Notes under the pieces: model-generated
Database searches by the model: none
What the model saw: the letters and a program-made list of their open reading frames with translations, nothing else
What the model was told of the DNA's origin: nothing
DNA from: Candidatus Acidulidesulfobacter diazotrophicus
GTDB lineage: Bacteria; SZUA-79; Acidulodesulfobacterales; Acidulodesulfobacteraceae
DNA length: 64,000 nucleotides
Direction of reading: 5' to 3'
Assembly (NCBI GenBank): GCA_004195025.1
Contig: SGBB01000002.1
Location: 1-64,000 of the forward strand
Translations under genes and position numbers: made by a program
Shown here: positions 1-64,000 of the stretch, piece after piece
Layout: each line of letters starts with the position of its first letter
How positions within the stretch are numbered: the first letter of the stretch is position 1

Positions 1-82
1 AAATAATCTTATCCTGATTAATCAATTTATTATAAGTTAAGAAAATGTAGTAGGAAGATTGCACTTTTTTAAAATATAAATA

Positions 83-502
83 TTGTATTTTAGCGGCTTT
101 GAGCTGTATGAGGTGTCAAAGTCAGGAATAGGTTCAAAATTAGCGGGTAAACTTAGTTCTAATTTTTATGCGCTTCATATAAATTTAAGAGATAGACATA
201 AAATAGGAATTATCAATAAAGATTACGATGAATCTCTTGCTAAAAATATATCAATTGCCGAAAACATTGGCGCAGCGGTATTTAGTTTTCAGGCAGACGA
301 TGTTGTAGAAGGCGTGATTGATTTTGTTAAAAATAACAATATATCTCATGTTGTTATAGGCGCCACTAATATAAAAAAAGGAAAAATATTGAAATTTTTT
401 TACAGAAGCATCGTTAATAAACTTATAAATGCTCTTCCCGATGTTTCTTTTCATGTCGTCCCCACAACTTCTAAAAAATTCACTTCCAACAAATTAAAAT
501 AA
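83..502 (+). CDS. Universal-stress (KdpD-type Usp) domain protein or fragment
   Basis: 139 residues. The C-terminal half (DDVVEGVIDFV, then SHVVIGA, then a SIVNKLINALPDVSFHVVP stretch) resembles the Usp domain found in KdpD sensor kinases, which binds nucleotide-like ligands. No histidine kinase or membrane segments accompany it. The start used is a TTG with no visible Shine-Dalgarno sequence, and an in-frame stop lies just upstream, so this may be a decayed piece of a longer KdpD-like gene rather than a functional gene. It is followed by 227 bp of AT-rich DNA with no gene. The domain assignment is by motif resemblance; whether the gene is functional is uncertain. Confidence 0.45.
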   Translation: MYFSGFELYEVSKSGIGSKLAGKLSSNFYALHINLRDRHKIGIINKDYDESLAKNISIAENIGAAVFSFQADDVVEGVIDFVKNNNISHVVIGATNIKKGKILKFFYRSIVNKLINALPDVSFHVVPTTSKKFTSNKLK

Positions 503-729
503 AATCTTAAATTTACCAGTTTTAGTATTTAATATTTAAGCCATTTTATAAATAATTATATATTTATGATTAATATTGAGATTTTTATTTTCTTTATACA
601 TAAATGCAATAATCATTTAAAATAAGCAGGTAATGTAATATAATAATAAATAATAAAGTTGAAAATACTATGCAGTTATATTTAGTTTACAAAAATTATT
701 TGATTTATAATAATTTCTAAATAGAAAAA

Positions 730-3700
730 ATGAACGATAAATCATCACAACTGGAATCAAATGCAGAAGTAAAGCCGCGGGAATCTAAAGAAGTAAATTC
801 TGTAAAAGACGGCGGCTCCCAAACATACGACGATTCCCAGCCTCAAATTATACATGGTATTATTAAGAGTGTTATATTTTACAATCAAACCAACGGGTTT
901 ATTATTTTAAGGCTTTTTTCTAAAGATAAAACCTTAATAGCTTCAGGTAATTTTTTTGATATGCCTGTTATAGATTCAAAAATTAAACTTAAAGGCAGGT
1001 ATATTTATCATAAAAAATACGGCTATCAGTTTAATTTTGACGAATATGAATTATTTCTTGCCACTACAAAAACAGCCATAGTTAATTACCTTTCTTCTAA
1101 TATATTTAAAGGTATAGGTAAGTTTTTAGCGGCAGAAATATATGACAAATTTAAAGAAGAAACTTTAAATATAATTGATAACGAACCCGAAAGAATTAAA
1201 GAAGTGCGGGGTATAGGCGATGTCAAAATAAACTTTGTGATTGAGGGAATAAAATCAAGCGCGGGCCTCAGACGTGCCATTATGTTTTTTAAACCTTACC
1301 AGTTTAGCGATTATCAAATAAAATCTATTTACGATAAATTTAAAGATAAATCAATACAGATAGCCAAAGAAAATCCATTTGCTTTCACGGAAATAAAAGG
1401 TATAGGTTTTAAAAAAGCCGATATAATGGCAAATAAATTAGGAATTTCTAAAAACGATCCCAACAGAATTAAAGAAGCTATAAAATATCTAATAAATGAA
1501 TTATGCATGAATAACGGAAATACCTATCTTCATTATGCCGACATTAAAAATAATATAACAGACTTAATAGAAGATTTTGGAAATAATGGGCAGGAAACAC
1601 CTAAAAAAATAGAAGAAAATCTAAAAGATAAAAAAGATAAATTAGATAAATTAGAAGATATTTGTGATGTTGACATCGCAAATAATACAGCAAAAACTCT
1701 GCCTTTTAATTTTGAAGACTTAAAAAAATATATTGTGGAACTCAGCGCAGAAAAAAAAATTATAATAGATCCGCCTTTTTCTTTTGAAAAAACCAAAAAT
1801 ATAAATAAATCAAATATGAATGCCGATGCAGACGTAAATGCAGGTAAAAATACGTTTGCAGATATAGAAACAAAGAAAAATATAAATTTAAATGCAAACG
1901 TAAATTTAAATACAAATTATATTGATATTTCCTCTGTAGATTTTAGCAAGTATAAAATGTATCTTCCTGTGTATTATTATTCCGAATTGAGAATTGCAAA
2001 AGAACTTTTAAGGCTTTTATCTTATAAAAACAATAAAATATTGAATGCCGATATAGATAAAAATATTAAAAATATAGATATAAATAAGGATAAGAATTTA
2101 AATATAAATAAAAATATATATAGTATAAATAACAATGCAGATATAAATTTAAATAATAATGCCAAAGAAGAGATTCCTGCGAACTATAATTTTTCAGAAT
2201 TTCTTACAGAAGAGCAAAAAAATGCGATTGTTAACGCGCTAAAATATAAAATATCTATTATTTCAGGCGGACCCGGAACAGGTAAATCTACGATTATTAA
2301 AGAGATTTGCAACATTCATAAAGGCAAAAATATTGCCTTAACATCCCTTTCGGGAAAAGCAGCCCAAAGATTGGAAGATATAATTTTCGCGCATGGCTGC
2401 AATTCTGAGCATAATCCTAAAAATAATCAGAAAATTGATGCAGGCGAAGTTAATAAAAAATTTAATTATAATAATAATTATGTTGGCAGCGGTAACAATA
2501 TTATTAATAGCAGTAATATTAAAAATAATATAAATGACTGCATTAAAGCTAAAAGTAAAGAAAACGATTCGGCAGATTATGCGCAGGGTAAAAAAAATAG
2601 CAATAGTAATAAGATAAGCGGTAATGATGCGGCAGGCTCGGATAATACGCAGGATAATTTAATTAATAAAGACGGAACATATTACAAAATTTCCACAATT
2701 CATAGATTATTAAAAGCAGCAATCAACAAAGAAACAAACGAATCTTATTTTACCTATAATGAAAATAATAAACTGCCTTTTGATTTAATTGTTATAGATG
2801 AAATGAGTATGGTTGACGCGGTAATATTTTCGCAACTCTTAAAGGCTTTAAAAGATGAAGCAAAACTTGTCTTAGTCGGAGACGTTAATCAGCTTCCATC
2901 TGTTAACCCCGGCGATTTACTCAGAGATTTGATAAATTTTAATGACAAAATTATTCCTTCTACTTTTCTTACAAAAGTTTTTAGACATAACGAAGGAGGA
3001 CTTATAAATATAAATGCTCATAATCTTCTTAATAACAAAAAATTTATAACATACAGGACAAACAAATCTAAGTTTAAATCCACCGAGTCTATTGATATTG
3101 AGCCAGTTGAACTTGCCGAACCTATGAAATATGCCGAACCGGTACCCGTCGTCTACGATGACGCTGACGATGACACACACGTATCAGCCGATTCTAAAAA
3201 TTATAAGAAGCATAGCGAATTTATTATTAAGTATAAAAAAACATATGATGAAAAAGAAACAGGAAAAATTCATGTTCTAGAAGATTTTATTGATTTTATT
3301 AAAAAAGTTAAGGATAAAAGAGTCGCAAAAAGCATATTAAATAAAAATATAAATAAAAATATTGAGTTTAATATCAGTTTTAATGATACAAAACCGAATA
3401 ATACAGCAAATAATACAGTAAATACTGCATTAAATAATACATCCAAGCATAATGCTAATGCTGTTTATGATAAAAACGGCAATTTTTCTAATTTTTCTTA
3501 CAATAAGATGGAAAATTGCATTGCAAATACTATATTAGATTTTAGCGACATTCAGGTTTTAACTCCTATGAGAAAAGGAGATCTCGGTTATTTTAAACTA
3601 AACACAATCTTGCAGGATATTTTTAATCCTGCAGAAAACATTAACGACGACGATGTTTTTATCTGCAACGGTATTCAATTCAGAATAAACGACAGAGTAA

Positions 3701-4131
3701 TGCAGATGAAAAATAATTACGACTTAGATGTTTTTAACGGAGACACCGGATTAATAAAAATTGTAAATCATATTGATAAAACATTAACCGTTGATTTTTC
3801 AAAAACTTCTGATTCAAACCGCTATCCAGATAACGCAAAGCTTGTCAGTTATGATTTTTTAGATATTTACGATAATTTATCGCTTGCGTATGCTTTATCT
3901 ATTCATAAATCACAGGGAAGCGAATTTGACAATGTAATAATAATATTTCATCAATCTCATTATATGATGCTAAAGAAAAATCTTTTATATACTGCTATAA
4001 CGAGAGGAAAAAAGAATGTGGTGATATTCGGCACATTCAAGGCTTTTTCTATTGCGATGCATTCAAAAATTGAAATAAGAAATTCAGGATTAAAAGACAG
4101 ATTAACCGAAGTATTTAAAATAAAAATTTAA
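730..4131 (+). CDS. recD2: RecD2-type SF1B DNA helicase with large low-complexity inserts
   Basis: 1133 residues. An N-terminal OB-like region (about 38-100) and helix-hairpin-helix repeats (about 124-240, including GIGKF and KGIGF) precede an SF1 helicase core: Walker A GGPGTGKST (513-521), Walker B VIDEM (688-692), GDVNQLP (about 717-723), IHKSQGSEFDNV (1058-1069) and AITRG near 1089. RecD2 is a 5'-3' helicase that acts without RecBC. The usual length is 700-850 residues; the excess comes from Asn/Lys/Asp-rich inserts at about 279-318, 358-395, 438-482, 558-650, 771-844 and 871-924, between core motifs. All motifs remain, so the enzyme is probably active. It reads alone, 42 bp before pyk. 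Confidence 0.92.
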   Translation: MNDKSSQLESNAEVKPRESKEVNSVKDGGSQTYDDSQPQIIHGIIKSVIFYNQTNGFIILRLFSKDKTLIASGNFFDMPVIDSKIKLKGRYIYHKKYGYQFNFDEYELFLATTKTAIVNYLSSNIFKGIGKFLAAEIYDKFKEETLNIIDNEPERIKEVRGIGDVKINFVIEGIKSSAGLRRAIMFFKPYQFSDYQIKSIYDKFKDKSIQIAKENPFAFTEIKGIGFKKADIMANKLGISKNDPNRIKEAIKYLINELCMNNGNTYLHYADIKNNITDLIEDFGNNGQETPKKIEENLKDKKDKLDKLEDICDVDIANNTAKTLPFNFEDLKKYIVELSAEKKIIIDPPFSFEKTKNINKSNMNADADVNAGKNTFADIETKKNINLNANVNLNTNYIDISSVDFSKYKMYLPVYYYSELRIAKELLRLLSYKNNKILNADIDKNIKNIDINKDKNLNINKNIYSINNNADINLNNNAKEEIPANYNFSEFLTEEQKNAIVNALKYKISIISGGPGTGKSTIIKEICNIHKGKNIALTSLSGKAAQRLEDIIFAHGCNSEHNPKNNQKIDAGEVNKKFNYNNNYVGSGNNIINSSNIKNNINDCIKAKSKENDSADYAQGKKNSNSNKISGNDAAGSDNTQDNLINKDGTYYKISTIHRLLKAAINKETNESYFTYNENNKLPFDLIVIDEMSMVDAVIFSQLLKALKDEAKLVLVGDVNQLPSVNPGDLLRDLINFNDKIIPSTFLTKVFRHNEGGLININAHNLLNNKKFITYRTNKSKFKSTESIDIEPVELAEPMKYAEPVPVVYDDADDDTHVSADSKNYKKHSEFIIKYKKTYDEKETGKIHVLEDFIDFIKKVKDKRVAKSILNKNINKNIEFNISFNDTKPNNTANNTVNTALNNTSKHNANAVYDKNGNFSNFSYNKMENCIANTILDFSDIQVLTPMRKGDLGYFKLNTILQDIFNPAENINDDDVFICNGIQFRINDRVMQMKNNYDLDVFNGDTGLIKIVNHIDKTLTVDFSKTSDSNRYPDNAKLVSYDFLDIYDNLSLAYALSIHKSQGSEFDNVIIIFHQSHYMMLKKNLLYTAITRGKKNVVIFGTFKAFSIAMHSKIEIRNSGLKDRLTEVFKIKI

Positions 4132-4172
4132 TTTAATATTTTTAAGAACATTAAAAATATAGCGGCGGGGCA

Positions 4173-5759
4173 ATGTATTTTAGAAAAACAAAGATTGTTT
4201 GCACTCTCGGTCCTGCAAGTTCCGATAAAAAAGTAATTAAAAGTCTTATAGAATCAGGAATGAATGTTGCAAGACTAAATTTTTCGCATGGCGACGAAGA
4301 TACATTTGAAAGTCTTATACTGACGATAAGAGAGTTGTCAAATGATATTGCAATTCTTATTGATTTGCCCGGTCCTAAAATTAGAACCGGCAAACAACTG
4401 CAAAAGGAAATTGTATTAAAAAAAAATTCAGATATTATATTGTCAAATATAAAAGAATTTTCAGATGAAAAAAATATAGCCATAGATTATAAATATTTAA
4501 CAAAAGATGTTGAAAGAAATAATTTGATATTTATTGATGACGGCAAAATAAAACTAAAAGTTTTATATGCTTTAAATCAAAATGAATTGTTATGTAAAAT
4601 AATTAAAGAAGGGATACTTAAAACTGAAAAGGGCGTTAATTTTCCTAATGTTAGTTTAAGCGTTCCCTCTGTTACAGACAATGATTTTAAAGCTTTAAAA
4701 TTTGGAGCAGAACATAATGCAGATATGTTTGCGGTGTCATTCGTCAGAAAATCGGATGATATAGAAACAGTCAAAAATTTTTTAGAGATCAATTATCCTT
4801 CTAAAAAATTTTTTATTATTTCAAAAATTGAAAAATCGGAAGCTATTGAAAATATTTATAAGATAACAGAAATATCCGACGGAATTATGGTGGCAAGAGG
4901 AGATCTCGGAGTTGAAACCCCGATAGAAACAATTGCTCTAAAACAAAAAATGATAATATCTGTTGCAAATAGCTTAAATAAGCCTGTAATTACCGCAACT
5001 CAGATGCTTGAGTCTATGGTCAGCAATGAATCGCCTACAAGAGCGGAAGTTACGGATATTACAAATGCTTTGTTAGATGGGACGGATGCGGTTATGCTTT
5101 CCGAAGAAACCGCCGTCGGGTTATATTCGCAGCTTTCAGCGGAATGCATGGAAAAAATAATAGCAACTACCGAGGGAAGTTCTTTTTTTATGAATTTGCT
5201 TTTAAGTAAAGGCGAAGTTAATAACATTATAAGTAATTTCAATGTAAATAAATTGGAAAATAGCTATAAAAAGTATGAAAATAATGAAAAAAAAGAATCT
5301 GACATAGTTTTTAACCGTAAAGTTAGACAAGGAATTGATAATATATCGTATGCTGCTGCAAAAATGGCCGTTTTATCTTCATTTACACTTGAAGATTCAT
5401 TTATTGCGGCAATTACAAGAACTGGCTATACGGCAAATTTAATTTCATCGTTCAGACCTATTGTGCCGATAATAGCTATAGTTCCTGATTTATCGGTTAA
5501 AAGAAGATTGGCGCTTAATTTCGGCGTGATTTCTCTTGTAATGGAAAAAATAGCAGAAAAAAATGTTCAAATTGAAGATATTGTAAAATTTATTAAAGAT
5601 GATAATAGCTATAAAATAAAAAATAACAAAAAAAATAATCAATTTAGATTTACGAGCAATTTTAGTGAATTTAAATATGCAATCATTACCGGCGGGTTGC
5701 CAATAGGAGAGCCCGGTTCTACCGATTTTGTAAGAATAATTGATTTACGCAAAAATTAG
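4173..5759 (+). CDS. pyk: Pyruvate kinase
   Basis: 528 residues. Converts PEP and ADP to pyruvate and ATP, the last step of glycolysis. The N-terminal TKIVCTLGPAS and MNVARLNFSHG, the MVARGDLGVE loop (239-248), TATQMLESM (about 274) with SPTRAEVTD, and LSEETAVG are canonical. The C-terminal domain has a lysine/asparagine-rich insert near residues 468-490. The start ATG has a weak purine-rich upstream stretch (GGCGGGG). A PEP synthase/PPDK regulatory protein is encoded at 53660-54496, so both directions of the PEP-pyruvate node are represented in the window. Confidence 0.96.
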   Translation: MYFRKTKIVCTLGPASSDKKVIKSLIESGMNVARLNFSHGDEDTFESLILTIRELSNDIAILIDLPGPKIRTGKQLQKEIVLKKNSDIILSNIKEFSDEKNIAIDYKYLTKDVERNNLIFIDDGKIKLKVLYALNQNELLCKIIKEGILKTEKGVNFPNVSLSVPSVTDNDFKALKFGAEHNADMFAVSFVRKSDDIETVKNFLEINYPSKKFFIISKIEKSEAIENIYKITEISDGIMVARGDLGVETPIETIALKQKMIISVANSLNKPVITATQMLESMVSNESPTRAEVTDITNALLDGTDAVMLSEETAVGLYSQLSAECMEKIIATTEGSSFFMNLLLSKGEVNNIISNFNVNKLENSYKKYENNEKKESDIVFNRKVRQGIDNISYAAAKMAVLSSFTLEDSFIAAITRTGYTANLISSFRPIVPIIAIVPDLSVKRRLALNFGVISLVMEKIAEKNVQIEDIVKFIKDDNSYKIKNNKKNNQFRFTSNFSEFKYAIITGGLPIGEPGSTDFVRIIDLRKN

Positions 5760-5782
5760 AAAAGTATAATAACTAAAAAAAC

Positions 5783-6023
5783 AAAATTGCCGATAGATAT
5801 TATTCAACATATCTAATGACCGCAATATACCAATAATATTATATTCCTGATTCCTTCTGAATGACCGCATATAAGCGGGCGAACCATTAAAATCCATCAA
5901 AATAGTTCCCGCCAATGCGGAAAAAAGTTCCAAAGTATAAACGCACGCCGTTTCGGTTTAAGAAGCTATAAGCCAACAGTGAAACGATCTATCGTCTATA
6001 ATAAAATATCTATCGGCAATTTT
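5783..6023. mobile_element. MITE-like element with perfect 19-bp inverted ends
   Basis: The 391-bp stretch between pyk and the acidic protein holds no credible gene. It contains a 241-bp unit whose ends are perfect inverted repeats: AAAATTGCCGATAGATATT at 5783-5801 and its reverse complement at 6005-6023. The interior (about 5935-6000) contains an 'AGCTATAAGCC' core and a 'CGTTTC' motif related to the elements at 13055-13305 and 61712-61960. There is no transposase, so it would be non-autonomous. A solo copy of this end, one mismatch away, lies at 18572-18590. Just downstream, 6052-6109 holds a further imperfect inverted repeat. Confidence 0.7.
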
Positions 6024-6148
6024 GGGCTAAAATATATTATAATGTTAAGTCAAAAACGAATAATATTATATTGTCTATCATTCCATAAAATATATTCGGT
6101 TTTTATACCTTACAGAATGGGACTTCTCGGCAATTAGAGTTAAATTAT

Positions 6149-6439
6149 TTAAAATTTGTCCTCATCCTCATCCTCATCATCTTCTTCATCATCCTCATCA
6201 TCTTCTTCTTCTTCTTCCTCATCTTCTTCTTCATCATCATCGCTTTCTTCGTCGTCAGAATTTTCAGAAATTTCTTCTAAAAGCGAACATAAAAAATCGT
6301 CGTCGTCTTCTACGCAATTTAGCTCTATAGTATGATTATTTAATAATTCAATAATTTCTTCATATGAAAATTCATCGGTTGATTCAATAAAATCATTAAT
6401 AACATCTAATAAATTGCCAAGCGGCATACTATATTCCAT
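6149..6439 (-). CDS. Small acidic protein with Asp/Glu-rich tail
   Basis: 96 residues. The N-terminal ~45 residues look like a folded helical domain (SMPLGNLLDVINDFIES...); the second half is almost entirely Asp/Glu and ends in DKF. The start chosen is the second ATG (complement of 6437-6439), because GGAGGTGA lies at a normal distance from it and directly abuts the upstream ATG at 6443-6445. The strong ribosome binding site argues for real expression. I do not recognise a family. Such tails occur in nucleic-acid mimics, chaperone partners and metal buffers, but nothing here distinguishes these. Confidence 0.65.
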   Translation of the reverse strand: MEYSMPLGNLLDVINDFIESTDEFSYEEIIELLNNHTIELNCVEDDDDFLCSLLEEISENSDDEESDDDEEEDEEEEEEDDEDDEEDDEDEDEDKF

Positions 6440-6892
6440 AAGCATTCACCTCCAATTAAGTTTAAGTTTGCTGTATATTATTTTATATTTTTTTAATTTA
6501 TTTGTTAATTATTTTATGGTATTGCATATTAGTTTGTAAATCTGTTTATTAATTATTTTGCGGCATAATTGCAGTAATTATTTATGCCTTTATATTGTTT
6601 ATTATATAATTAAAATTATTTAAAAAAATTAAGAATATTCTATTTTATTTTTTAATTATTTTAATTAGATTTAATATTTAAAATTCTACCGTATTTTTTT
6701 AATTAGGCAATAAAAGAAATATTATTATTTGGATTGTTGTTTTATTTAATTTGAAGCGAATATGATATTAGTTTAATTTTATTAGTTTAATTTTATTAGT
6801 TTAATTTTATTAGTTTAATTTTAAAATTTTTATATTTATTATTGATATCTTATAAATATAAAAGAGCAAAAAAAAATGAATTTGTTTTATAA
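6440..6892. other. Gene-free AT-rich spacer with a 14-bp tandem repeat
   Basis: A stretch of about 450 bp between the acidic protein and tRNA-Ser with no supportable gene. It is nearly all A/T and contains four perfect tandem copies of ATTAGTTTAATTTT (annotated separately). On the minus strand it contains the T-run (complement of 6871-6879) that may help end the tRNA transcript. Confidence 0.6.
6767..6822. repeat. Tandem repeat, 14 bp x 4
   Basis: Four perfect copies of ATTAGTTTAATTTT at 6767-6780, 6781-6794, 6795-6808 and 6809-6822. It lies in a gene-free spacer about 70 bp from the 3' end of tRNA-Ser. The perfect copies suggest recent expansion and possible copy-number variation between strains. 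Confidence 0.95.
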
Positions 6893-6988
6893 TGGCGGAG
6901 AGAGAGGGATTCGAACCCTCGGTACGTTCTTTATAAACATACATTCGCTTAGCAGGCGAACGCCTTCGACCAGCTCGGCCATCTCTCC
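6893..6988 (-). tRNA. tRNA-Ser (anticodon GCU)
   Basis: Read on the minus strand it begins GGAGAGATGGCCGAGCTGG and ends with a T-arm GGTTCGAATCC. The acceptor GGAGAGA pairs with TCTCTCC, followed by discriminator G and an encoded CCA. The anticodon loop CTGCTAAG gives GCU (serine AGC/AGU). A long variable arm, as expected for serine tRNA, lies between the anticodon and T arms. Total 96 nt including CCA. A run of nine T follows about 15 nt downstream of the 3' end, without a clear hairpin. Confidence 0.95.
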
Positions 6989-7086
6989 AAAATGATTAAA
7001 CGATTAAACTATGATTAAAAATAATTTATTTATAATATCAAATATTTATTTAATTTGCAAATTAAGTTTTGCAATCAAATAAATAT

Positions 7087-8319
7087 TTATAAATAAATTA
7101 TACTTTCTTTATTATACTGCACTTTTATAAATAATAATAAGTAATCTCTTATATGTCTTGTGATAAGAAAATTATTTTTAACATGTTCGTGTCCATTGAG
7201 ACCTAACTTATTTGCATATTCAGAGTTTTGAAGAAGCTGTTTTGTATAAAGAGCGGTTCCTTCAATGGTTCTTGAAAGCAATCCTGAATATTTATGTGTT
7301 ATTTGCAGGGGGATACCGCCTACTGCCGAGGCAATGGTCGGTTTTTTCTTCCATAAACTTTCAGAAACGGTAAGCCCGAAGCCTTCTTTTATTGATTTTT
7401 GCAATATTACCGTAGACATTCTTTGAATTGCGTTAATTTCAATATTGCTGGTAGGAGGCAGGTTTAAAATAAAGATATCTTTATCTCCGTTAGCTTTTTC
7501 AAGAACTTCTTTGTATACTTCAACGCTTTCGGGGTCATCGTCGGCAGATCCGCCCGCCAAAATAAGCTGGCAATCTATATATTTTTTAACTAATCTATAA
7601 ACATCAATTACTCCAAGAGGGTCTTTTAATCTGTCAAATCTTGATACCTGAGTTATTATTTTTTTATTTAAATCAATATTGAATCTGTCTGCGACTTCAA
7701 TTATTTGTTTTTTATCAAGCTCTTTATTTTTATCGGATAAAGGGTCAATTGAGGGAGCAATTAACATCTGGGGGATTTTAAGTTTTTTTGAAAATAAAGG
7801 AGAAGAAAATACAGAAGCATCATAAAGTTCTATATATTTTTTTAAAAAATTAAAAGTATTGGGATTAGCCGAACTGATGTCTATATGGCATCTCCATATA
7901 AATTTTTTTTCTTTAAAATCTGCCTGTTTTTTTGCTCTTATAAGTCCGATAGGCTGAGGATCATGTATAAATATTATATCCCCGTTTAGAGTCATATTAG
8001 CTAAGTTATCTTTTGTAATTTGATCAAAATGGTTAAATTCTTCTTTTGTTATATCAATGTTTATTCCGTGAAGAGAGTTATGAATTTTTTTTGTAATTTC
8101 AAAAAATTTTTCTCCTCCCTTAATAAAATCCCATCTTGCATCAACATTTAGCTGTTTAAGCAGAGGTATCATTCTGTTTAATATTTCAGCGACGCCGCCG
8201 CCCACTGCGGTTGAATTAATATTTTGTACAATCTTTCCTTCTAAATGCGACGCTATTTCTTTAAGCTCGTCAATTGTTTCACTGCCGACAATTTCCGCAT
8301 AATCATTTATTGGATTCAT
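7087..8319 (-). CDS. treT: GT4 trehalose synthase (TreT-type)
   Basis: 410 residues. TreT joins an NDP-glucose and glucose to make trehalose, a compatible solute. Evidence: the N-terminal INSTAVGGGVAEILNRMIPLL and NVDARWDFIKGG stretches are typical of TreT; the C-terminal half has the GT4 nucleotide-sugar pocket (QVSRFDRLKDP, SIKEGFGLTVSE with the E-x7-E arrangement, and a KPTIASAVGGIP loop). Length matches the family. It lies 38 bp downstream of a DUF5752 gene on the same strand, an association I recall from other genomes, so the two are probably co-transcribed. Direction of catalysis and donor cannot be read from the sequence. Confidence 0.85.
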   Translation of the reverse strand: MNPINDYAEIVGSETIDELKEIASHLEGKIVQNINSTAVGGGVAEILNRMIPLLKQLNVDARWDFIKGGEKFFEITKKIHNSLHGINIDITKEEFNHFDQITKDNLANMTLNGDIIFIHDPQPIGLIRAKKQADFKEKKFIWRCHIDISSANPNTFNFLKKYIELYDASVFSSPLFSKKLKIPQMLIAPSIDPLSDKNKELDKKQIIEVADRFNIDLNKKIITQVSRFDRLKDPLGVIDVYRLVKKYIDCQLILAGGSADDDPESVEVYKEVLEKANGDKDIFILNLPPTSNIEINAIQRMSTVILQKSIKEGFGLTVSESLWKKKPTIASAVGGIPLQITHKYSGLLSRTIEGTALYTKQLLQNSEYANKLGLNGHEHVKNNFLITRHIRDYLLLFIKVQYNKESIIYL

Positions 8320-8357
8320 TTTAAGAATTTGATAAAAATATATATATTGATAATTAA

Positions 8358-9014
8358 TTATAAGTATTGTTTAACTAAATTTATTATTACAACTTTTAAT
8401 TCGTTCATGGTGTGGGTATATAGGTCAAGGTTATTTATGTCCGAAGCAAGTTTAGTTAATTTAAATTCGCTGTCTATCCACATTGAAAAATCATTTTTTC
8501 TTTCTTTTAATCTGAAGGAAGATTCAAAAAAATGATAATAGAGAGAATAAACAGACATGTTTTGTAAAATATTTATGAAATCTTCAAGAGAGTAAGCATA
8601 TTTTTTAGTATCCATAATATATGTTATTGACTTCATAAAATTAAATCTTGAAGACATTTCAACCTGTCTTGTCTTTTTATTTTTGGAAATAAAATTTTCA
8701 ATAATTGCAATAAGTTTTAATTTAAATTTTTCCATTGAATTAAAACTGAATAAATCAATGCCCGCTATTTCTTCGCCTAGAAAGTTTTCTCCAAGTATGC
8801 TTGTAATCCAATAAGCAAAATCATTAGGAGCTGCAGGCGCAGTACTATGAAATTGAAGCAAAAAATGATGCGTATGATAGTATAATATGGCATCATCAGA
8901 TATCTTAATACCTTTAAGGAGTTCTGCAAGATTTAAAGCATATATCCCTGTTAATTCAGGGAGACTTAATTTAACAAAGAACTTAAAAGGATATTGCGCA
9001 GTTTTATTATTCAT
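8358..9014 (-). CDS. DUF5752 family protein
   Basis: 218 residues. Opening KFFVKLSLPELTGIYALNLAEL, then ILYYHTHHFLLQFH and APNDFAYWITSILGE are characteristic of DUF5752. No membrane segment or signal peptide. The family has no firm function that I know. Its position immediately upstream of treT suggests a role connected with trehalose/alpha-glucan metabolism or its control. The YYHTHHF histidine cluster looks metal-binding or catalytic, but this is inference. The start ATG (complement of 9012-9014) faces the divergent DUF59 gene across a 134-bp regulatory region. Confidence 0.8.
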   Translation of the reverse strand: MNNKTAQYPFKFFVKLSLPELTGIYALNLAELLKGIKISDDAILYYHTHHFLLQFHSTAPAAPNDFAYWITSILGENFLGEEIAGIDLFSFNSMEKFKLKLIAIIENFISKNKKTRQVEMSSRFNFMKSITYIMDTKKYAYSLEDFINILQNMSVYSLYYHFFESSFRLKERKNDFSMWIDSEFKLTKLASDINNLDLYTHTMNELKVVIINLVKQYL

Positions 9015-9034
9015 GTTTTTATTTTAATACAAAT

Positions 9035-9050
9035 TGTGATAATAATCAAA
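9035..9050. promoter_or_regulatory. CRP/FNR-family-like operator candidate
   Basis: TGTGATAATAATCAAA matches the TGTGA-N6-TCACA pattern of CRP/HcpR-type regulators at 9 of 10 specified positions. It lies in the divergent region between the DUF5752 gene (minus) and the DUF59 gene (plus). The 12-mer ATTGTGATAATA that includes its left half recurs at 9065-9076, exactly 32 bp on (three helical turns). No regulator gene is in the window; assignment is by pattern only. Confidence 0.4.
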
Positions 9051-9148
9051 TTTTTTTTAAATTTATTGTGATAATATAAGAATATAATAATAATAGAAAT
9101 TTGAATAAAATTAAATGCAAAAAATTAATTAATGGGCGGTAATACATT

Positions 9149-9454
9149 ATGATAACAAAAAACGATATTTTAGAAAATTTAAAACAGATAATAGACCCGG
9201 AGCTTGAAGTAAATATAGTTGATTTAGGATTAATTTACGATATAAAAATTGATGAACAAAATAAAAAAGCGGCTGTTTTTATGACTTTAACCTCAAAAGG
9301 TTGTCCGCTAAGCAATGTAATAAAATTTGAAGTTGAAGAATCGCTAAAAAAACTTGAAGGTATAGAAAACTCAGAGGTGAATATAGTTTGGGAACCAGAA
9401 TGGAATTATTCTATGATAAAACCAGAAATTTTAGAGAAATTGCATAAGTATTAA
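9149..9454 (+). CDS. MIP18/DUF59-family Fe-S assembly-type protein
   Basis: 101 residues. DILENLKQIIDPELEVNIVDLGLIYDI, the MTLTSKGCPLSN active-site-like cysteine stretch and the terminal VWEPEWNYSMI are typical of the DUF59/SufT/PaaD family, whose members help mature Fe-S proteins. A start ATG at 9149 with GGGCGG upstream is reasonable. It lies 41 bp before a heme-copper-oxidase-like membrane protein on the same strand, forming a two-gene unit. Together with hemerythrin and DUF2249 genes nearby, this suggests Fe-S repair or assembly under nitrosative/oxidative stress; this role is inferred. Confidence 0.88.
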   Translation: MITKNDILENLKQIIDPELEVNIVDLGLIYDIKIDEQNKKAAVFMTLTSKGCPLSNVIKFEVEESLKKLEGIENSEVNIVWEPEWNYSMIKPEILEKLHKY

Positions 9455-9495
9455 AAATTAAAAATTACATTATATGTTGCAGAAGGAGAAAACTT

Positions 9496-10767
9496 ATGAA
9501 TTCCGGCGATAGTTCAGTAAACATAGCTTTAAGACATATTAAAACGGGGTCTATTTTTTTAATATTGTTTTTTTATTATATGTTTATTGATTCAAATAAT
9601 TTTTTGACTTATTTTTTTATGAACACGAAAATAATATCATTAACACATATTTTTACTTTAGGTTTTCTTTTAATGGTAATTATGGGAGCTTCTTATATGC
9701 TATTGCCGGTTGCTCTTGGGGTTAAAATAGCTTTTGAAAAAACATTTTACTATGTTTATTATACTTATATTATTGCGCTTATAGTTTTTATTTTGGGAAT
9801 GCATTATTTTAGCCCTGTCTTCATTGCGTTAGGCGGTTGTTTATTATTTGCCTCAGTTATTATTTACAATATAAATATGATGATAAGCCTGAAAAAGATA
9901 AGAAAATGGGACTACACAAGTTTTGGAATCTTATTTGCCTATATTTATCTTTTTATAGGACTTTCAATCGGCACATATATGGCACTATCATTTTATTTTA
10001 ATATAGGAGGAAAATATATTTTTGATTCTTTGATGAGCCATATTTATTTGATGTTCGCAGGTTTTATTATTATGCTGTTTATTGCAATATCTTATCGTTT
10101 ACTTCCAATGTTTTATATGACAAAAACGCCTAAAAATTTTATATGGTTAGCGGATTTCATAATATTAAATGCAGGAATTATTTTACTTGTAATTTCTTCA
10201 ATTATAGACGGGTTTTATAATTTATTCGGATTAGGTTTGTTTTATGCAGGCGGCATTTTATTATCTGCCGGAATAATTGTATTTTGTTTTGAATTTTTTA
10301 ATTTAATGAACGGCAGGATTAAAAAAAAATGGGATATTACAATTTTTTATCTGTATTTAGGTATTATTTTTTTATTGGCTGCAGTTTTTATGGGGAATTT
10401 AATATTATTTTTGCCCGAAAGAGCAATAGCTGAAAATCCCGGTATTTATTATGCTTTCGGATTTATCGGTTTATTTGGTTATGCAGGAATGGTCATAATA
10501 GGTTTTTTGCATAAAATATTTCCGTTTTTAATAAGTTTAAAAAAATTTGAAAAAGTAAAAAAAGGCGCTTATAAAGGATTAATAGGAAATATGCAAAAAA
10601 AATATATGCAATATATAGATTTAATATTATTTGCAGCTGCTGTTCCCGCCGCATCATTTTCTTTACTTATTTTAGATATAAATCTCATAAAAATATCATC
10701 GGCATTATTAATTGTCGCTTCCGTAATATTTTTGATAAATTTATTTATTATGGAAAAAAGTTCTTGA
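9496..10767 (+). CDS. Heme-copper-oxidase subunit I-like / NnrS-like membrane protein
   Basis: 423 residues, about 12 hydrophobic transmembrane segments. The repeated pattern LTHIFTLGFLLMVIMGASYMLLP (near 50) and SHIYLMFAGFIIMLFIAISYRLLPMF (near 180) resembles the paired histidine-containing helices of cbb3-type oxidase subunit I homologues and of NnrS proteins; a late HKIFPF follows. It lacks oxidase subunits II/III nearby, so it is more likely a standalone heme/NO-associated membrane protein than a terminal oxidase. AAGGAG lies just upstream of the ATG. The exact family cannot be fixed without a profile search. Confidence 0.65.
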   Translation: MNSGDSSVNIALRHIKTGSIFLILFFYYMFIDSNNFLTYFFMNTKIISLTHIFTLGFLLMVIMGASYMLLPVALGVKIAFEKTFYYVYYTYIIALIVFILGMHYFSPVFIALGGCLLFASVIIYNINMMISLKKIRKWDYTSFGILFAYIYLFIGLSIGTYMALSFYFNIGGKYIFDSLMSHIYLMFAGFIIMLFIAISYRLLPMFYMTKTPKNFIWLADFIILNAGIILLVISSIIDGFYNLFGLGLFYAGGILLSAGIIVFCFEFFNLMNGRIKKKWDITIFYLYLGIIFLLAAVFMGNLILFLPERAIAENPGIYYAFGFIGLFGYAGMVIIGFLHKIFPFLISLKKFEKVKKGAYKGLIGNMQKKYMQYIDLILFAAAVPAASFSLLILDINLIKISSALLIVASVIFLINLFIMEKSS

Positions 10768-10841
10768 TTTATTTATTTACCTTGCAGAGATTAATAAGCG
10801 GCTTTTGATGTTTGTATGCTATATAATAGCTATTGGAGAGA

Positions 10842-10916
10842 ATAACTTTGCAATCCCCGTCCTCTCACATTACAATAAATAATAGTAAACAAGTAAGAAC
10901 GTGATCGCAAAGTTAT
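10842..10916. terminator. Inverted repeat between convergent genes, possible bidirectional terminator
   Basis: ATAACTTTGC at 10842-10851 and GCAAAGTTAT at 10907-10916 are perfect 10-bp inverted arms, extending imperfectly inward (CAATC against GATCG). It lies between the convergent HCO-like gene and the TPR gene. The 55-nt loop and lack of a clean T-run make a classic terminator uncertain; a small repeat element is the alternative. Confidence 0.35.
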
Positions 10917-10981
10917 AAATTTTATACAAAAAAATAAGTAATTAAGACATTATTTTGTAAAAATAAAAAAATTAACGGCAA

Positions 10982-11362
10982 TTAGCGTCCAGGTTCCATT
11001 TCATATTTTTTAAGATATTTTTTTGCCCAGATGAGTTTAGGATTATATTGCAAAGCTTTTTTTAGCGAAACAATGCTTAATGAAGGAAAACCGAGCCTAT
11101 GAAGCGCGATTCCCATTTTACCCCATGCTTTTGCAAAATGAGGTTTTAAAATTAAAGCTTTTTGAAAATGCTGGATTGCTGTCATATTATATCCGCCATG
11201 CATTGCACCTATGCCTTTTTTGTATTGAAAAGCAGAATTGTTTACATTAGTTTTCATAGCAAACGCATTGGATTGTATAAACAGATTAAGAGCTACAGCC
11301 GAAAATATTATTAAACAAGAAATTGCAATAATATTTTTCAATTTTAGAACCGTTGGATCCAT
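10982..11362 (-). CDS. Secreted TPR-repeat protein
   Basis: 126 residues. The N-terminus has a hydrophobic stretch (about 10-30, IIAISCLIIFSAVALNLFI) followed by SNAFA, a plausible signal peptidase site. The rest is about two tetratricopeptide repeats (YNMTAIQHFQKALILKPHFAKAWGKMG and SIVSLKKALQYNPK), which mediate protein contacts. The start has a strong AGGAGGG ribosome site. The protein is small for a TPR scaffold, so it may be an accessory periplasmic binding partner. It is divergent to nothing, lying between the HCO-like and DUF2249 genes; function unknown. Confidence 0.75.
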   Translation of the reverse strand: MDPTVLKLKNIIAISCLIIFSAVALNLFIQSNAFAMKTNVNNSAFQYKKGIGAMHGGYNMTAIQHFQKALILKPHFAKAWGKMGIALHRLGFPSLSIVSLKKALQYNPKLIWAKKYLKKYEMEPGR

Positions 11363-11583
11363 AATTGGTTACCCTCCTTTATATTTACATTGTTATATAT
11401 ATTATATTATTTTTAAATTATACCTATATTATAATAATTATATATATATTAGTTTATACTTATTATTTGTATTCAGTTGTATTGTGCTTATTAGATTAAT
11501 TTTTTATATACTATCTTAAATTATAATAAATGTCAAATTTACAAAACAAAACAAAATAGAAGGATAATTAAAGATTTAATTAT

Positions 11584-12129
11584 TTAATTTCGCCAAACTT
11601 TGATAGAATATAGATCTTCCTTTATTTCTTTTGTTAAAAATTTAAATCCAGCGTCTTTTAATCTAGGGTATAAATGTATCGGTTTTCTTTCATGAATTAT
11701 TGATAGAGCGCTATCTGCGCCCATATTTTCTATAATCTCAAAAATTTTTACAAGAGGCTGGGGAGGTTCTAACTCTCTAACGTCAATTTCTGTTTCTTTA
11801 CAGTGGGCAAGTTTTTTTAAATCATCATCATTGAAATTGTTCTCATTTTTCCAATCTTCATCAATAATTTCATTGTTAGCGTTATTATAGTTGCCGGTTT
11901 TATAAAAAATAATTTCAAATCCGCCGTCAATATGGTTTGTGATATGTTCAAATCCTTTATTTTTAAGAACGGAATATAAAGGAGAAGGTTCAAAGCTATT
12001 AATAAGTTCTAATGCTTCATCGTTTTTCAAAAGATTTATTGCCCCCATTATTTTTTTAAACGGATCTTCCCCATTTTTTATATCTTCCCTGACGTCTAAT
12101 TTTATTTTCTTTAATTGTTTAATATTCAT
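11584..12129 (-). CDS. Double DUF2249 (TusA-like fold) protein
   Basis: 181 residues carrying two copies of DUF2249: residues ~10-75 (LDVREDIKNGEDPFKKIM ... SFEPSPLYSVLKNKGFEH) and ~115-178 (IDVRELEPPQPLVKIFEII ... HERKPIHLYPRLKDAGFKF). The copies have the DVRE-x-PP/EP-x-P-x2-ILEA-like signature, a TusA-related fold. The family is often found next to hemerythrin and nitric oxide related genes, as here (hemerythrin 158 bp upstream on the same strand). An Asn-rich linker joins the domains. AAGGAA precedes the ATG. Biochemical role unknown; sulfur or redox carrier is speculation. Confidence 0.82.
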   Translation of the reverse strand: MNIKQLKKIKLDVREDIKNGEDPFKKIMGAINLLKNDEALELINSFEPSPLYSVLKNKGFEHITNHIDGGFEIIFYKTGNYNNANNEIIDEDWKNENNFNDDDLKKLAHCKETEIDVRELEPPQPLVKIFEIIENMGADSALSIIHERKPIHLYPRLKDAGFKFLTKEIKEDLYSIKVWRN

Positions 12130-12187
12130 TTTATTTTCCTTTTAAATTATTTTATAGTATTTAATATTTAATCTAATTAATTAATTG

Positions 12188-12256
12188 TTTACTTACTTTA
12201 CTTACTTTACTTACTTTACTTACTTTACTTACTTTACTTACTTTACTTACTTTACT
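12188..12256. repeat. Tandem repeat TTTACTTAC, 7 copies
   Basis: Seven perfect head-to-tail copies of the 9-mer TTTACTTAC (12188-12250) plus a 6-bp partial copy. It sits between the hemerythrin stop and the DUF2249 start, so if both genes share a transcript the repeat lies in the intercistronic leader. Length variation could change spacing or expression of the DUF2249 gene. Confidence 0.95.
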
Positions 12257-12287
12257 AAATTATAAATTTTCATTATTTTTTATAGAA

Positions 12288-12782
12288 TTATTTTATACTC
12301 CTCATTTTTTCCATAATTTTATTTTTCTCTTCATTGTTCAGCTGCATTTCTGCCATATTAAACAATATATTGTTTTCCTTATCTATGTGTTCCGATAACA
12401 GCTGAATAAGACTATCGCCCGAAGATACGATATTTTCATATTTATTGTTTGATAAATACTCCGATATAGCATTTTTAAATTCTTTTGAAAGTTGTCTTGA
12501 TTGTTCGTGTTCAATCAGCATTACATGAATAGGTCCCGTTTCTATGCCTATATAATTTCCAAGAACCGGAAATAAAGCGTTTTCTTCTTTTTTAAAATGT
12601 ATTTCAAGATCTTTATCAATAAAAGATGTAATTTCGTTAAGCTGATTTATCAAATTTTTCCTTAAAGGATCGGATACCTGTCCCCCTATTTTTTTTAGGT
12701 AGCCGTCAAGATTGCCTAAAACTACTTTTACTGCTTCGTGATCGCTTTTTAGCGCATCTATAGGATCAAGCATCGTATCCAT
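12288..12782 (-). CDS. Hemerythrin HHE-domain protein
   Basis: 164 residues. Helical bundle with the HHE pattern: DALKSDHEAV (H15), LEIHFKKEENALFPVL, HVMLIEHEQSR and LSEHIDKENNILFNMAE, giving the histidine/glutamate set of a di-iron site. Such domains bind O2 or act in nitric oxide and Fe-S repair (YtfE/Ric relatives). The start has AAGGAG. The gene heads a likely hemerythrin-DUF2249 unit, with a CRP/FNR-like palindrome about 190 bp upstream. Cytoplasmic; no fused domains. Confidence 0.9.
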   Translation of the reverse strand: MDTMLDPIDALKSDHEAVKVVLGNLDGYLKKIGGQVSDPLRKNLINQLNEITSFIDKDLEIHFKKEENALFPVLGNYIGIETGPIHVMLIEHEQSRQLSKEFKNAISEYLSNNKYENIVSSGDSLIQLLSEHIDKENNILFNMAEMQLNNEEKNKIMEKMRSIK

Positions 12783-12975
12783 TTGAATCTCCTTTTTAAT
12801 TAGTTTGTTAATATCTTAAATTGTTTATCGCATAATATAATATAATATAATTACCCATTATTACAAAATACAACTGAAATAGAAATTTTCCATATTATAA
12901 TGACGATGTGTGTTTATTTTCTTTAATTATTGTTTTATATCATATATAAATTTTACCATACAAAATATAAATAAC

Positions 12976-12991
12976 AGTGATAAAAATCACA
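12976..12991. promoter_or_regulatory. CRP/FNR-family-like palindromic operator candidate
   Basis: AGTGATAAAAATCACA: perfect inverted arms GTGAT/ATCAC around AAAA. It matches TGTGA-N6-TCACA at 9 of 10 specified positions, the pattern of CRP and of the nitrosative-stress regulator HcpR. It lies about 194 bp upstream of the hemerythrin start and 474 bp upstream of the lipoyl carrier start. The related site at 9035-9050 supports a shared regulator; none is encoded here. Confidence 0.45.
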
Positions 12992-13054
12992 TAAATATTT
13001 TAAATAAAAAAATATTATTATATAATATATAATAATATTATTATTGATTAAGGT

Positions 13055-13305
13055 TTTATCTTAATTCTGTAATAGAATTATATATTCTGAATTATATATT
13101 CTGGATGATAGCTTCGCTTCTGGCTTATAGCCTCATGAAAAGAAACGGCGCTCGTTTCTATCTCCGTAACTTTCCTGCTTTCGCAGGAATGACTTAGCGG
13201 GGATTTAAACCTTCACCCTTCTGGTGTCATTCCCGAGAAAGCAGGAATCCAGCATTACTTGTCATTATAAATAAAAATTTCTAATGCAAGATTAGGATTG
13301 TATAA
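13055..13305. mobile_element. MITE-like element, about 250 bp
   Basis: Imperfect inverted ends TTTTATCTTAATTCTGTAAT (13055-) and ATTTCTAATGCAAGATTAGG (13277-), each followed by related bases. The interior, read in reverse, matches the 61712-61960 element: TGGATGATAGCTTCGC, GCTTATAGCCTC, then paired GAAACG motifs. It also contains facing 'CCTGCTTTCGCAGGAATGAC' and 'TCATTCCCGAGAAAGCAGGA' stretches. There is no coding capacity. Inserted in the hemerythrin-lipoyl carrier spacer. Confidence 0.65.
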
Positions 13306-13464
13306 TACGATAAGAAAATAAGTAAAAAAAGTTTTTAATATTAAACTAGCCGCATTAGTTTGCTAATTTAAAGGATTTTATTAGAATAAATAAAATAAAA
13401 AACAATTGCAGACATTGCTTGACATAATCAATGATTAATTAATAATTTACAAAAAGGAGGCATT

Positions 13465-13914
13465 ATGGCTGAAGTTCAAGGATGCGAATTACCCGAAGAT
13501 ATTTATTACGATACGGAAAAAGACACTTGGGCAAAACCCATAGATAATAATATAGTGATTCTGGGAATGACTGATGTTGCCCAAACTCAGGCGGGAAAAA
13601 TTCTTCATGTCACATTTAAAAAAATAGGCTCAATGGTCGTCAGACGCGGTAATACCGCCACGATAGAAAGCGGAAAATGGGTCGGACCAATTCCTTCGCC
13701 TGTTTCCGGCGAAATAATAGAAGTAAACGAAAAGCTCTTAAACGATCCGCTTTTATTAAATATAGTTCCTTACACCGACGGCTGGGTAACAAAAGTCAAA
13801 GCTGCTAATTTAGACGAACTTAAATTTCTTTTGACGGGCAAAGAAGCTATTGATAAATACAGAGAAAAAATTATGAAAGAACAGATACAATGCATGAGAT
13901 GTTCCAGCCAGTGA
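13465..13914 (+). CDS. GcvH-like lipoyl carrier protein, LbpA-type
   Basis: 149 residues. The lipoyl domain has the attachment lysine in TIESGKWVGPIPSPVSGEI and the following EVNEKLLNDPLLLN stretch of H-proteins. The N-terminus MAEVQGCELPEDIYYD and the Cys pair near the C-terminus (CMRCSSQ) resemble the lipoate-binding proteins (LbpA) of the sulfur-oxidising heterodisulfide-reductase-like (sHdr) pathway rather than glycine-cleavage GcvH. Neither hdr nor gcv genes are in the window, so the assignment is by similarity. A strong AAAGGAGG precedes the start. A thioredoxin-like gene follows after 139 bp, consistent with redox or sulfur work. Confidence 0.8.
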   Translation: MAEVQGCELPEDIYYDTEKDTWAKPIDNNIVILGMTDVAQTQAGKILHVTFKKIGSMVVRRGNTATIESGKWVGPIPSPVSGEIIEVNEKLLNDPLLLNIVPYTDGWVTKVKAANLDELKFLLTGKEAIDKYREKIMKEQIQCMRCSSQ

Positions 13915-14053
13915 AGATTTTAATATAATTTTTAATAGTATTAAATAATAAATAAAAATATTAAATTAAGCAATTTAAATTTAATTAATAATAAATTTAG
14001 TTAATAAATAAAATAATATTAGCAGAGAATGCGGAGGACAGGTTTATAAAAAT

Positions 14054-14383
14054 ATGGAAAAAGAAAATAATAACAATGACAATAATAACAATATAGATAC
14101 AAAATTTAATTTAAATGAATTAAACAATATAAAAATAAAACACAACGTAATATTATTAGTTTCAAAATGGTGTGCGGAATGTATCCCCGCCGACAGGGTT
14201 TGGAGAACGTTAGCGGAAGAACGGAAAGATTTTACTTACAAGTTAATTGATGTTGCAGATCCAGAAGGAAGAAGATTATCTATAGATTTATATATAAGAA
14301 GCGTCCCTTCAACTATAATAGACGGCAAACTTTCCTATGTAGGCATTCCCACTAAAGAAGATGCTGGTGAATTGCTTTTTTGA
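14054..14383 (+). CDS. Thioredoxin-like protein
   Basis: 109 residues. After a disordered Asn-rich N-terminus (about 1-30) comes ILLVSKWCAECIPADRVW with a WCAEC redox motif (CxxC), then YKLIDVADPEG and a cis-proline element SVPSTIIDGK, the layout of a thioredoxin fold. No signal peptide, so cytoplasmic. It lies between the LbpA-like carrier and a heme sensor gene. Its partner may be the lipoyl protein (inference). The stop codon overlaps a GACATACTC stretch resembling an IS605-type end (see findings). Confidence 0.82.
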   Translation: MEKENNNNDNNNNIDTKFNLNELNNIKIKHNVILLVSKWCAECIPADRVWRTLAEERKDFTYKLIDVADPEGRRLSIDLYIRSVPSTIIDGKLSYVGIPTKEDAGELLF

Positions 14384-14460
14384 CATACTCTCTCATTAGG
14401 AAATATGATATTCTGTTAATGTTAATATAATTATATAAAACTATAAAACAATAGAATATT

Positions 14461-17082
14461 ATGAAATCTAATACCCCCGATAATAATAACAGCGATAATA
14501 AATTTACATTTAATTTTTTTAAATTCAGAAGATTAGATAAATTTATTCTATGCATAGCAATTTCTGTATCTATTTTAGTTGCGGTGCTGTCCGCCGTTTT
14601 ATTGTCAAGTTTCAGTGATAAAATAATAAACACGGGGACTAGAATTACAAGTTCTTATATTGCCCATGAAACATTTAACGCAATGTTTCAGGTAATGAAA
14701 AGAGGATGGAATGAAAAACAGGTTATTGGATTTATAAATGCTTTAAAGAAATCCTCTAATTCTGAGAAAATGATAAATGTAGTTATTTTTAGAGGTAATA
14801 TTGTTTCTAAGCAATTTGGCAAAATTTCTCAGCCTAAAGAAAATTCGGTTGTAAAAAAATCTTTTTTAACCGGCTTGCCGTCCTATAAAAAAATCAATGG
14901 ATTATCTGTTTACGCTTATCCGCTGAAAGATAAAAAGTCATGCCTTAAATGTCATACTATGGCAAAGGCAGGAGACGTTAACGGCGTCACTGAAGTTTCT
15001 TTTAATCCTGCTTATTTAACTCAAAAATTTAAAAATTATTATTATGCGCTCTTACTGCTGATATTCCTGCTGCCTATAACTGGCGGAGCATTTGTGGCTT
15101 TTATTGTAAGGAAATCTGTTGAAAACGGTATAGACAGCATCAATAAAGAAGTTGAGAAGATTAATACCGTCAGGGACTTGACAATGCTAGAGTCTAATTT
15201 AATAGATCTTAAGTTCGATGAATTTAACAGCGTTTATAAGGGCATACGGAGACTTTCGTCAAAATTGCGGGAAGTTGCTATAGATAAAGATATATTAGAA
15301 TTTGAAACTAAACTTTTAGAACGTTTTATAATCACTTCGGAGGTTGTCAGGGATTGGAAAGAACATGTTTTTAATCTGCTGATTGAGATGAACAATATTA
15401 TTAAAGTCTATAATGTATTTTCAATATTTGTTCAGGATGAAGACCTTATAGAACTTGAAGTTTTTTGGAGAGGAGAACCATCGGAAAAAACAAAAAAAAT
15501 GTTTGATGAAATGATTAATAAAAGCATATATTATGATAATTCTAACATATTTTTAAAAGATATTAAAAATATAATAATAACTCACAATATTGCGGATAAA
15601 AAAATAAAATTGGCAGAATTAACCGCCGAAGATATTTTGCTTAGAACTAAAAAAGTAATATTAGATGCTCCGCATATAGGCGGCATTGTAGGAATAGGCG
15701 TTCAATCGGAAGAATCGCTCGACAGCACAAGGGAATTAGTAATTAATAGTGTTTTAACAACCCTTTTAAATGTTATCGGCTCAATAAAAGCTATTTATAA
15801 ATATACTAAAGATCTTGAATATTATGCTACTCGTGATGGACTTACGGGGCTTTATAACCAGAGAGTTTTTAACGAATTTCTGCATTATGAAACGGAAAGA
15901 GCAAACAGAAATAATTCAATCTTTAGTTTGTTGTTTATTGATTTAGATAATTTTAAGTTTGTGAATGATATGTATGGTCATAATTTTGGAGATAAAATGC
16001 TTCAAAATATAGGTGAAGTTTTAAATAAATTAAAAAGAAGCGAGGATATTTTGGCGCGATACGGAGGAGACGAATTTGCAATTATTCTTCCCGGAGCAGG
16101 TATTGAACAAGCTTATATGATAGCAGAAAGGATAAGAGAAAAAATAGGACTTATGCAAATAGATGGTCCTGAACATAAAAAATATATCAGGATAACTGTT
16201 TCAATAGGCGTGGCATCTTATCCTATGTCGGCAGGCACGGAAAAAGATATTTTTATGCTTACGGATAATATGATGTATAAAGCAAAAGCCAAAGGTAAAG
16301 ATCAGGTATATGCGGCACAGGAAGAAGATATGATTGCGATGTATCATGAAGTAAGAGAAAAGAGTAATATAGTAATAGATGCATTAAACAAAAATGATGT
16401 TATTATTCCTTATTTCCAGCCTATTATAGGATTAAAAGACAGTAAAATTCTTGCAAACGAGCTTCTTATGAGAATTAATTATGAAGGAACAATGCTCTCG
16501 GCAGGCGAATTTATAGAAGTTGCCGAAGCTATCGGCGTAGCGCATAAATTAGATCTTATGCTTATGGAAAAAGCATTTAAAATGATGCGGGAAAGTGATT
16601 TTAAAGGTTTTTTATTTGTTAATTTATCGCCTAAATCTTTAATAATTTCCGAATTTATTAAAAATGTTAAAGATATTATTCTAAAATACGATATAAATCC
16701 GGATAAAATTGTTTTTGAACTTACTGAAAGAGAAACTATTAAAAATATAACATTGCTTGAGAAATTTGTTACTAATTTGAAATATGAAGGTTTTAGATTT
16801 GCCGTTGACGATTTCGGCTCCGGTTTTAGTTCATTTTTATATATTAAGCATTTTCCTGTTGATTTTATCAAAATTGACGGCGAATTTATAAGAAGCATTA
16901 TGTCCGATAAAATAGACAGAGCTTTTGTTGTAAGCTCTGTTTCTATTGCAAAAGAAGTCGGTATTAAAACTATAGCAGAATTTATAGAAACCGATGAAAT
17001 ATTGCAAGAAATTAAAAAACTCGGCGTGGATTACGGGCAGGGATTTTTTCTTGCAAAACCGGCGCCTGAATTAAAATCATAA
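14461..17082 (+). CDS. Membrane heme c sensor with GGDEF and EAL domains
   Basis: 873 residues. A transmembrane segment (about 27-50), a periplasmic region with a heme c motif CLKCH (161-165), and a second membrane segment (about 193-215) precede a cytoplasmic signalling region. A GGDEF domain carries RYGGDEF (533-539), and the C-terminal EAL domain has NELL (E667-L-L, in place of EAL), FVNLSPKS, FELTERE, DDFGSG (783-788), IKIDGEFI, AEFIET and YGQG. Both active sites look complete, so it could make and degrade cyclic di-GMP in response to a heme-sensed redox or gas signal. The start has no clear ribosome site. Confidence 0.9.
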   Translation: MKSNTPDNNNSDNKFTFNFFKFRRLDKFILCIAISVSILVAVLSAVLLSSFSDKIINTGTRITSSYIAHETFNAMFQVMKRGWNEKQVIGFINALKKSSNSEKMINVVIFRGNIVSKQFGKISQPKENSVVKKSFLTGLPSYKKINGLSVYAYPLKDKKSCLKCHTMAKAGDVNGVTEVSFNPAYLTQKFKNYYYALLLLIFLLPITGGAFVAFIVRKSVENGIDSINKEVEKINTVRDLTMLESNLIDLKFDEFNSVYKGIRRLSSKLREVAIDKDILEFETKLLERFIITSEVVRDWKEHVFNLLIEMNNIIKVYNVFSIFVQDEDLIELEVFWRGEPSEKTKKMFDEMINKSIYYDNSNIFLKDIKNIIITHNIADKKIKLAELTAEDILLRTKKVILDAPHIGGIVGIGVQSEESLDSTRELVINSVLTTLLNVIGSIKAIYKYTKDLEYYATRDGLTGLYNQRVFNEFLHYETERANRNNSIFSLLFIDLDNFKFVNDMYGHNFGDKMLQNIGEVLNKLKRSEDILARYGGDEFAIILPGAGIEQAYMIAERIREKIGLMQIDGPEHKKYIRITVSIGVASYPMSAGTEKDIFMLTDNMMYKAKAKGKDQVYAAQEEDMIAMYHEVREKSNIVIDALNKNDVIIPYFQPIIGLKDSKILANELLMRINYEGTMLSAGEFIEVAEAIGVAHKLDLMLMEKAFKMMRESDFKGFLFVNLSPKSLIISEFIKNVKDIILKYDINPDKIVFELTERETIKNITLLEKFVTNLKYEGFRFAVDDFGSGFSSFLYIKHFPVDFIKIDGEFIRSIMSDKIDRAFVVSSVSIAKEVGIKTIAEFIETDEILQEIKKLGVDYGQGFFLAKPAPELKS

Positions 17083-17282
17083 AATTTCTATATTTTTAAA
17101 ATATATAAATACAATTGAATATATATTAATATGAATATTTAAATATTATATTAATTTAATATAAATTTATATTTGACATATCTATTATATTATGATAAAA
17201 ATTAAACATTATTTTTAAATATTGATTTTAATGAAAAATATCAATTTATTCAGCTAATAAAAATTAAGGAGGAAAGTTGATT

Positions 17283-18281
17283 ATGGGTTTAAAATTATTT
17301 AAAAAATTAATGTTTATTTTTATTTTAAGTGTATTAATTGTTTCATCAAGCAGTTTGAAATCATACGCTGCCTCTTACGGCGTGTTTACAAAAGTTGCGG
17401 TGAATGTCGGGGGAAGTTATTCATCAGTTATTAATAAAGTTAAAAGCGCTTTAAATAATATCGGCTGGAGCGTTGTAGCAGTAAAAAGAATTTCCCTTCC
17501 GAAAGGAGATTCTCATATATCTACCGTTATAGCCGCCAATAACAATTCTTATGACAAGTACATGACGGATAACGGTAAAAATTCTGTTGCTGCGTTTGGT
17601 TTGCCGCTAAGAGTTAGCGTCTATACTACTCCGACACAGGGTACGGTTATAAGTATGATTAATCTTCCCGCTATTGCAAGAACTTTTTCGGGAAATTCTT
17701 ATATTGCTGATGCCGCTAAGGCAAACAGCAATATAAAAAGCGCAATTAGAAAAGCTGTAGGAGGAACGGCATCAAACACTCAATACGGACCTATGAGAAC
17801 GGGCAGATTTCCCGGGGGTATCGGCGGAGGTTCTTTCCCAGGCAGCGTTGTTGTAATTCAGAATTATACAGGAAGTAAAAACTCAAATCTTGAAGGAGTT
17901 GCCGCTTTAGTAAAAAAAGGGATACAAATTAATAAAAGCAGGTGGCATTATGCTTATGAAATAGACGATCCGTCTGCCGGTTTTATTGAATTCGGCGTTA
18001 CAAGAAATTCTACCGAAAGACATAGTATTTCAATTGATAGCGGCATAAGAGCTACAAAAACATATAAAAATCCAGGCATAGATCATAGTCCCGCTTTTCC
18101 TGTCGAAATATTAGTTTATCGCGACGGCGGATATACAAATATTGGAATATTAGGTGAAATGTGGAGAATGAAATACTATTTTTCCGATGCGGGAATGTGG
18201 GCATTTATGACGCATATGGGAATGCCGGGCTCAATTCAAGGATCATTAAAACAATTAATTCTATATGGGACCGCATATTAA
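17283..18281 (+). CDS. Secreted protein, possible DUF302-like fold
   Basis: 332 residues from the ATG at 17283, chosen because AGGAGG (17268-17273) is 9 nt away; a TTG six bases earlier is too close. A signal peptide (hydrophobic to about residue 25, ending SYAAS) directs export. The N-terminal half (VAVNVGGSYSSVINKVKSALNNIGWSVVAVKRISLP) has the spacing of DUF302 (TT1751-like) domains. A Gly-rich linker GGIGGGSFPG near 180 separates a second half of unknown fold. A terminator lies downstream (18520-18560). Function unknown; the DUF302 match is tentative. Confidence 0.7.
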   Translation: MGLKLFKKLMFIFILSVLIVSSSSLKSYAASYGVFTKVAVNVGGSYSSVINKVKSALNNIGWSVVAVKRISLPKGDSHISTVIAANNNSYDKYMTDNGKNSVAAFGLPLRVSVYTTPTQGTVISMINLPAIARTFSGNSYIADAAKANSNIKSAIRKAVGGTASNTQYGPMRTGRFPGGIGGGSFPGSVVVIQNYTGSKNSNLEGVAALVKKGIQINKSRWHYAYEIDDPSAGFIEFGVTRNSTERHSISIDSGIRATKTYKNPGIDHSPAFPVEILVYRDGGYTNIGILGEMWRMKYYFSDAGMWAFMTHMGMPGSIQGSLKQLILYGTAY

Positions 18282-18288
18282 TTTTAAC

Positions 18289-18352
18289 TTATAACCTTAA
18301 TTTTGCAATAGAAACTATTATATAAAGTTCTATTGCGGGATTAAGGTATAAA
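18289..18352. repeat. Short inverted-repeat element (paired MITE ends)
   Basis: TTATAACCTTAATTTTGCAA (18289-) and TCTATTGCGGGATTAAGGTA (about 18329-) are inverted copies with few mismatches, separated by about 14 bp. The left sequence matches the left end of the 61712-61960 element (TTATAACCTTAATTCTTTGA). It therefore looks like that element reduced to its two ends; folded as RNA it would form a long hairpin that could end transcription of the upstream gene. Confidence 0.7.
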
Positions 18353-18434
18353 TAAATAGAATAAGTTAAAAATTAATTATTGGAGATATAGTAATTGTAT
18401 TATATTAATATTAGTTTTTTAACTATTTTTTAAT

Positions 18435-18487
18435 CTACCTATAATTATTTAATTATATAAATAAATAAATTAAATAATTATAGGTAG
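18435..18487. repeat. Perfect 20-bp palindrome arms
   Basis: CTACCTATAATTATTTAATT (18435-18454) and its exact reverse complement (18468-18487) flank a 13-nt loop. It is unrelated to the other element ends here. Perfect arms of this length in a spacer suggest a hairpin terminator, a DNA cruciform or the ends of a small mobile element. Confidence 0.9.
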
Positions 18488-18519
18488 TATAACCGAAGGC
18501 TTTTTCCCCCTAAAGTAAA

Positions 18520-18560
18520 TAAGCCCTGTAATATATATTAGAGGGCTTATTTTTTATTCT
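18520..18560 (+). terminator. Rho-independent terminator
   Basis: TAAGCCCT (18520-18527) pairs with AGGGCTTA (18542-18549) and is followed by a T-rich tail TTTTTTATTCTTT. It fits a terminator for the secreted-protein gene on the plus strand and could also stop nrdJ read-through from the other side. Confidence 0.75.
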
Positions 18561-18571
18561 TTATATATACC

Positions 18572-18590
18572 AAAATTGCCGATAGAAATT
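18572..18590. repeat. Solo end of the 5783-6023 element
   Basis: AAAATTGCCGATAGAAATT differs by one base from the perfect 19-bp terminal repeat of the 5783-6023 element. No second end was found nearby, so this is a relic or an abortive copy. Confidence 0.8.
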
Positions 18591-18647
18591 ATTAAATATT
18601 CTGCTTAAACTTCTTTATATTTTTCTATTTATATATATTATATTATA

Positions 18648-21197
18648 TCAACCGCAGTCGGAATAGCCGCAATCTAAACATACCGTACATCCTTCCGCAT
18701 GTTTAAGGTTTGAACCGCCGCATGAAGGGCATGCGCCTCTAAATTGAGTATTTAATGCATCGGTATTATGGTTATGTAAATTATTTTCATGATTGTTATC
18801 TTTGCTATTATAATTATTATCAGTATTATTTTTCTTTACAATATCGGCATTCAAGCCGTCTTCTCCGCAGTTGCATTTTTTTAAATCCGCTATTCCTTTT
18901 AAACTTTTTTCAAGAGCTTTACCTATCGCATCTGCGCAGGAATAAATAATATTTTCTCCAAATCCGTATGGCTGATTACATCTTATCCCCTTTAACTGGC
19001 TTATAATTTCTTCGGCGTCTATTCCTGAACGTAATGCCATACTGACCATTCTGCCTATAGACTCTGTCTGGCTCTGGGCGCAGCCTCCTGATTTTCCTAT
19101 GGAGTTAAAAATTTCAAAGGGAGCGTCGTTTTCGTCTTTATTTATAGTCACGTACAAAGGTCCGCATCCTGTTACCATTTTGATTGTCACACCATGAATA
19201 ATATCAGGTCTTTTTCTAGGTTCTATTAATATATGTTTTTTGTTACTCATATCTTTATTATTTATATTTTCATTTTCATTTTGTGTTTGCTGAGACAGGG
19301 ATTTATTGGTTGTTAAAACCTGTTCCCGAGAACCGTCTCTATAAACTGTGATTCCTTTAAGGTTAAGATTATAAGCCTGCACATAAACTTCTTTGATATC
19401 TTCTTTAGCGGCGTTGTGAGGAAAATTAACTGTTTTACTAACGGCATTGTCGGTATATTTTTGAAATGCTGATTGTGTCAACACGTGCCATTTAGGCGTG
19501 ATATCATGGCTTGTAATAAAAACCGAGTTTAAATACTCAAATATTTTATATTCTTCTATTTTCTCCCCGTTTTTCTCATATAAGTTTTTAATATCGGAAG
19601 ATATTTTAAAAGGTGAAGGATTATAATCTTTCCAATTTTTATATGCATTTTGATCAAACTTTCCTTCTTTTGCTATAAAATCTATTAATTCATTTGAAAA
19701 AATACCTAAATCGTTAAATTTATCTTTTAAATTTTTATCAATTTCTATTAATGACTGATTATCTAAAACATGTCTTTCGTAGCTCAAAGCAAATAAAGGT
19801 TCTATGCCGCTTGAAGCGCCGCCTATAATGCTGATGGTTCCTGTCGGAGCAATTGTAGTAGTGGTTGCGTTCCGCATTGCTTTATATCCTTTTGTTTTCC
19901 ATATTGAATTATCGAAATTAGGAAAACTTCCGCGTATTTCCCCAAGTTCCTGAGATTTTGCTTTTGATTCTGTATTTATAAATTCCATTATTTTTTCTGC
20001 TGTCTGCAAAGCAATTTCGTTATTATACGGGATATCTAATTTAATCAATGTATCGGCATATCCCATAATGCCGAGCCCGATTTTTCTATTTGACAGAGTA
20101 GTTTCTTTTATTTTTTCAAGAGGATAATTATTTTTATCTATAACATTATCTAAAAAATGCGTAGCAATATGGACAGTTTTTCTTAAAGATTCCCAATCTA
20201 TTAAATTAGCGTAATAATCGATATCATTTAATCCGCTTATATTTATAGGATGTTTTTTTATAAATTTTCCAACGTTAATAGAACCTAAATTGCATGATTC
20301 ATAAGGAATAAGCGGCTGTTCTCCGCAAGGATTTGTTGATTCAATTAAGCCGGCAGAAGGGACAGGATTAAATTTATTTATTCTGTCTATAAATATTATG
20401 CCCGGTTCCCCGCTTTTCCATGCCAATTCTACTATCGTATCAAATACCTCTCCTGCATTGAGATATTTTACTATTTCTTTGCTTCTTGGATTGACAAGCG
20501 GATATTCTTCGTTTTTTAACGCTTTATCTATAAAATCTTCCGTGATTGCAACAGATATATTAAAATTGTTAAGCTTTGAAGTATCCTTTTTAGAGGTTAT
20601 AAAATCCATAATGTCCGGATGGTCAACATTAAGTATTCCCATATTGGCGCCTCTTCGAGTTCCTCCTTGTTTAACGGCTTCGGTAGCTGCATTAAATACC
20701 TGCATAAATGAAACAGGGCCGCTTGATACTCCTTTTGTCGAATGGACAACATCATTTTTTGGTCTTAACCTTGAAAATGAAAATCCCGTTCCGCCACCGC
20801 TTTGATGAATAAGCGCGGTATTTTTTAATGTTTCAAATATTGATCCCATAGAATCTTCTATGGGAAGCACAAAACATGCAGATAATTGCTGCAGCGGTCT
20901 GCCTGCATTCATTAAAGTAGGAGAATTGGGAAGAAATCGCAAATTAGTCATCTCATCATAAAAATCAGATTTTAATTTTTCAACCTGTTCTTTTGATGAT
21001 TTATAATTATAATCGGCTTCTGAAATATTACTTGATACCCTTTCAAACATTCCTGAAATATTTTCGATTATAAAACCGTTTGCGTCTTTCGCGAGATATC
21101 GTTTTTTTAAAACCGTTACGGCATTTTCACTAAAATTTTTTGTTAGATTATCTTTTTCGAGATTTATTTTTAAATCAATCGGTTTTTTAATGCTCAT
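18648..21197 (-). CDS. nrdJ: Adenosylcobalamin-dependent ribonucleotide reductase (class II)
   Basis: 849 residues. Reduces ribonucleotides to deoxyribonucleotides with a cobalamin-derived radical, so needs no oxygen. The sequence contains FLPNSPTLMNAGRP, LSACFVLPIEDSM, GGGTGFSFSRLRPK, NPCGEQPLIPYESCNLGSIN and TIAPTGTISIIGGASSGIEP, all typical of NrdJ. A C-terminal extension ends in a zinc ribbon (CPSCGG ... CTVCLDCGYSDCG). Two low-complexity inserts, rich in Asn/Gln/Glu near residue 630 and Asn/Asp/His near 805, resemble those in other proteins here. AAGGTGT precedes the ATG. I saw no cobalamin riboswitch in the 292 bp upstream. Confidence 0.96.
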   Translation of the reverse strand: MSIKKPIDLKINLEKDNLTKNFSENAVTVLKKRYLAKDANGFIIENISGMFERVSSNISEADYNYKSSKEQVEKLKSDFYDEMTNLRFLPNSPTLMNAGRPLQQLSACFVLPIEDSMGSIFETLKNTALIHQSGGGTGFSFSRLRPKNDVVHSTKGVSSGPVSFMQVFNAATEAVKQGGTRRGANMGILNVDHPDIMDFITSKKDTSKLNNFNISVAITEDFIDKALKNEEYPLVNPRSKEIVKYLNAGEVFDTIVELAWKSGEPGIIFIDRINKFNPVPSAGLIESTNPCGEQPLIPYESCNLGSINVGKFIKKHPINISGLNDIDYYANLIDWESLRKTVHIATHFLDNVIDKNNYPLEKIKETTLSNRKIGLGIMGYADTLIKLDIPYNNEIALQTAEKIMEFINTESKAKSQELGEIRGSFPNFDNSIWKTKGYKAMRNATTTTIAPTGTISIIGGASSGIEPLFALSYERHVLDNQSLIEIDKNLKDKFNDLGIFSNELIDFIAKEGKFDQNAYKNWKDYNPSPFKISSDIKNLYEKNGEKIEEYKIFEYLNSVFITSHDITPKWHVLTQSAFQKYTDNAVSKTVNFPHNAAKEDIKEVYVQAYNLNLKGITVYRDGSREQVLTTNKSLSQQTQNENENINNKDMSNKKHILIEPRKRPDIIHGVTIKMVTGCGPLYVTINKDENDAPFEIFNSIGKSGGCAQSQTESIGRMVSMALRSGIDAEEIISQLKGIRCNQPYGFGENIIYSCADAIGKALEKSLKGIADLKKCNCGEDGLNADIVKKNNTDNNYNSKDNNHENNLHNHNTDALNTQFRGACPSCGGSNLKHAEGCTVCLDCGYSDCG

Positions 21198-21489
21198 TTA
21201 AACACCTTATTTTTTAAAGTTAAATTAAAATTATAATTAATTATACTTATAATACTATTAAACAATATATAGCATTTTGTTGAAATTATTTACAATATAT
21301 AGTTATTATTTTTATTTGTCAATATATTTTTTATAAACAATAATCATTGTAAATTTAGCTATAATAATTTATAATTGTAATATAGCGAGGTAATTTTATT
21401 TTTCATCATTAAAATTATAAACTATAAAATAAAAATATTAAAAAAATATTAAAAATAAAAAAATATAAAATAACATGAGGTGATTTTGT

Positions 21490-21618
21490 ATGCATACTTG
21501 GAGATGTGTGGTTTGCGGATATATATACTATGGAGAAACTCCGCCAGATGAATGTCCTGAATGCGGAGTCGACAGTTCTCAATTTGAAATGCTTCCAGAC
21601 GAGGAAGTTCGTGTTTAA
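21490..21618 (+). CDS. Rubredoxin-like protein (42 residues)
   Basis: MHTWRCVVCGYIYYGETPP then DECPECGVDSSQFEML: two CxxCG pairs spaced as in the rubredoxin [Fe(SCys)4] fold. At 42 residues it is shorter than most rubredoxins (about 52) and close to a rubrerythrin C-terminal domain, so it may be a minimal standalone rubredoxin. The start at 21490 has GAGGTGAT 5 nt upstream, a convincing ribosome site. Rubredoxins pass single electrons to oxygen-, peroxide- or NO-reducing enzymes. No partner enzyme is adjacent. Confidence 0.9.
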   Translation: MHTWRCVVCGYIYYGETPPDECPECGVDSSQFEMLPDEEVRV

Positions 21619-21967
21619 TTGATAATAATTATAATTAAATCAATTTATTTATTAAATAAATATTAATGTGTAAATGTGAATTAAATATAAATACGGATGG
21701 ATAAATTTATTTAAAGATATTTTTATTATTATATTATTATTTTTATTATATTATGATATAGAATATCAAAGAGGTTTGTTCATATTTAATCAATAATAAT
21801 TATAATTAAATCAATTTATTTAAAGATATTTTTTTATTTTAAAGATATTTTTTAGATGAAGAGGTTCAGGTTCAATTAATTATTAAATTAAATACCTTAT
21901 ATTTTTATATTTATTTGTAATTGGCTAAATTTATTTAAAATAAAATAAAAGAAAAATTAAATTTACT
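21619..21967. other. Spacer with direct repeat of the rubredoxin 3' tail
   Basis: 349 bp between rubredoxin and tolQ with no supportable gene. The 30 bp just after the rubredoxin stop (21622-21651) recur exactly at 21793-21822, and 'GAGGTTCAGGTTCAATTAA' near 21860 resembles the gene's last codons. 'AAAGATATTTTT' is also repeated. The spacer thus appears to be built from duplicated pieces. Confidence 0.8.
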
Positions 21968-22669
21968 ATGATTAATAATTTTGGTATTTTAGCGCACATT
22001 TTAAATACTAACATAGTTGTAAAACTTGTTCTTTTAATTCTTGCTTTTTTTTCTTTGACTTCGTGGGCAATAATTTTTTATAAGCTTAATTATTTTAATA
22101 AAGCAAAAAAAGAAAATAAAGAATTTATAGACATCTTTTGGGAATCCAAAAGATTGGATTATGTTATGTCTGCAGCTAAGAATTTATATTTCAGTCCTAT
22201 TGCTTCTATGTTTGAATCAGCATATAAAGAATTAGTAAGTTTAAAAAAAATAGCTGCAGAATATAAAGACAAATCTTCTATAGAATATGACACTAAAATA
22301 AACGGTTCTCATTCAGTTGAAAGAGTTTTAAAAAAATCACAGCTTTCTTCAATATCAAAATTAGAAATGTACTTACCGTTTCTTGCGACAACTGGTTCTA
22401 TCTCACCGTTTATAGGTTTATTCGGAACGGTATGGGGTATTATGACGGCATTTGAAAGTATTCAAAAAGCAGGAACGGCAGGTCTTGCCGTTGTGGCTCC
22501 AGGCATAGCCGATTCGTTAGTGGCTACCGCGGCTGGACTTTTTGCAGCGATACCTGCCGTAATAGCATATAATTATTATACCAATAGGGTTAGAGTGCTC
22601 GCCAACGAGACGGATGATTTTGCATATGAATTTATGGCTATAGTAGAAAAGCAAATTTTAAAAGATTAA
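21968..22669 (+). CDS. tolQ: TolQ proton-channel protein
   Basis: 233 residues. Inner-membrane subunit of the Tol motor that uses the proton gradient to power outer-membrane constriction. An N-terminal membrane segment (VVKLVLLILAFFSLTSWAIIFYKL) is followed by a cytoplasmic loop and two C-terminal segments (FLATTGSISPFIGLFGTVWGIMTAF and VAPGIADSLVATAAGLFAAIPAVIAYNYY), the conserved MotA/TolQ/ExbB core. First gene of a tolQ-tolR-tolA-tolB-cpoB order. Ribosome site not obvious. A direct repeat of its 3' flank follows. Confidence 0.93.
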   Translation: MINNFGILAHILNTNIVVKLVLLILAFFSLTSWAIIFYKLNYFNKAKKENKEFIDIFWESKRLDYVMSAAKNLYFSPIASMFESAYKELVSLKKIAAEYKDKSSIEYDTKINGSHSVERVLKKSQLSSISKLEMYLPFLATTGSISPFIGLFGTVWGIMTAFESIQKAGTAGLAVVAPGIADSLVATAAGLFAAIPAVIAYNYYTNRVRVLANETDDFAYEFMAIVEKQILKD

Positions 22670-22675
22670 AATATA

Positions 22676-22780
22676 AAAATACAATAAAACAAAATAACCG
22701 CAGTAGTTATGATTTATGATACAGTATAATTTTATATATATTAAATTATATAAAAAAATATCAAAATACAATAAAACAAA
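22676..22780. repeat. Direct repeat flanking a 69-bp insert after tolQ
   Basis: AAAATACAATAAAACAAA occurs at 22676-22693, just after the tolQ stop, and again at 22763-22780. The sequence between is A/T-rich with no gene. Part of a pattern seen behind several consecutive genes (see findings). Confidence 0.85.
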
Positions 22781-22859
22781 TAGTTTGTAATTTTATTTTA
22801 TAATATATTCTATTATGTATGTTAAATTTTAAATTGTTAAAATAAATTTTATATAAGAA

Positions 22860-23309
22860 ATGTTTGCACAAAACAATAATAATAAAGAAGGAAGAAACAA
22901 TTTATCTTCAAACTATAAATTTATGTCTGAAATAAACATTACTCCTTTTGTTGATGTTATGCTTGTTCTCTTAGTTATATTTATGGTTACGGCTCCTATG
23001 CTTGAACACGGTATAAAAGTTCATCTTCCTACCGCAGCTGCGCATGCTATAAAATCGCCGGAAAAAACTATCGTGGTTTCTATAAACGGGTCAAGGGAAG
23101 TTTATATTAATGCGTTAAAGGTCGGTTTGCCCACTTTAACCTCAAAATTACGGGCTATTTATAAGAACAGAACTGATAAAGAAATTTTTTTAAAAGCCGA
23201 TTCCTCCATTCCTTACGGTGTTGTTATTAGAGTTATGGCTGCGGTAAAAATGGCGGGTATAAGTAAGATTGGCATGGTAACTAATAATCCTATATTAATA
23301 AAACGTTAA
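22860..23309 (+). CDS. tolR: TolR/ExbD-family protein
   Basis: 149 residues. Partner of TolQ in the Tol proton motor; single membrane anchor and periplasmic domain. FMSEINITPFVDVMLVLLVIFMVTAPML holds the conserved Asp (PFVDVML) needed for proton use. The rest (VHLPTAAAHA ... TIVVSINGSREVYIN ... IFLKADSSIPYGVVIRVMAAVK) is the periplasmic ExbD/TolR fold. An Asn-rich cytoplasmic N-terminus (about 1-20) precedes it. No clear ribosome site; 190 bp separate it from tolQ. Confidence 0.94.
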   Translation: MFAQNNNNKEGRNNLSSNYKFMSEINITPFVDVMLVLLVIFMVTAPMLEHGIKVHLPTAAAHAIKSPEKTIVVSINGSREVYINALKVGLPTLTSKLRAIYKNRTDKEIFLKADSSIPYGVVIRVMAAVKMAGISKIGMVTNNPILIKR

Positions 23310-23385
23310 TTTATTTATTGTTAAAGTTTATGCAAAAAGGAACGCAAGGTTAAACTGAAAATCAGGTATTAATAAAACGTTAATT
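23293..23385. repeat. Direct repeat of the tolR 3' end
   Basis: TATTAATAAAACGTTAATT spans the tolR stop (23293-23311) and is repeated exactly at 23367-23385, 74 bp on, in the tolR-tolA spacer. The repeat includes the last codons and stop of tolR. Confidence 0.9.
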
Positions 23386-23432
23386 GATTTATTAAATTTG
23401 TTTTTGCAATATGGTTATTGATAATTATAATA

Positions 23433-24272
23433 ATGTATAATGATAATAAAGCTAAAGGAGTAGGAAAATATTATATTGTATCATTTTTATTCCATGTGAT
23501 TTTAATAGGTTTATTAATTCTTATTTCGATGAAATTTAAATCTAAAATTCAGTCATTAGGTTCAAAAGTGGTTGTTAGTGTAGTAAGCGCCGTTCCGGGA
23601 CCTTTGGCTTCAACAAAAACCTTAACGCACGCAATTAAAAAAAATACGGTTAAAAAGCATGTTGCTGTTAAGCCTGCAGTTACTCCTATTGTTATTAACA
23701 ATGAACATAATAAAGCTATACCAAAAAAAACAATTACACCTGCACCTAATAAACAAATAATACCTGTTGCTAAATCAAAATCATCAATGATTTATCCAAA
23801 AAAAGCCGTTCATAAAATTAAAATTGTAAAGCCGCATCAAATTACTCCGTCTAAACCGGCTATTGTGCCTCAGCAGCAGGTGGCGTCAAGCGTGTATTCG
23901 CATTTAAAATTAAAAAGCGCTTACAGTAAATTGCAAAGTTCTTTAATTGCGGGCAATATTCATAAATTTAGCGGTTATATAAGTAAAATAACATATATAA
24001 TTATCTCAAATTTTAATATTCCTTTATCGCAGTATTTGCATTTTAAATCTATAATTGCTTTTAAAATAACGAAAAGCGGCTTAGTGTATAATGTCAGACT
24101 TGTAAAATCGTCCGGCAGCAGCTATTTTGACGCGCAGTCCATTGCGGCTGTAAAATCGTCGGCTCCGCTGCCTTCTCCGCCGCGCGGGTTTATGGCTTAC
24201 ATGAATTCAGAAAATGACAATAATGGAGTTTTAGCAATTTTTTATCCCAAAGAAATATTGAAAAGTGAATAA
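23433..24272 (+). CDS. tolA: TolA/TonB-like protein
   Basis: About 279 residues from the ATG at 23433; an in-frame TTG at 23418 is a possible alternative, but neither has a ribosome site. One membrane segment near the N-terminus (YIVSFLFHVILIGLLILISM), then a long Lys/Pro/Ala-rich stretch, and a C-terminal region (SGYISKITYIIISNFNIPLSQ ... SIIAFKITKSGLVYNVRLVKSSGSSYFDAQSIAAVKSSAPLPSPP) with the TonB/TolA C-terminal signature. It would span the periplasm and couple TolQR to the outer membrane. Position between tolR and tolB supports TolA. Confidence 0.85.
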   Translation: MYNDNKAKGVGKYYIVSFLFHVILIGLLILISMKFKSKIQSLGSKVVVSVVSAVPGPLASTKTLTHAIKKNTVKKHVAVKPAVTPIVINNEHNKAIPKKTITPAPNKQIIPVAKSKSSMIYPKKAVHKIKIVKPHQITPSKPAIVPQQQVASSVYSHLKLKSAYSKLQSSLIAGNIHKFSGYISKITYIIISNFNIPLSQYLHFKSIIAFKITKSGLVYNVRLVKSSGSSYFDAQSIAAVKSSAPLPSPPRGFMAYMNSENDNNGVLAIFYPKEILKSE

Positions 24273-24466
24273 AATGTTTATATTTTTCTTATAAATAAAG
24301 TATAATGCTAAATAATAATATTAATTAAGAACAAACAAGAATAAAATAAAAATTAAATATTATTAATAATGATGAATTAACACTTGTTTATTATTAATAA
24401 TTCTATTTTTAATATATAATATTTTATATATTAAAAATATCATAAATAAATAATTAATTTAAAATT

Positions 24467-25948
24467 ATGAAGACAAAGATGAAAGTGCAGAAAATATTTA
24501 AAAAATCAGACAAAAATAACATTAATTTAAATTTTAATTTAAATATTGATAATCATAATAATGATTATAACAGAGACAATTATAGCAAAGAGCCTATATT
24601 TTTTTTAAATTATACAAAATTATCTTTATTTTTCTTGTTTGTTTTTTGTTGTATTTTATGTTTATTTAAACCTTCAACTGCGGCAGCAAAAGTATATATT
24701 AACATATATCAGGCAAGCATAAAAAAGGTTAGAATTGCAGTTCCGGGCTTCAAAAATTTAACAAAATATAAACAACATTCGCCTATTTCTTCAAAATTGG
24801 CACATATAATCAGGCATGATCTTTCGGTTATAGGGTATTTTCATATAGTAAATCCTTTAGCATATCTTGAAAATCCGCAAATTGCCCATATCAGAGCATC
24901 TAAAATCAATTATTCTAATTGGACGGTACTAAACGCAGAGTATTTGATAAACGGTACTTATAAAGTTAAAGGCAATAATATTAAAATTAAAGCTAATCTA
25001 ATAAGTATATATTCCCAAAAACTTTTATTCAGTGAAGTTTTAGAAGGCAGATTAAGTAATGACAGATATCTTGCAAACAAATTCGCCGATGCCGTATTAA
25101 AATTTCTAACAGGAAAAAAAGGACCGTTTACTACAAAAGTTTTTTTTGTCGGCGAAAAAAATAACGTAAAAAATATATTTAAAATGGATTTTGGAGGACA
25201 TAGAGTTAAAAGAATAACTAATAATCATTCAATTAATATATTCCCATATCCTTCTCCGGGCGGCAAAAAAGTAGCTTATATTTCTTTTAAAGACGGAAAT
25301 CCGGCAGTGTTCATAAAAAATTTAATTACAGGTCATACAAAAAAATTATATTTACCTGGTCCTGCAGATTTTGTGAGCTGGTCGCCAAACGGAAAAAAAC
25401 TAGCTTTAGCCCTGACCCCGGGTCATTATAATACTCAGATATACACCGTTAATGCCGACGGAACGGACTTAAAAAGGCTTACAAATACATTCGGTATAAA
25501 TACTTCTCCGTCATATTCGCCAAACGGCAATAGAATTGTTTTTGTTTCTAATCGCGGCGGCGGTCCGCAGATATACGTGATGAACTCAGACGGTTCAAAT
25601 GTTCATATGATTTCTTTCAATGGCAGTGATTATAATAGCAGCCCTGAGTGGTCGCCAAACGGAAAAAAAATAGTTTTTACATCGTTTATTAACGGAGCTC
25701 TTCAAGTATCTATTATGGACCCTGACGGCAGTAATGAACGGCAATTAACCGATACTCCTTACGGATGCCATCATCCTTCTTGGACCAGAGATTCCAGGAT
25801 AATATCTTTTGATACCGAATTTGGAGGCAGAGAAGAAATATATTTAATGGATACGACCGCAAGCGGAATTATGCCTTTAATGCCTCATATGTTTCCGGAG
25901 ATGCAAAATTATTACAATCCTGCTTGGACGCTTAAATCAGTTTATTAA
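24467..25948 (+). CDS. tolB: TolB periplasmic beta-propeller protein
   Basis: 493 residues. N-terminal domain (IAVPGFKNL ... LAHIIRHDLSVIGYFHIVNP) followed by WD-like propeller repeats (SPGGKKVAYISF, SWSPNGKKLALAL, SYSPNGNRIVFVSNRGG, EWSPNGKKIVFTSF, DSRIISFDTEFGG). TolB binds Pal and outer-membrane proteins in the Tol system. The N-terminus is extended by about 45 residues of Asn/Lys/Asp-rich sequence before a hydrophobic segment (about 47-66) ending near TAAAK, so the signal peptide begins unusually late or translation starts further in. No ribosome site is evident at 24467. Confidence 0.93.
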   Translation: MKTKMKVQKIFKKSDKNNINLNFNLNIDNHNNDYNRDNYSKEPIFFLNYTKLSLFFLFVFCCILCLFKPSTAAAKVYINIYQASIKKVRIAVPGFKNLTKYKQHSPISSKLAHIIRHDLSVIGYFHIVNPLAYLENPQIAHIRASKINYSNWTVLNAEYLINGTYKVKGNNIKIKANLISIYSQKLLFSEVLEGRLSNDRYLANKFADAVLKFLTGKKGPFTTKVFFVGEKNNVKNIFKMDFGGHRVKRITNNHSINIFPYPSPGGKKVAYISFKDGNPAVFIKNLITGHTKKLYLPGPADFVSWSPNGKKLALALTPGHYNTQIYTVNADGTDLKRLTNTFGINTSPSYSPNGNRIVFVSNRGGGPQIYVMNSDGSNVHMISFNGSDYNSSPEWSPNGKKIVFTSFINGALQVSIMDPDGSNERQLTDTPYGCHHPSWTRDSRIISFDTEFGGREEIYLMDTTASGIMPLMPHMFPEMQNYYNPAWTLKSVY

Positions 25949-26033
25949 TAATAATTAATATTTTTTTGTCATAATAAATTATGGTATTATATAAATTATA
26001 TTAAATTATATAAATAATTATGGGGATTAAATT

Positions 26034-26924
26034 ATGCCAATAATAAAAGAAAGCAGTTTAAATAAAAAACATATTATTAATTACTTTAAAATTATTTCTC
26101 TATTGTCTTTGTTTATTTTTACATTTTCTTTTTTATTGTCCGGATGCGCCGAAATGGAACCTGATACAATACACCATCTGAAGATTGAGGTTCGCAATTT
26201 AAATAAAAAGGTAGATAGCCTTTCGCAAAATTCAACAGATTCAGAGCAAGCTATTCATCAAGCCAGGTTAAATATTGCAAATCAAGGTTCAAAAATTGAA
26301 AATATAAAGTCTCATATGAGTGCATTATATGGAAAATATGAAATTATTTCGCATGATATGAAATTACTTAAAACAGAATTTAGAAATTATAGAATACTTG
26401 TAAATAAAGAATTAATAAAATTGCTTAAAAAAGAGAAGTTTAAATCTTCTGCTATATCAAAACAAAAAATAAGCGTTCAGATTCCTTCAAAAATTACAAC
26501 GAGCAAAGTTAAAATTTTACCTAAAATTTCGGCAAAACGGCTTGCTATTAAAAAATCTTTGAAAGAATACAATATTGCTAAATCTTATTATAATAAGGGC
26601 ATATATCAAAAATCAATAATTTTATTTAAAAAATATTTAAAGAAATATCCTCAATCTAAAAAAGCAGGTAATGCAAATTATTATATAGCAGTTTCTAATT
26701 TTAAATTAAAAAATTATCCTGTTTCAATTCTTGAATTTCATAAATTTACAAGACTTTATTCAAAAAACAAGCACGTTCCTATGGCAATATATTTGCAGGG
26801 TTTAGGTTTTTCAAAACTGTCCGATCCTTCCGATGCCGTTATTTTATTTAAACAAGTTATATCAGATTACGGTTCTAGCAAGGCAGCGGCATTGTCTAAG
26901 GCGGCATTGAAAAAATTAGGTTAA
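26034..26924 (+). CDS. cpoB: CpoB/YbgF-like lipoprotein with coiled coil and TPR
   Basis: 296 residues. The N-terminus has a hydrophobic stretch and a lipobox (LLSGC, Cys at 38), so it is probably a lipid-anchored protein. Residues ~45-125 form a coiled coil (LKIEVRNLNKKVDSLSQN...), and the C-terminal ~120 residues contain TPR/outer-membrane lipoprotein repeats (YNIAKSYYNKGIYQKSIILFKKYLKKYP). CpoB/YbgF is the last gene of most tol-pal operons. Here the usual pal gene between tolB and cpoB is missing. Its 3' end is repeated downstream. Confidence 0.85.
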   Translation: MPIIKESSLNKKHIINYFKIISLLSLFIFTFSFLLSGCAEMEPDTIHHLKIEVRNLNKKVDSLSQNSTDSEQAIHQARLNIANQGSKIENIKSHMSALYGKYEIISHDMKLLKTEFRNYRILVNKELIKLLKKEKFKSSAISKQKISVQIPSKITTSKVKILPKISAKRLAIKKSLKEYNIAKSYYNKGIYQKSIILFKKYLKKYPQSKKAGNANYYIAVSNFKLKNYPVSILEFHKFTRLYSKNKHVPMAIYLQGLGFSKLSDPSDAVILFKQVISDYGSSKAAALSKAALKKLG

Positions 26925-27089
26925 AAAAAGATTATATATCAATAATAAATATTCTAAGCCGTTATTCGTTATTATTGTAACGGCAAGTATTAAGGTTATG
27001 GTTAAAAAAAGATTATATTATTATATATCAATAATATTATAAGAGTGAGTATCTGAATTGCCTGAAGGGAAAAAATTAGGTTAAAAAAA
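26909..27089. repeat. Triplicated 3' tail of cpoB
   Basis: GAAAAAATTAGGTTAAAAAA (26909-) recurs at 27069-, and GGTTAAAAAAAGATTATAT (26919-26937) recurs at 27000-27018. The cpoB end is therefore present in three partial copies across the convergent spacer. The first interval also holds a hairpin GCCGTTA...TAACGGC (about 26959-26985). Confidence 0.85.
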
Positions 27090-27906
27090 TATTATCAATT
27101 AATCTTACCCCTGAAAATTTTATTGCAGATAAAATAATATCGTCTTTTTCAGCATATACTTTTTTGTTAAGTAGTTCTTTATCCATAATTTCAATGTATT
27201 CTACTTTAAATTTATTATTTATCAATTCTCTTATAGCATAATGCCTGAGTTTTTCAGCCAAATTTTCGCCATCACTAAATAATTTAGCCGTATTATTTAA
27301 AACTTTATAAAAATTACATGCTTGTTTTTTGTCATTTTCATTAAAATATGAATTTCTTGAACTTAAAGCAAGACCGCATTTCTCCCTCATTGTAGGAACA
27401 GGTATTATTTTAACGTCCAAAAAATAATCTTCGATCATTTTTTTTATGAGTATATACTGCTGATAATCTTTTAACCCAAAAAAAGCAAAATCAGGCTTAA
27501 TTATTAATAAAAGTTTCATAACAATCGTTAAAACACCCTTAAAATGCCCAGTCCTATGTAAACCGCACAACTTATCGGAAAGAGATTCATTGCTTATAAA
27601 AGTATCAGTCCCTTTTATTATTGAATTATCAGGCATATATATATAATCTGCTTTTAATTGTTTAAGTTTTTTAATATCTCCTTCAATGTCTCTCGGGTAT
27701 TTGTTGAAATCTTCGGAAGGACCGAATTGAAGAGGATTTACATAAATTGAAACAAAAACTTTTCCAAATTTTAAACCCTCTTTGACAAGGTTTAAATGTC
27801 CTTCATGAAGTTTCCCCATAGTCGGGACCAGCGATATTTTCTGGTTATCGGCTTTTAATTTACTGCTTAATGCCTTTGCATCTTCTATTTTAGTTATTAT
27901 TTCCAT
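27076..27906 (-). CDS. panC: Pantothenate synthetase
   Basis: 276 residues. Joins pantoate and beta-alanine with ATP to make pantothenate. VPTMGKLHEGHLNLV holds the HIGH-type motif; SIYVNPLQFGPSEDFNKYPR, KLCGLHRTGHFKGVLTIV, FAFFGLKDYQQ and ALSSRNSYF follow as in the family. The start overlaps the end of the upstream amidohydrolase by 17 nt, indicating translational coupling. panD lies four genes upstream on the same strand; panB is not in the window. The last gene of the 34155-27076 run. Confidence 0.96.
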   Translation of the reverse strand: MEIITKIEDAKALSSKLKADNQKISLVPTMGKLHEGHLNLVKEGLKFGKVFVSIYVNPLQFGPSEDFNKYPRDIEGDIKKLKQLKADYIYMPDNSIIKGTDTFISNESLSDKLCGLHRTGHFKGVLTIVMKLLLIIKPDFAFFGLKDYQQYILIKKMIEDYFLDVKIIPVPTMREKCGLALSSRNSYFNENDKKQACNFYKVLNNTAKLFSDGENLAEKLRHYAIRELINNKFKVEYIEIMDKELLNKKVYAEKDDIILSAIKFSGVRLIDNIFLT

Positions 27907-29440
27907 TGCAATAAATTTCCTTCCCCCCTACAAAAACTTTTAATATATCTTTTTCTTCTAAATTGATGATTTCATCAAAAACATTAATTTCATTCAGTTC
28001 TAAATTTTCAGGAATCTTAAATATTACAAAATCGGCATAAGAATTTTTTTCTAATGTTCCTGTTACAAATGGAATATTTAATATTTTAGCATTATTTTTA
28101 GTCGCCATTTCAAATAATTCTTTAGAAGAAACGCCGCAGCCGATTAAATCTTTATCGTTACATTGTATATTTTCTAGGTCAATTTGTAAATTATTATGAA
28201 TTTTTCTTGCATATTTTAATTCATCAAGAATGCTTATTGAATTATTAGAATACAGGCTATCGGTTCCCAATCCTGCGATTATATTATTATCCAATATTTT
28301 TCTTAACGGGAGTTTGCTTGATTTAAAAAAACTATTGCTTCGCGGACAATGAATAATAGATGATTTTGAATCTTTGATTGTTTTAATATCATCACCGTTT
28401 ACCTCGTTAGAGTGAATTAATGAAGTTTTCGGGGATAAAATTCCGACGGATTTTAAATATTGAATTGGGGTAGAATATTTTATTCCGTATTTTTCAGAAG
28501 GGTTATTAAATTCTTTTAGGTTTAAAGCCGCCAGTAAATTTTCAGATATATCGCCTTTGCCTTCCGATAAAAATTGAATTTCCGATTTATGCTCAGATGC
28601 ATGGACAGTTAAATCTAAACCCCATTGTTTATTTTTTTCGGATAATATTTTAAAAAGCGCAGGTGAAACAGAATAAATAGAATGAGGGGATATACCTATT
28701 GAGATAAATTTTTTATAATTATTGACGGCAGAATCATTTCTATTAACATCATTTTTTAATGTATCTTTCAATTCTTTTATTTTGTCATCCGATAAAGAAG
28801 GATCTAAGCCTATTATCTCTATATATGCTTTTACTCTCGGAATGCCGGTTAAAAAAATATCATTATTATTGCCTGTTCTGCCGCAGCAGGCAGCACTGTA
28901 ATCAGCATTTGGTTTAGTGTATTCTAAAACCTTATCCTTATTATGCGTTCTTCCAAAATCTGAAGCGCTGCAATTAATTTCATTAAATTTTTTATAATCC
29001 GATATATATTTATTAAACTGAGAAATAGGTACAATGTCTCCTATTGCGGTTATACCTGCCCTTATGGATGTATTATATGCTTTTTGACGTATATCCGTTA
29101 TTTCTTTATCAGATAAATTAGTCCGTCTTTTAATCAAAGAAATTACCCATTCCGAAAAAATATGCGGGGTATTTTTATCCGCTGCCATAGTCAGTTCCGT
29201 ATGGATATGGGCATTTATTAGTCCAGGTATAATCAGCGTTGAATAATTATAAGTATTATTATTAGCGCTGATAGCTCCTGAATAATTGTTGTTCCCATCT
29301 GCAGATATGATTTTACCTGTATTTAGATTTACCGATAATTCAGCATCTTTTAACAAAAAAGGAGCAGGCAGATTTGAATTGGTTAAAATAAATTTAGAAT
29401 TTATTTTAAATATTTTTTTGTCGGAATTATACAAATGCAT
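27890..29440 (-). CDS. Amidohydrolase (ATZ/TRZ-type deaminase family)
   Basis: 516 residues. Metal-dependent hydrolase with the family ligands in NAHIHTELT (HxH), a later VHASEHKSEI, IHSNEV and the GLGTDSLYSNN aspartate. The length exceeds the usual 400-450 because of an insert of low-complexity sequence about residues 160-195 that contains a Cys pair. Substrate cannot be determined; aminodeoxyfutalosine deaminase (menaquinone pathway), chlorohydrolase or SAH deaminase are all possible. It starts one base after the rsmA stop, so the two are probably translated together. Confidence 0.75.
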   Translation of the reverse strand: MHLYNSDKKIFKINSKFILTNSNLPAPFLLKDAELSVNLNTGKIISADGNNNYSGAISANNNTYNYSTLIIPGLINAHIHTELTMAADKNTPHIFSEWVISLIKRRTNLSDKEITDIRQKAYNTSIRAGITAIGDIVPISQFNKYISDYKKFNEINCSASDFGRTHNKDKVLEYTKPNADYSAACCGRTGNNNDIFLTGIPRVKAYIEIIGLDPSLSDDKIKELKDTLKNDVNRNDSAVNNYKKFISIGISPHSIYSVSPALFKILSEKNKQWGLDLTVHASEHKSEIQFLSEGKGDISENLLAALNLKEFNNPSEKYGIKYSTPIQYLKSVGILSPKTSLIHSNEVNGDDIKTIKDSKSSIIHCPRSNSFFKSSKLPLRKILDNNIIAGLGTDSLYSNNSISILDELKYARKIHNNLQIDLENIQCNDKDLIGCGVSSKELFEMATKNNAKILNIPFVTGTLEKNSYADFVIFKIPENLELNEINVFDEIINLEEKDILKVFVGGKEIYCNGNNN

Positions 29441-29441
29441 T

Positions 29442-30311
29442 TTATTCTAAACCAAGATAGTCTTTATATTTTATTGCAATTTTAATAAATTCGTTTAAAG
29501 TTAAAGACTGCGGTCTTTTGTCTAAATCTATATTTGAATCTTCATACATTTTTACTTTTATATCCGGAGGAATACCTTGAAAAGACGCATATATTGAATT
29601 TCTTAATTTTTTTCTTCTTAATTTAAATAACTGATGAACCAAATAGCTAAAATAAGGAGAGTTTGCAGCCCATTTTATATTTTCTGAGTATTTTAAATCT
29701 TCAAATTTATTTAAATCTAAAGGAGTCATTCTGATTACCGATGAATCAATTTTAGGCTGCGGATTGAAATTTTCTTTAAAAACATTAAATAATAGTTCAA
29801 TTTCAAAATTTGCTTCAGCAATAACACTAAAAGCGCTTCTTGCGGATTCATCGCTTTGCGCAAGCAGTCTTTCCGCAAACTCTTTTTGAAACATTAAGGT
29901 AAAGTCTAAGAAAGCTTCTTTTTCTTTAATAAATTTTGCCATTATAGGGCTCGAAATTTCATAAGGGAGATTTGAAATTAATCTTAATTTTGAATTCAAA
30001 GTCTTAGAAAGTTCTATGAAATTAAATTGTAAAACATCCATATTTACAAATTTTGCAGTATCATTTTTTTTAAGCTTATTATTATTTAAAAAAAGTTTTC
30101 CTTCCACATAAGACAAATAAAAAGGGTCTATTTCAATTATTGTTAAAGTTTTAACTTTATCTGCTAATAAATCTGTTAAAATTCCTTCCCCCGGTCCTAT
30201 TTCTACGACATTATCATTTTCTGTAAAATTGCAAGATTTTACTATATTTTTTGCAATTTCTTTATTTATTAAAAAATTTTGACCGAATTTAACTTTTTTA
30301 TTATTATCCAT
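29442..30311 (-). CDS. rsmA: 16S rRNA dimethyladenosine transferase
   Basis: 289 residues. Dimethylates two adenines at the 3' end of 16S rRNA using S-adenosylmethionine. VKFGQNFLINKEIAKNI, EIGPGEGILTDLL (motif I), IEIDPFYLS and the catalytic ISNLPYEISSPI (NLPY) are all present. The protein is of normal length with a C-terminal helical region. It sits 94 bp after tsaD and 1 bp before the amidohydrolase gene. Confidence 0.97.
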   Translation of the reverse strand: MDNNKKVKFGQNFLINKEIAKNIVKSCNFTENDNVVEIGPGEGILTDLLADKVKTLTIIEIDPFYLSYVEGKLFLNNNKLKKNDTAKFVNMDVLQFNFIELSKTLNSKLRLISNLPYEISSPIMAKFIKEKEAFLDFTLMFQKEFAERLLAQSDESARSAFSVIAEANFEIELLFNVFKENFNPQPKIDSSVIRMTPLDLNKFEDLKYSENIKWAANSPYFSYLVHQLFKLRRKKLRNSIYASFQGIPPDIKVKMYEDSNIDLDKRPQSLTLNEFIKIAIKYKDYLGLE

Positions 30312-30405
30312 CTTTATTTATGTTAAATGTATTAACTTTTTATTGCTTGCTTATTCATTTATTGTTAAATTAAAATATTAAATAAATAGGTTTAATAGGT
30401 TTGAT

Positions 30406-31485
30406 TTATAGTTCCCATGAGGGTTCTGCATTTATATTATAGAATATTTCTTTATTAATAATCGGATCAACAGGTTTTTTAAAATAGCCCGTGTATCCTA
30501 TCATAGCTGCATTATCCGTACTATAAGCCGGTTCAGGGAAAAAAACATTTAATTTATCGCTTTCAAGAAAAATACTTCTTATCCTAGAGTTTGCCGAAAC
30601 CCCTCCTGAAACCGAAACATCTTTTATTCCTGTATATTTGCATACCGACATAACTTTTTTATATAAAATTTTTGCGATTGTTTCTCTCAGGCATGCAAAG
30701 ATATCAAAGACGGTTTCTTCTTGCAAGTGCTTTGGACCGCCCAACTTGTTAATTTCTGATATTACCTGTGTTTTTAACCCGCTAAAACTTAAATCAAAAT
30801 TACCTGAATGTTCCATAGGCATAGAGAAATTAAAAGCATTAATGCTGCCTTTTTCGGCTAATTCATCAATAATTTTGCCGCCCGGATATCCATAATTTAA
30901 AAAATTTGATATTTTGTCAAATGCTTCTCCGCATGCGTCGTCTCTTGTTTTTCCAATCAGTTTTATATCTTCGTGAGATTTTACTATATAAATATGAGAA
31001 TGTCCACCTGATATAACAAGGGCTATAAAAGGAAAAACCTCTTTAATATTAATATTTAAAAAAGGACTAAAGATATGACCTTCAATATGATTTACGGCAG
31101 CAATAGGAATTTTAAGAGCATAGCTTAAAGTTTTAGCCGTCATAAGTCCGACAAGTAAAGACCCTGCAAGGCCGGGTCCAGAGGTAGCTGATATTAAACT
31201 TATTTCTTTTAATTTTATATTTGCTTTTGACAATGCGAAATTGACGGCGGGAATAGCGCTTTTTATATGATTTCTTGAAGCTAATTCAGGAACTACTCCT
31301 CCATAAATTCCATGTATAAAATCCTGAGAATATACAACATTTGAAATTATATTAATTTTTGAATCGTCTTTTTTAAGAATTGAACAAGAAAAATCATCGC
31401 AGCTTGATTCTATCGCAAGATTTAAATTTGATGAATTATTTATATTATTGCAGTTAGTATTATCCATAAAAATAAAATAAGGCAT
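30406..31485 (-). CDS. tsaD: tRNA threonylcarbamoyladenosine synthesis protein TsaD
   Basis: 359 residues. Transfers the threonylcarbamoyl group to A37 of ANN-decoding tRNAs. LAIESSCDDFSCSIL, PELASRNH, ATSGPGLAGSLLVGLMTAK, the metal-binding NHIEGHIFSP and ISGGHSHIYIV match the family. An Asn-rich N-terminal tail of about 18 residues precedes the ASKHA fold; the second Met (residue 7) is a possible alternative start, and neither has a clear ribosome site. Belongs to the minus-strand run from fxsA to panC. Confidence 0.97.
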   Translation of the reverse strand: MPYFIFMDNTNCNNINNSSNLNLAIESSCDDFSCSILKKDDSKINIISNVVYSQDFIHGIYGGVVPELASRNHIKSAIPAVNFALSKANIKLKEISLISATSGPGLAGSLLVGLMTAKTLSYALKIPIAAVNHIEGHIFSPFLNINIKEVFPFIALVISGGHSHIYIVKSHEDIKLIGKTRDDACGEAFDKISNFLNYGYPGGKIIDELAEKGSINAFNFSMPMEHSGNFDLSFSGLKTQVISEINKLGGPKHLQEETVFDIFACLRETIAKILYKKVMSVCKYTGIKDVSVSGGVSANSRIRSIFLESDKLNVFFPEPAYSTDNAAMIGYTGYFKKPVDPIINKEIFYNINAEPSWEL

Positions 31486-31662
31486 TACTAAATATTGTAT
31501 TTATTTAATTAAATTTATAAAATTAAATCTATTAAAAATCTATTAAGATATAAGCAAAATATATTAAATACAAAATTTAACGCCCCTATTTATAATTGTT
31601 AAAAATTGTTAAATTATTTGACTTAGCAGTATGGTATATAAAATATTATTATATTATTTTGA

Positions 31663-33141
31663 TTAATTTGACCAATATAAAGTTTTTGACACTGCCTGTT
31701 TCCACTTATCGTAATACAATTTTCTTTCGTTTTCGCCTATTTTCGGAGTGAATACTTTTTTTATTTTGTATAGTTTTAAGTATTCTTCTATAGACCATAA
31801 TCCGGAATATATGCCTGAAAAACCGGCTATGCCGAATGCAGTCATTTCTGAAATAGTCGTCCGCTCTACGGGGATTCCGAGAATATCAGATTGAAACTGC
31901 ATTAAAAAATTATTTTCGCTTGCTTTACCGTCTACTCTTAATTTATAAGGCATATTAAATAATTCGTTAATAACGTCTTTAGTAGAATAAGCTAATGATT
32001 CTAATGCAGCCCTGACAATATTTTCTTTTGTGGTTTTACCCGTTATGCCTATAATCATTCCTCTTGCGCTGCTATTCCAGTATGGAGCGCCCAGTCCCGA
32101 TAAGGCAGGCACAAAGTAAACACCCTCGTTGGAATTCAATTTTTTGGCCGATTTAGCGGTTTCGGAATATGATTTTATAATTTTTAGACCGTCCTTCAGC
32201 CAATTAATTAGCGCTCCTCCCGTAAAGATGCTTCCTTCAACTGCGTAATAAGTCTCGTCTTTAATAGTCCATGCAATTGTTGAGACTAATTTATCGGATT
32301 TAAAAGGCTGTCTTCCTGATTGTGCCATTACAAATAATCCTGTTCCGTATGTATTTTTTACTATTCCGCCGTCAAAAGATGCATGCGCAAACAGGGATGC
32401 TTGCTGGTCTCCCAGAATTCCTATTATCGGTATTCTTTTAGTAAAATTTCCTTTTAAATATTTAGGATTCAAAAACCCAAAGATACTGCTGCTGCTTTTT
32501 ACTTCAGGCAGAATATTTTCAGGTATTTTGAAAATATTAAGTAATTCATTGTCGTATTTTAGTGTATTTATATTATACAGTAATGTCCGCGATGCATTTG
32601 AAGTATCAGTAAAATGATTTTTTTCTTCCGTTAAATTCCATAAAATCCATGAATCAACCGTTCCGAATAAAATTTCATTTTTTAGGATAGATTCTTTGAC
32701 GCCTGCAACATTATCAATAATCCATTTTATTTTAGTAGCAGAAAAATAAGGATCTAAAAATAAACCCGTTTTTTCTTTAATGAGTTCTGAATAGTTTTTT
32801 AAGTTTTCGCAAATATTTTCTGTTCTGCGGCATTGCCAAACAATAGCATTATAAACTGGTTTGCCTGTTTTTTTATTCCATAAAATTGACGTTTCTCTTT
32901 GATTAGTTATTCCGATTGATAAAATATTATAGTTTTTACTTTCGCAAAACGATATTGTTTTCTGTAATGATTTAAGCGCCGTATTTAAAATATCGAACGG
33001 ATCTTGTTCTACCCATGCAGGGACAGGAAAAATCTGAGGAAATTCATAATAAAAATTAGAAATAATTTTACCTTTTTTATCAAAAGCTATACTTCTGTTT
33101 CCAGTTGTTCCAAGGTCAAGAGCAATAACGCATTTTTCCAT
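31663..33141 (-). CDS. glpK: Glycerol kinase
   Basis: 492 residues. Phosphorylates glycerol to glycerol-3-phosphate for catabolism or lipid synthesis. The first ATP motif reads ALDLGTTGNRSIAFD, which differs from the usual DQGTTSSR; downstream GITNQRETSILWNKKTGKPVYNAIVWQCRRT, ILGDQQASLFAHASFDGGIVKNTYGTG and the GLGAPYWNSSARGMIIG region are canonical FGGY features. Length is normal. No glpF or glpD is adjacent; its place among housekeeping genes does not indicate regulation. Confidence 0.94.
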   Translation of the reverse strand: MEKCVIALDLGTTGNRSIAFDKKGKIISNFYYEFPQIFPVPAWVEQDPFDILNTALKSLQKTISFCESKNYNILSIGITNQRETSILWNKKTGKPVYNAIVWQCRRTENICENLKNYSELIKEKTGLFLDPYFSATKIKWIIDNVAGVKESILKNEILFGTVDSWILWNLTEEKNHFTDTSNASRTLLYNINTLKYDNELLNIFKIPENILPEVKSSSSIFGFLNPKYLKGNFTKRIPIIGILGDQQASLFAHASFDGGIVKNTYGTGLFVMAQSGRQPFKSDKLVSTIAWTIKDETYYAVEGSIFTGGALINWLKDGLKIIKSYSETAKSAKKLNSNEGVYFVPALSGLGAPYWNSSARGMIIGITGKTTKENIVRAALESLAYSTKDVINELFNMPYKLRVDGKASENNFLMQFQSDILGIPVERTTISEMTAFGIAGFSGIYSGLWSIEEYLKLYKIKKVFTPKIGENERKLYYDKWKQAVSKTLYWSN

Positions 33142-33299
33142 ATATATTATTCGCCGTGCATATCTATCTATCTATTTATCTATCTTTCTTTCTTTAGAGT
33201 TCATAAAATGTTTAGCATCAAACATTATTGCATATATTTATTATTTGCCGTATCTGTCTGTTATATTATATTTATACTAATAATTAATTTATGTGTAAA

Positions 33300-33659
33300 T
33301 TACTTAATCTTTTTGATAATATGATTCTTCTCATTTACATAAACGAGTTTTGGCTTAAATGAATTTGCTTCTTTATCGTCATATAAGGCAAAAGTGGCAA
33401 TAATAATTATGTCATTTATTTGCACGAGCCGGGATGCGGCGCCGTTTACTATTATATTCCCTGAATTTTTAGGCGCTACAATAGCATATGTGTCAAATCT
33501 GTTCCCGTTATTAACATCCCATATGCTTACTTTTTCATACGGTAATATGCAAGCTTCTTCCATTAGTTTTTCGTCTATTGAAATTGACCCTTCGTAACCA
33601 AGATTCGCATCGGTAATCTTGACCCTGTGTATTTTTGATTTTAGGAGAAATCTTTGCAT
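33300..33659 (-). CDS. panD: Aspartate 1-decarboxylase
   Basis: 119 residues. Makes beta-alanine for pantothenate; matures by self-cleavage at a Gly-Ser bond, visible here in LGYEGSISID. SKIHRVKITDANL, NGNRFDTYAI, GNIIVNGAASRLV and NDIIIIATFALYDD follow the family. Length is typical. It lies 31 bp after fxsA and four genes before panC on the same strand. No obvious ribosome site. Confidence 0.97.
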   Translation of the reverse strand: MQRFLLKSKIHRVKITDANLGYEGSISIDEKLMEEACILPYEKVSIWDVNNGNRFDTYAIVAPKNSGNIIVNGAASRLVQINDIIIIATFALYDDKEANSFKPKLVYVNEKNHIIKKIK

Positions 33660-33690
33660 TTATGAAAATTTGAATTATTAAAGAATTAAA

Positions 33691-34155
33691 TTAAAATTTC
33701 TTGAATATAATAAATTTTTTTTTAAGTTCTTCCGAATCGGAATTATCATTTGTGCTATAATGCGCACTATAATGACCAAAAGAACCTTTAAATTTATTTT
33801 TGATATATTTAAATATCAAAAAAAGTAAAAAATAATTTAAAAAAGGTATTAAGAATAAAATAGCGATAGCATCGGTTAAAAAGCCCGGTATTAAAAATAA
33901 AATTCCCGCTATAAAAAAAGATGCAGTTTTTAATATATTTTTTGAAGGAGATTTGACATTGTAAAAATCGTCCAGCGCATTTTTAAACGAATTGCTTTTA
34001 ATTTTTTTTGATATTATATAACCTATAATGCTGAAACTTGCCAATAACAAAAATGCGTAAAAAAATCCTATTATAAATGTAACTTCAACAAATATATATA
34101 CTTCTACGAATATATAAATTAAAACGGTAAAAAATAATTTAGCTATAATCCCCAT
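33691..34155 (-). CDS. fxsA: FxsA-family membrane protein
   Basis: 154 residues. Small membrane protein with an N-terminal pair of hydrophobic segments (about 5-50, ending IGYIISKKIK) and a later pair around FIAGILFLIPGFLTDAIAILFLIPFL, the PGFLTD signature of FxsA (suppressor of F exclusion of phage T7). The tail is short and charged with a Ser/Asp stretch. No molecular function is established. It is the first gene of the run to panC. Confidence 0.85.
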   Translation of the reverse strand: MGIIAKLFFTVLIYIFVEVYIFVEVTFIIGFFYAFLLLASFSIIGYIISKKIKSNSFKNALDDFYNVKSPSKNILKTASFFIAGILFLIPGFLTDAIAILFLIPFLNYFLLFLIFKYIKNKFKGSFGHYSAHYSTNDNSDSEELKKKFIIFKKF

Positions 34156-34473
34156 AATATTTAATTATATATTTATTTTAATTTTAAGTCAAATTAAAGA
34201 AAAAACTTTAATCCTTCCATAGAAATTTATTTTCTAACGGTGATTTAAGATATTATATTATATTATATTATATTATATTCAATTGAAGCAAAAAAATATA
34301 TTAATAAAATATTTTATTAAATAGAAGAAAAATTTAATTTAACAAAACTTGAAAATTTATTTTTTTAAGATATAATTAATAATAATGCTAAATATATCTT
34401 TAAGATATATCTTGAATTATATCAGTAAATTAATTTATTACTTAATACTTACTTAACAATTGAGGATGCAAAA
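34156..34473. other. Divergent spacer with half element end and simple repeat
   Basis: 318 bp between fxsA (minus) and the DUF4912 gene (plus), without a gene. CTTTAATCCTTCCATAGAAA at about 34206-34225 matches the end of the MITE-like family at 61712-61960 but has no clear partner. A run of (TATTA)5 and a partial copy at 34251-34279 follows. Promoters for both genes must lie here but cannot be located confidently in such A/T-rich DNA. Confidence 0.55.
34251..34279. repeat. Pentanucleotide repeat (TATTA)n
   Basis: Five perfect TATTA copies plus a partial one, about 200 bp upstream of the DUF4912 gene. Potentially length-variable between strains. Confidence 0.9.
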
Positions 34474-35859
34474 ATGGATATTTATAAAGAAAAAGGAGAT
34501 ATTTGTTTAATTTTTGACTATAAAGTCATTGAAGATTTTAATATAAAAAAAAAGAAAAATATATATTCTAAATTTGAAGACAAACAAAAGTATTCCTCTA
34601 TTCTTAATAAATTGCATAATAGCGCCGATGAAGACAGTAGGCTTTATAATAAAAGAAAAATTTCAAAAACGTTTAATCCTTCATTAAAAGGGATATTTTG
34701 TATTAAAAATGAAAAAATTCATAAATTAGAAAATAATATTTTGCTTGAAGAATTTGATAAATTATGCAGACCAATAGAATCTGATTACGGTTTAAATATT
34801 TTTAATTATATATTAAATGAAATTTATGAAGAAGAAAAAAAAAGGAAATATTTTGAAATAGAAATTTTTAATTATAATTTTGTGTCGCATAAAACTGTCA
34901 AGAGTAATTTAGCAACAGATTTTGTAAAAGAATTAAATGATTTTATAGAAAAAAATTTTTTTAATGATATTAGTGTAAATAAAATAAATAAGTTAAAATC
35001 AAATAAAACAGAAAATACACAAAAAACACAACATAATGATTTAAAATCTGGAATAATCAAAAGCGCTCCTGAACATAAAATTAAATCTGAAATAAAAGAA
35101 AATGCTGACGAACGCAATAATAAACCTGAATCTGCCAAAAGTATATCTAAACAAATATATACAAACAAAATGCCGGAAAATATTTATAAACAAAAAAATA
35201 AACATGAAAATAAATCAGACGAAATTATTGCAAAAACACAGATTAAACCTGAAGAAACTTATGTAAATAATATAAATATAATAAATAAAAAAGAAAATGA
35301 AAGCCGAATACCTGTATCTGGCAGTTTAACGGATATTCATTCGGAAATTAGCTTAATTTCTTTAAGCTGGAGTTCGCTGAGTCCTAAAGATGAGGCTCCT
35401 GTTCTTGAACTTGGAATTCCTGTTGAGATTAACAAGTCAAGCTGGATAAGAATTTATTTTCAAAAACCTAGAGTAAGAAAAGTTGTCTGGAGATTAAGAT
35501 ATAAACCTGATTTAAATAATATAAAACCTCTATTGAGAGTTTATGCCGACGATAATATGCTTTGGTATGAATCATTAGATTCTCACGCAGGAGATAAATA
35601 TATAATTCTTTCTAAAGAGTTTGAATTATCGAGAGTTTGGGCAGAAATCGGTTATATTACGAAAGAAAATGAATTTATATTTATTACCAGAACTCCTGTC
35701 TGGCCGCCTAAGTGTTTATTTAAGTCTCCGCCGAGAAATTATTCAAAAAAATTATTAAATAATAAAATATCTCTAATAGGTGCCACAGAAGGTCTATCTG
35801 CAGGAAATAATGCTGTTTTTACTTCATCGGGAAGCGGTTTTTACGGGAGAAAGAAATAA
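34474..35859 (+). CDS. DUF4912-domain protein
   Basis: 461 residues. The C-terminal part (about 282-420: SLSPKDEAPVLELGIPVE, KPRVRKVVWRLRYKPDL, VYADDNMLWYESLD, SRVWAEIGYITKENEFIFITRTPVWPP) fits DUF4912. The N-terminal ~280 residues are Lys/Asn/Glu-rich and mostly disordered, with a KNEKIHKLENN stretch. DUF4912 proteins have no known enzyme activity but I recall them near GH57 glucan enzymes, as here. It begins an apparent glycogen cluster. The ATG has GAGGAT upstream. Confidence 0.75.
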   Translation: MDIYKEKGDICLIFDYKVIEDFNIKKKKNIYSKFEDKQKYSSILNKLHNSADEDSRLYNKRKISKTFNPSLKGIFCIKNEKIHKLENNILLEEFDKLCRPIESDYGLNIFNYILNEIYEEEKKRKYFEIEIFNYNFVSHKTVKSNLATDFVKELNDFIEKNFFNDISVNKINKLKSNKTENTQKTQHNDLKSGIIKSAPEHKIKSEIKENADERNNKPESAKSISKQIYTNKMPENIYKQKNKHENKSDEIIAKTQIKPEETYVNNINIINKKENESRIPVSGSLTDIHSEISLISLSWSSLSPKDEAPVLELGIPVEINKSSWIRIYFQKPRVRKVVWRLRYKPDLNNIKPLLRVYADDNMLWYESLDSHAGDKYIILSKEFELSRVWAEIGYITKENEFIFITRTPVWPPKCLFKSPPRNYSKKLLNNKISLIGATEGLSAGNNAVFTSSGSGFYGRKK

Positions 35860-36256
35860 GTAAATTATAAACCCGTATTATAGAGTTAAATAAATATAAA
35901 ATATGTAATTTATTCATTCCATCCGCTATCTAAATTATAGAATTATCAATTATCTATGGTATAGTTTAGATAGAATAATTTTCTTAATTTGCAATATTAA
36001 TTTATCGCTATCCCGTATTAATTAATAGCGGAGCAGAATACTTATGGCAAGCAAGATGGTTGGCTGTGTTATAATAGCTAAAAAGGCTGCACATTACTTC
36101 TCAAAAAAAATTGGGGGGGGGGGGGTAGATAAAATTATATCATAATTATCGTTCTAAAGTATTAAAGTATTAGCTTTATCCCTCAAAAGATAGAAGTAAG
36201 CTGTTTACATAATTTTACAATATTAATTTATTATTCAGGAGTGAGGCAACTTTACT
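35860..36256. other. Spacer with hairpins and G13 run
   Basis: 397 bp between the DUF4912 and branching-enzyme genes with no gene. It contains a 14-bp-arm inverted repeat (CTATCTAAATTATA at 35926-35939 against 35960-35973, one mismatch), a smaller CGCTAT/ATAGCG hairpin (about 36007-36032) and a 13-G run at 36113-36125 next to an A8 run. The branching enzyme has AGGAGTGAGG just upstream of its ATG. Confidence 0.7.
36113..36125. repeat. Homopolymeric G13 tract
   Basis: Thirteen G residues in a genome that is otherwise very A/T-rich, preceded by AAAAAAAATT. It lies about 130 bp upstream of the GH57 branching-enzyme ATG, where slippage could alter expression. Could also be a sequencing or assembly artefact. 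Confidence 0.9.
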
Positions 36257-37897
36257 ATGAATACAGAAAAATCTAAATGGATCCCTGTTCTTCATTTTCA
36301 CCTTCCTTTTGTAAGACATCCTGAAATGTCTAAATATTTAGAGGAAGAATGGTATTTTGAAGCGGTAACGGAAACTTATTTGCCGTTATTGGAAGCATTT
36401 GACAATCTTGAGAGAGACAATATAGATTACAATATAACTATTTCTTTAACCCCTACTCTCTTAACAATGATGGCTGATACTCTGTTGTCGGAGAGATTAA
36501 TTAATTATGTCAACGCCAGAGTTAAAGTTCTTGACGAAGAAGCATTTAGAACTCAGACAGATCCGGAATTTCATCCTGTAACATTATTTTATAGAGAAAG
36601 ATATAAAAACTTGGCTAGCAAACTTAATAACGGCGGCGGTCAATATATAATTAACGAATTATTAAAACATAATAAAATAGGGCATATAAATATAATAACA
36701 TCGGCTGCAACGCATGGTTTCTTATTATTTATGGTAGGAGAGCCCGAAACTATTGCCGCTCAAATACAAGTGGGAATTGAAACTCATGAAAAATTGCTTG
36801 GGATTAAACCTTCAGGGATTTGGCTGCCTGAATGCGGATATACGTCAGGATTTGATGCTATTTTAAATAGATATGGTATATTTTATACTTTTTTAGATCA
36901 GCATGGAATAGAAATGGCGTACCCTGAACCGCCAAACGGATGTTTTTCGCCTATAGTTACCCCTTTCGGAGTCGCGGCTTTCGGCAGGGATCCTGAAAGT
37001 TCCAGGCAGGTCTGGTCTAGCAAAGAAGGTTACCCCGGAGCTCCGATTTATAGGGAATTTTATAGAGATGTCGGATTTGACCTTGATTTGCCGCATCTTA
37101 TTCCGTTAAGACATGGAAGTATTAAGACATTTACAGGGCTAAAATATTATGCTATTACAGGAACGGGAAATTACAAAGAAGCTTATAGACCCGGCGCTGC
37201 AAAAAGAAAAGCTTCCGAACATGCGGAGCAGTTTGTATTCAACAGGGCATTGCAGGGAAATTATTTAAAAAATGTAATAGGAGAGCCGCCTGTAATCGTT
37301 TCCATGTATGATGCCGAGTTGTTTGGGCACTGGTGGTTTGAAGGACCATGGTGGTTAGAGTCTGTTTTTAGACAGCTAAATAAAAACAGCAGTATAGAAT
37401 CTGCCGCTGCAGAAGATATATCAAAAGAAGCACTTTCTAATGTAAAATCAAAAAACGGCATACTTTACAGTCCAGATGAAAAAACATGGATTGCCCAGCC
37501 TGCCACTTCTACATGGGGAGGCGGAGGCTATAGCGAAGTCTGGCTTAACGGCAAAAATGACGAAATTCAGCAATTTTTATCGGACATAGCTATTGAATTG
37601 ATTGATATATGTAAAAATAGATACAATGAAGTAATTTATAATGATACGCTTAATCAGGCTGCAAGAGAATTAATGCTTGCAGAATCAAGCGATTGGACAT
37701 TTCTGCTTTCAACAGGGCAGGCTGTAAGCTATGCCGAAAGACGCGTTAAAGCTCACTTGGTAAGAGCAAGAAAATGTATGTCTATGGCAATTGGATCCGA
37801 GCCGTTTGATAAAAAATGGTTTAAAGACATATCTTATAAAGACAATATATTTCCATGGATTAATGCAAAAGAATTGTATGGAAAAGATATATGCTGA
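36257..37897 (+). CDS. GH57 1,4-alpha-glucan branching enzyme
   Basis: 546 residues. Moves alpha-1,4 chains to make alpha-1,6 branches in glycogen. GH57 motifs: VLHFHLPF at the N-terminus, TSAATHGFLLF, GIWLPECGY with the nucleophile E192, and SMYDAELFGHWWFEGP with acid/base D352. The C-terminal WGGGGYSEVWLNGKND and ESSDWTFLLSTGQAVSYAE region is typical of GH57 branching enzymes (DUF1957 domain). With the downstream glucanotransferase and GlgA it forms a glycogen pathway. A good ribosome site (AGGAGTGAGG) precedes the ATG. Confidence 0.9.
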   Translation: MNTEKSKWIPVLHFHLPFVRHPEMSKYLEEEWYFEAVTETYLPLLEAFDNLERDNIDYNITISLTPTLLTMMADTLLSERLINYVNARVKVLDEEAFRTQTDPEFHPVTLFYRERYKNLASKLNNGGGQYIINELLKHNKIGHINIITSAATHGFLLFMVGEPETIAAQIQVGIETHEKLLGIKPSGIWLPECGYTSGFDAILNRYGIFYTFLDQHGIEMAYPEPPNGCFSPIVTPFGVAAFGRDPESSRQVWSSKEGYPGAPIYREFYRDVGFDLDLPHLIPLRHGSIKTFTGLKYYAITGTGNYKEAYRPGAAKRKASEHAEQFVFNRALQGNYLKNVIGEPPVIVSMYDAELFGHWWFEGPWWLESVFRQLNKNSSIESAAAEDISKEALSNVKSKNGILYSPDEKTWIAQPATSTWGGGGYSEVWLNGKNDEIQQFLSDIAIELIDICKNRYNEVIYNDTLNQAARELMLAESSDWTFLLSTGQAVSYAERRVKAHLVRARKCMSMAIGSEPFDKKWFKDISYKDNIFPWINAKELYGKDIC

Positions 37898-38077
37898 ATT
37901 ATAATAAAAAAGTATCCGATTTATTTTTCTTTTTTCAAGATATCTTTAAAAGTAAGTGTTACAATAAATAATCAGATAATTTTTTTGTATCTTTTTTGTT
38001 TTTTATTTTTTGATTTTATAAATAATAAATATTATAAAAACCCCAACTATATTAATTATTATGAGGTTAATTAATTA

Positions 38078-39931
38078 ATGAACTTAATTTTATGGTGGCA
38101 TATGCACCAGCCTGATTACAGAACTCATGAAAATGAGTTTATGCTTCCATGGGTTTATCTTCATGCTATAAAGGATTATATTGATATGCCTCTTAATATT
38201 ATGTCGGCAGAGGGTATGAAAGCCAACATAAATATAACGCCGGTGTTAATTGACCAATGGCAGGAATATAATTTAAAATTGGAATTAGCTCTAAGCGAAG
38301 AAAATCCTATGAAAGTCGAAAATATCCTGCCAGACAGGTTTCTTAAGCCTTTAGTTATCAATACGCTCACAGACGAATGGCGGCAATGGATTATTAAATA
38401 TTATAAATGGGCAAATAAAGAAAGAATGATTGAAAGATTTGAACCTTACAAGCAATTGGTCAATATTTCTTTGGAAGATAACAATCTGCATTATTTAAAC
38501 GATTCGTATTATTTTGATTTAACGGTGTGGTTTCATCTTGCATGGTGCGGAGAATGGATTAAGCGGTATGACCCTGTGATAAAGCAATTGATAAATAAGG
38601 GATATAAATATACTTATAATGACAGAATACTCTTGTTAAGAAGAATATCTAAATGGCTAAAATACGGATTATCGTTATATGGACAGTCTTATATAAAAGG
38701 AGCGGAAATTCCTTCATGGCAGCCTGATTATCCTGATTTAATAGATAAAACTTTGTTAGTTGAACTGTCTAAAAAAAAGAAAGGCGAATATCAGGTTACC
38801 CTCACGCCCTATTATCATCCTATTGTACCGCTTTTGCTTGATATTAATGCAGGAAGTATTATCGCGCAAATTACGGGAATACAATATGAACCTGTTGAAC
38901 TTAATGAATACCCCGAAGGATTAGAAAGTGCGAAAGAAAATATTAAAAGAATTAATAATTATTGGTCTGCGGAACCATTTTTTAATATAAAAGCCGTATG
39001 GCCTTCAGAAGGCGCTATATCAGCCGAGACGCTTAATTTATTTGCGGAAGAGAAAATTAACTTTTGCGCGAGCGGTGAAGAAGTTTTAAGCAATTCCTTA
39101 GGCGTAGATATTCATAAGCCGATTTCTTTAGAAGGACGCAATGTAATTCCTCTTTATAAAATTTATAAGTGGAAAGATTCATCTATTAAAATAATATTCA
39201 GAGATTCGGAATTATCAGACCTTATCGGTTTTACTTATTCTAAATGGAGAGGCGACGATGCCGCAAATAATTTTGTAAACAAGATAAAAGAAATTGATAA
39301 AATAGATAAAAACGCTATTGTTTCTATAATTATGGACGGCGAAAATGCATGGGAATATTATTTTGAAAATGGGTTTTATTTTTTAAAAGATTTATATGAA
39401 TTGTTTGTCCAAACCCATGAAATTAATCCGATAACCCTTAAAGATGCTTTTGAAGCGGAAGAATATTTAACTTTGGATAATATTTATCCGGGTTCGTGGG
39501 TTCAAGGAAATTTGCAGATGTGGATAGGAGAACGGCAAAAAAATTTGGCTTGGATGCTGCTTGCAAATGCAAAGCAAGAATTTTTAAAATGGAAAAAACA
39601 AATTAAAGATGAAATTAAAATTAAAAATGTTGAAGAACAAATATTAAAAAGCGAAGGATCTGATTGGTTCTGGTGGCTCGGAGAAGATAATCCGCTGCTG
39701 TCTCAATCAATGATGGAAAAAGTTTTCAGGCAGCATTTAAAAAGTATTTACATTTTGATGGATAAAAAACCGCCTGCTATTTTAGATGATACTTTAGTAG
39801 TTACTTCAAAAGTTACTTCAGCAGTTACTTCAGCAGTTACTTCAGCAGTTACTTCAAAAGTTACATCAAAAATTACTTCAAACATAAATACTACAGAAAT
39901 TGGCGGGAGTATGAAGAGAGGAAAATCATAA
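38078..39931 (+). CDS. GH57 alpha-amylase/amylopullulanase-family enzyme
   Basis: 617 residues. LILWWHMHQPDYR, MLPWVYLHAIKDYIDMP, TPVLIDQW, AVWPSEGAIS (nucleophile E311) and IIMDGENAWEYY (acid/base D420) are GH57 signatures. The enzyme should hydrolyse alpha-glucans inside the cell, as there is no signal peptide. The C-terminus has seven tandem VTS/ITS units (see repeat at 39800-39880). Its stop codon directly abuts the ATG of the next GH57 gene, indicating coupled translation. GAGGTTAATTAATT precedes the ATG. Confidence 0.88.
   Translation: MNLILWWHMHQPDYRTHENEFMLPWVYLHAIKDYIDMPLNIMSAEGMKANINITPVLIDQWQEYNLKLELALSEENPMKVENILPDRFLKPLVINTLTDEWRQWIIKYYKWANKERMIERFEPYKQLVNISLEDNNLHYLNDSYYFDLTVWFHLAWCGEWIKRYDPVIKQLINKGYKYTYNDRILLLRRISKWLKYGLSLYGQSYIKGAEIPSWQPDYPDLIDKTLLVELSKKKKGEYQVTLTPYYHPIVPLLLDINAGSIIAQITGIQYEPVELNEYPEGLESAKENIKRINNYWSAEPFFNIKAVWPSEGAISAETLNLFAEEKINFCASGEEVLSNSLGVDIHKPISLEGRNVIPLYKIYKWKDSSIKIIFRDSELSDLIGFTYSKWRGDDAANNFVNKIKEIDKIDKNAIVSIIMDGENAWEYYFENGFYFLKDLYELFVQTHEINPITLKDAFEAEEYLTLDNIYPGSWVQGNLQMWIGERQKNLAWMLLANAKQEFLKWKKQIKDEIKIKNVEEQILKSEGSDWFWWLGEDNPLLSQSMMEKVFRQHLKSIYILMDKKPPAILDDTLVVTSKVTSAVTSAVTSAVTSKVTSKITSNINTTEIGGSMKRGKS
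39800..39880 (+). repeat. In-frame 12-bp tandem repeat encoding VTS-K/A units
   Basis: Inside the GH57 gene: repeats of GTTACTTCA followed by AAA or GCA give VTSK/VTSA seven times (the last is ITS), residues about 575-601. A low-complexity Ser/Thr tail that could vary by whole units without shifting the frame. Confidence 0.9.
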
Positions 39932-42484
39932 ATGGTTAATTTTTTATTGGGTTTTCATTGTCATCAGCCGGTGGGCAACTTTGAAGGAGTATTTAAAGAA
40001 GTGCATAATAAATCTTATAGTCCGCTTATAAGAACTCTTTTAAAATATGATTCTTGCAAATTTTGTCTGCATATATCTGGATACCTGCTTGAATGGATTG
40101 TTAAAAATGACCCTGAATTAATAGAAATTATAAGAGAAGGCGTATCTGAACATAAAGTAGAAATGCTCGGCGGAGGCTATTATGAACCCGTATTAGCTTC
40201 AATTCCCCGCAGCGATAGAATTAAACAGCTTGAAATGCTCAATGAAGCCGTCAAAAAATATTTTGGCGTTTATCCTAAAGGCGCATGGATTACAGAAAGA
40301 ATATGGCAGCCCGATATTATTGATTCGCTCGATGAAGCAGGCATAAGTTATGCTTTTTTAGACGATTCTCAATTTTTTCAATCGGGCATTGATTCAAACG
40401 ATATAGATAACATTTTTATAACGGAATATAACGGAAAATATTTCAATCTATTTCCTATTCATGAAAGATTAAGATATAAATTGCCGTTTGCTAACACTGA
40501 TGAATCAGTGCGCGAAATTTTATATATGAATGAAAGATTATCTAATCTTTCCGTTATGATTGACGACGGTGAAAAAATGGGAAGCTGGCCGAATACGTTT
40601 GAGTGGGTTTATGGTAAGGCTTTTAATAGCGAAAATAAGTTTGACGGTATAGGCGGCAACGGATGGCTCAATAAATTTTTAACTATTTTAGGCGATCCTT
40701 CTAATAACATTAAAATGAAACTGCCATCTGAATTAATTGATGAAATTCCTATCAGACAGCCTGTTTATTTACCTTTATCAAGCTATAGAGAGATGGGTGA
40801 ATGGACTTTACCCGTTGAAAAAAGATTTAAATACGATTATACAAAAGAAAAGTATCCCGATGCTGTATTAGCAGGAGGAATATGGCATAATTTTTTTATT
40901 CATTATCCCGAATCAAATTTATTACATAAACGAATGCTTTTTTTAAGCAATAAAATTAACGATTTTAAAATAAAATTTCCTGAAATGCAAAATTCAATAA
41001 ATTATAAAAATGCAATAAAGGAACTTTTTAAATCTCAGGCGAACGATGCTTACTGGCATGGAGTTTTCGGCGGAATTTACCTGCCTCACTTAAGAAGAGG
41101 TGTGCAAAATTCATTAATTAAAGCATCTGTTTCCTATGATTTATTATGCAATGAATTAAAACAATTTGAAAATGATAATAAAAATAATAAAGATAAGAAC
41201 AATAAGAAAGAAATCAGAAAAGATAAAAATAAATCAAATGATTACAATAATAACGTAAATAATAATATTGTTAGCGCAGTTAAAGTTGATAAAGGCGAAA
41301 CTGATAAGTCGGAAGGTATAAATAATATTAATGCAAATAATGATTTAAATAACCCGGATAATGTATGTAATGTTAGTAATAATGTTAGTAATATAGATAA
41401 AGTTGATTTTGATATGGATGGAGAATTAGAATATCAGGCAAGAAATAAATTTTGGCAAATAGTATATAAACCCTCTAACTCTCATATTATTGCACTCGAC
41501 TATCTTGAAAAAAATATGTTTAATCCTTTTGGAGATATTTTTTGTTTGCATGATGAATATGATATACATATAATTAAAGATAAACTGAATATTAAAAATA
41601 ATTCTGCAGAAAATAAAAATATAAACGAAGACGTTCCTCATACCATACATAATAATGTGAAAGTTCCTGAAGGTTTAACCGAAAAAGATTTATTTGTTAA
41701 TAACGGATTGATGCCCCATTTTCAATTAAAATACAACGGCAAAGATTTAAATTTTAATTTAAAATCAATTAATAATAATGATGATATAATTGTTATAATA
41801 TCTGAAGGATTTACAAAAAATAAAGAAGAAAATGAAGAACCTAAAATTTTAATTGGTTTAGAAATAACTATATCCGATACTTTGCAATACCATATTAGTT
41901 TTAATAATAATAATAAAATAAGCGACGGCAAAATTATAAAGTCAAACGATAATTTTAAAGATATCAAAGAGTATAGTAATATTAGTAACTCAAATAATTC
42001 AGATAATTCTATTAACAATAAAGGTAATAACGACAACATTAATAACAATAATAACGATAATAATTTTGGCGGCGAAGAAAATACGGTATTAAAAAGTTTG
42101 TCTATATTTTTTAGATTTTCGTTTCCGGGAGGCGATGGTCCTGCTACATATATTAAGCCTGATGAAAAAAATATTTACGGATTGCGTGAAAATCTGATAG
42201 ACATACCGGTTAATTCAGTGATTGAAATAGGCGACTCTTTTTGGGGAGGCAGCCTGAAAGCGTTTATCAACACAAACGGTTATGCAAATTATAAAACAAA
42301 TGAAGAAAATAATATAAACCTTGACTATACTCCTTTATTAAACTACTCTCCTATTATCACGGTTTCGTTATATGAAGGCGGAAGCGAAAAAATATTTCAA
42401 TCAGCAGAAACTATTATATCATGGGATTTGGAAGATAAAGATATTTCAGATATACATATTGAATGGAAAGCGGTAAAAAAATAA
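39932..42484 (+). CDS. GH57 4-alpha-glucanotransferase
   Basis: 850 residues. LGFHCHQPVGNFEGVF opens the GH57 barrel; AWITERIWQPD carries the nucleophile E122, matching the Thermococcus litoralis enzyme; IDDGEKMGSWP holds D211/D212 for the acid/base. C-terminal DUF1925/DUF1926-like regions follow (SDTLQYHISF, FSFPGGDGPATYIKP). Two Asn/Lys/Asp-rich inserts, at about 410-490 and 690-715, interrupt otherwise ordinary sequence. The reaction moves maltooligosaccharide chains, trimming or extending glycogen. Translationally coupled to the upstream GH57 gene. Confidence 0.9.
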   Translation: MVNFLLGFHCHQPVGNFEGVFKEVHNKSYSPLIRTLLKYDSCKFCLHISGYLLEWIVKNDPELIEIIREGVSEHKVEMLGGGYYEPVLASIPRSDRIKQLEMLNEAVKKYFGVYPKGAWITERIWQPDIIDSLDEAGISYAFLDDSQFFQSGIDSNDIDNIFITEYNGKYFNLFPIHERLRYKLPFANTDESVREILYMNERLSNLSVMIDDGEKMGSWPNTFEWVYGKAFNSENKFDGIGGNGWLNKFLTILGDPSNNIKMKLPSELIDEIPIRQPVYLPLSSYREMGEWTLPVEKRFKYDYTKEKYPDAVLAGGIWHNFFIHYPESNLLHKRMLFLSNKINDFKIKFPEMQNSINYKNAIKELFKSQANDAYWHGVFGGIYLPHLRRGVQNSLIKASVSYDLLCNELKQFENDNKNNKDKNNKKEIRKDKNKSNDYNNNVNNNIVSAVKVDKGETDKSEGINNINANNDLNNPDNVCNVSNNVSNIDKVDFDMDGELEYQARNKFWQIVYKPSNSHIIALDYLEKNMFNPFGDIFCLHDEYDIHIIKDKLNIKNNSAENKNINEDVPHTIHNNVKVPEGLTEKDLFVNNGLMPHFQLKYNGKDLNFNLKSINNNDDIIVIISEGFTKNKEENEEPKILIGLEITISDTLQYHISFNNNNKISDGKIIKSNDNFKDIKEYSNISNSNNSDNSINNKGNNDNINNNNNDNNFGGEENTVLKSLSIFFRFSFPGGDGPATYIKPDEKNIYGLRENLIDIPVNSVIEIGDSFWGGSLKAFINTNGYANYKTNEENNINLDYTPLLNYSPIITVSLYEGGSEKIFQSAETIISWDLEDKDISDIHIEWKAVKK

Positions 42485-42505
42485 ATTAAATAAGGATTTA
42501 AAAAA

Positions 42506-44011
42506 TTGAATAATTTTAATGATGAAATATGGTTTGTGGCATCTGAAATGGCTCCGTTGGTAAAAGCGGGAGGTTTGGGCGATGTCATTGGAAGTCTTCC
42601 TAAATATCTTATAAAATTAGGAATGAATGTTAAAGTTATTATTCCCGCCTATAAATTTATTAATTATAACGAATTTGTGCAATTTGAAGAAAATCTGCCT
42701 GCGGGAAGAGTTTATTTCGGCGATATTCCGTTTGATTTCGGTGTAAAAAAAGCAAAAACCAAAGACGGCATTCCTTTAATTTTTGTTGAGCAAAACCATT
42801 TCTTCGGAAGAGACGATGTTTACGGTCCTCACGGCGGAACGGTAGGCTATCGCGATAATTTGTGGAGATTTTCTCTTCTGGCGCATGCTGCCGTTCATTG
42901 TATGAAAATACTCGGCGTTCCTAAAATAGTTCATTCTCACGACTGGTCGGGCGGACTTGTGCCTGCGGTTATTAAACAGACATTTAATGAAAAAGAAAGG
43001 CCTAAAATTGTTTTTACGATTCACAATCTCGGATATCAAGGCGTATATCCGATTGATGATTTCTATGATATTGGAATTGATTTTAGGTTTAATTCTTCGG
43101 GAGCTTTTGAACATTTTGGAACTTTTAACGCTTTAAAGGGCGGAATTCTTTTAAGCGACGCGGTTACAACGGTAAGTCCTTCGTATGCTAATGAAATAAC
43201 AATACCGCAAAGAGGATTCGGGCTTGACGGGGAATTAAGAAATTTAAGAGAAAACGGAAAACTTTTCGGTATTTTAAACGGGATTGACGAAGAATACTGG
43301 AATCCTAAAAACGACGTATTTTTAAATGTTTCTTTCAACGGAAAAGATAGACCCTATAATTTTGACGATTACAACGGCTGGAAAAATTTTAAAGAAGATA
43401 ATAAAAAGGCATTATTTTCAGAAATTGGATTGAAATTTAAAAAAAATAGCGTCGGTAAGCATTTGCCTGTTCTTGGAATTGTAAGCAGATTAACTGAAGA
43501 AAAAGGAATAGATGTTTTTCTAGACTCGCTTTTTAACTGGAACGATTTTCCGTTTCAGGTTTTAATATTAGGAACAGGAAAACATTTTATAGAAAAAAAA
43601 GCATTATATCTGCAAGAATTTCATAAAGATAAAGTCTATGCCAAAATAGGCAAATTTGACGAAGCATTGGCTCATAAAATTTATGCAGCCTCCGATATTT
43701 TTGTTATGCCTTCAAGAACGGAACCGTGCGGATTATCTCAGATGATTTCAATGAGATACGGCGGAATAATTCTGGCAGGCGATACGGGAGGACTTCGCGA
43801 TACCGTTGTAGATTTAACAAACAAAGAATACGGCAACGGAATAACAGTTAAGCATATTGACGCAAACTCTATTTCATGGGCATTAGACAGATTATATAAT
43901 TTATATTATGAAAAAGACTGGGGACAGTTTGTTATTAATAGCGTTAATTCTGATTTTAGCTGGAACGCTTCCGCATTAAAATATATAGATTTATATAATA
44001 AAATTTTGTAA
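42506..44011 (+). CDS. glgA: Glycogen synthase (GT5)
   Basis: 501 residues, TTG start at 42506 with AAGGA upstream. Transfers glucose from ADP- or UDP-glucose to glycogen. VKAGGLGDVIGSLPKYL is the KxGGL sugar-nucleotide loop; HDWSGGLVPAVI, TIHNLGYQGVYP, GILNGIDEEYWNP and PSRTEPCGLSQM with GGLRDTV are the GT5 features. Length is typical. It completes the cluster DUF4912-branching-amylase-glucanotransferase-synthase; no glgC or glgP is present. Confidence 0.96.
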   Translation: MNNFNDEIWFVASEMAPLVKAGGLGDVIGSLPKYLIKLGMNVKVIIPAYKFINYNEFVQFEENLPAGRVYFGDIPFDFGVKKAKTKDGIPLIFVEQNHFFGRDDVYGPHGGTVGYRDNLWRFSLLAHAAVHCMKILGVPKIVHSHDWSGGLVPAVIKQTFNEKERPKIVFTIHNLGYQGVYPIDDFYDIGIDFRFNSSGAFEHFGTFNALKGGILLSDAVTTVSPSYANEITIPQRGFGLDGELRNLRENGKLFGILNGIDEEYWNPKNDVFLNVSFNGKDRPYNFDDYNGWKNFKEDNKKALFSEIGLKFKKNSVGKHLPVLGIVSRLTEEKGIDVFLDSLFNWNDFPFQVLILGTGKHFIEKKALYLQEFHKDKVYAKIGKFDEALAHKIYAASDIFVMPSRTEPCGLSQMISMRYGGIILAGDTGGLRDTVVDLTNKEYGNGITVKHIDANSISWALDRLYNLYYEKDWGQFVINSVNSDFSWNASALKYIDLYNKIL

Positions 44012-44190
44012 AATACATAAAAATATATAAAATAAATATTGAATAATTATTAAATTTATTTAATGTCTATTTATCTATTTAGTGATTATTTCGTTTTATA
44101 ACTTCATATAATACAACTAACTTTATTGTAATTTATCGTATATTACTTATTATTTATCAATTAAAGAATAAACTTAATTAAAATTATTTA

Positions 44191-45618
44191 ATGAATATCA
44201 TCCCTATTATACTTATTATAAAAATTTTAGTTATTTTATTTTCTAGCTTGTTTTTAGTTTTTTTAGCCTTAAAAAAACCTGAATTAAGCGGATTTTTTGA
44301 AAAAGCCGGACTTTTCGGCATATTTTTATTTGCCCTTTTCATACCCCTCAAAGATGGGTTTGCAATTTTCGGAATGGTTGTTGCCATTGTTTTTTTTATC
44401 GCTTACCGCATTTCTAAAAGAGATTTTAAATTACCTTATACGGTTTTTAATAAACCTATTATTATATATGTCTTTATAGTAGCTCTTTCTTTTATATGGA
44501 CGTATAGTATTAAAGACAGTATCAATGAAGGCGGAGAGATATTTTATTTTTTTGCCTTCTTTTTTGCGGCGGCGGCTTTATTAAATACAAAAAAGAGAAT
44601 AAATTTTATAGTCTATACTTTTACTTTTTCAATAAGTATTGCTATAATTTACGGTCTTTTTCAGGGAATTTTTGTAAACGCCCTTCACTCGTCAAACAGA
44701 GTAACAGGACTTATAGGCAACTGGACGAGCTTTCCCGTTCAGGTTTCTTATGGTTTGATTGTGATAATGGCGTATTATCTGATAAGTTTTAAAAAACAAA
44801 ATAAAGGATTAAAATATTCGTTAAAAAATTTATTATTGCGTTTAGGTTCTTTTGTTAAAAGTTTTAAAAAAATACCGTCATTAGCGCTGTCATTTTTGTT
44901 AGTAATAATTGTATTATTAGGGTTTTTAGACATTGTGTTTTCAAAGGCAAGGTCTGCATGGATAGGAATTATCCCGGCTATTTTTATTTTGATGTATTTA
45001 AGGTCAAAAAAGTTTTTTTTAATGGCCGTCATTTTATTTTTAGTGTTAAATATAGGAGTTTTTTCGATTTCAAAAACATTTAAGAGCAGAATGCTTGCAA
45101 TGTTTAATCCAAAAATTTATAAAATAGAATCAAAAAGCCACGGAGACATTGAAAGCCATCTTGCTCTTATAGAATCGGCATGGACTGTTTTTAAAAGATT
45201 TCCTTTAACAGGCGTTGGGGTCGGTGCGTTCCCAAAATATTTTAATGAACATAAAGAGGTTCGTTTTCCGTGGTATTATAATCCTAAAACAGGTAAAAAG
45301 CTATACGACTTATATGATAACTGGCCTGAAAACGGTTATATGCAAACCCTGGCGGAAACGGGGATATTTGGTTTTTTATCGCTTATCTTTCTCTTTATAC
45401 TTGCATTATGGCAGCCGATTAAACTTTTTATAAGTACTGATGATAAATTTAAACGAAAAATAGCTGCGATGACTCTGGGAACAAGTGTTATTTTTTATGG
45501 TTCTTTTGTAGGAGTTTCCAATATGTCTAATGATGAGCTTACTAACCTCTGGTTTTTATTTCTTGCAATTTTCGTTGCCGCTCTAAATATTTCTAACAAA
45601 AACAAAAATAATCAGTAA
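44191..45618 (+). CDS. O-antigen ligase/polymerase (Wzy_C) membrane protein
   Basis: 475 residues with about ten hydrophobic membrane segments and a large periplasmic loop. FSKARSAWIGIIPAIFILMYL is the Wzy_C/RfaL-type motif; the loop contains ESAWTVFKRFPLTGVGVGAFPKYFNEH and DLYDNWPENGYMQTLAETGIFGF, also typical of O-antigen ligases. It would join or polymerise surface polysaccharide at the outer face of the inner membrane. No ribosome site evident. Followed 63 bp on by a sugar transferase. Confidence 0.85.
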   Translation: MNIIPIILIIKILVILFSSLFLVFLALKKPELSGFFEKAGLFGIFLFALFIPLKDGFAIFGMVVAIVFFIAYRISKRDFKLPYTVFNKPIIIYVFIVALSFIWTYSIKDSINEGGEIFYFFAFFFAAAALLNTKKRINFIVYTFTFSISIAIIYGLFQGIFVNALHSSNRVTGLIGNWTSFPVQVSYGLIVIMAYYLISFKKQNKGLKYSLKNLLLRLGSFVKSFKKIPSLALSFLLVIIVLLGFLDIVFSKARSAWIGIIPAIFILMYLRSKKFFLMAVILFLVLNIGVFSISKTFKSRMLAMFNPKIYKIESKSHGDIESHLALIESAWTVFKRFPLTGVGVGAFPKYFNEHKEVRFPWYYNPKTGKKLYDLYDNWPENGYMQTLAETGIFGFLSLIFLFILALWQPIKLFISTDDKFKRKIAAMTLGTSVIFYGSFVGVSNMSNDELTNLWFLFLAIFVAALNISNKNKNNQ

Positions 45619-45636
45619 TTGATAATTATTTACCTT

Positions 45637-45671
45637 ATAAAATATAAAATATAAAATATAAAATATAAAAT
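45637..45671. repeat. Tandem repeat ATAAAAT, 5 copies
   Basis: Five perfect 7-bp copies, with a degenerate sixth, ending about 10 bp before the ATG of the sugar transferase gene. The gene has no Shine-Dalgarno sequence, so the repeat fills the leader; copy number could affect its expression. Confidence 0.9.
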
Positions 45672-45681
45672 ATAAAAAATT

Positions 45682-47061
45682 ATGATATCCCAAAAGAACA
45701 AAATATTGTCAAATTATCTTTATTTTGTTGATTTAATTTTTATTACAGGCGCCTATTTTCTTGCTTACCTTACCGCTAATATTTTAGATCCTCTTATTGT
45801 AGGATTCGGCTTACTCCCTATATACGACTATATCTGGATGCTTATTCCTATTGCACTTATATTTTATTTCTATCTTATTATATTCAGTTTTCATAAAGAC
45901 CTGTTTATTAAGAAAAATATAATAGTTCAATTATTAAAAAGTTTTGAGCTGACTTTTGTTGCCGTATTAACTCTTTACGGAATTTTGTTTATGTTGAGAG
46001 TTCATTATGTATCAAGGCTTTTTATAGGATATTTTGCAATTTATGTATTTATGTTTTTAGTTATTTCAAATTTTATAAGCAAGAAAATATTAAAATTATT
46101 TAAACGCCGTGATTATTCTTTTAGAACAATATTGATAGTCGGCGATATAGATTCATCCGATAAAATAGAAAAAATAATTCAAAACAATGAACATTTAGGG
46201 TTAAAATCGGCAGGCATTATCAACAAAGCAAATATTGGCATTATTCCTGATTTTGTTGTTAAAAATCCTGTGGATGAAGTAATATTTGATATTAACGAAA
46301 ATGATTTGAATAATATAAAAGAATTAACTCTTCTTCTGGAAGAAATGGGTATTACGGTTAAAATTATTACCAAGTTTATCCCTTTCAAATATTCAAAAAT
46401 ATCTTTTGAAAAGATTGATGATTTGCCTATGCTTTCATTTTACACTGCCCCGGAAGATGAAATTCTGCTCCTTATAAAAAGAATAATAGATATAATCGTT
46501 TCATTTGCCGGCATCTTGATATTCTTTATTCCTTCAATAATAATCGCGGTATTAATTAAATTTTCTTCAAAAGGAAATATATTATATAAAAGCAAAAGAG
46601 TAGGTCTTCACGGAAGACTTTTTACTTTTTATAAATTCAGGACTATGATTAAAGCAAGCGATATTATGAGGGAAGAATTAAGAAAAAAATTCAATCCGGA
46701 CGGAATTGAAATAAAGCTTAAAGATGACCCTAGACTTACATGGATAGGTAAAATATTAAGAAAAACAAGTTTAGATGAAATACCCCAATTTTATAATGTT
46801 TTGCGCGGCGATATGAGTATTGTGGGTCCTCGTCCTCCGATGATAGACGAGGTTGCAAAATACTCTCTTTCGCAGAGAAGGCGTTTATCAATGAAACCGG
46901 GCATTACATGTCTCTGGCAAATAAGCGGAAGGAGCAGACTAAGTTTTGAAGATAGAGTTTTTTTAGATTTAAAATATATTGATAACTGGTCTTTAAAACT
47001 TGATTTTATTATTTTATTTAAAACGATACCCGCTGTTATATTTGCTAAAGGCGCTATTTGA
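45682..47061 (+). CDS. Polyprenyl-phosphate sugar-1-phosphate transferase (WcaJ/WbaP type)
   Basis: 459 residues. Transfers a sugar-1-phosphate to undecaprenyl phosphate, starting a surface polysaccharide. N-terminal membrane segments (about 1-135) are followed by a CoA-binding-like domain and the catalytic C-terminus from about 263: RIIDIIVSFAGILIFF, KSKRVGLHGRLFTFYKFRTM, LRKTSLDEIPQFYNVLRGDMSIVGPRPP and KPGITCLWQISGR. Its stop TGA overlaps the terminal hairpin region of an IS605-type remnant, so the element lies immediately beside the gene end. Confidence 0.92.
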   Translation: MISQKNKILSNYLYFVDLIFITGAYFLAYLTANILDPLIVGFGLLPIYDYIWMLIPIALIFYFYLIIFSFHKDLFIKKNIIVQLLKSFELTFVAVLTLYGILFMLRVHYVSRLFIGYFAIYVFMFLVISNFISKKILKLFKRRDYSFRTILIVGDIDSSDKIEKIIQNNEHLGLKSAGIINKANIGIIPDFVVKNPVDEVIFDINENDLNNIKELTLLLEEMGITVKIITKFIPFKYSKISFEKIDDLPMLSFYTAPEDEILLLIKRIIDIIVSFAGILIFFIPSIIIAVLIKFSSKGNILYKSKRVGLHGRLFTFYKFRTMIKASDIMREELRKKFNPDGIEIKLKDDPRLTWIGKILRKTSLDEIPQFYNVLRGDMSIVGPRPPMIDEVAKYSLSQRRRLSMKPGITCLWQISGRSRLSFEDRVFLDLKYIDNWSLKLDFIILFKTIPAVIFAKGAI

Positions 47062-47460
47062 CATACTCCCCATACCTAAAGGCAGGGGATTCTGGTATCA
47101 ACGGCAGTTGCGGACGAAGTCCGTCTAACACTGCCTACTCCAAGAGAAGATGTCCCTTCTCTGTTGTATGATTTATAAACTTTATATTGAAAACGATGAG
47201 CCATTACAGCTTCTTTCGCTTACATAAAATATTATGGATTAGTTTTACTCGGCAACCATTTGACTTGCCGAAACCGCATACTAATTGTCAAAGAACGATA
47301 TTTATATTATATAATATTATGAGAAAAAAACAAATAAAAACTTATTGCCTTATATCCCCATTGTTAAAACAAGGGGCTTTACGGCAACTGGCGGTAAATT
47401 TTTATTTACTTTTTTTGCGTTTTTTATTATTATCAAAATATAAGAATATAATATAAGGTA
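47057..47460 (-). mobile_element. Decayed IS200/IS605-type element lacking tnpA and intact tnpB
   Basis: The 446-bp gap between the sugar transferase and acn. GACATACTCCCC...GGGGATTCT (from 47060) is a hairpin end typical of IS200/IS605 right ends when read on the minus strand (ending GGGGAGTATGTCA). A second hairpin, TTGCCTTATATCCCC...GGGGCTTTACGGCAA (47345-47387), resembles the other end of such elements. Between them is only noncoding sequence, plus a possible 42-residue tnpB C-terminal relic (minus, 47076-47204, ending DTRIPCL) whose stop overlaps the hairpin. A non-autonomous derivative; element limits approximate. Confidence 0.6.
47061..47165 (-). ncRNA. Putative orphan omega-RNA-like structured end
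   Basis: Three stem-loops follow one another: CCCC/GGGG (47067-47090), GGCAGT...ACTGCC enclosing CGGAC-GAA-GTCCG (about 47102-47136), and AGAGAAG/CTTCTCT (about 47143-47163). On the minus strand they end in the terminal GGGGAGTATGTCA, the position where TnpB guide RNAs end and the guide begins. If transcribed, the guide would be complementary to the 3' end of the sugar transferase gene. No TnpB is encoded here, so any function would need one in trans. Confidence 0.35.
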
Positions 47461-47507
47461 TGATGTTTATAGATACAATTAATTTTTAATTTATTTATGG
47501 AGGCCGC

Positions 47508-49445
47508 ATGCAACCTAAAGGATTAAGTCTTACTTATAAAATTTTAAAATCTCATTTAATTAAAGGAAATTTAAATACAGGCGAAGAAATTGCTATAAAA
47601 ATAGATAGAACATTAACGCAAGACGCGACAGGAACGATGGCTTATCTTCAGTTTGAAGCCATAGGGGTTCCGCGTGTAAAAACTGATTTATCGGTTAGCT
47701 ATGTTGACCATAATACTCTTCAGACCGGTTTTGAAAATGCCGATGACCATAAGTTTTTACAGACATTGGCGGCAAAATACGGGATATTATATTCTAAAGC
47801 GGGAAACGGCATATGCCATCAGGTAAATTTAGAAAGATTCGGAGTTCCGGGCAAGACTCTGTTGGGTTCGGACAGCCACACTCCTACTGCAGGAGGAGTC
47901 GGAATGATAGCAATAGGCGCCGGCGGCCTAGACGTTGCCGTTGCTATGGGCGGAGGCGCTTTTTATATGGCTGCGCCCAAAGTGGTACTCGTAAAACTTT
48001 CAGGCAAATTGCAAGATTGGGTTTCCGCTAAAGATATAATTCTTGAACTCTTGAGAAGGCTGACGGTTAAAGGAGGAGTGGGTAAAGTTTTTGAATACGG
48101 CGGAGAAGGGGTAAAGACTTTATCTGTTCCCGAAAGAGCCGTCATAACAAACATGGGAGCCGAACTTGGAGCTACTACGTCTATTTTTCCAAGCGATGAA
48201 AAAACTTTAGAATTTTTAAAAGCCGAAAGCAGAACCGAAGACTATGCGCCTCTTGCCGCCGATGAAAATGTCTTATACGATGAAGTAATAGAAATAGATT
48301 TATCTACTCTTGAACCTATGGCAGCAAAGCCGCATATGCCTGACAATGTTGTTAAAGTCAAAGAATTAAAAGACGTTAAAGTAGATCAGGTAGCTATCGG
48401 GAGCTGCACTAATTCTTCTTACGCTGATTTAATGACGGTAGCTTCTATTCTTAAAGGTAAAAAAGTGCATCCCGATGTAAGTCTTGTAATATCTCCGGGT
48501 TCTAAACAGGTTTATGAAATGATAGCAAAAAACGGCGCTTTAGCGGACCTCATTTCGTCAGGCGCAAGAATACTTGAATCAACATGCGGACCATGTATAG
48601 GCATGGGGCAGGCTCCTCGTTCAGGCGCAGTTTCTTTAAGAACTTTTAATCGTAATTTTGAAGGCAGAAGCGGAACAAAAGATGCGAGTATTTATCTTAT
48701 TTCCGTGCAAACTGCCGCAGCATCTGCATTATCCGGTTATATAACAGATCCGCGGACATCAGGAAAAGCTCCTGAAATTAAAATGCCCGAAAAATTTTAT
48801 ATAGACGATTCAATGATTTTACAGCCTTCAACCGAACCTGAAAAAGTTGTAGTTTATAGAGGACCTAACATTAAACCGCTGCCCGTAAAAGAAAAATTGC
48901 CTGAAAGCATGAGCGGAAAAGTGTTACTTAAAGTAGGGGATAACATTACTACCGACCATATTATGCCTGCAGGCTCAAAGATACTTCCTTTAAGGTCAAA
49001 TATACCTGCAATTTCCAAATATGTTTTTGAATCGGTTGACCCTGCTTTTTCTGAAAGAGCTTTAAAAGAAAAAGGCGGGTTTATTATTGCAGGCGAAAAT
49101 TATGGACAGGGCTCCAGCAGAGAGCATGCAGCGCTTGCGCCGATGTATCTTGGAGTTAAAGCAGTTATCGTAAAATCTTTTGCAAGAATCCATTTCGCAA
49201 ATCTTATCAATTTTGGCATATTGCCTTTGACATTTGACAATCCTGCCGATTATGATAAAATTAATCAAGGCGATTTATTGGAAGTTCCAAATATTTTAAG
49301 AGAATTAAATGAAAAAAAGTCCATTAAATTTATTAATAAAACTAAAAATGAAGAATATATTTTTAAATATAATTTGACGGATAGACAGATTAGCATAATA
49401 AAAGAGGGCGGTCTTCTTAACGAAACTAAAAATTCTAAAAATTAA
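47508..49445 (+). CDS. acn: Aconitate hydratase
   Basis: 645 residues. Interconverts citrate and isocitrate in the TCA cycle with a [4Fe-4S] cluster. QDATGTMAYLQFEAIGVPRV, DHNTLQTGFENADDH, GSDSHTPTAGGVGM, the cluster cysteines in GSCTNSSYADL and ESTCGPCIGMGQAP, and the C-terminal swivelling domain DNITTDHIMPAGSKILPLRSN and GENYGQGSSREHAALAP are all present. The short form (about 645) is common in bacteria with mitochondrial-type aconitase. Good GGAGG upstream. The last base of its stop is the first of the nadK ATG. Confidence 0.96.
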   Translation: MQPKGLSLTYKILKSHLIKGNLNTGEEIAIKIDRTLTQDATGTMAYLQFEAIGVPRVKTDLSVSYVDHNTLQTGFENADDHKFLQTLAAKYGILYSKAGNGICHQVNLERFGVPGKTLLGSDSHTPTAGGVGMIAIGAGGLDVAVAMGGGAFYMAAPKVVLVKLSGKLQDWVSAKDIILELLRRLTVKGGVGKVFEYGGEGVKTLSVPERAVITNMGAELGATTSIFPSDEKTLEFLKAESRTEDYAPLAADENVLYDEVIEIDLSTLEPMAAKPHMPDNVVKVKELKDVKVDQVAIGSCTNSSYADLMTVASILKGKKVHPDVSLVISPGSKQVYEMIAKNGALADLISSGARILESTCGPCIGMGQAPRSGAVSLRTFNRNFEGRSGTKDASIYLISVQTAAASALSGYITDPRTSGKAPEIKMPEKFYIDDSMILQPSTEPEKVVVYRGPNIKPLPVKEKLPESMSGKVLLKVGDNITTDHIMPAGSKILPLRSNIPAISKYVFESVDPAFSERALKEKGGFIIAGENYGQGSSREHAALAPMYLGVKAVIVKSFARIHFANLINFGILPLTFDNPADYDKINQGDLLEVPNILRELNEKKSIKFINKTKNEEYIFKYNLTDRQISIIKEGGLLNETKNSKN

Positions 49446-50296
49446 TGCTATCAAAAGAATTTAATAAAAATGTAAAAAAAGTTTTAATTTCATATAAAAA
49501 AGACGCTCAAGAAGCTTATAATGCGGCAGTTTATATAAGTAATATTTTTGAGAACAGAAACATAAAAACTGTTGTAAGACCCAGCATGGATATAGCTGCC
49601 GCAGATTTAATAGGTACTAATTTAATTGTAGTTCTTGGAGGCGACGGAACGCTTTTAATAACTTTTGGTAAAGTATTTTCTTTAGAAGTTCCGGTAATAG
49701 GAATAGATTTCGGAAAACTCGGTTTTTTGGTTGAGATAACGGATAATGATAAAGTTAAGGCAATTGAAAATTTTTTTGAAGGAACATTAGAATTCAGCGA
49801 GCGAATTACATTAGATATTACCGTTATGAAAAGCGGCGGGATAGCAATGAATTTTGTTGCTCTAAATGAAGTCGTTATAGCTCGCGAGCAAAGTATACAT
49901 GCTAAAATTATCAATATTAGAGTTGATATTAACGATATATGGCTTAATGATTACAGATTGGACGGGCTCATTGTTTCCACTCCTACAGGTTCAACCGCGT
50001 ATTCGTTAGCCGCAGGCGGTCCAATTGTATTTCCTGATTTAGAAGCAATAATTATTACCCCTATTTGTCCTCATATGCTTTCAAACAGACCTGTTATAAT
50101 CAATTCAAATGAAGTGCTTAAGGTAACATTTACCCCTCAAGACAGCAGGTTATTTATATCTGTTGACGGAAGAGACGGAATCAGGCTTGAAGACGGCGAT
50201 GAGGTAATTGTCAAGAAGCGCCCCGTTAAGTTTTATCTGGCAGAATCTGTAAGTATGAGCTACTGGGATATTTTGAGAACTAAATTAAAATGGTAA
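49445..50296 (+). CDS. nadK: NAD kinase
   Basis: 283 residues. Phosphorylates NAD to NADP. VLGGDGTLLITFGKV has the GGDGT motif; IGIDFGKLGFLVEI, ALNEVVIAREQS, YRLDGLIVSTPTGSTAYSLAAGGPIVFP and ITPICPHMLSNRPVII match the family. The ATG shares its A with the stop codon of acn, a coupled arrangement. Normal length. Confidence 0.96.
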   Translation: MLSKEFNKNVKKVLISYKKDAQEAYNAAVYISNIFENRNIKTVVRPSMDIAAADLIGTNLIVVLGGDGTLLITFGKVFSLEVPVIGIDFGKLGFLVEITDNDKVKAIENFFEGTLEFSERITLDITVMKSGGIAMNFVALNEVVIAREQSIHAKIINIRVDINDIWLNDYRLDGLIVSTPTGSTAYSLAAGGPIVFPDLEAIIITPICPHMLSNRPVIINSNEVLKVTFTPQDSRLFISVDGRDGIRLEDGDEVIVKKRPVKFYLAESVSMSYWDILRTKLKW

Positions 50297-50477
50297 AAAT
50301 TTAACTTACTCTAATACTTTAATATTAAAAATTTAAATAAAACCTATTTGTAAACAAATCTATTTATTATAGCGTAAATTTCAAAATGCTATATACTGAA
50401 AATTTTACAGTGTTGATTAGTGTTTTTTAAAAAATATATTATACTATAATTAATTTTTAATTAATTGTTATATTTTT

Positions 50478-52178
50478 ATGCTAAAAAAATTATATATTAA
50501 TAATTTTGCCACGGTTGATTCTTTAATTCTGGAATTCGGTCAAAATTTAAACATACTTAGCGGGGAAACAGGCGCAGGTAAAAGCATAATAATAGAATCC
50601 GTTAATTTTTTGTTCGGAAAAGCCAAAAATGTCGGTAATATCATAAGAACTGGTGAAAAAGAAGCATTTATCGGCTGCGTTTTTGATACGGGAAGGGAAG
50701 AAAAATATAAAATTATAAATGCTATTCTGGAAGAATGCGGAATTGGAACGAATGACGACGAAGTTTTAATCAAAAGAACGGTTAATTTATCGGGCAAAAG
50801 CAAATATTTTATAAATAACGAACCGGCTAACAAAACAGTTGTTGAAAAACTAAGTGAAATTTTAGTTAATATTTTTGGACAGAACGATAAAAGATTTTTA
50901 ATTTCTAATGACAGTCAGCTTGCTTTTTTAGATGAATACGCAGGAAATCAAACTTTTATATCGGATATTAAAGAGTTATATAAAGAAATAAACGGCATTA
51001 AATATCAATTAGATGAATTGTATAAAAAAGCTGAAGATATTTCTAAAATAAAGACTATTAATTCTTATATAATTTCCGATGCGGAAAGACTTGAAATTTC
51101 ATCGGAAGAAGATGAAGAAAACATAAAAGACGAGCTTACAAGATTGGAGAATATTAATAAAATTAAAGAAACAATATTTACGGCATCTGATTTAATAGAA
51201 AATGAAGAAACAGGAATTTTAAAAAATTTTAATTTGCTCATTTCACTATTCGAAAAATTAGAAATAATAGACCCGCAATTTAAAAAAGATAATAATCTTA
51301 AAAATGCTTTTGAAGCTAAACTTTTAACGGAAGATATATCGTCATCGTTAGAAAAGCGCTCTTCTTTCGACTATGATGAAGAAAGACTTAATATCTTAAG
51401 AAATAAGCTTGATTTGATTATAACGATAGAAAATAAATACGGGTTTAAAAATATTAAAGAATTTTTAGACGGATATCAAAAAGCAAAAAACGAAATATAT
51501 GACGCGAATCTTATTGATGAAAAAATTGCGGAGTTAAAAAATAAATTTGAAGAGAAAAAAATTGAATATTTGAATATTGATAAAATTTTGCTCAAAAATC
51601 GTATAGAAGCATCAAAAAAACTTGAAAAAGAAATTATTGAAGAACTCTATTTTCTGGGTATAAAACCTGTATTTAATATAAATATAGAACATTTCAATTT
51701 TGATAACGGTTATTCGGAAACAGGACTTGCCAAAGCAATATTTATGTTTTCCGCTAATCCGGGAGAAGAACCTAAACCGCTGTCAATGATTGCTTCAGGG
51801 GGAGAACTTTCAAGGGTTAGCCTTTGTATGCTCAAAGCCGTGAATTCCAAAAAAAACGCAGGCTGCCTGATTTTTGATGAAATTGATTCGGGTATAGGCG
51901 GAGAAGTCGGCGATTTTATTGGAGAAGCTTTAAGAAAAATTTCTGAAAACAGTCAGGTTATATGTATTACACATCTTGCGCAGGTAGCTTCATGCGGACA
52001 AAAACATTTGTTTGTTTATAAGACTGTCAAAAACGGCAGGACATACACGTTGTTAAAAGACCTTAATGCCAATGAAAGAATTGTTGAAATAGCAAGGATG
52101 CTTTCGGGAGATACCGAAAGCGAGGCATCTCTGACGCATGCTAAAGAAATTCTAAAGAAACGAGGATTTGCCGTATAA
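50478..52178 (+). CDS. recN: DNA repair ATPase RecN
   Basis: 566 residues. SMC-like ATPase that holds DNA ends in double-strand break repair. Walker A GETGAGKS at 29-36, a coiled-coil middle, and a C-terminal half with ASGGELSRVSLCMLKAV (signature), CLIFDEIDSGIGGEVGDFIGEAL (Walker B) and VICITHLAQVASCGQ. The usual coiled coil is retained, rich in Glu/Lys/Ile. Follows nadK by 181 bp, as in many genomes where nadK-recN are neighbours. Confidence 0.96.
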   Translation: MLKKLYINNFATVDSLILEFGQNLNILSGETGAGKSIIIESVNFLFGKAKNVGNIIRTGEKEAFIGCVFDTGREEKYKIINAILEECGIGTNDDEVLIKRTVNLSGKSKYFINNEPANKTVVEKLSEILVNIFGQNDKRFLISNDSQLAFLDEYAGNQTFISDIKELYKEINGIKYQLDELYKKAEDISKIKTINSYIISDAERLEISSEEDEENIKDELTRLENINKIKETIFTASDLIENEETGILKNFNLLISLFEKLEIIDPQFKKDNNLKNAFEAKLLTEDISSSLEKRSSFDYDEERLNILRNKLDLIITIENKYGFKNIKEFLDGYQKAKNEIYDANLIDEKIAELKNKFEEKKIEYLNIDKILLKNRIEASKKLEKEIIEELYFLGIKPVFNINIEHFNFDNGYSETGLAKAIFMFSANPGEEPKPLSMIASGGELSRVSLCMLKAVNSKKNAGCLIFDEIDSGIGGEVGDFIGEALRKISENSQVICITHLAQVASCGQKHLFVYKTVKNGRTYTLLKDLNANERIVEIARMLSGDTESEASLTHAKEILKKRGFAV

Positions 52179-52427
52179 TTAATTAAATTTTAAAATTTAA
52201 AAACAATAAGATAATGGATTATGAAAATATATAAATACATATAAAAATACAAAAATTTATATTATTATATGTATAGTGCGGCAATAACTATTTATAGAAA
52301 TAGGTCAATTTTCAAAACTTATTGGTAATTTAATATTATTAATAATTAATCTAAATTTATGAATTATAAAAAAATTGTATTAAAATTTATATTTAAAAAT
52401 AATTAATCAAAAAAAGGAGAGATTTTA

Positions 52428-53003
52428 TTGTATAAATCCGGAAAAGAACGGTTTGAAAAAGCCGGCGTAGATATTTATTTTCCGTCAAAAATTGAAATAG
52501 AAGACGACCCTAATAAAGTCGTAATATTCAGAAAAGCCCTTATGTGTGACGTTAAGAGTCTTTATAATCTGTTTTCCGAATATTCAAAAGCCGGCGAAAT
52601 GCTTCCTAGGTCAATGATAGATATATATGTGCATTTGAGAGATTATTATATTGCAGAGACAGAGATTGAGACGGAAGGAGAAGAGTGCAGAGGATATGAG
52701 CTTGTCGGAGCATGCGCATTAAGCATTGTATGGGAAAATTTGGCGGAAATAAGGTCTTTGGCCGTAAAAAAACCTTATGCCAGAAAAAAAATAGGCACAG
52801 AACTTATAAGGAAATGTCTAATAGAAGCTAATTTTTTTAAAATTACAAAAATTTTTGCTTTAACTTATAAACCTCAGTTTTTTATATATAACGGTTTTAA
52901 AATTATTGAAAAATCCGAACTTCCTCATAAAATATGGAGCGATTGCATAAATTGCGTAAAATTTCCTGATTGCGACGAAACTGCGGTTATGATTCAATTG
53001 TAA
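52428..53003 (+). CDS. GNAT N-acetyltransferase, N-acetylglutamate-synthase-like
   Basis: 191 residues; TTG start at 52428 with AAAAAGGAGAG upstream. The GNAT core has LAEIRSLAVKKPYARKKIGTELIRKCL (acetyl-CoA loop) and FALTYKPQFFIYNGFKII. The C-terminal LPHKIWSDCINCVKFPDCDETAVMIQL has the Cys cluster of short NAGS-like ArgA proteins. It may make N-acetylglutamate for arginine synthesis, which fits the argJ gene at 58615, although that is five genes away. Substrate not proven. Confidence 0.8.
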   Translation: MYKSGKERFEKAGVDIYFPSKIEIEDDPNKVVIFRKALMCDVKSLYNLFSEYSKAGEMLPRSMIDIYVHLRDYYIAETEIETEGEECRGYELVGACALSIVWENLAEIRSLAVKKPYARKKIGTELIRKCLIEANFFKITKIFALTYKPQFFIYNGFKIIEKSELPHKIWSDCINCVKFPDCDETAVMIQL

Positions 53004-53263
53004 TTAAATATTAGATAGACATAAAAGCTATTTTGTAATATAATCTAAAAGATAATCAATTTTTTAAATTATATTTAATATTTATAAAAAATAATTAAAT
53101 TATATAATTAATTATTAATAATTTTTTAGAATTATATCACGTTAATGTAATATTAATACTTATTGAATAATTTATATATGTATGTATAATATGTAAATAT
53201 GTAAATATGTAAATTTAATATATTATTTTAAAAATAATATATGTCCGGGAGGGATAATCATAT

Positions 53264-53635
53264 ATGTTTAATATTTTCGGCAGGAGCGATTCTGCGAGTG
53301 AAATTAAGCAAATCAATCCTGAAGAGGCGCTTAAAATTATTGAAAAAAATAAAGGAGCAAAAACTGTTATATTAGATGTTCGCGAGCCTCATGAATTTAA
53401 AGGCAATTTAGGACACATTAAAAATGCGATACTTGTCCCTTTAAAATTGCTTCCGCTTAAAGCAAAAGAACTTGAAAAACATAAAGAAGACGATATTATT
53501 GTTGTTTGCCATAGCGGAATAAGAAGTCATTCGGCTTGTAATATCTTAAAAAGACACGGATTTAAAAATGTGTACAATTTAAAAGGCGGAATGATACTCT
53601 GGAAAAGATTAGGGTTAGATTCGCATAATGATTAA
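53264..53635 (+). CDS. Rhodanese-domain protein
   Basis: 123 residues. Single rhodanese domain: INPEEALKIIEKNKGAKTVILDVREPHEFKGNLGHIKNAILVPL, then VVCHSGIRSHSACNILKRHGFKNVYNLKGGMILWK. The active-site Cys is in CHSGIRS, followed by the small-loop Arg. It transfers sulfane sulfur to acceptors, or carries it. Ribosome site GGGAGGG upstream. It lies 24 bp before a PPDK regulatory protein gene. Partner unknown; compatible with sulfur metabolism genes elsewhere in the window. Confidence 0.92.
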   Translation: MFNIFGRSDSASEIKQINPEEALKIIEKNKGAKTVILDVREPHEFKGNLGHIKNAILVPLKLLPLKAKELEKHKEDDIIVVCHSGIRSHSACNILKRHGFKNVYNLKGGMILWKRLGLDSHND

Positions 53636-53659
53636 TTTATTGATTTAAAATAAAAAATT

Positions 53660-54496
53660 ATGAGAAAAATGAATAATACGGAATCTGAAAATAATGAATA
53701 TTTTTATGTTTTTGTAGTTTCCGATTCAACGGGGGAAACTGCGGAAAAAGTTGTAAGAGCAGCCTTATCCCAGTTTGATGTCGGCAATGTGCGCCTGAAA
53801 AGATTTTTGCTTGTCGATTCTGCGCAAAAAATAAGAGAAATTATTACCGAAGCATCCGAAAAAAAAGCTATTATAATTTTTACTCTTGTAGAAGACGGAC
53901 TCAGAAACACAATGTTGTTAGAATCTAATAACAGCTCGGTAGTCAGTATTGATATTATCGGACCTGTCCTAAATTCTATTTCAACGGTTCTGAATAAATC
54001 GCCTGAACGGAAACCTGGTCTTATTCACAGGATTAACGACGAATATTTTAAAAGGGTAGATGCTCTTGAATTTGCCGTAAAGCATGATGACGGTCAGAGA
54101 ATAGACGAGATTGGAGATGCCGACGCTTTAGTGCTTGGAATATCAAGGACATCAAAAACTCCGCTTTGTCTGTTTTTAGCGCAAAGGGGTTTTAAGGCGG
54201 CAAATATTCCGATAATTGATCATCAGGAAATAAACGAATCGGTTTATAATATTCCTAAAGAAAAAATATTTGGTTTAATTTCAAATCCCGAAAGAATACT
54301 CAGTTTGAGAAAAGAGAGACTCAAAAGAATGGGAATCCCTTTTTCTTCAGACTATGTCATAAAAGAATCAATTGAAGAAGAAATTGAATATTCTAAAGAA
54401 ATTTTTACAAAACTCGGTATTCATTTTATTGATGTTACGGATAAATCCATTGAAGAAGTTGCCGCGGATATAATATCATCTATAAACAATAAATAA
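53660..54496 (+). CDS. PEP synthase / pyruvate phosphate dikinase regulatory protein
   Basis: 278 residues. A bifunctional kinase and phosphorylase (DUF299 family) that inactivates and reactivates PEP synthase or PPDK. FYVFVVSDSTGETAEKVVRAALSQF, GPVLNSISTVLNKSPERKPGLIHRINDEYFKRVDALEFAVKHDDG and the P-loop-like DADALVLGISRTSKTPLCLFLAQRGFKAANIPI are diagnostic. Neither target enzyme is in the window, but pyruvate kinase is at 4173. Probably co-transcribed with the rhodanese gene. Confidence 0.93.
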   Translation: MRKMNNTESENNEYFYVFVVSDSTGETAEKVVRAALSQFDVGNVRLKRFLLVDSAQKIREIITEASEKKAIIIFTLVEDGLRNTMLLESNNSSVVSIDIIGPVLNSISTVLNKSPERKPGLIHRINDEYFKRVDALEFAVKHDDGQRIDEIGDADALVLGISRTSKTPLCLFLAQRGFKAANIPIIDHQEINESVYNIPKEKIFGLISNPERILSLRKERLKRMGIPFSSDYVIKESIEEEIEYSKEIFTKLGIHFIDVTDKSIEEVAADIISSINNK

Positions 54497-54540
54497 TAAT
54501 AAATAAATTGTTTGATTGCAAAAAAGGGGAATAAAAATTA

Positions 54541-55890
54541 ATGGATTTTGATAAAGTTGTGTCTATGGCTCAAGATTTTGCCGAAAAGAAAGGTTTGGAA
54601 TTTGAAATTTATTTATTCGATGCTAAAATCTTAAAGATGGAAGCTGAAAATTCTAATATATCAAATTATACCGACGCTATATCAAATGGATTTTCATTAA
54701 GATTAAAAAAAGAAGACAAAATAAGTTTTTCATATTGTTCGGGTTTAGATGAAGAAAAAGTCGTTAATTCATTTAATAACGGTTTTAATTTAATCGGATT
54801 GACAGAGAGCAACGGAGATATTTCTTTTAGCAGCGCAAAAATTGATAAAAATAATTTATATGAAAATAATTTAGGCATTTATAGCGATAATTTTTTTAAT
54901 ATAGATATAGAAACTAAAAAAAATAATCTTATTGAGATGGAGAATATAGCCTATTCTTTTGATAAAAGAATATATAAAGTAGATAAACCTTCTTACAGCG
55001 AAGTTCTTATTGCTAAACGGTTAGCCAACTCTAACAGTATTGATTTATCTTCAAAGAAAACTCATTACGAGATTTTTCTATCGGCTGCTTCAAAAAATAA
55101 TGATGAAAATGCTTCAGGTTTTGATTTTGATGCTTCTTTCGAGTTTGGTTCTCTAAAATTTAAGAAAGTGGCTATGAACGGAGCTAAAAAGGCTGTAGAT
55201 CAGCTTGGAGCAAGGATTATAGAAAGCGGAAAATATAATGTTCTTTTTGACAATATAACATCCTCGGAATTACTGTCAATCTTAAAACAATCTTTTTACG
55301 CAAGCAGCGTCTATAAGAAAAAATCATTGCTTGACGGAAAAATAGATTCTAAAGTCTTATCTGAAAAATTAACTATAATAGACGACGGAACACTTTTTGG
55401 CGGTTATGGAACCGATATTTTTGACGGTGAAGGAACTGCAATGCAAAAAAAGTTTCTATGTCTTAACGGAGTTATAAAAACTTTTTTATACGATATTGAA
55501 TATGCTAATAAGTTTCAAGTTAAGTCAACAGGAAATTCGCGCCGTTCATCCCATAAGGAACTCCCGGAATTGGGAGCGACTAATTTTTTTATAGAAAACG
55601 GTAAAAAACCTTTTATAGATGTTGTGAGTTCTATAAAAAACGGATTGTACATAACCGAACTGATGGGTCTTCATATGGCAAAACCTTATACAGGCGAATT
55701 TTCTCTTGGCGCTTCCGGTTTTTATGTAAAAAACGGTCAGATAGACTTCCCTATTAAAGGCATAGTTATAAGCGGCAATATAATAAATCTTTTTAATAAT
55801 ATTGTTGAAATTGCAGATGATATCCGTTTTTTCGGGACTATCGGCTCGCCTTCAATTTTAATTGATGATGTTCAGATATCGGGTAAATAA
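54541..55890 (+). CDS. pmbA: TldE/PmbA-family metalloprotease subunit
   Basis: 449 residues. The TldD/TldE pair is a metal-dependent protease that matures some modified peptides. Features: N-terminal VSMAQDFAEKKGLEFEIYLF, and C-terminal TGNSRRSSHKELPELGATNFFIENG, ELMGLHMAKPYTGEFSLGASGFYVKNG and IVISGNIINLFNNIVEIADDIRFFGTIGSPSILI, all typical of PmbA. No HEXXH motif, as expected for the E subunit; its TldD partner is not in the window. It ends 3 bp before secA. Confidence 0.93.
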   Translation: MDFDKVVSMAQDFAEKKGLEFEIYLFDAKILKMEAENSNISNYTDAISNGFSLRLKKEDKISFSYCSGLDEEKVVNSFNNGFNLIGLTESNGDISFSSAKIDKNNLYENNLGIYSDNFFNIDIETKKNNLIEMENIAYSFDKRIYKVDKPSYSEVLIAKRLANSNSIDLSSKKTHYEIFLSAASKNNDENASGFDFDASFEFGSLKFKKVAMNGAKKAVDQLGARIIESGKYNVLFDNITSSELLSILKQSFYASSVYKKKSLLDGKIDSKVLSEKLTIIDDGTLFGGYGTDIFDGEGTAMQKKFLCLNGVIKTFLYDIEYANKFQVKSTGNSRRSSHKELPELGATNFFIENGKKPFIDVVSSIKNGLYITELMGLHMAKPYTGEFSLGASGFYVKNGQIDFPIKGIVISGNIINLFNNIVEIADDIRFFGTIGSPSILIDDVQISGK

Positions 55891-55893
55891 AAT

Positions 55894-58503
55894 ATGGCTA
55901 TGAATTTGCTTAAACAAATATTCGGTACAAGCAATCAAAGGGAAATAAATAGAATAAGACCTATAATTGAACAAATAAATTCTCTTGAAGAGAAATACAC
56001 TGCTTTTACAGATGACGAAATTAAAGGGGCAACTCTTAAGTTTAAAGAAATTTTTAAAGATTTAACAGATGAAGAGCAGGATAAAAAATTAAATGAAATA
56101 TTGCCCGATGCTTTTGCGATAGCAAGAGAAGCATCTAAAAGAGCATTAAAAATGCGGCCTTTTGATGTTCAGCTTATCGGCGGAATAGTGCTTCATCGCG
56201 GTAAAATAGCGGAAATGACGACAGGTGAAGGAAAGACCTTAGTTGCCGTACTCCCCGCTTATCTTAACAGTCTTACGCAAAGAGGCGTTCATGTAATCAC
56301 CGTTAACGACTATCTTGCAAAAAGAGATTCTGAATGGATGGGAAAGGCTTATAATTTATTAGGATTAAGCGTCGGGGTTATCACTAACGATTTAAGCGAT
56401 GAAGATAGAAAAAAGGCTTATTGCTGCGATATTACTTACGGAACTAACAATGAATTCGGCTTTGATTATTTGAGAGATAATATGAAATATTCGCTTGACG
56501 ATTATGTTCAGCGCGAACTAAATTATGTTATAGTGGACGAAGTAGATTCCGTTCTCATAGATGAAGCAAGAACTCCTTTGATAATTTCAGGCGAAGCCGA
56601 AGAGATAACCGAGATGTACTATAAAGTTAATAGAGCAGTTGCGTTCTTAAAAGAAAATGAAGATTATACCGTTGATGAAAAACTTAAAACGGCTATTCTA
56701 ACGGAAAGCGGTATTGAAAGGATTGAAGAAACATTAAACATTAAAAATCTTTATGACCCAAGATACCTTGAAACTCTCCATGCCGTTAATCAGGCTCTCA
56801 GGGCTCGCGCATGCTATTCTAAAGATGTAGATTATGTAGTAAAAGACAATGAGATTGTTATTGTTGACGAATTTACGGGAAGACTTATGACCGGCAGACG
56901 TTTTGGGGAAGGGCTACATCAAGCTATTGAAGCCAAAGAAAATCTTACCGTTCAGGGAGAAAACCAAACTCTTGCAACTATAACATTTCAGAATTTTTTC
57001 AGAATATATAGAAAACTTGCAGGTATGACGGGAACTGCCGATACGGAAGCCGAAGAATTTAAAAAAATTTATAATCTTGATGTAGCAATTATTCCGACAA
57101 ATAAGCCTATGGCAAGGAAGGATTATTCAGACCTTGTTTTTGCTACCGACAATGAAAAATTTTCAGCCGTTGCCGATGAAATTGCAGAATTATATAAAAA
57201 AACCCAGCCTGTTTTAGTTGGAACCGTCTCAATTGAAAAGTCTGAAAAATTAAGCATTTTGCTGAAAAAAAGAGGAATACCGCATGCCGTTTTAAATGCT
57301 AAAAACCATCTTAAAGAAGCTCAAATTATCGCTGCGGCAGGCCAAAGAAAATCGGTTACAATATCTACAAATATGGCAGGAAGAGGTACCGATATTGTTC
57401 TTGGCGACGGCGTTGTTGAACTTGGCGGTTTACATGTTATAGGAACGGAAAGGCATGAGGCAAGAAGAATAGACAACCAGTTAAGAGGAAGATCGGGAAG
57501 ACAAGGGGATATAGGCTCTTCAAGATTCTATGTTTCGTTGGAAGACGACCTTATGAGAATATTCGGCTCCGAGCGGCTGTCGCCGTTTTTAGAAAAATTA
57601 GGGCTGAAAGACGGGCAGGCAATTGAACATCCTATGATATCAAAAGCAATAGAGAATGCTCAGAAGAAAGTTGAAGGGCATAATTTTGATATAAGAAAGA
57701 ACTTGATTGATTATGACAATGTTATGAATAAACAGAGGGAAATAATTTATTCTTACAGAAGAAAAATATTGCAGGCTGAAAATTTAGACGAGATGCATGA
57801 AGAAATTATTTCCGATACGGAAACAATATTAGAAAACTATTTTGATATTTATATACCCGTTAAAGAGCATAGTGAAAACTGGGATATAGAAGGACTTAAA
57901 AATATTATAAAGGCTGATATAGGCATTGATTTAAGTGCAGATAAGGCAACAGATAAAAAAGAAGACCAAATTGATGAAATTAAAAAATTAGACAGAAAAT
58001 CATTTTTTGAAAAAATTTTCACAGAAGTTAAAGAAAAACTTGATTTAAAACTCGGGGAATTTCCGGAAGAAGAAGCTCTTAATATAGAAAAAGCGTTATA
58101 CTTGCAAGCAATAGACAATATTTGGAAAGATTCTCTTACTTCATTGGAAGCTTTAAAGGAAGGGATAGGGCTTAGAGGCTATGCTCAGCAAAATCCTTTA
58201 ATAGAATATCAAAGAGAAGCTTACGAGCTTTTTATCAATATGCAAATACGCATGAAAGAAGAAGCTATTAATTCTATTGCCTCTATCCGGATAGAAGAGG
58301 ATATTACAGGAGAAGAGATTCTTGAAGGCGCCGGTTTTGGAGCAGGAAATATGATGCTGACGCACGGAAGTTTTATAGGCGAAGAAGATGAAAATACCGT
58401 CAAACAAAAACCTATAGTAAAATCTAAAAAAATAGGCAGAAATGAACCTTGTCCATGCGGAAGCGGAAAAAAATATAAAAATTGTCACGGTAAAAATTTA
58501 TAA
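55894..58503 (+). CDS. secA: Preprotein translocase ATPase SecA
   Basis: 869 residues. Motor that drives secreted proteins through Sec[21 protein letters not shown] (Walker A), [43 protein letters not shown] (Walker B), [13 protein letters not shown] and [16 protein letters not shown] are all present. The C-terminal [14 protein letters not shown] zinc motif (SEC-C), which binds SecB or ribosomes, is intact. Follows pmbA by 3 bp, so probably co-transcribed. Confidence 0.98.
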
Positions 58504-58614
58504 ACCAACATATAAATAATTATGCATTTAAGGTGATTATAATATTTATAATGTAATGTAATTTGAACAATTTAATGTTTATAATTTGTAATATTATTAT
58601 TTAAATAAAAGTTT

Positions 58615-59874
58615 ATGAAAATAGAAAATTATCTTTTTTCGGCAAAGGCTTCAGGATTAAAGAAAAACGGACAGCTTGATTTGGCTTTGATTTTTTCTAA
58701 GATACCTTTAAGGGTAAGCGCCGTGTTTACAAAAAATAAAATTAAAGCTGCCCCCGTAATATTGTCTAAAAAAAATTCAAAAAATATTATAAGAGCCATA
58801 ATAGTCAACTCAGGCAATGCTAATGCATGCAACGGATTAGACGGCGTTAAAGATGCTAAAAAAGTTATGTCCATTGCGTCTAAAGCTTTAAATATTAAAG
58901 AAGACAATATTTTAATATGTTCAACAGGCGTAATAGGCGAAAGGTTAGATACATCAAAAATAGAACATGTTTTTCCCGAATTAATAAAATCATTGTCCGA
59001 AGACACGGCTGAAGAGACTGCAAGGTCAATAATGACGACAGATACATTTCCTAAAATATTTGTTAAAAGTATAACCATAAATAATACAAATTATCATATA
59101 TTAGGCATGGCGAAAGGTTCAGGCATGATAATGCCCAACATGGCTACTATGCTTGCTTTTATTTTTACAGACTTGCCGATAAAAAAAAGTTTAGGAGATT
59201 CTTTATTTAAAGAATGCATTAAATATTCTTTTAATTCTATAACAGTGGACGGGGATACTTCAACAAACGACACGGCATTTTTTTTATATCCGGATGCGGA
59301 TACTAATTTTGATAATAGCAATAATAGCAAGATAAATAATAATATCGGCGATTTTCCTTACCCTGCAGGTTCCAACGATGATATTTTCATTGGAATTACG
59401 GAAAAAGACGTCAGCTATGACATTATAAAAGATTCAGTCAGAGACGTATGCTTCAATCTTGCAAAAATGATTGCGGAGGACGGCGAAGGCGCTACTAAAT
59501 TTATATCCGTTGAAGTTGTAAATGCGTATAGCGAATCGGCGGCAAAAAAAATAGCATTTTCTGTTGCAAATTCTCCTTTAGTTAAAACAGCTATCGCAGG
59601 CGAAGATTTAAACTGGGGCAGAATAATGATGGCGATAGGAAAAGCTTCCGCAAGAATAAAGCCTAATTATATTGATATTTATATTAACAATTTTAAAATT
59701 GTAGAAAATTCAAAGTCATTAGGATTTATAGGCATTGAGAATGAAAAAAAAATTATGTCTCCAAAAGAAATAAATATTAAGATTGATTTAAAATGCGGAC
59801 CTGCGCTCTTTAAGGTTTTAACATGTGATTTTACAAAAGAATATATAAATATTAATGCATCTTACAGATCTTAA
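58615..59874 (+). CDS. argJ: Ornithine acetyltransferase / N-acetylglutamate synthase ArgJ
   Basis: 419 residues. Transfers acetyl from N-acetylornithine to glutamate in arginine synthesis; may also use acetyl-CoA. KGSGMIMPNMATMLAFIFTD carries the self-cleavage site between A177 and T178, which splits the protein into two subunits. IVNSGNANACNG, TVDGDTSTNDTAFF, DGEGATKFISVEV and GEDLNWGRIMMAIGKA are typical. A short Asn/Ser-rich insert lies near 235-250. Start lacks a strong ribosome site. Confidence 0.96.
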   Translation: MKIENYLFSAKASGLKKNGQLDLALIFSKIPLRVSAVFTKNKIKAAPVILSKKNSKNIIRAIIVNSGNANACNGLDGVKDAKKVMSIASKALNIKEDNILICSTGVIGERLDTSKIEHVFPELIKSLSEDTAEETARSIMTTDTFPKIFVKSITINNTNYHILGMAKGSGMIMPNMATMLAFIFTDLPIKKSLGDSLFKECIKYSFNSITVDGDTSTNDTAFFLYPDADTNFDNSNNSKINNNIGDFPYPAGSNDDIFIGITEKDVSYDIIKDSVRDVCFNLAKMIAEDGEGATKFISVEVVNAYSESAAKKIAFSVANSPLVKTAIAGEDLNWGRIMMAIGKASARIKPNYIDIYINNFKIVENSKSLGFIGIENEKKIMSPKEINIKIDLKCGPALFKVLTCDFTKEYININASYRS

Positions 59875-59939
59875 TAAAACAATTGGGATTATTTTAACTT
59901 CTTCAAAATGCGAATTTGTAATATTTTGATTTTATACAT

Positions 59940-60656
59940 ATGAAAATTCCCGTATTATACTATCATAAAATAGATTATCCCAAAAATACCGCAATTTTAA
60001 AAGGTCTATATGTTAAACCGGAACAGTTTAAATTTCAGATGAAAGTTTTAAAAATTTTAGGCTACCGCACTATTTCGCCGCATGAACTTCTTCTATTTAT
60101 TAAAGGTCATAAATTGCCTTTTAAAAAACCTGTTTTAATAACATTTGACGACGGCTATAAAAATAATTATACTTATGCTTATCCTATTTTAAAAAATTTG
60201 GGTTTTACCGCTACTATATTTATAAGTTCTGGATATATAGGTAAAACAAATGCTGTTATGGAACAAAACGGAAAAGAAAAGCAGCCCGAAAATTTTTTGG
60301 ATAAAAAAGATATTATTGAAATGTCCGACAATGGAATCACAATAGCTTCTCACGGTATCAATCATTATTTTCTTGATAGTTTAGACGATGACGGGATTCT
60401 TACGGGAGAGCTTTTAGCTTCTAAAGCAATACTTGAAGATTTAACGGGAAAAAAAATTGAATTTTTTTCGTATCCCTACGGAGCTTATAATGCAAAAGTT
60501 ATGAGAGAAGTAAAAAACGCCGGATATAAAGGAGCATTTACTACAAACAAAGGTAAAACTGCGGCAGGAGATAATTCATATGAATTAAAAAGAATATCCA
60601 TAAACGGACATAATAAAATTTTTAATTTTTTATACAAAATAATTTTCTTGCAATAA
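59940..60656 (+). CDS. Polysaccharide deacetylase (CE4) family protein
   Basis: 238 residues. NodB-like fold: PVLYYHKIDYPK, KPVLITFDDGYKNNYTYAYPIL (the DD pair), ITIASHGINHYFLDSL (the metal-binding H-x4-H), and FSYPYGAYNAKVMREVKNAGYKGAFTTNKG. No signal peptide, so it is either cytoplasmic or acts on a lipid-linked sugar. Likely role is N-deacetylation of a cell-surface or cell-wall sugar; the substrate is unknown. Start at 59940 has no clear ribosome site. Confidence 0.88.
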   Translation: MKIPVLYYHKIDYPKNTAILKGLYVKPEQFKFQMKVLKILGYRTISPHELLLFIKGHKLPFKKPVLITFDDGYKNNYTYAYPILKNLGFTATIFISSGYIGKTNAVMEQNGKEKQPENFLDKKDIIEMSDNGITIASHGINHYFLDSLDDDGILTGELLASKAILEDLTGKKIEFFSYPYGAYNAKVMREVKNAGYKGAFTTNKGKTAAGDNSYELKRISINGHNKIFNFLYKIIFLQ

Positions 60657-60830
60657 TTCAATAAAAATGATAAAAAGTTATGTTTAGGTAAAAAAAAATC
60701 AAATAAACCGTATCCGTTTATTATTTGTGCTTGATTTTAATTTTATTAATTAATAGATTAATTTTAATAAATTAATGAAAATTTAATAAATAAATATAAA
60801 CGGAGAGAACAAAGCACAAAGGAGAAAAAC

Positions 60831-61703
60831 ATGCCATTTACAGTTACAATTAAACAGTTGTTGGAATCGGGGGTTCATTTCGGACACCAGACAAAAAGAT
60901 GGAACCCTAAAATGAAGCCGTATATCTATGGCGCAAGGAACGGGATTTATATTATAGACCTTCAAAATTCTCTTCCCTATTTAAAATCTGCATACGAAAA
61001 AATAGTTGAGATTACTAAAAACGGGGGTATAATTCTTTTTGTAGGAACAAAAAAGCAGGGTGTTTCAATAATAACCGAAGAAGCTTCGAGATGCGGTATG
61101 CCTTATGTTACAGAAAGATGGCTTGGCGGTATGCTGACTAATTTTTCAACAATTAAATATTCTATCGTAAGATTAAATGAACTTGAAGCTTTAAAAAATT
61201 CCGAAGAATTTTCAAAATTTACAAAAAAAGAAATGGGAAGAATGGACAGAGATATAGAAAAACTTCAAAAAGTTCTAAGCGGTATAAGATATATGAACAA
61301 GATACCTGATGGACTGTTTATAGTAGATACAAACCGCGAAGAAATAGCGGTTAAAGAAGCAAATAGATTAAATATTCCGATAATCGGAATGGTTGATACC
61401 AATGCGGACCCTGCCCCTGTTGATTATATTATTCCGGGAAATGACGATGCTATAAGGTCTATAAAGCTAATAGTAAGCATTATAGCCGATGCCGTTATAG
61501 AAGGTAAATCAATGCATGAGGCAAAACTTAACAAAACAAAAAATTCCGAAACGCCTATCGCCGATATTAACGAACAAACTTTTATGCAGAATAATGAAAA
61601 TGAATCGGCAAATAATAATACTACTAATACGGAAAATAATGATGCGCCGACGGTTCAACCTGCTAAAACAGTTATACCGGAAGAGCTTAATGTAGTATCG
61701 TAA
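60831..61703 (+). CDS. rpsB: 30S ribosomal protein S2
   Basis: 290 residues. IKQLLESGVHFGHQTKRWNPKMKPYIYGARNGIYIIDL, VGTKKQGVSIITEEASRCGMPYVTERWLGGMLTNFSTIK and DGLFIVDTNREEIAVKEANRLNIPIIGMVDTNADP are diagnostic. The C-terminus is extended by about 55 residues of Asn/Glu/Thr-rich sequence. AAAGGAG precedes the ATG. Normally followed directly by tsf, but a MITE-like element and 340 bp intervene here. Confidence 0.98.
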   Translation: MPFTVTIKQLLESGVHFGHQTKRWNPKMKPYIYGARNGIYIIDLQNSLPYLKSAYEKIVEITKNGGIILFVGTKKQGVSIITEEASRCGMPYVTERWLGGMLTNFSTIKYSIVRLNELEALKNSEEFSKFTKKEMGRMDRDIEKLQKVLSGIRYMNKIPDGLFIVDTNREEIAVKEANRLNIPIIGMVDTNADPAPVDYIIPGNDDAIRSIKLIVSIIADAVIEGKSMHEAKLNKTKNSETPIADINEQTFMQNNENESANNNTTNTENNDAPTVQPAKTVIPEELNVVS

Positions 61704-61711
61704 ATTATAAA

Positions 61712-61960
61712 TTATAACCTTAATTCTTTGATAGAAATTTATTTTTTTGGATTCCCGTGTTGGCGGGAATGACTTAGAGAGGATTTATAGTTTCATCCGT
61801 CGGGCTTTATTCCTGTGCAGGCAGGAAAGCTCCGAAGATAGAAACGCATGTCGTCGTTTCTGTTCACGAGGCTATAAGCTGAGAGCGAAGCGGTCATCCA
61901 ATATTGCTTGTCATTGCAATATTATTAGGAGGTAGTTTCTATGAAAGGATTAAGGTATAA
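61712..61960. mobile_element. MITE-like element between rpsB and tsf
   Basis: The 340-bp rpsB-tsf spacer holds no gene but a 249-bp element. Its ends are inverted: TTATAACCTTAATTCTTTGA (61712-) and CTATGAAAGGATTAAGGTAT (61939-), with few mismatches over about 25 bp. The interior has facing GGATTCCCG/CGGGAATGAC, GGCTTTATTCCTGTGCAGG and GAGGCTATAAGCTGAGAGCG stretches; the last is shared with the elements at 13055 and 5783. No transposase. It sits inside what is normally a tight ribosomal operon, so it is either transcribed through or contributes a promoter/terminator. Confidence 0.8.
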
Positions 61961-62043
61961 AATAAATTATCTTATCTAATGTTATTCTATATTGTTGTAA
62001 TATAAAAATTCAAAATTATCTTTCAAAACGGAGGAAAATATAA

Positions 62044-62649
62044 TTGGAAAAGTCGCCTAATGTTGATGCAGGGCTTGTAAAAAATTTACGTTCCATGACA
62101 GGAGCAGGTTTTGTAGATTGCAAAAATGCTCTTGTAGAATCAAACGGAGATATTGATAAAGCCGTTGATGTGTTGAGGAAGAAAGGACTTGCAAGGGCTC
62201 AGAAAAAGGCTTCTCGGGAAACTAAAGAAGGATTAGTTTTTTCGTATATACATGCAGGCGGACGTATAGGCGTGCTTATAGAAATAAACTGCGAAACAGA
62301 TTTTGTAGCAAGAACAGATGAGTTTCACGAGCTTGCAAAAAATATTTCAATGCATATCGCAGCCGCGAATCCGTTATATTTAAAAAGAGACAATGTTTCC
62401 CCTGAAGTTATTGCAAAAGAACGTGAGATTTATAAAGAACAATTAATTTCAATGGATAAACCGCAAGCCGTAAAAGAAAAAATAGTAGACGGAAAATTAG
62501 ATAAATACTTACAGGAAGTATGCTTATATGAACAGCCGTTTATAAAAGATCCTTCTAAAAATATATCTTCTTTAATAGACGAAAATGTTGCAAAACTTGG
62601 AGAAAATATTATAGTTAAAAGATATGCAAGATATCAATTAGGCGAATAA
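62044..62649 (+). CDS. tsf: Elongation factor Ts
   Basis: 201 residues, TTG start at 62044 with CGGAGGA upstream. Nucleotide exchange factor for EF-Tu. VKNLRSMTGAGFVDCKNALVESNGDIDKAVDVLRKKGLARAQKKASRETKEG and GVLIEINCETDFVARTDEF are canonical. At 201 residues it is the short form common in several phyla, with a single core subdomain. It lies 4 bp before pyrH. Confidence 0.97.
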   Translation: MEKSPNVDAGLVKNLRSMTGAGFVDCKNALVESNGDIDKAVDVLRKKGLARAQKKASRETKEGLVFSYIHAGGRIGVLIEINCETDFVARTDEFHELAKNISMHIAAANPLYLKRDNVSPEVIAKEREIYKEQLISMDKPQAVKEKIVDGKLDKYLQEVCLYEQPFIKDPSKNISSLIDENVAKLGENIIVKRYARYQLGE

Positions 62650-62653
62650 ATAA

Positions 62654-63391
62654 ATGGATAATCGGCTTCCGTATAATCGTATTTTGCTTAAAGTCAGCGG
62701 AGAAGCGCTTGCAGGAGACAATGGCTGCGGCATTGACCCAAAGGTAATTTTTTTTGTTTCGCAAGAAATAAAATCTATTGCCGAACTCGGTATAGAAATT
62801 GCCGTAGTTATAGGCGGCGGTAATATATTCAGAGGATTTAGCTCATCCTCCAAAGGTCTGGGAATAGAAAGATCTTCCGCTGATTATATGGGTATGCTTG
62901 CAACCGTTATTAATGCGCTTGCTTTACAAGCGGGATTAGAGGATATCGGCGTCATATCAAGAGTTCAGTCCGCCATAACAATGCAGCAGGTTGCAGAACC
63001 TTATATAAGACGAAGAGCCATAAGGCATCTTGAAAAAAAAAGAATTGTTATTTTTGGAGCAGGAACGGGAAATCCTTATTTTACGACAGATACGGCTGCA
63101 TCTTTAAGAGCAATGGAAATACATGCGGATGTTATAATAAAGGCTACAAGAATTGACGGAGTTTACGATATGGACCCGATGATTCACAAAACTGCGCGTA
63201 AGTTTTCTAAATTATCGTATATTGATGTTTTAAACAAAAATTTAAAAGTTATGGATTCAACTTCAATTTCTATGTGTATGGATAATAATTTGCCGATTAT
63301 TGTATTTAATTTATTAACGGCGGGCAATTTGCTAAAAGTTGCAAAAGGAGATGAATCTATCGGAACCATTATTAATAAGAATAATCAATAA
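62654..63391 (+). CDS. pyrH: UMP kinase
   Basis: 245 residues. Phosphorylates UMP to UDP in pyrimidine synthesis. [90 protein letters not shown] and VDGVYDMDP-type IDGVYDMDP are family features. Part of rpsB-tsf-pyrH-frr, the common order. The ATG is 4 bp after the tsf stop. Confidence 0.98.
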
Positions 63392-63477
63392 TAATTAATA
63401 ATAATTAAGAGTAGTAATAATATTGATAAAAATTTAAATAATTAAAATATATTATATATATTTAAAGGAATTACTCT

Positions 63478-64000
63478 ATGGACGAAAATAAATTAATTTC
63501 AGAATTGAAAAAAGATATGACTAATGCTGCCGAAGCTTATAAAAATGAACTTTCCAGAATTAGAACAGGCAGAGCTTCCGCGGCGTTAGTGGATAATATT
63601 ACAATTGAATATTTTGGAGCATTGTCCCCCTTAATAAGGCTTGCATCCGTTTCTATTCCCGACAGCAGAACTATAATGATTAGTCCATGGGATATAAACT
63701 CTCTCGGGAGCATAGAAAAAGCTATACAAAAACACGATTCATCTTTAAATCCTTCTAATAACGGCAAAAGTATTACAATACTTATTCCGCAGCTTACGGA
63801 AGAAAGAAGAAAAGATATCAATAAACAAATTAGCAAGATGTCGGAATCTATGAAACAGGAATTGCGCAATATTAGGCGTATATCTAACGATAAAATAAAA
63901 TCTGCCGAAAAAGAAAAAGCAATAGATGAAGATAAATCATTTAAACTGCAGAAAAAAGTTCAGGAATTAACGGATTCTTATATAGAAGAAATTGTTAAAA
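63478..64000 (+). CDS. frr: Ribosome recycling factor, cut by the window edge
   Basis: Opens MDENKLISELKKDMTNAAEAYKNELSRIRTGRASAALVDNI and continues YFGALSPLIRLASVSIPD, then a helical TEERRKDINKQISKM stretch; this is RRF, which splits post-termination ribosomes. 174 codons are visible of about 185, with the reading frame open to the last base of the window. AAAGGAATT precedes the ATG at 63478. Follows pyrH by 86 bp. Confidence 0.97.
   Translation, partial: MDENKLISELKKDMTNAAEAYKNELSRIRTGRASAALVDNITIEYFGALSPLIRLASVSIPDSRTIMISPWDINSLGSIEKAIQKHDSSLNPSNNGKSITILIPQLTEERRKDINKQISKMSESMKQELRNIRRISNDKIKSAEKEKAIDEDKSFKLQKKVQELTDSYIEEIVK

Follow-up and report, generated by a model that had tools for sequence, protein, structure and literature searches.

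A predicted HcpR-type nitric-oxide regulon with an uncharacterised, recurring HCO-like/DUF59/DUF2249 module in Candidatus Acidulidesulfobacter diazotrophicus

Genes for a DUF59 protein, a heme-copper-oxidase (HCO)-superfamily-like membrane protein, a double-DUF2249 protein and a hemerythrin lie together in Candidatus Acidulidesulfobacter diazotrophicus, which raises the question of what stress they answer and what regulator controls them. The window analysed was a stretch of 64,000 nucleotides (contig SGBB01000002.1, positions 1 to 64,000), and the block occupies positions 9014-12991. The initial annotation proposed a nitrosative/oxygen stress module; the ORF list and family searches placed these four genes where it had located them. 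On the plus strand, a 101-aa DUF59 / FeS_assembly_P protein of the MIP18-SufT family (9149..9454; PF01883 E 1.8e-18) is followed by the 423-aa, 12-TM HCO-superfamily-like protein (9496..10767), assigned by AlphaFold2, Foldseek and hhalign. On the minus strand are the genes for a 164-aa hemerythrin-domain protein (12288..12782; PF01814 E 9.1e-19) and a 181-aa double DUF2249 (TusA-related) protein (11584..12129; PF10006 in two stretches, E 2.4e-27). We consider it very likely that the block consists of two convergent operons, DUF59-membrane protein and hemerythrin-DUF2249x2, within one nitric-oxide (NO)-stress regulon.

The TPR protein gene (10982-11362, minus strand; ORF and family search) had also been counted in the module. 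It was rejected as a member because its position varies among relatives: congeners have it at a different place, and in other genera it was not detected at this locus. A phosphoribosyltransferase gene precedes DUF59 in other genera; it was not counted, because the operator sits between that gene and DUF59. Where contigs extend far enough to show it, the other four families co-occur in nearly all relatives, with one exception (G006). Scattering of the families had been set beforehand as the refutation of a module. That refutation failed: the four non-TPR families stay together, and at 17 of 20 loci even distantly homologous membrane proteins still have DUF2249, DUF59 or hemerythrin as a neighbour.

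Both proposed operators match TGTGA-N6-TCACA at 9 of 10 positions, and both are predicted to be of Crp/FNR (HcpR) type. One (9035..9050, plus strand, TGTGATAATAATCAAA, one mismatch) lies 5′ of the DUF59-membrane protein operon; the other (12976..12991, minus strand, one mismatch; plus-strand AGTGATAAAAATCACA, minus-strand TGTGATTTTTATCACT) lies 5′ of the hemerythrin-DUF2249 unit. Motif counting within the window was uninformative, since 11 sites with two or fewer mismatches were found vs 15 expected; this is not significant, and sites are no commoner than chance. The two operators are significant because they are conserved across the family, not because of window counts. TGTGAY-N4-RTCA was present 5′ of the hemerythrin gene in 18 of 20 regions and 5′ of DUF59 in 21 of 23 (shuffle mean ~0.01, maximum 1). 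The hemerythrin operator is near-identical across genera, and the gene on its far side differs between relatives; the operators are kept across the family while flanking genes and spacings vary. Regulon searches combined pattern matching with retrieved sequence stretches. The pattern TTGTGAYNNNNRTCA was too narrow, matching the DUF59 site alone in the genome. Most one-mismatch sites elsewhere in the genome were inside coding regions and were taken as chance.

The sites are of the wTGTGA-N6-TCACAw type expected for HcpR. The genome contains a single perfect TGTGAN6TCACA, 5′ of the CBS-HPP gene, and the right half-site is degenerate at DUF59, with TCAAT/TCAAA in place of TCACA. Operators of the redox repressor Rex resemble TTGTGA-N6-TCACAA, and Rex prefers TGTGAA...TTCACA. 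If Rex owned these sites, the genes would follow NADH/NAD and not NO; sharing of sites by Rex and HcpR1 has been reported in Desulfovibrio (PMC5701242). However, the conserved sites have T or C at position 6 and A or G at position 11, in disagreement with the preferred Rex operator. Promoter geometry also bears on this reading. Across 35 representative promoters, a -10-like hexamer occurred at offset 38 from the operator as a single peak (z=5.6), and no such spacing peak was seen at 158 control sites. The spacing test predicted the hexamer TAATAT (9072..9077, plus strand) for the DUF59 promoter and, together with an alignment of operator plus 45 nt, TAAAAT (12950..12955, minus strand) for the hemerythrin-DUF2249 promoter, where the spacing is 1 nt shorter than consensus. 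With the -10 at this fixed spacing, the operator would be centred near -41.5, and this predicted geometry fits that of a class II activator promoter. Such fixed spacing suits an activator, and the genes that carry the operator (hcp, RIC-type, nosZ, qNOR) are NO-related. Control by Rex is very unlikely.

Those genes point to the signal to which the window operons probably respond. The operator was found 5′ of hcp (PF03063 E 2.9e-156) in all 9 loci reaching its start, 5′ of a DUF2249-ScdA_N-hemerythrin (RIC-type) gene in 6/6, and 5′ of a 4-TM HCO-like gene in 9/10 loci. Sites with 0-2 mismatches were present at 8 of 12 HPP loci, and in some relatives the operator also precedes nosZ and the quinol NO reductase gene (qNOR). 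Because it occurs at this set of genes, the operator points to NO/N-oxides rather than O2. The nitrosative half of the proposed stress module is thus supported by the co-regulation of hcp, RIC-type, nosZ and qNOR genes, and the oxygen half is not. Expression of hcp was reported in MAG AP1 (Ca. Acididesulfobacter; PMC6776010), and in C. difficile HcpR is required for NO induction of hcp (PMC12915319).

The initial annotation had named the absence of a Crp/FNR regulator from the genome as a further refutation. One such regulator is present: the single PF00027 match (G000:C18:35339-35983; HTH_Crp_2 E 2e-13) is the only Crp/FNR protein detected in the genome. An orthologue was found in 15 of the 16 family genomes searched, the lone exception being 85% complete. 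Its recognition helix, REVVSR (R-E-x-x-x-R), is invariant in 14 orthologues and has R at positions 1 and 6 and E at position 2, by which HcpR is recognised (PMC5701242). An R-E-x-x-x-R helix has been reported for HcpR (PMC1274295, PMC5701242); it was described together with the TGTGA motif for Desulfovibrio HcpR, and R180/E181 pair with G3/A6 of the site (PMC1274295). Operators, recognition helix and hcp target all support the HcpR-type pattern that had been suggested. No operator was found 5′ of the regulator gene itself. Signalling by cAMP is unlikely, since all orthologues have Pro in place of R82 when aligned manually to CRP. No Cys is conserved among the orthologues, so FNR-type Fe-S sensing was rejected.

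The best PDB sequence matches of the regulator are generic Crp-family proteins and DNR, so HcpR, DNR and NnrR are not separable by them. A DNR/NnrR-type denitrification activator, with the window genes as denitrification accessories, is a possible but unlikely alternative to HcpR. It agrees with the place of DNR among the better PDB matches, with the operator at nosZ and qNOR in some relatives, and with the co-transcription of COG4309 (DUF2249) genes with norB under NnrR/NsrR elsewhere (PMC1274295). However, the window genome has hcp and lacks any full-length HCO or NO reductase, PF00115 being matched there by the 140-aa 4-TM protein alone, and the combination of helix and TGTGA motif is that of Desulfovibrio HcpR (PMC1274295). 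As judged from sequence, the regulator probably acts like HcpR or DNR.

The 423-aa membrane protein had no match in Pfam or NCBIfam, and a PDB sequence search with its profile gave one insignificant match. PHROGs gave no match. Its AlphaFold2 model (pLDDT 75) has the 12-TM fold of HCOs, with cbb3, COX1 and NorB as best Foldseek matches, and hhalign to COX1 gave E 1.4e-6. It had been described as HCO-I/NnrS-like. The HCO likeness was borne out by fold and alignment; membership in NnrS was rejected, as there was no PF05940 match and hhalign to the NnrS profile (E 3.4e-5) was weaker than to COX1. No NnrS match was found in its own genome. By hhalign, each of the three repeats in the membrane protein aligns with the 4-TM regulon protein. 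The sole His residues common to all 43 sequences are on TM2 (H51) and TM6 (H182). TM7 has no His and TM10 a single one, conserved within the family only; the His pairs on TM7 and TM10 that serve the HCO/NOR binuclear centre and hemes are absent, and the protein is predicted to be without an oxidase/NO-reductase metal site.

The di-iron site of YtfE consists of 4 His and 2 Glu. The window hemerythrin has the same ligands, with H15 and H62 in 95% and E66, H92, H132 and E136 in 100% of sequences. It matched the RIC model with E 1.7e-12 and 47.6 bits, below the NCBIfam cut-off of 204.7; PF01814 alone was matched, with no ScdA_N domain. In an alternative reading the response is to oxygen, with a hemerythrin that binds O2 and a protein resembling an oxidase under FNR-like control; proteins of the hemerythrin and HCO-fold types can be linked to O2. 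However, the regulator has no conserved Cys for an FNR-type cluster, the hemerythrin ligands follow the RIC-type pattern, the membrane protein is missing the TM7 His pair on which reduction of O2 or NO depends, and the co-regulated hcp and RIC-type genes indicate NO. An oxygen response is quite improbable. In the DUF59 protein, Cys52 is invariant (alignment of 23), and the double-DUF2249 protein is just under the TusA cut-off (E 3.1e-6). What DUF59, DUF2249 and the HCO-like protein do is guessed from their families and genomic surroundings.

Computation shows the genes themselves, the conservation of the operators, the geometry of the promoters, the co-regulated NO genes and a lone Crp/FNR gene whose recognition helix matches. 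An HcpR-type NO regulon containing an uncharacterised, recurring HCO-like/DUF59/DUF2249 module is a well-supported prediction, and we are confident that placing the window operons in an NO-stress regulon under the single Crp/FNR protein is the best explanation as a whole. The regulator would sense NO, bind TGTGAY-N4-RTCA centred near -41.5 and recruit RNA polymerase by class II activation. This would switch on hcp, the RIC-type DUF2249-ScdA_N-hemerythrin gene, CBS-HPP, the 4-TM HCO-like gene and both window operons; in some relatives, nosZ and the quinol NO reductase gene would be added. Because the same operator stands at established NO defence genes, the window proteins very probably contribute to survival under NO. 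Less surely, we infer that they repair NO damage: the RIC-like hemerythrin would handle iron-nitrosyl species, DUF59 would serve Fe-S reassembly, and the HCO-like protein would bind one heme or iron within the membrane. More tentatively still, and with rather less than even confidence, DUF59, DUF2249 and the HCO-like protein, which has no binuclear centre, may form a conserved membrane-linked NO-damage system, in many cases joined by a RIC-like hemerythrin, recurring in many unrelated lineages and so far without experimental description, in which NO is sensed or scavenged at membrane heme/iron and iron or sulfur is passed to Fe-S repair.

A cluster of uncharacterised families thereby becomes a testable prediction: it specifies a single regulator, defined operators with inferred -10 elements, and a small set of targets, established NO genes among them. 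Both regulation and neighbourhood tie NO defence to a non-catalytic HCO relative and to the DUF2249 and DUF59 families, and an uncultured acid-mine lineage gains a specific stress physiology. The same partners recur beyond the lineage, so their function is addressable in a cultivable host.

Several known systems resemble this one in part. HCO-superfamily relatives with a reported link to DUF2249 (Pei et al. 2014, as cited in PMC11218638) share the 12 helices, the hhalign match to COX1 and the DUF2249 link; the present protein differs in that only the TM2 and TM6 His are common to all 43 sequences, with no TM7 pair. The iron-sulfur repair proteins RIC/YtfE/DnrN/ScdA share the 4 His and 2 Glu ligands and the RIC-model matches, whereas the window hemerythrin lacks ScdA_N, falls far short of the RIC cut-off and coexists with a separate DUF2249-ScdA_N-hemerythrin gene in the same regulon. 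In the DrpA/DrpB system of Thermus nitrate respiration, expression of a DUF2249 protein likewise depends on the N-oxide respiration regulator, DnrT; DrpB, a 273-aa membrane-associated protein (PMC6282519), is not known to be related to the 423-aa protein. The COG4309-norB arrangement also puts DUF2249 under a nitrogen-oxide regulator beside an HCO-superfamily gene, but the present DUF2249 protein carries the domain twice and is paired with a hemerythrin, and its HCO-like partner has no catalytic metal site. The HcpR regulon of Desulfovibrio and other anaerobes (PMC1274295, PMC5701242, PMC12915319) shares the R-E-x-x-x-R Crp/FNR regulator, the wTGTGA-N6-TCACAw-type operator, and hcp and hemerythrin/RIC-type targets; in the present regulon the regulator gene does not adjoin hcp, and CBS-HPP, the 4-TM HCO-like gene, the DUF59-membrane protein operon and hemerythrin-DUF2249x2 are added.

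ORF calling and a site check reproduced the five ORFs and two TGTGA-N6-TCACA-type operators of the initial annotation. A DUF59-membrane protein operon (9149-10767, forward strand; operator at 9035-9050) converges with a hemerythrin-DUF2249x2 operon (12782-11584, reverse strand; operator at 12976-12991), with a TPR gene (10982-11362, reverse strand) between them. The family assignments of DUF59, the two DUF2249 domains, hemerythrin and TPR held; the 423-aa membrane protein, proposed to be HCO-I/NnrS-like, matched no Pfam, NCBIfam or PHROGs model. It was found in 27 of 30 Acidulodesulfobacteraceae genomes, and the other three are each ≤90% complete. In nearly all relatives with long enough contigs, the DUF59-membrane protein pair faces the DUF2249x2-hemerythrin pair. 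One genome (G008) keeps the same four genes in a different order. The block is not universal, because a contig of another genome (G006) separates the hemerythrin and DUF2249 genes from the other pair. The proposed association of all five families thus stands for the four non-TPR genes, with G006 the exception. The TPR gene, whose product has a hydrophobic N-terminus, is not a stable member: it moves or is absent among relatives, lies divergent to DUF59 in congeners, and was not found at the block locus in other genera. Between the hemerythrin and DUF2249 genes, a perfect tandem repeat of TTTACTTAC (7.7 copies) occupies 12188-12256. A second hemerythrin paralogue adjoining GcvH, without an operator, occurs at two loci (L061:7179-7679 and L065:8011-8538) and is closer to the copy in the window, at 68-69% identity.

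TGTGA-N6-TCACA-like sites are not above chance in the window alone. The sites upstream of hemerythrin and DUF59 are kept across genera, at varying distance from the start codon. Their core TGTGAY-N4-RTCA was present in 18/20 regions upstream of hemerythrin and 21/23 upstream of DUF59 (first-order Markov shuffle mean ~0.01 for each); the same test found it in no region preceding the membrane-protein or DUF2249 genes. The gene beyond the hemerythrin operator changes (GcvH, GGDEF-EAL or ribonucleotide reductase), indicating that the operator follows hemerythrin. We hand-picked 35 representative promoters from the operator-downstream alignment, which reduced but did not remove kinship among the sequences; these showed a single peak of TATAAT-like hexamers (z=5.6; total score 276 vs 214.9 ± 7.2 in shuffles), with an offset of 38 measured from the first base of the operator. 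Only sites containing the operator core were admitted, a requirement that leaves the hexamer further downstream unbiased. No hexamer peak was observed for 158 control sites. This spacing places the operator at about -41.5, as in class II promoters of Crp/FNR activators.

A genome-wide scan (2,459,539 bases, 47 contigs) recovered the only perfect TGTGA-N6-TCACA site ahead of a CBS-HPP operon, and one-mismatch intergenic sites ahead of hcp and a RIC-type DUF2249-ScdA_N-hemerythrin gene. These sites are kept in relatives: 8/12 CBS-HPP loci (0-2 mismatches), 9 genomes for hcp, and 6/6 for the ScdA_N gene. Downstream of CBS-HPP, a phosphoribosyltransferase-like gene (L071:8454-9113) has relatives directly upstream of DUF59 in other genera. 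Searching eight whole genomes with the operator pattern gave 2-5 matches per genome (reversed-pattern controls, 0-1), including nosZ (two genomes), a cytochrome-qNOR pair (one genome) and a 140-aa 4-TM HCO-like gene (PF00115, E 3.9e-9; site in 9/10 loci). In G002 and G006, operator-like sites (L221:1501-1516 and L229:1501-1516) also precede a gene of 308-312 aa. hcp was not found in G009, which has HCO/NOR matches and nosZ. hcp expression was reported in MAGs AP1, AP2 and AP4, and norB and nosZ in AP3; AP1 is Ca. Acididesulfobacter, of Ca. Acidulodesulfobacterales (PMC6776010). These findings establish computationally that the window's two operons belong with recognised NO genes to one conserved regulon with activator-like promoters. 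Its signal is probably NO; an O2 response is less well supported.

The expected Crp/FNR-family regulator is present: PF00027 matched one protein in the genome (G000:C18:35339-35983), and 15 of the 16 family genomes searched contain an orthologue. In 14 orthologues the recognition helix reads REVVSR without variation, and R180/E181 of this helix have been linked to G3/A6 of the site (PMC1274295). No site was found at the regulator gene itself. We infer that this HcpR-like protein binds the predicted operators; Rex or a DNR-type regulator as owner of the sites is less well supported.

An AlphaFold2 model of the membrane protein (pLDDT 75) has 12 long helices, and its top Foldseek matches were cbb3, COX1 and NorB (E about 1e-4). 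A profile of 43 sequences aligned residues 9-382 with COX1 in a single-target search (E 1.4e-6); its alignment with NnrS was weaker (E 3.4e-5). The 4-TM protein can be aligned to all three repeats. H51 (TM2) and H182 (TM6) are present in 43/43 sequences, H339 (TM10) is conserved only within the family, and the alignment has no TM7 His. From these matches and this His pattern, the protein is HCO-derived and should not form the binuclear centre.

The search covered 386 genomes, and distant homologues turned up in 24 that lie outside the family. One or more of DUF2249, DUF59 and hemerythrin accompany them at 17/20 loci examined; a Crp/FNR gene is also present at two loci and a DUF2249-ScdA_N-hemerythrin gene at one. 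DUF2249 genes rise in haloarchaeal denitrification (PMC11218638), and a passage there citing Pei et al. 2014 links DUF2249 to the HCO superfamily. The regulon proteins may serve to repair NO damage. Earlier work described HcpR regulons whose targets include hcp and hemerythrin-like genes, as well as COG4309 adjoining norB (PMC1274295), and NO induction of hcp in C. difficile needs HcpR (PMC12915319).
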